A stretch of DNA of 10,635 nucleotides from Hyphomicrobiales bacterium (GTDB lineage: Bacteria; Pseudomonadota; Alphaproteobacteria; Rhizobiales; Xanthobacteraceae). The notes under the pieces are model-generated. The model was given only the letters and a program-made list of their open reading frames with translations. It was not told the origin of the DNA and made no database searches. A program made the translations under genes and the position numbers. The number at the start of each line of letters is the position of its first letter. The stretch's first letter is position 1. Positions 1 to 10,635 of this stretch are shown in pieces. Location: NCBI GenBank assembly GCA_021730825.1, contig JAKFYO010000372.1:1-10635 (forward strand), read 5' to 3'.

Positions 1-256
1 GCTCGGAAAAATTCAACTGGAAACTTTACGTCGCGTCGCAAGCGAACTTGATTGCACGTTGGTATATGCGCTCGTTCCAAATTCTTCTCACGAAGAAATG
101 GTTCGTAGCCGCGCAAGGAAAATTGCACTTCGAGACCTTAGCCGCGTTTCGCATACGATGAAGCTGGAGGCGCAAGAGACCAGCGATGCTGATTTGGAGA
201 CTCGAATTGAAAACTACATAAAAAATATTCTTAGAGAACGCGATCTCTGGAACTAG
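1..256 (+). CDS. Mobile mystery protein A, C-terminal part (putative antitoxin/HTH regulator)
   Basis: This is the last 84 codons (frame starting at base 2) of a gene that begins outside the window; the stop is TAG at 254-256. The sequence 'TLRRVASELDCTLVYALVPN' followed by an Arg-rich helix and a final 'LW' is the usual C-terminal half of the family called mobile mystery protein A. Members carry an N-terminal helix-turn-helix, which here would lie upstream of base 1. The family is almost always encoded directly in front of a Fic-domain protein, as here, with only two bases between the stop and the next GTG. That arrangement suggests a toxin-antitoxin or autoregulated pair with A as regulator or antitoxin; this is inferred from context and not shown by the sequence. 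Base composition is AT-richer than the genes to the right (21 of 60 bases are G or C at 181-240). Confidence 0.8.
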   Translation, partial: LGKIQLETLRRVASELDCTLVYALVPNSSHEEMVRSRARKIALRDLSRVSHTMKLEAQETSDADLETRIENYIKNILRERDLWN

Positions 257-258
257 TT

Positions 259-858
259 GTGACAAAATTGTTTCAAGAGCCGTCTGACGCCACGCCTCTC
301 ACACCAGTAGAGCGTGAAGGTTTAGTACAGAACTGGATTGCTCATCGTGAAGAGCTTAACGAAGCCGAACAAGAAAATATTGTTGCCGGTTCGGTCTGGG
401 CTCGACGACGCGTTAGCCGAGTTGAATTAACAGAAATACTGACTGATGATTTCGTAAAGGAACTACATCGGCGAATGTTCGCCGATGTCTGGCGCTGGGC
501 GGGCGTTTACCGCACGACCGAGCGAAATCTTGGAATTGCACCCAACTTAATCTCTCAGCGTGTGCCTCAGCATCTAGATGATGTCAGTTATTGGATAGAG
601 CATGCCATTTATGATCCAGACGAAATTGCTGTCCGGTTGCATCACGGCCTTGTTCAAATCCACCCATTCCCGAATGGAAACGGACGTCATACTCGCTTGT
701 TAGCAGACCTACTCGTTGAGCGAATGGGCGGCGAGGCGTTTACGTGGGGTAGTGGTGAGTTCTCTGCAGAAGGCGGCCTGCGAAATCGCTATATTGGGGC
801 TCTCAGAAGCGCAGATCAGCATCAAATAGAACCGCTCTTAAAATTTGCACGATCCTAA
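259..858 (+). CDS. Fic-domain protein, mobile mystery protein B (putative AMPylating toxin)
   Basis: The 199-residue product has an intact Fic core, 'HPFPNGNGR' at residues 135-143. This matches HPFx(D/N)GNGR, in which His135 is the catalytic base and the GNGR loop binds nucleotide phosphates. Fic enzymes usually transfer AMP from ATP to hydroxyl groups of target proteins. The segment 'VWRWAGVYRTTERNLGI' at 77-93 is typical of the mobile mystery protein B subgroup. Near the N-terminus, Glu39-Asn40 in 'EAEQEN' is a candidate for the inhibitory glutamate of self-restrained Fic proteins, but the usual Ser/Thr four positions earlier is Glu here. The start is GTG at 259, two bases after the upstream stop, with only a weak GGA at 249-251 as ribosome site, so translational coupling is likely. 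Low GC content and the partner gene point to recent acquisition. Family assignment is strong; the toxin role is inferred. Confidence 0.88.
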   Translation: MTKLFQEPSDATPLTPVEREGLVQNWIAHREELNEAEQENIVAGSVWARRRVSRVELTEILTDDFVKELHRRMFADVWRWAGVYRTTERNLGIAPNLISQRVPQHLDDVSYWIEHAIYDPDEIAVRLHHGLVQIHPFPNGNGRHTRLLADLLVERMGGEAFTWGSGEFSAEGGLRNRYIGALRSADQHQIEPLLKFARS

Positions 859-867
859 AGCGTAAAC

Positions 868-900
868 TTCAGAGGGCGCCCTGATGGGCTGCCCTCTGAG
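868..900. terminator. Strong hairpin between convergent genes, possible bidirectional terminator
   Basis: TCAGAGGGC (869-877) pairs with GCCCTCTGA (891-899), and an inner stem GCCC (878-881)/GGGC (886-889) continues around a TGAT loop with one bulged T at 890. This gives about 13 base pairs. It lies 10 bases after the fic stop and just beyond the 3' end of the opposing qorB-like gene, so it could serve both. There is no T-run on the plus-strand side and only a short T-rich stretch on the minus-strand side, so it is not a textbook intrinsic terminator; it may also act as an mRNA-end stabiliser. Confidence 0.5.
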
Positions 901-969
901 CCGTTCCGCCTAGTGGGCATGCAGCAGCGCTTCCTTGTTCGCCGAAAAGAACTGCTTCAGCGAACGGGG

Positions 970-1800
970 CTATCTGCCGGTGAGCTTCTGCACCGCGTCG
1001 CTCGCAATCGCGATATTTCCGGCGCGCGTATTGGTGTCGAAGCTCGCAAACACCGGCGCGAGAAACGCAGGCATTCCCGCCGCGATCATGCCTTGCGTGA
1101 GTTGCTCATCAGAAACACTGACGACTTCGATTGGCTTGCCGGTCGCCTCGCTCGCGAGCTTGGCGATTTCTTTTGTCGTCAAAAGCTCCGCGCCGGTGAT
1201 GTCGTAGCGCGAATTTCCGTTCGGCTGTGCCGCGAGCGCTGCCGCCGCTGCATAAGCTGCGTCCTCGCGCGAGACATGCGCGACCTTGCCGTCGCCTGCT
1301 GCCGAAAACCATTTTCCGGAAGCGAGCACCTGCGGGAGCGAGTGGAACAGATTTTCCTGGTACCAGCCGTTGCGAAGCACGGTCCAGCCGATGCCGCTCT
1401 GCTCAAGCGCCTGTTCGGTGCCGTAGTGGTCCGGCGCAAACGGGATCGGCGAGCCCGGCTCCGGCTTCGGCATCGACGTATAAACGATGTGCGAGACACC
1501 GGCTTTTTTCGAAGCCGTGATCGCTGCTTGGTGCTGCGCGAGACGGCGGCCAGGCTTGTCGAGTGCGTCGGTCGAAATCAGCAGAAGACGATCTACGCCC
1601 TTGAGCGCTTCTGCGAGCGCCGGATCGTCGAAATCGATTTTGCGGACTTCGGCGCCCTTCGCCGCGAGGTCGGCGAGCTTCGAAGGATCGCGTGTACCGG
1701 CGATGATCTTTCCGGCCTTGGCTTCGAGGAGAAGTTCGGTGGCGCGGCGGCCGAGATTGCCGCTAGCGCCGGTGACGAGGAGAGTGGGCTGGTTTGCCAT
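970..1800 (-). CDS. qorB: NmrA-family NAD(P)-binding oxidoreductase, QorB/YtfG-like, with early amber stop
   Basis: The 276-residue product resembles E. coli QorB (YtfG), an NADPH:quinone oxidoreductase of the atypical short-chain dehydrogenase/NmrA group. The dinucleotide-binding loop 'GASGNLGRR' is at residues 11-19. Other family landmarks are 'LLLIS' at 72-76, 'VYTSM' at 106-110, 'GWTVLRNGWYQEN' at 138-150 and 'AAGDGKVAHVSRED' at 167-180. The chosen start is ATG at 1800, which gives the family N-terminus 'MANQPTLLVTGASG' and has GGGAAG seven bases upstream; an in-frame ATG at 1815 is an alternative. The reading frame ends at TAG (970-972), right after 'LTGR'. The same frame then continues for 19 codons (913-969) that look like a normal QorB C-terminus, to a second TAG at 910-912. 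The gene is therefore probably truncated by a nonsense change or a sequencing error. It is divergent from an HxlR regulator, the usual partner arrangement. Confidence 0.85.
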   Translation of the reverse strand: MANQPTLLVTGASGNLGRRATELLLEAKAGKIIAGTRDPSKLADLAAKGAEVRKIDFDDPALAEALKGVDRLLLISTDALDKPGRRLAQHQAAITASKKAGVSHIVYTSMPKPEPGSPIPFAPDHYGTEQALEQSGIGWTVLRNGWYQENLFHSLPQVLASGKWFSAAGDGKVAHVSREDAAYAAAAALAAQPNGNSRYDITGAELLTTKEIAKLASEATGKPIEVVSVSDEQLTQGMIAAGMPAFLAPVFASFDTNTRAGNIAIASDAVQKLTGR

Positions 1801-1831
1801 TGTCGTGCTTCCCATATACAAATTCGCTGGT

Positions 1832-1850
1832 TGGTCTCTTTTAGAGACCA
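1832..1850. promoter_or_regulatory. Perfect palindrome in the qorB/hxlR gap, probable HxlR operator
   Basis: TGGTCTCT (1832-1839) and AGAGACCA (1843-1850) are exact inverted copies separated by TTT. The site lies 32-50 bases upstream of the qorB-like ATG and about 100 bases upstream of the divergent regulator's ATG, in a 151-base gap that should contain both promoters. HxlR-family regulators bind as dimers to short palindromes in such divergent gaps, so this is the best operator candidate. The half-site sequence is seen directly; the binding protein is inferred from neighbourhood. No convincing sigma-70 boxes could be fixed on either strand. Confidence 0.65.
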
Positions 1851-1951
1851 CAGCTACATGAGAGATCGACAAGCCCCCGTAAAGAAGGCAGTTCATCGGG
1901 CGCTGGTTACTTCGCAGGAACCACCAAGAGAAATCGATCAAGAGAGCCGAC

Positions 1952-2371
1952 ATGAAACAGGCGATCAAATCGACGCGCAAAATTCAGGATGTGCTGCGCG
2001 CGCAGAAAATCTCCGGGCAGAACCTCGGCGATTGTCCGGTGCGGCAGGTGCTCGACCAGATCGGCGACAAGTGGAGCACGCTGATGCTGCTCGCGCTCTC
2101 CGAGAAGCCCTATCGCTTCGGCGAATTGCGCCGCCTGATTCCCGACATCTCGCAGCGCATGCTGACGCAAACGTTGCGCGACCTGCAACGCAACGGCCTC
2201 ATCACGCGCACGGTATTTCCGACGCAGCCGCCGAGCGTCGAGTACCGCATGACGCCGTTAGGGACTTCGCTGATGGAGCCGATTGGCACACTGGTCCGCT
2301 GGGCTGAAACGAATTATGGAAGAATTATCACCGCGCGCGAACACTTCGACCGCAAGGCCGATGCGGCGTAA
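1952..2371 (+). CDS. HxlR-family (QorR/YtfH-like) redox-responsive transcriptional regulator
   Basis: The 139-residue protein has the HxlR winged-helix core: '[22 protein letters not shown]' starts at residue 28, '[30 protein letters not shown]' spans the DNA-reading helices (about 55-84), and 'VEYRMTPLG' (96-104) is the wing and its exit. Cys28 just before the core is the conserved cysteine that in QorR, YodB and related proteins reacts with quinones, diamide or aldehydes and releases DNA; redox sensing here is inferred from that residue. The start is ATG at 1952 with AGAGAG a few bases upstream. It is divergent from the qorB-like gene and probably represses it and itself through the palindrome at 1832-1850. 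Its stop is only 12 bases before the dusA start, so dusA and the next gene may share its transcript. Confidence 0.9.
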
Positions 2372-2383
2372 CAGGCAAATAAA

Positions 2384-3382
2384 TTGAACTTGAATTCGCC
2401 ATATCGTTTTTCCGTGGCCCCCATGATGGAATGGACTGACCGGCACTGCCGGTTTTTCCATCGGCTGCTTTCGCGCCGCGCGCGGCTCTATACAGAAATG
2501 ATCACGACCGGTGCGGTGCTGCATGGCGACCGTGAGCGGCTCTTGGGATTCAACACGGAAGAGCATCCAGTCGCGATCCAGCTCGGCGGATCGGACGCGA
2601 AGGATCTCGCCGCGAGCGCCAAGATTGCCGAAGACCTCGGTTATGACGAAGTAAACCTCAACTGCGGTTGTCCTTCGGATCGGGTGAAGAGCGGTTTCTT
2701 CGGCGCGTGTTTGATGGCGGAGCCCGCGCGTGTCGCAGATGGTGTCAGCGCGATGAAAGCGGCGGTGAAAATCCCCGTCACTGTGAAGTGCCGTATCGGC
2801 ATCGACGACCAGAATGAGGAAGAGGCGCTCGACGCGTTTGCCAATGCGATGATCGCAGCCGGCTCGGATGCGCTGATCGTTCATGCGCGCAAGGCCTGGC
2901 TTCAGGGCCTGAGTCCGCGCGAGAACCGCGAAGTGCCGCCGCTGAATTACGATCGCGTATTCCGGCTTAAAAAACGCCTCGGCGATTATCCGATCATTCT
3001 GAACGGCGGCATCGGGTCGCTCGCGGATGCGAAAGAACACCTCGCTTTCGTCGATGGCGTGATGCTGGGCCGCGCAGCTTATGATTCTCCCGAGCTTCTG
3101 CTCGGCGCCGACCAAACGTTCTTCGGTGAAACCGCTCCGGTCACAACCATCGAAGAAGCCTTCGACAAGCTCATTCCCTATATCGAGCGTGAGCTTTCGA
3201 GAGGAGAGCGGCTGCACGATATCACGAAGCATCTGCTCGGCGCCTTCCGCGGCAAGCCGGGCGCGCGCGCATACCGCCGGCATCTTGCTTCCGAAGCGGT
3301 CAAACCCGGCGCCAATGCATGGGTGTTACGCGAGGCGCTCGCTTTCATTTCTCCGGAAATGCCTGCACAAAGCGCCGCATGA
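2384..3382 (+). CDS. dusA: tRNA-dihydrouridine synthase A
   Basis: The product reduces uridine to dihydrouridine in the D-loop of tRNA in the cytoplasm, using FMN and NADPH. The 332 residues follow the DusA pattern: 'VAPMMEWTDRHCR' at 11-23 (FMN-binding strand 1), 'QLGGSD' at 66-71, 'EVNLNCGCPSDRVKSG' at 89-104 with catalytic Cys96, 'VKCRIGID' at 134-141, 'IVHARKAWLQGLSPREN' at 165-181, and the phosphate-binding 'NGGIGS' (207-212) and 'GR' (229-230). The C-terminal helical tRNA-binding domain is complete. The start is taken as TTG at 2384, with AGG at 2373-2375 eight bases upstream; the first ATG (Met14) would remove part of the FMN site, and a second TTG at 2390 is possible. The final ATGA overlaps the start of the following TSUP gene. 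There is nothing to suggest loss of function. Confidence 0.95.
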   Translation: MNLNSPYRFSVAPMMEWTDRHCRFFHRLLSRRARLYTEMITTGAVLHGDRERLLGFNTEEHPVAIQLGGSDAKDLAASAKIAEDLGYDEVNLNCGCPSDRVKSGFFGACLMAEPARVADGVSAMKAAVKIPVTVKCRIGIDDQNEEEALDAFANAMIAAGSDALIVHARKAWLQGLSPRENREVPPLNYDRVFRLKKRLGDYPIILNGGIGSLADAKEHLAFVDGVMLGRAAYDSPELLLGADQTFFGETAPVTTIEEAFDKLIPYIERELSRGERLHDITKHLLGAFRGKPGARAYRRHLASEAVKPGANAWVLREALAFISPEMPAQSAA

Positions 3383-4221
3383 CAATTCTTGGAATACCCG
3401 CGGGCGAATTCGCGGTTCTCGTCGGCGCAATCCTCATCGCAGGCACGCTCACCGGAATCTTCGCAGGCCTTCTCGGCATCGGGGGTGCCGCGATCTCCGT
3501 CCCCGTCATGTACGAAGTCTTCAAGGCGCTGGGTGTCGCCGATGAAATCCGCATGCAGCTTTGCGTGGGCACCGCGCTCGCGCTGATCGTGCCGACTTCC
3601 ATCCGCTCCTACTACGCACACAAGGCGAAGGGTGCGGTGGACGAAAACGTATTGAAGATCTGGGCCCTGCCGATCATCGGCGGCGTCGGCATCGGCTCTT
3701 TCATTGCCTATTTTGCCAGCTCAACCGTTTTCAAACTCCTGTTTGTCGTGTTCGCGACCTTGATGGCCTTGAAGCTGATCTTTGGCCGCGAGAACTGGCG
3801 CATCGCGGACCAGCTTCCGGGTACGACAACGATTGCAATCGTCGGCGTTGCGATCGGCGTGATCTCGGCGCTGATGGGGATCGGCGGCGGCGCTTACTCC
3901 GCGTTGTTTCTAACGCTCTATGGCGTTTCAATTCACCGCGCGGTTGCGACGTCTTCCGGTGTCGGCGTTTTGATCTCGTTGCCCGGCGTGATCGGTTACA
4001 TGATCGCTGGCTGGCCGCAGCAGGCGCTGACCCCGCCGCTTTCCATCGGTTACGTTTCTTTTCTTGCCGTTGCGCTGTTTGCGCCGACCAGCGTGCTGGC
4101 AGCACCCTATGGTGCGAAGCTCGCGCATTCCTGGCCGCGCCGAAGGCTGGAGGTAGCGTTCGCAATCTTCCTGCTGATCGTCGCAGTTCGCTTCTTCGCG
4201 AGCCTGATGGGCTGGTTCTAG
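3379..4221 (+). CDS. TSUP-family (TauE/SafE) membrane permease
   Basis: The product is a 280-residue polytopic inner-membrane protein with the two-fold repeat of the TSUP (sulfite exporter TauE/SafE) family. The signature appears twice: 'GLLGIGG' at 30-36 and 'LMGIGGG' at 165-171, each after a hydrophobic helix and followed by a conserved 'TS' segment ('VPTSIRSYYAHKAKGAVD' near 71-88 and 'VATSSGVGVLISLPG' near 189-203). Roughly eight membrane spans can be seen. TSUP members move sulfite, sulfonates or other small organosulfur or carboxylate anions; the substrate here cannot be read from the sequence. The start chosen is ATG at 3379, which overlaps the dusA stop (ATGA), indicating translational coupling; an upstream in-frame GTG-type start would lie inside dusA and add non-family residues. 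It converges with tctA with only 8 bases between the two stops. Confidence 0.88.
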   Translation: MTILGIPAGEFAVLVGAILIAGTLTGIFAGLLGIGGAAISVPVMYEVFKALGVADEIRMQLCVGTALALIVPTSIRSYYAHKAKGAVDENVLKIWALPIIGGVGIGSFIAYFASSTVFKLLFVVFATLMALKLIFGRENWRIADQLPGTTTIAIVGVAIGVISALMGIGGGAYSALFLTLYGVSIHRAVATSSGVGVLISLPGVIGYMIAGWPQQALTPPLSIGYVSFLAVALFAPTSVLAAPYGAKLAHSWPRRRLEVAFAIFLLIVAVRFFASLMGWF

Positions 4222-4229
4222 ACCAACGA

Positions 4230-5741
4230 TTAGTTGTTGCCGTCTTCGAGCGCGACCGCTTCGCGCTTTCTGCGAAGTTGCGGAATGAGCGGCATCAGAA
4301 GCATAATCGCCGCAATCGCAAGACATATCGCCGAGATCGGCTTTTTGAAAAAGGTGGTGAGATCGCCGGCCGATATGATCAGCGCGGTACGCAACTTGTT
4401 TTCCATGATCGCGCCGAGCACGAAGGCGAGCACCAAAGGTGCCGCTTCATAGCCGAGCTTGCGTGTGAGATAGCCGATCAATCCGAATGCGAGCATCACG
4501 TAAAGATCGAACACATTGTTGCTGCTCGCGAACACGCCGATGACGGTAAACAAGAGGATCATCGGGAACAGAATGTTGTAGGGCAGGCGCAAGAGCTGCA
4601 CCCACATGCCGATCAGGGGCAGGTTCAAGACGAGCAGCATCACGTTGCCGATATACATGCTCGTAATCACGCCCCAGAACAGGTCGGGACGCTGCACCAT
4701 CAGAAGCGGACCGGGCTGGATGTTGTGAATGACGAAAGCGCCCAAGAGCAACGCCATCACCACATTCGGCGGGATACCGAGCGTCAAGAGCGGAATGAAC
4801 GCGCCGCCCGCCGCCGAATTGTTCGCGGCCTCGGGTCCCGCGACACCTTCGATCGCACCCTTGCCGAAACGCTCGGGCGTTTTCGAGATGCGCTTTTCGA
4901 GTGCATAGGAGGCGAACGCGGCGATCACTGCACCGCCGCCGGGAATGATGCCGAGGAAAAACCCAAGCACGGTACCGCGTCCGATCGGCCCGGCGCTGCG
5001 CTGCCAGTCTTCCTTGTTGGGTAGCAGATTGCTGATTTTCGTGTTCGTGATTGTGCGTTTAACGCCTTGCTCGATATTCGTGAGCACTTCGGCAACCCCG
5101 AACAGACCCATCACGACCGGCACGAGGCCGATGCCGTCGTAGAGTTCGATGCGATCGAAGGTGAGACGCGGCTGCGCGGTGATGCTGTCGAGACCGATCA
5201 GCCCAAGCACCACGCCCGCACTTGCCATCAGCAACGACTTCAGCATCGAGCCTTGCGTGAGGAAGGTCACGATGACGAGGCCGAGGATCATGAGGCTGAA
5301 CATTTCCGCGGGGCCGAATGCGACCGCGAAGCCCGCGAGAAACGGTGCAATGACCATAAGTCCGACGACGGCGGCAGTGCCTGCGATAAAGGAACCGAAG
5401 GCTGCGATCCCAAGCGCCGGCCCGGCCCGGCCCTGCTTCGCCATCTGATGTCCGTCGAGACAGGTGACGACGGAAGTTGCTTCGCCGGGAATGTTGACGA
5501 GGATCGAAGTGGTAGAGCCGCCATACATCGAGCCGTAATAGATACCGGCCATCATGATGATGCCGGATTCCGGCGTGCCGGAGAGCGTTACCGGCAACAA
5601 CAGCGACATCGCCGAAATCGGACCGATGCCGGGCAGGACGCCGACCAGCGTTCCGATGAAGACGCCGATGAAACAATACAGCAGATTGACCGGTGTCAGC
5701 GCGACGGCAAATCCATTGGCGACTTGTCCGAGCAGGTCCAT
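4230..5741 (-). CDS. tctA: Tripartite tricarboxylate transporter, large membrane subunit TctA
   Basis: The 503-residue product is the large integral membrane subunit of a TTT-family carrier, about 10-12 spans, which with TctB and the periplasmic binding protein imports carboxylates using the ion gradient. The N-terminal family signature '[21 protein letters not shown]' lies at residues 30-50 and is followed by '[15 protein letters not shown]' at 73-87 and '[19 protein letters not shown]' at 96-114. A second internal copy of the core, '[21 protein letters not shown]', is about midway, and '[17 protein letters not shown]' follows. The length is normal for TctA. The start is ATG at 5741, three bases after the tctB stop, so the two are translationally linked. 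The substrate is not determinable. Nothing looks broken. Confidence 0.95.
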
Positions 5742-5744
5742 CGT

Positions 5745-6221
5745 CTAGCCGATCTCGAATATGCCGGTCGGCAGTTGAATCTGTAAGAGCCGCTCCAGCA
5801 CCCACCAGACCAAAATCGGCGCGCCGAATGCGAGCGGTATCGCGATCGACCAACGCACCGGGTCGATTGCGCGCAACAGCACGAGCATGAGCGGAATAGT
5901 CGAGAGAAGAAATCCAAGACTGATGAACGCGTAGCCATAAAGACCGAAGGTCACGACTACGATCAGCGTCTTCACCCAGCGCGTGTCTGTCCATAACGCG
6001 CGGACCGATGGACCTTCATGCTTGATCGCCTGCACGGCAATGCCGAGCGAGAGTGCGGCCATCACGATGCCGAGCCAGAACATCATGAAGCCCATGCCCG
6101 GTGCGTTCACCGTGCCGAGACCGAGCCTGCGGCCCTGTTCGAGCACGAACAGGCTGATCGCAAACCAGATCGCACCGCCCCACAATTCGGCGTTGTTGAT
6201 CCGCAGGCCCGAGCTTTTCAT
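5745..6221 (-). CDS. tctB: Tripartite tricarboxylate transporter, small membrane subunit TctB
   Basis: This 158-residue protein has four hydrophobic segments, as expected for TctB, the small membrane subunit that joins TctA in the inner membrane. Visible landmarks are 'LWGGAIWFAISLFVLEQGRRLGLGT' near the N-terminus, with the typical motif 'NAPGMGFMMFWLGIVMAALSLGI' at about 39-61, and a C-terminal pair of spans including 'LGFLLSTIPLMLVLL'. TctB sequences are poorly conserved, so the call rests on length, topology and position between tctC and tctA. The start is ATG at 6221; the ribosome site upstream is weak, which may mean lower translation than tctC. A 12-bp hairpin lies 25-53 bases upstream of this start. 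The stop is three bases before the tctA ATG. Confidence 0.9.
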   Translation of the reverse strand: MKSSGLRINNAELWGGAIWFAISLFVLEQGRRLGLGTVNAPGMGFMMFWLGIVMAALSLGIAVQAIKHEGPSVRALWTDTRWVKTLIVVVTFGLYGYAFISLGFLLSTIPLMLVLLRAIDPVRWSIAIPLAFGAPILVWWVLERLLQIQLPTGIFEIG

Positions 6222-6246
6222 GAGATGATCGTCGTTCGGAAATGAA

Positions 6247-6274
6247 ATGGCCCCGCTGCAATCAGCGGGGCCAT
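6247..6274 (-). terminator. 12-bp perfect hairpin in the tctC-tctB gap (attenuator or mRNA-stability element)
   Basis: ATGGCCCCGCTG (6247-6258) and CAGCGGGGCCAT (6263-6274) are exact inverted copies around a CAAT loop. The element fills much of the 63-base gap between the tctC stop and the tctB start. On the transcribed strand the stem is followed by ATTTCATTTCC, which is T-rich but not a proper T-run. It therefore probably gives partial termination or protects the tctC message from 3' decay, so that the binding protein is made in excess over the membrane subunits, a common arrangement in binding-protein operons. The role is inferred. Confidence 0.6.
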
Positions 6275-6284
6275 GGATTGCGCG

Positions 6285-7250
6285 TCAGTCTTTTTTCTTG
6301 AGGCCGAGCATGTCGACGACTTTGCTCTCGGTCTCGGTCACTTCCTTCACGAACTTCACATAGTCGGCAGTGTTCTTGTAGTTCACGACCATGTCGTATT
6401 TAGCGAGTGTTGCTTTCACCTGCGGGTCATCGACCGCCTTTTTGAAAGCGTCGTGGATGGTAGCGACGATCTTCGGATCCATGCCTTTCGGGCCTGCGAT
6501 GCCGAACGGCGAGTCGAACACGAAGGGGTAGCCGAGTTGCCGCAGCGTCGGCACGTTCGGATAGTTCGGCGACGGGTTTGCGGTCCAGATCATCAAGAGA
6601 CGGAGCTGGCCGGAGTCGACCAGCGCCTTCCAGCCGCTCGATTCGACTTGCAGCATGGTGTGGCCGCCGAGCACGGCGGCGTTGGTCTCGGCACCGCCCT
6701 TGAACGGCACTTGCGTCACCTTGATGCCGTCGCGCGCCGCGATCTGTTCCATGCCGATATGCAGCGAAGTGCCTGAGCCTGGCGTTGCATAGGTCACCTT
6801 GCCGGGGTTCGCCTTGGCGAACTTCACGACGTCGGCCCAGGTCTTGAATTCGGAGTCGGCACGCACCGTGACACCGAAGGTGTACCCAGTGAGGTGTGCG
6901 ATGTAGGTAAAGTCTTTATCCGCGTCCCAGGTCGTCTTCTGCATCAACGGCAGGCGGAAGATCGTGATCGGAATCTGCGCGATGGTGTAGCCATCGGGCT
7001 TTGCCGTCGCTGCCATCTGTGCGGGACCGACCGTGCCGGAGCCGCCGGCGCGGTTATCGACCACGACGGGCTGGCCGAGATGTTTGCTCGCGGCTTCCGC
7101 AATCGCGCGCATTGCGATGTCGGTGGAGCCGCCCGCTGGCCAAGGCACAATCAGGCTTATTGGTTTGGTCGGAAAGTTTTGCGCCGAAGCCGGTACGGCG
7201 ATTACCGCGAAGATTGCGGCTGAAAGTAGTGCGAGCGCGGTGCGCTTCAT
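6285..7250 (-). CDS. tctC: Bug/TctC-family periplasmic substrate-binding protein
   Basis: The product has 321 residues. A clear signal peptide is present: 'MKR', a hydrophobic core at 5-20 and a likely cut after 'ASA' at residue 23, so the mature protein is periplasmic. The mature part shows the Bug-family pattern: 'FPTKPISLIVPWPAGGSTDI' at 26-45, 'VVVDNRAGGSGTVGPAQMA' at 62-80, 'KPDGYTI' at 84-90, 'FAKANPGKVTYATPGSGTSLH' at 144-164, 'VPFKGGAETNAAVLGGH' at 181-197 and 'ESSGWKALVDSGQLRLL' at 203-219. It would capture a carboxylate and pass it to TctAB encoded next to it. ATG at 7250 was chosen because it gives the signal peptide and has GGGGAG eight bases upstream. The ligand cannot be told from sequence. 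Confidence 0.93.
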   Translation of the reverse strand: MKRTALALLSAAIFAVIAVPASAQNFPTKPISLIVPWPAGGSTDIAMRAIAEAASKHLGQPVVVDNRAGGSGTVGPAQMAATAKPDGYTIAQIPITIFRLPLMQKTTWDADKDFTYIAHLTGYTFGVTVRADSEFKTWADVVKFAKANPGKVTYATPGSGTSLHIGMEQIAARDGIKVTQVPFKGGAETNAAVLGGHTMLQVESSGWKALVDSGQLRLLMIWTANPSPNYPNVPTLRQLGYPFVFDSPFGIAGPKGMDPKIVATIHDAFKKAVDDPQVKATLAKYDMVVNYKNTADYVKFVKEVTETESKVVDMLGLKKKD

Positions 7251-7279
7251 TTTGTTTTCTCCCCATGGTTTCGTCGTTC

Positions 7280-7342
7280 TTGCCAGCAGCGCTGCGCTGC
7301 AAATCGTCGTTCCGATTTTCCGCGAATGCTTTTGCTCGCGGA
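7280..7342 (-). promoter_or_regulatory. Two inverted repeats in the tctC leader
   Basis: Between the putative tctC promoter and its ATG there are two stem-loop candidates. TCCGCGA (7319-7325) and TCGCGGA (7336-7342) pair over a 10-base loop. TTGC (7280-7283) plus AGC (7285-7287) pair with GCT (7296-7298) plus GCAA (7299-7302) with one bulged C. If transcription starts near 7345, both lie in the 5' untranslated region. The first shares the TCCGC/GCGGA core with the half-sites at 7385-7423 and may instead be a further, weaker binding site. Neither resembles a riboswitch that I recognise. Confidence 0.35.
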
Positions 7343-7351
7343 GGAAAAACC

Positions 7352-7380
7352 ACTGCAACACTCAAGGGACGTAACGTCAA
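7352..7380 (-). promoter_or_regulatory. Candidate sigma-70-type promoter for tctCBA
   Basis: On the minus strand TTGACG (7380 down to 7375) matches the -35 consensus at five of six positions. After a 17-base spacer it is followed by TGCAGT (7357 down to 7352), which matches the -10 box at only three positions. Transcription would begin near 7345, giving a leader of about 95 bases before the tctC ATG. The operator array at 7385-7424 sits immediately upstream of the -35 box, the usual place for an activator or a repressor of the IclR type. The strong -35 with a poor -10 would fit an activated promoter. Confidence 0.45.
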
Positions 7381-7384
7381 CCGT

Positions 7385-7424
7385 GCGGAATGAAATTCCG
7401 CCTCGCGGAACGAATAGTTCCGCG
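7385..7424. repeat. Array of four alternating GCGGAA/TTCCGC half-sites, probable operator
   Basis: In 40 bases there are two adjacent inverted repeats: GCGGAAT (7385-7391)/ATTCCGC (7395-7401) with a GAA spacer, and CGCGGAAC (7404-7411)/GTTCCGCG (7417-7424) with a GAATA spacer. The middle two half-sites also form a palindrome, TTCCGC-CTC-GCGGAA (7396-7410). Such tandem palindromes with a GGAA/TTCC core resemble operators of IclR-type regulators of carboxylate and aromatic catabolism; that link is inference. The array is just upstream of the candidate tctC promoter and 30 bases after the stop of the preceding protease gene. It could also fold in the transcript of that gene and help end it, although no T-run follows. 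Confidence 0.6.
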
Positions 7425-7454
7425 ATGTGAAATCGATTTGCAGTGCGAAATTTC

Positions 7455-8168
7455 TTAGCGGCGTCCGCGAAGAACCATCTGCTTGCCGCGCAACTCGAAT
7501 GACTCGAGGCGTTGCAGAAAGCTCATGCCTAAAAGGCTCATGCGAAGATCGCCCTGACGCACGATCAGCGCGGGTACACGCCGCTCGACGATGCTGCCGA
7601 TGCGGATTTGATCGAGCACGACCGCGGCCGCGAAGCTGCGGCCTTTCGCGGTTTCGATCGTGACGTCGTATTTCAGGAGATCGACCGGAATACCCGCCGC
7701 GCGTGCGGCCTCGATCGTCAGCACCACGCTGGAGGCGCCGGTGTCGATCAGCATCGGAAATTGCGAGCCGTTCACTTGAACCCGAACATTGAAATCACCG
7801 GACTGCGAGCGCTCCACGCGCACGCTGTTCGGAATGCTCGCGGTGATGTCCTGATCCGGTGTCACGACGGTAAAGATGCGGTCGACCACGCGCACGACTT
7901 CGTTGCGGTAGTTATAGCCGACGGCAAGCAGCGCCACGATCAACAGCCATAAGCCGACCGATTTCAGCTTTTCCTGAAAGCGGCCGTAGAACACCGAATA
8001 GAAACCGCCGCCGACCAAGAGCAGGAGCGCGGAGAAATAGACGAGGCTCGCAAACGCGTTGGTATCCATCGGGCCGACCGTGCCCTCGTCGTGACGCGAG
8101 ATCAGCACTATTACCGCAAGCACGAGGCCGGCGATGACGAGCCAGAGAAATTTGTCGTTACGGAACAT
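7455..8168 (-). CDS. Membrane-anchored retropepsin-like aspartic protease (clan AA, TIGR02281 type)
   Basis: The 237-residue product has three hydrophobic spans (about 7-23, 40-56 and 71-86) and then a soluble domain of about 130 residues that reads as a single-lobe, retropepsin-like aspartic protease. The catalytic triad motif is 'MLIDTGASSVVLT' at 139-151 with Asp142. The second family landmark is 'SLLGMSFLQRLESFEL' at 211-226, equivalent to the flap-end and hydrophobic-Gly segment. Enzymes of this type act as homodimers. A periplasmic location is likely from the odd number of spans with a basic N-terminus, but orientation is not proven. Alphaproteobacteria often carry such a protein (clan AA, TIGR02281 type); its substrate is unknown to me. 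The ATG at 8168 is six bases after the stop of the CobS-like gene, with TAAGAG as a partial ribosome site, so co-expression is very likely. Confidence 0.85.
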   Translation of the reverse strand: MFRNDKFLWLVIAGLVLAVIVLISRHDEGTVGPMDTNAFASLVYFSALLLLVGGGFYSVFYGRFQEKLKSVGLWLLIVALLAVGYNYRNEVVRVVDRIFTVVTPDQDITASIPNSVRVERSQSGDFNVRVQVNGSQFPMLIDTGASSVVLTIEAARAAGIPVDLLKYDVTIETAKGRSFAAAVVLDQIRIGSIVERRVPALIVRQGDLRMSLLGMSFLQRLESFELRGKQMVLRGRR

Positions 8169-8174
8169 GTTCTC

Positions 8175-8930
8175 TTACGGGGTTCTTACGAGCGCCAATA
8201 CGGCGAGGAGGGTTGCGACTTCGGCGGCTTTCCCGGCCGCCGCCGCGCAGTCAGGCACGTCGTCTTTGTTCTGGTTACGCGCGATGGCGACGACGATGAC
8301 GAAAGCGGCCAGTGCCGCAACCAAGGCTGCCGCCGTCGGCCCGATGCGAAATACGGGAAGCAGCAGCGCGGTGCCGATCACGATGGTGACGAGCATCAGG
8401 CCTTGCAATGCCGCGCCGTTCGAGGGCCGCGCGGTTTCTCCGATTTCCTCAACCGGACGCGCGGGCTGCGTCAGGCGAAAGGCGATAGAGGCAGTCGAGC
8501 TGAAAATCACGGCGGCAACGAGGACGAGTGCCGCGCTCGGCGCGTGGTAGAAAATCAAACCTTCGATCACCGCTACTTCAACGAGAAGCAGCAGTATGAG
8601 CGCTGCAGTCCCGGTTCCGCTCGCACCGGCAAGACTGTCGCCTGCGCGCACGGTGCCGCTCTCCAGTCGTGCGCCGCGCAGTGCCGCGAGCGTGAGTACG
8701 GTTGCGGCTGCAATCGCGAAAGGCGGCAGCCACATATTCCAGAACAAGAGCAACGCGCCGCCCGCGATGACACCCGTGATCGCGGCGGCGACCGGTGCCG
8801 CATAGGCGCCAGCACCGGGGCCGGTCGTGACCGGCTCGCCGTCTTCGTTCACGCGTGCCGCGTTGCCGAACGGGAGCACCGTTTCGTCGCGGAGCCATTT
8901 CAGCGTGTCATTCACGAAGGGCGGTAACAT
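8175..8930 (-). CDS. Degenerate cobalamin synthase (CobS)-like membrane protein
   Basis: The 251-residue, very hydrophobic protein aligns by eye with CobS (adenosylcobinamide-GDP ribazoletransferase) along its whole length. 'MLPPFVNDTLKWL' (1-13) matches the CobS start, 'APVAAAITGVIAGGALLL' (45-62) the first span, 'TARPSNGAALQGLMLV' (166-181) and 'LLPVFRIG' (190-197) the middle, and 'AAEVATLLAVLALV' (235-248) the usual C-terminus. The active-site signature HEDGLADxxDG is replaced by 'LESGTVRAGDS' (89-99), keeping only Glu90, Gly92 and Asp98. The DSRIGTYG segment is reduced to 'SGTGTAA' (104-110), with the roughly 15-residue loop before it missing. The C-terminal GGxTGDxLGA is replaced by 'RNQNKDDVPDC' (218-228). 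It is therefore probably a non-catalytic relative. The start at ATG 8930 has GGAAAG upstream; a GTG at 8987 overlapping the kinase stop is possible but adds non-family residues. Confidence 0.6.
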   Translation of the reverse strand: MLPPFVNDTLKWLRDETVLPFGNAARVNEDGEPVTTGPGAGAYAAPVAAAITGVIAGGALLLFWNMWLPPFAIAAATVLTLAALRGARLESGTVRAGDSLAGASGTGTAALILLLLVEVAVIEGLIFYHAPSAALVLVAAVIFSSTASIAFRLTQPARPVEEIGETARPSNGAALQGLMLVTIVIGTALLLPVFRIGPTAAALVAALAAFVIVVAIARNQNKDDVPDCAAAAGKAAEVATLLAVLALVRTP

Positions 8931-8983
8931 CGTGGCTTTCCGGAGCGGCGAGGCGTGCCGCGATTCGATGACAGCAGAATTTA

Positions 8984-10543
8984 TCACGCGCGGACAGGGG
9001 CGGTCTGCGCGGTCGTCTGGGGCTGCTTCGGTTGCAGCGGGCCGGCATCCGACACGGGTGCGAGTGCCGCCATAACTCGCTCAGGCGGCAAAGTGACGAT
9101 GACTTCGGTGCCTTCGCGGAGTTTCGAGCGCAGCGTGAAGGTGCCGCCGTGAAGGTCGATCAGTCCCTTCACGATCGGCAAACCGAGACCCGCGCCTTGC
9201 TCCGCGGTCTTGATCGCATTCGAGCCTTGGCCGAAGGACGCCATGACAATCGGGATTTCATCTTCGGGAATGCCGGGACCGGTATCGCGCACCGAAAGGT
9301 ACTGTCCGCCGGAAGCGGTCCAGCCGACCTTGGTGAAAACCTCGCCGCCCTGCGGCGTGAACTTGATTGCGTTTGAAAGCAGATTGAGCGTGACCTGACG
9401 CACCGCGCGCTCATCCGCCCAGATTTTCGGCAGACCGGATTCGAACAGCGTATGCAGCGTGATTCCGCGGTTGGTCGCGCGCATCTTCATCAGATACGAG
9501 CAGTCGTCGGCAATTCCGACCAGGCTAACCGGCTCTTCGTTGAGTTCGTAGCGCCCGGCTTCGATGCGCGACAGATCGAGAATCTCGTTGATAAGGTTCA
9601 GGAGATGCCCGCCGGATTCGTGAATATCGCCGGCATATTCTTTATATGCAGGCACGGCGTGGCCGCCGAGCACTTCGTTCTTCATCACTTCCGAGAAGCC
9701 GAGGATCGCGTTCAAGGGCGTGCGCAACTCATGCGACATCTGCGCGAGAAAGCGGGACTTCGCGAGGTTCGCGGCTTCCGCGCGGCGCGCGGCTTCCTCT
9801 GACTTCGCTTTCGACTGTTCGAGCTCGCCGATCAGCGTGTCGAGTTGCGCGCGCGCTTCCAGCGCCGACACCGCGGCGATGTGCAGGCGGCCTGCGACCA
9901 TCACGAAATAGGCCTCCGCGCCGACCGTCAGAATTGCCAGCACCACGTCCTGCGGCGTGCCGCGCAGGAGATAGTGCAGCGTGACGACACCGGCCACCGG
10001 AACGGTTGCCGCATAGACAGCGCTCGGAATGCTCGCGGCCAGCATCGAGAACACGACTACCACGAGCAGCATCGCAAACAGCGAGAAGTCGCCGGCACCC
10101 TGCGCGCCGAGGCCAACAAGTACGTTGACGATCAAGACCCAGCTCACGCCGAAGATCAGATCGAACATCGTGAACAGCACGCGATAGCGCTGCATCAGTG
10201 CCGGGCTTGCGGGGGCGGTCAGAAAGCGGCGGCAGGCCGCGACATTCAGCGAGTGGATCGTGAGCGCGATCATGGTCCAGAGGATTGCGCCGAGGCCGCC
10301 GGTCCACAGCGAAGAAGCGATGCCGACCAGCGAGATCAGCATGAACAGCGCGACCGACGCGCCTATGCGGTGCTCCGCGTAAAGACGCAGGAGTTCGTAG
10401 TCGAAAGCAGGCTTTACGCCGGAAGTGGAAGTGAGAATGTCGCGCGCGTCGCGGACGCTGCGATTGAGCATAAGCCGCCGCTCGTGTGCAACGCGGGCGG
10501 CATCGGCCGCTGACTCGTCCCCGCGAGCTCTATAGCTCATCAT
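8984..10543 (-). CDS. Six-span membrane sensor histidine kinase (PleC/DivJ-like H-box)
   Basis: The 519-residue product has about 55 cytoplasmic N-terminal residues, then six hydrophobic spans between about 60 and 217, then a coiled-coil linker (224-265, rich in Ala, Glu and Arg), then a complete kinase core. The H-box is 'SHELRTPLNAILGFSEVM' at 270-287 with phospho-acceptor His271; the N-box is 'NLLSNAIKF' at 387-395; G1 is 'DTGPGI' at 420-425; G2 is 'GAGLGLPIVKGL' at 450-461. The H-box style is that of the alphaproteobacterial PleC/DivJ/PdhS group, though that may only reflect shared ancestry. There is no PAS or periplasmic domain, so the stimulus is probably sensed in the membrane. The C-terminal 30 residues are Pro/Gln/Ala-rich and probably disordered. 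No response regulator is adjacent. The start is ATG at 10543; Met25 is an alternative. It is followed by the CobS-like gene on the same strand. Confidence 0.92.
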   Translation of the reverse strand: MMSYRARGDESAADAARVAHERRLMLNRSVRDARDILTSTSGVKPAFDYELLRLYAEHRIGASVALFMLISLVGIASSLWTGGLGAILWTMIALTIHSLNVAACRRFLTAPASPALMQRYRVLFTMFDLIFGVSWVLIVNVLVGLGAQGAGDFSLFAMLLVVVVFSMLAASIPSAVYAATVPVAGVVTLHYLLRGTPQDVVLAILTVGAEAYFVMVAGRLHIAAVSALEARAQLDTLIGELEQSKAKSEEAARRAEAANLAKSRFLAQMSHELRTPLNAILGFSEVMKNEVLGGHAVPAYKEYAGDIHESGGHLLNLINEILDLSRIEAGRYELNEEPVSLVGIADDCSYLMKMRATNRGITLHTLFESGLPKIWADERAVRQVTLNLLSNAIKFTPQGGEVFTKVGWTASGGQYLSVRDTGPGIPEDEIPIVMASFGQGSNAIKTAEQGAGLGLPIVKGLIDLHGGTFTLRSKLREGTEVIVTLPPERVMAALAPVSDAGPLQPKQPQTTAQTAPVRA

Positions 10544-10589
10544 TACGCAATACCGTTACCCGACCGCCGCCGTTGCCCTGCGCCGACAC

Positions 10590-10635
10590 TCAAAAGCGCA
10601 AGCCGGCCGCGAACGCCCCGATATGCCCGCGCCAG
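10590..10635 (-). CDS. C-terminal tail of a probable outer-membrane beta-barrel protein (partial)
   Basis: Reading the minus strand from the window edge, one frame gives 'WRGHIGAFAAGLRF' followed by TGA (10590-10592). Alternating hydrophobic residues ending in a terminal Phe, with 'GLRF', is the classic last beta-strand and BAM-recognition signal of outer-membrane barrels. Only 14 residues are visible, so the identity cannot be given, and another open frame (ending TAA at 10545-10547) is also present in this short stretch. The gap to the histidine kinase start is 46 bases with no evident promoter, so the kinase could be co-transcribed with it. Confidence 0.4.
   Translation of the reverse strand, partial: WRGHIGAFAAGLRF

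What the first reader, a model, noticed from the sequence alone, without database searches (positions are those of the whole stretch)
8175..8930. Apparent CobS pseudoenzyme: full-length cobalamin-synthase fold with its catalytic motifs lost
Seen in the sequence: the N-terminus, span pattern, middle motif and C-terminus follow CobS, while HEDGLAD is now LESGTVR, the DSRIGTYG region has lost its Asp and Arg together with the loop before it, and GGxTGD is gone. The open frame has no stops and the hydrophobic segments are well kept, which suggests selection on a new role rather than decay. Established: CobS needs the acidic residues for Mg-dependent ribazole transfer. Inference: the protein may bind a corrinoid-like or polyprenyl-like ligand or act as a membrane scaffold for the kinase or protease encoded beside it.
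Basis: partly seen in the sequence, partly recalled or inferred. Interest (0 to 1): 0.72.

Follow-up and report, generated by a model that had tools for sequence, protein, structure and literature searches.

The report
Vitamin B12 enzyme turned non-enzyme protein
A membrane protein descended from an enzyme of vitamin B12 assembly has lost key active-site residues in bacteria that seem no longer to make B12, yet selection still keeps it intact, so it probably does a different, still unknown job.

Summary
Window 8175-8930 (-) encodes a 251-aa membrane protein descended from the B12 synthase CobS: Pfam misses it, but profile comparison with 17 canonical CobS proteins gives 99.1% probability, E 1.4e-18. 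It is no local accident: 101 homologue clusters keep 3-7 of 19 motif residues, against 17-19 in 49 canonical rows, and form one clade. Two aspartates that Salmonella CobS needs are gone (D82 to Ser, D86 to Arg); three acidic positions remain (E109, D117, D246). Selection is purifying: dN/dS 0.115 and 0.132 in the two close species pairs. Canonical cobS, cobT, cobD and cobU were found in 0 of 8 genomes of the genus, metH in 7 of 8. The kinase/protease neighbourhood is inherited from canonical cobS, so it says little about partners; one genome of the genus and two of a sister genus lack the gene. Best reading: an exapted CobS without ribazole transfer, acting as a membrane docking protein, partner unknown.

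The parts
8175..8930 (-). CobS-derived protein without the catalytic motifs (pCobS), 251 aa, stop included
   Evidence: hhalign to canonical CobS E 1.4e-18; motif counts; dN/dS
8883..8921 (-). N-terminal helix (residues 23-35 counted from the GTG), best conserved helix, with W31, R33, E35
   Evidence: AlphaFold helix 23-35; mean column identity 0.90 over 54 rows; W31 in no canonical row and in 96% of the other motif-less rows
8634..8675 (-). Remnant of the HxDxxxDxxD loop (residues 105-118): E109 and D117 kept, D82 to Ser, D86 to Arg114
   Evidence: alignment and column counts; role of the motif from PMC8092220
8616..8627 (-). Place where the DSR-bearing loop of CobS is deleted (about residues 121-124)
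   Evidence: alignments; the canonical model has a short helix 105-113 there that the pCobS model lacks
8229..8267 (-). Remnant of the GGxTGD loop (residues 241-253): D246 kept, K253 new
   Evidence: column counts
8984..10543 (-). Histidine kinase (HisKA, HATPase_c), upstream neighbour, 53 bp before the ATG of pCobS
   Evidence: Pfam; homologues at E <= 1e-150 in 313 of 391 family genomes
7455..8168 (-). TIGR02281 clan AA aspartic protease, downstream neighbour, 6 bp after the pCobS stop
   Evidence: NCBIfam TIGR02281 E 1.9e-38, over its cut-off; beside canonical cobS too in relatives

Best explanation
The gene is an in-place descendant of cobS that lost ribazole transfer in an ancestor that gave up cobalamin assembly and was then kept, under purifying selection, for a job that does not need that reaction. 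The job I think most likely is membrane docking: the polytopic fold and an N-terminal helix are kept, and the loops that are cytoplasmic by homology with Salmonella CobS carry newly fixed polar residues (R114, R171, Q174, Q195, K253; W31 in the N-terminal helix) as a binding face for a protein partner. The neighbouring kinase and protease are candidates by place only. Computed here: ancestry, motif loss, selection, absence of the other late cob genes tested. Inferred: loss of activity (from published Salmonella variants), docking, the partner.
For: Homology: hhalign 99.1%, E 1.4e-18, with g32/g47 proteins as a bridge (E 2.2e-34 and 1.2e-29). Same residues lost throughout: D82 kept in 0 of 112 motif-less rows. 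One clade: 69 of 69 motif-less rows, 100/100; 26 of 26 at SH-aLRT 99 without motif columns. Selection: dN/dS 0.115 and 0.132; omega = 1 costs 243 lnL units over seven species; close canonical CobS pairs of genus g41 give 0.09-0.13. New constraint rather than decay: 53 columns fixed (>= 95%) in the subfamily that carry the same residue in under half of canonical rows; Q195 and W31 are in no canonical row but in 98% and 96% of the other motif-less rows. Late pathway gone: cobT and cobD 0 of 11, cobU 0 of 12, controls 7 of 7 each. Published: inactive CobS D82A still affects the membrane when overproduced, and CobS is proposed to anchor a complex (PMC8749415, passages).
Against: No partner, ligand or expression is shown. 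The gene is missing from G152 of the same genus and from G058 and G015 of genus g16, which keep kinase and protease, so it is not indispensable. E109, D117 and D246 persist, which a pure scaffold would not need. dN/dS is 3-4 times that of the kinase and about twice that of the protease in the same pairs; wider pCobS pairs give 0.20-0.28 at dS about 1 or more, and canonical g14 pairs 0.25-0.27. Long branches could help to group the motif-less rows, and two trees disagree on the order of the genera within the clade.
Confidence: 0.5

Rival explanations
1. An enzyme with changed chemistry: the old cytoplasmic pocket, with E109, D117 and D246 plus new R114, R171 and K253, still binds a metal and a phosphorylated substrate and transfers something other than ribazole.
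For: The three acidic positions are kept in 59-60 of 60 rows of the subfamily, and new charged residues are fixed; the constraint is enzyme-like.
Against: D82 and D86, essential in Salmonella (PMC8092220), and the DSR loop are lost; in the g32/g47 relatives D89 is D in 9 of 52 rows and D229 in 2 of 52, while W31 and Q195 are shared, so the acidic set is not what the clade has in common.
Confidence: 0.15
2. A corrinoid handler or importer part in B12-dependent bacteria: the protein binds cobalamin or cobinamide at the inner membrane and helps uptake or sensing.
For: B12 appears to be used and imported: MetH in 9 of 11 and one cobalamin riboswitch in 9 of 11 g1/g32/g47 genomes, with a BtuB-like receptor behind the riboswitch in the two loci annotated and no importer gene among 13 ORFs scanned there. 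G023 and G063 have a single FecCD permease each, which scores below both BtuC cut-offs in G023; in G104 the ATPase next to its counterpart passes the heme cut-off.
Against: G152 lacks pCobS yet has MetH and the riboswitch. Genus g16 lacks both pCobS and FecCD, though its MetH was not tested. The BtuC-like permease of G023 may still carry B12.
Confidence: 0.1
3. A slowly decaying relic that is still open by inertia or because the frame links translation of kinase and protease.
For: Clean absence in three genomes; faster evolution than both neighbours; short gaps of 53 and 6 bp.
Against: omega = 1 is rejected by 243 lnL units; differences fall 24/8/80 and 25/12/80 on codon positions 1, 2, 3 in the two closest pairs; no internal stop in the 9 motif-less matches, nor in the G109 and G047 copies; new residues fixed across genera.
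Confidence: 0.12
4. It is still a working CobS that tolerates the changed motifs.
For: Fold and three acidic positions kept.
Against: D82 and D86 replaced; cobT, cobD and cobU not found in the clade's genomes tested; no row of intermediate motif count among 161.
Confidence: 0.03

Closest known systems
CobS, adenosylcobinamide-GDP ribazoletransferase (PF02654; NCBIfam NF001276)
   Same: Sequence ancestry over 242 aligned columns, order of the long helices in the predicted models, gene place beside the TIGR02281 protease in 6 of 13 canonical loci examined
   Different: H80, D82, D86, the DSR loop and most of GGxTGD are lost; the host genus lacks the other late cob genes tested; no Pfam match for the window protein
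Inactive Salmonella CobS D82A variant (PMC8749415, PMC8092220; passages and one section read)
   Same: D82 missing; membrane protein without ribazole transfer, which still had membrane effects in E. coli when overproduced
   Different: A laboratory point variant, whereas this is a natural lineage with many changed positions and its own conserved residues
Pseudoenzymes in general, e.g. inactive metallopeptidase homologues (PMC11266112; start of abstract seen in listing)
   Same: Enzyme fold kept, catalytic residues lost, sequence still constrained
   Different: No active CobS was found in the genus that it could regulate, and no partner is known

Membership tests
CobS ribazoletransferase (PF02654) | Sequence match over the Pfam curated cut-off | tested here: not met
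   No family at E 1 for the window protein; PF02654 touched by 1 of 54 A1 members, best E 0.001
CobS ribazoletransferase (PF02654) | Common ancestry with CobS | tested here: met
   hhalign 99.1%, E 1.4e-18; A1 profile hits true cobS genes; same gene place
CobS ribazoletransferase (PF02654) | HxDxxxDxxD with D82, D86 and D89 (Salmonella numbering) | tested here: not met
   LESGTVRAGD: D82 to S, D86 to R, D89 kept
CobS ribazoletransferase (PF02654) | GxxGDxxG with D229 | tested here: not met
   DDVPDCAA: only the Asp is kept
CobS ribazoletransferase (PF02654) | Genome context able to supply substrates (cobU, cobT, cobD) | tested here: not met
   0 of 8 genomes of the genus for each; controls 7 of 7
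CobS ribazoletransferase (PF02654) | Enzyme activity | not testable with these tools
   Needs complementation or an assay
Pseudoenzyme (works like) | Residues essential for the parent reaction lost in the whole subfamily | tested here: met
   D82 kept in 0 of 60 and D86 in 0 of 60 rows of the subfamily
Pseudoenzyme (works like) | Purifying selection | tested here: met
   dN/dS 0.115 and 0.132; omega = 1 costs 243 lnL units
Pseudoenzyme (works like) | A non-catalytic function | not testable with these tools
   No phenotype or partner data
Pseudogene or decaying relic | Stops, frameshifts or relaxed constraint | tested here: not met
   No stop inside the 9 motif-less matches nor the G109 and G047 copies; low dN/dS. 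Against: the gene is absent from three genomes

The most novel reading that the evidence does not exclude
A bacterial lineage turned the membrane synthase of B12 assembly into a new kind of membrane protein that reuses the old cytoplasmic pocket, now with E109, D117 and D246 plus newly fixed Arg, Gln and Lys, to bind a corrinoid- or nucleotide-type ligand and to pass that signal to the histidine kinase or aspartic protease encoded in the same gene row.
Probability: 0.12. Interest if true: 0.8.

Novelty: new variant of a known kind. Interest (0 to 1): 0.55.

Why it matters
Why the last steps of cobamide assembly sit at the membrane is called unanswered in PMC8092220 (passage). A natural CobS lineage freed from catalysis, yet about as constrained in close pairs as the enzyme in close pairs of genus g41, gives a direct way to ask what the CobS fold does apart from catalysis. 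It is also a practical warning: source names of the 53 close homologues and 15 of the 48 further motif-less ones CobS, and 23 of those 48 carry a precomputed PF02654 label, so B12-producer predictions that rest on a cobS name or domain can be wrong for this lineage.

Tried and rejected

Sequence error or local decay: rejected, since 53 close homologues from many contigs show the same state. Antisense coding: a plus-strand ORF 8091-8927 overlaps, but differences between the two closest species fall 24/8/80 on the codon positions of the minus-strand frame. A partnership inferred from neighbours: set aside, because the neighbours are ancestral. Riboswitch control: no Rfam match in the window.

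Relatives outside the clade: an order-wide search matched 322 of 397 genomes; of the 30 best, 29 have intact motifs by a pattern test and the exception is the window itself; the other 292 were not inspected, and that sample listed no other member of the genus. The A1 profile search did not list the motif-less copies of G109 and G047, which were found by the kinase locus and the PF02654 search. Of further g32 genomes, the contig of G126 ends inside the kinase and G090 gave no kinase match at E 1e-150, so their state is unknown. Paper searches; 'cobalamin synthase' with 'pseudoenzyme' found 0 papers; only open-access papers are held.

Full report
What is there. On the minus strand, 8984-10543 encodes a histidine kinase, 8175-8930 the protein in question (pCobS) and 7455-8168 a TIGR02281 aspartic protease. 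The gaps are 53 and 6 bp, so one transcript is plausible but not shown. No tRNA and no Rfam family is found in the window. The window lies in a draft genome, G000, estimated 72.8% complete. Names in the records of homologues point to Rhizobiales, Xanthobacteraceae or Bradyrhizobiaceae.

Is it CobS? Pfam finds nothing in the window protein at E 1 and the NCBIfam CobS model gives E 2.7e-4, far below its cut-off. With 53 homologues aligned (A1), the profile hits true cobS genes of relatives, for example G082 at 3.2e-18, where PF02654 gives 3.6e-51. Profile-profile comparison with 17 canonical CobS proteins gives 99.1%, E 1.4e-18 over 242 columns. Four proteins of genera g32 and g47 (A3) bridge the gap: E 2.2e-34 to canonical CobS and 1.2e-29 to A1; all four match PF02654 at E <= 0.1, best 1.8e-8. 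AlphaFold models of pCobS (pLDDT 86.4, pTM 0.83) and of a canonical CobS (95.1, 0.92) show the same order of long helices; the canonical one has two short helices more. They were not superposed.

What was lost. Salmonella CobS needs D82, D86 and D89 of H80xDxxxDxxD89 and D229 of GxxGDxxG: each Ala variant failed to grow on cobinamide plus DMB, whereas H80A was milder (PMC8092220; section 13 read, other passages seen). In pCobS D82 is Ser and D86 is Arg, and the loop with DSR is deleted; the positions of D89, D229 and the Glu after H80 remain as D117, D246 and E109. Over 19 motif residues in an alignment of 161 rows, the 49 canonical rows keep 17-19, the 53 A1 proteins 5-7, and the 48 further motif-less proteins (two of them incomplete at the end) 3-7; the 11 genome copies keep 4-7. 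Nothing lies between. D82 is missing in 112 of 112 motif-less rows, some of which are one protein seen twice; the Glu is kept in 109 of 112.

One event, probably. In a tree of 118 rows the 69 motif-less rows are one side of a branch with 100/100 support; with motif columns removed, a quick tree of 54 rows still gives SH-aLRT 99. Long branches could inflate this, and the order of the genera inside the clade differs between trees. The kinase tree of 20 rows unites g1, g16, g32 and g47 at 100/100.

Where it sits. Kinase, pCobS and protease are adjacent in 6 of 6 further genomes of the genus whose locus was fetched, in G032, G069 and G109 (g32) and in G047 (g47). The protease also lies beside canonical cobS in 6 of 13 canonical loci examined, one of them by a partial match. 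In G003 the order is kinase, cobT on the other strand, cobS, protease. The simplest reading is that cobT was lost and cobS changed in place, so the neighbourhood is inherited. In G152 (same genus) and in G058 and G015 (g16) kinase and protease lie 13-38 bp apart by their matches, with no CobS-like match between; in G152 the junction was read directly and 12 bp separate the kinase stop and the protease ATG. So the gene is sometimes dispensable.

Metabolic setting. PF02654 is found in 0 of 8 genomes of the genus and in 107 of 198 of the family, one of these being the motif-less g47 copy. cobT and cobD: 0 of 11 genomes of g1, g32 and g47; cobU: 0 of 12; controls 7 of 7 each; G058 of g16 has a cobU match below the cut-off. 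Four of the g1 genomes are 99-100% complete, so incompleteness does not explain this. Other cob genes were not searched. MetH is present in 9 of 11 and one cobalamin riboswitch in 9 of 11 (missing from G137 and G047, and from G000 and G137, respectively), against 2-6 riboswitches in the controls. In the two loci annotated, the riboswitch lies before a BtuB-like receptor that scores below NCBIfam's cut-off. These bacteria look like B12 users that import it.

Selection. For the two closest species pairs dN/dS is 0.115 (dS 0.53) and 0.132 (dS 0.54); fixing omega at 1 costs 243 log-likelihood units over seven species. Wider pairs give 0.20-0.28, but dS there is about 1 or more. Canonical CobS gives 0.09-0.13 within genus g41, 0.25-0.27 within g14 and 0.37-0.50 between the two. 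The neighbours are more constrained: kinase 0.03, protease 0.05-0.07 in the same close pairs. Over 54 rows the N-terminal helix is the best conserved (mean identity 0.90), and the linker 36-60 varies most among the regions tabulated (0.56). 53 columns are at least 95% fixed in the subfamily but carry that residue in under half of canonical rows; W31 and Q195, in no canonical row, are also in 96% and 98% of the other motif-less rows. That is the pattern of a new constraint, not of decay.

How it may work. Published work shows that an inactive CobS (D82A) still dissipates the proton motive force in E. coli when overproduced, and proposes that CobS anchors a membrane complex (PMC8749415; passages). 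I therefore favour a docking role that kept the fold and rebuilt the loops that are cytoplasmic by homology. The partner is unknown; kinase and protease are candidates by place only. A reused pocket with new chemistry, or corrinoid handling, stays possible because E109, D117 and D246 persist.

Range and novelty. An order-wide search matched 322 of 397 genomes; of the 30 best, 29 have intact motifs and the exception is the window. The search for 'cobalamin synthase' with 'pseudoenzyme' found 0 papers, and the listings showed no paper on such a protein by title or start of abstract. This covers an open-access library only.

Noticed in passing
proteins P0001-P0101: Source names of these 101 motif-less proteins CobS (cobalamin synthase or ribazoletransferase), and 23 of the 48 further ones carry PF02654, although the essential aspartates are lost.
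   Followed up: partly
L143 (G023), L146 (G032); FecCD search: The only cobalamin riboswitch of these genomes precedes a BtuB-like receptor without an importer gene among the ORFs scanned, and G047, G058 and G015 have no FecCD permease match at all, so the inner-membrane B12 importer is unclear.
   Followed up: partly
genus g28 genomes: All ten g28 genomes listed carry two canonical PF02654 matches, unlike the single copy usual in the family.
   Followed up: no
G003:C18:11823-12161: A CobS fragment (PF02654 positions 42-145) with one TAG stop lies near a second cobT on the same contig; the genome is estimated 6% contaminated.
   Followed up: no
window 4230-7361: A tripartite tricarboxylate transporter set (TctA, TctB, TctC) on the minus strand.
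   Followed up: no
window 259-858: A Fic/DOC family protein (Pfam E 8.5e-15) with the stretch HPFPNGNGRHTR.
   Followed up: no
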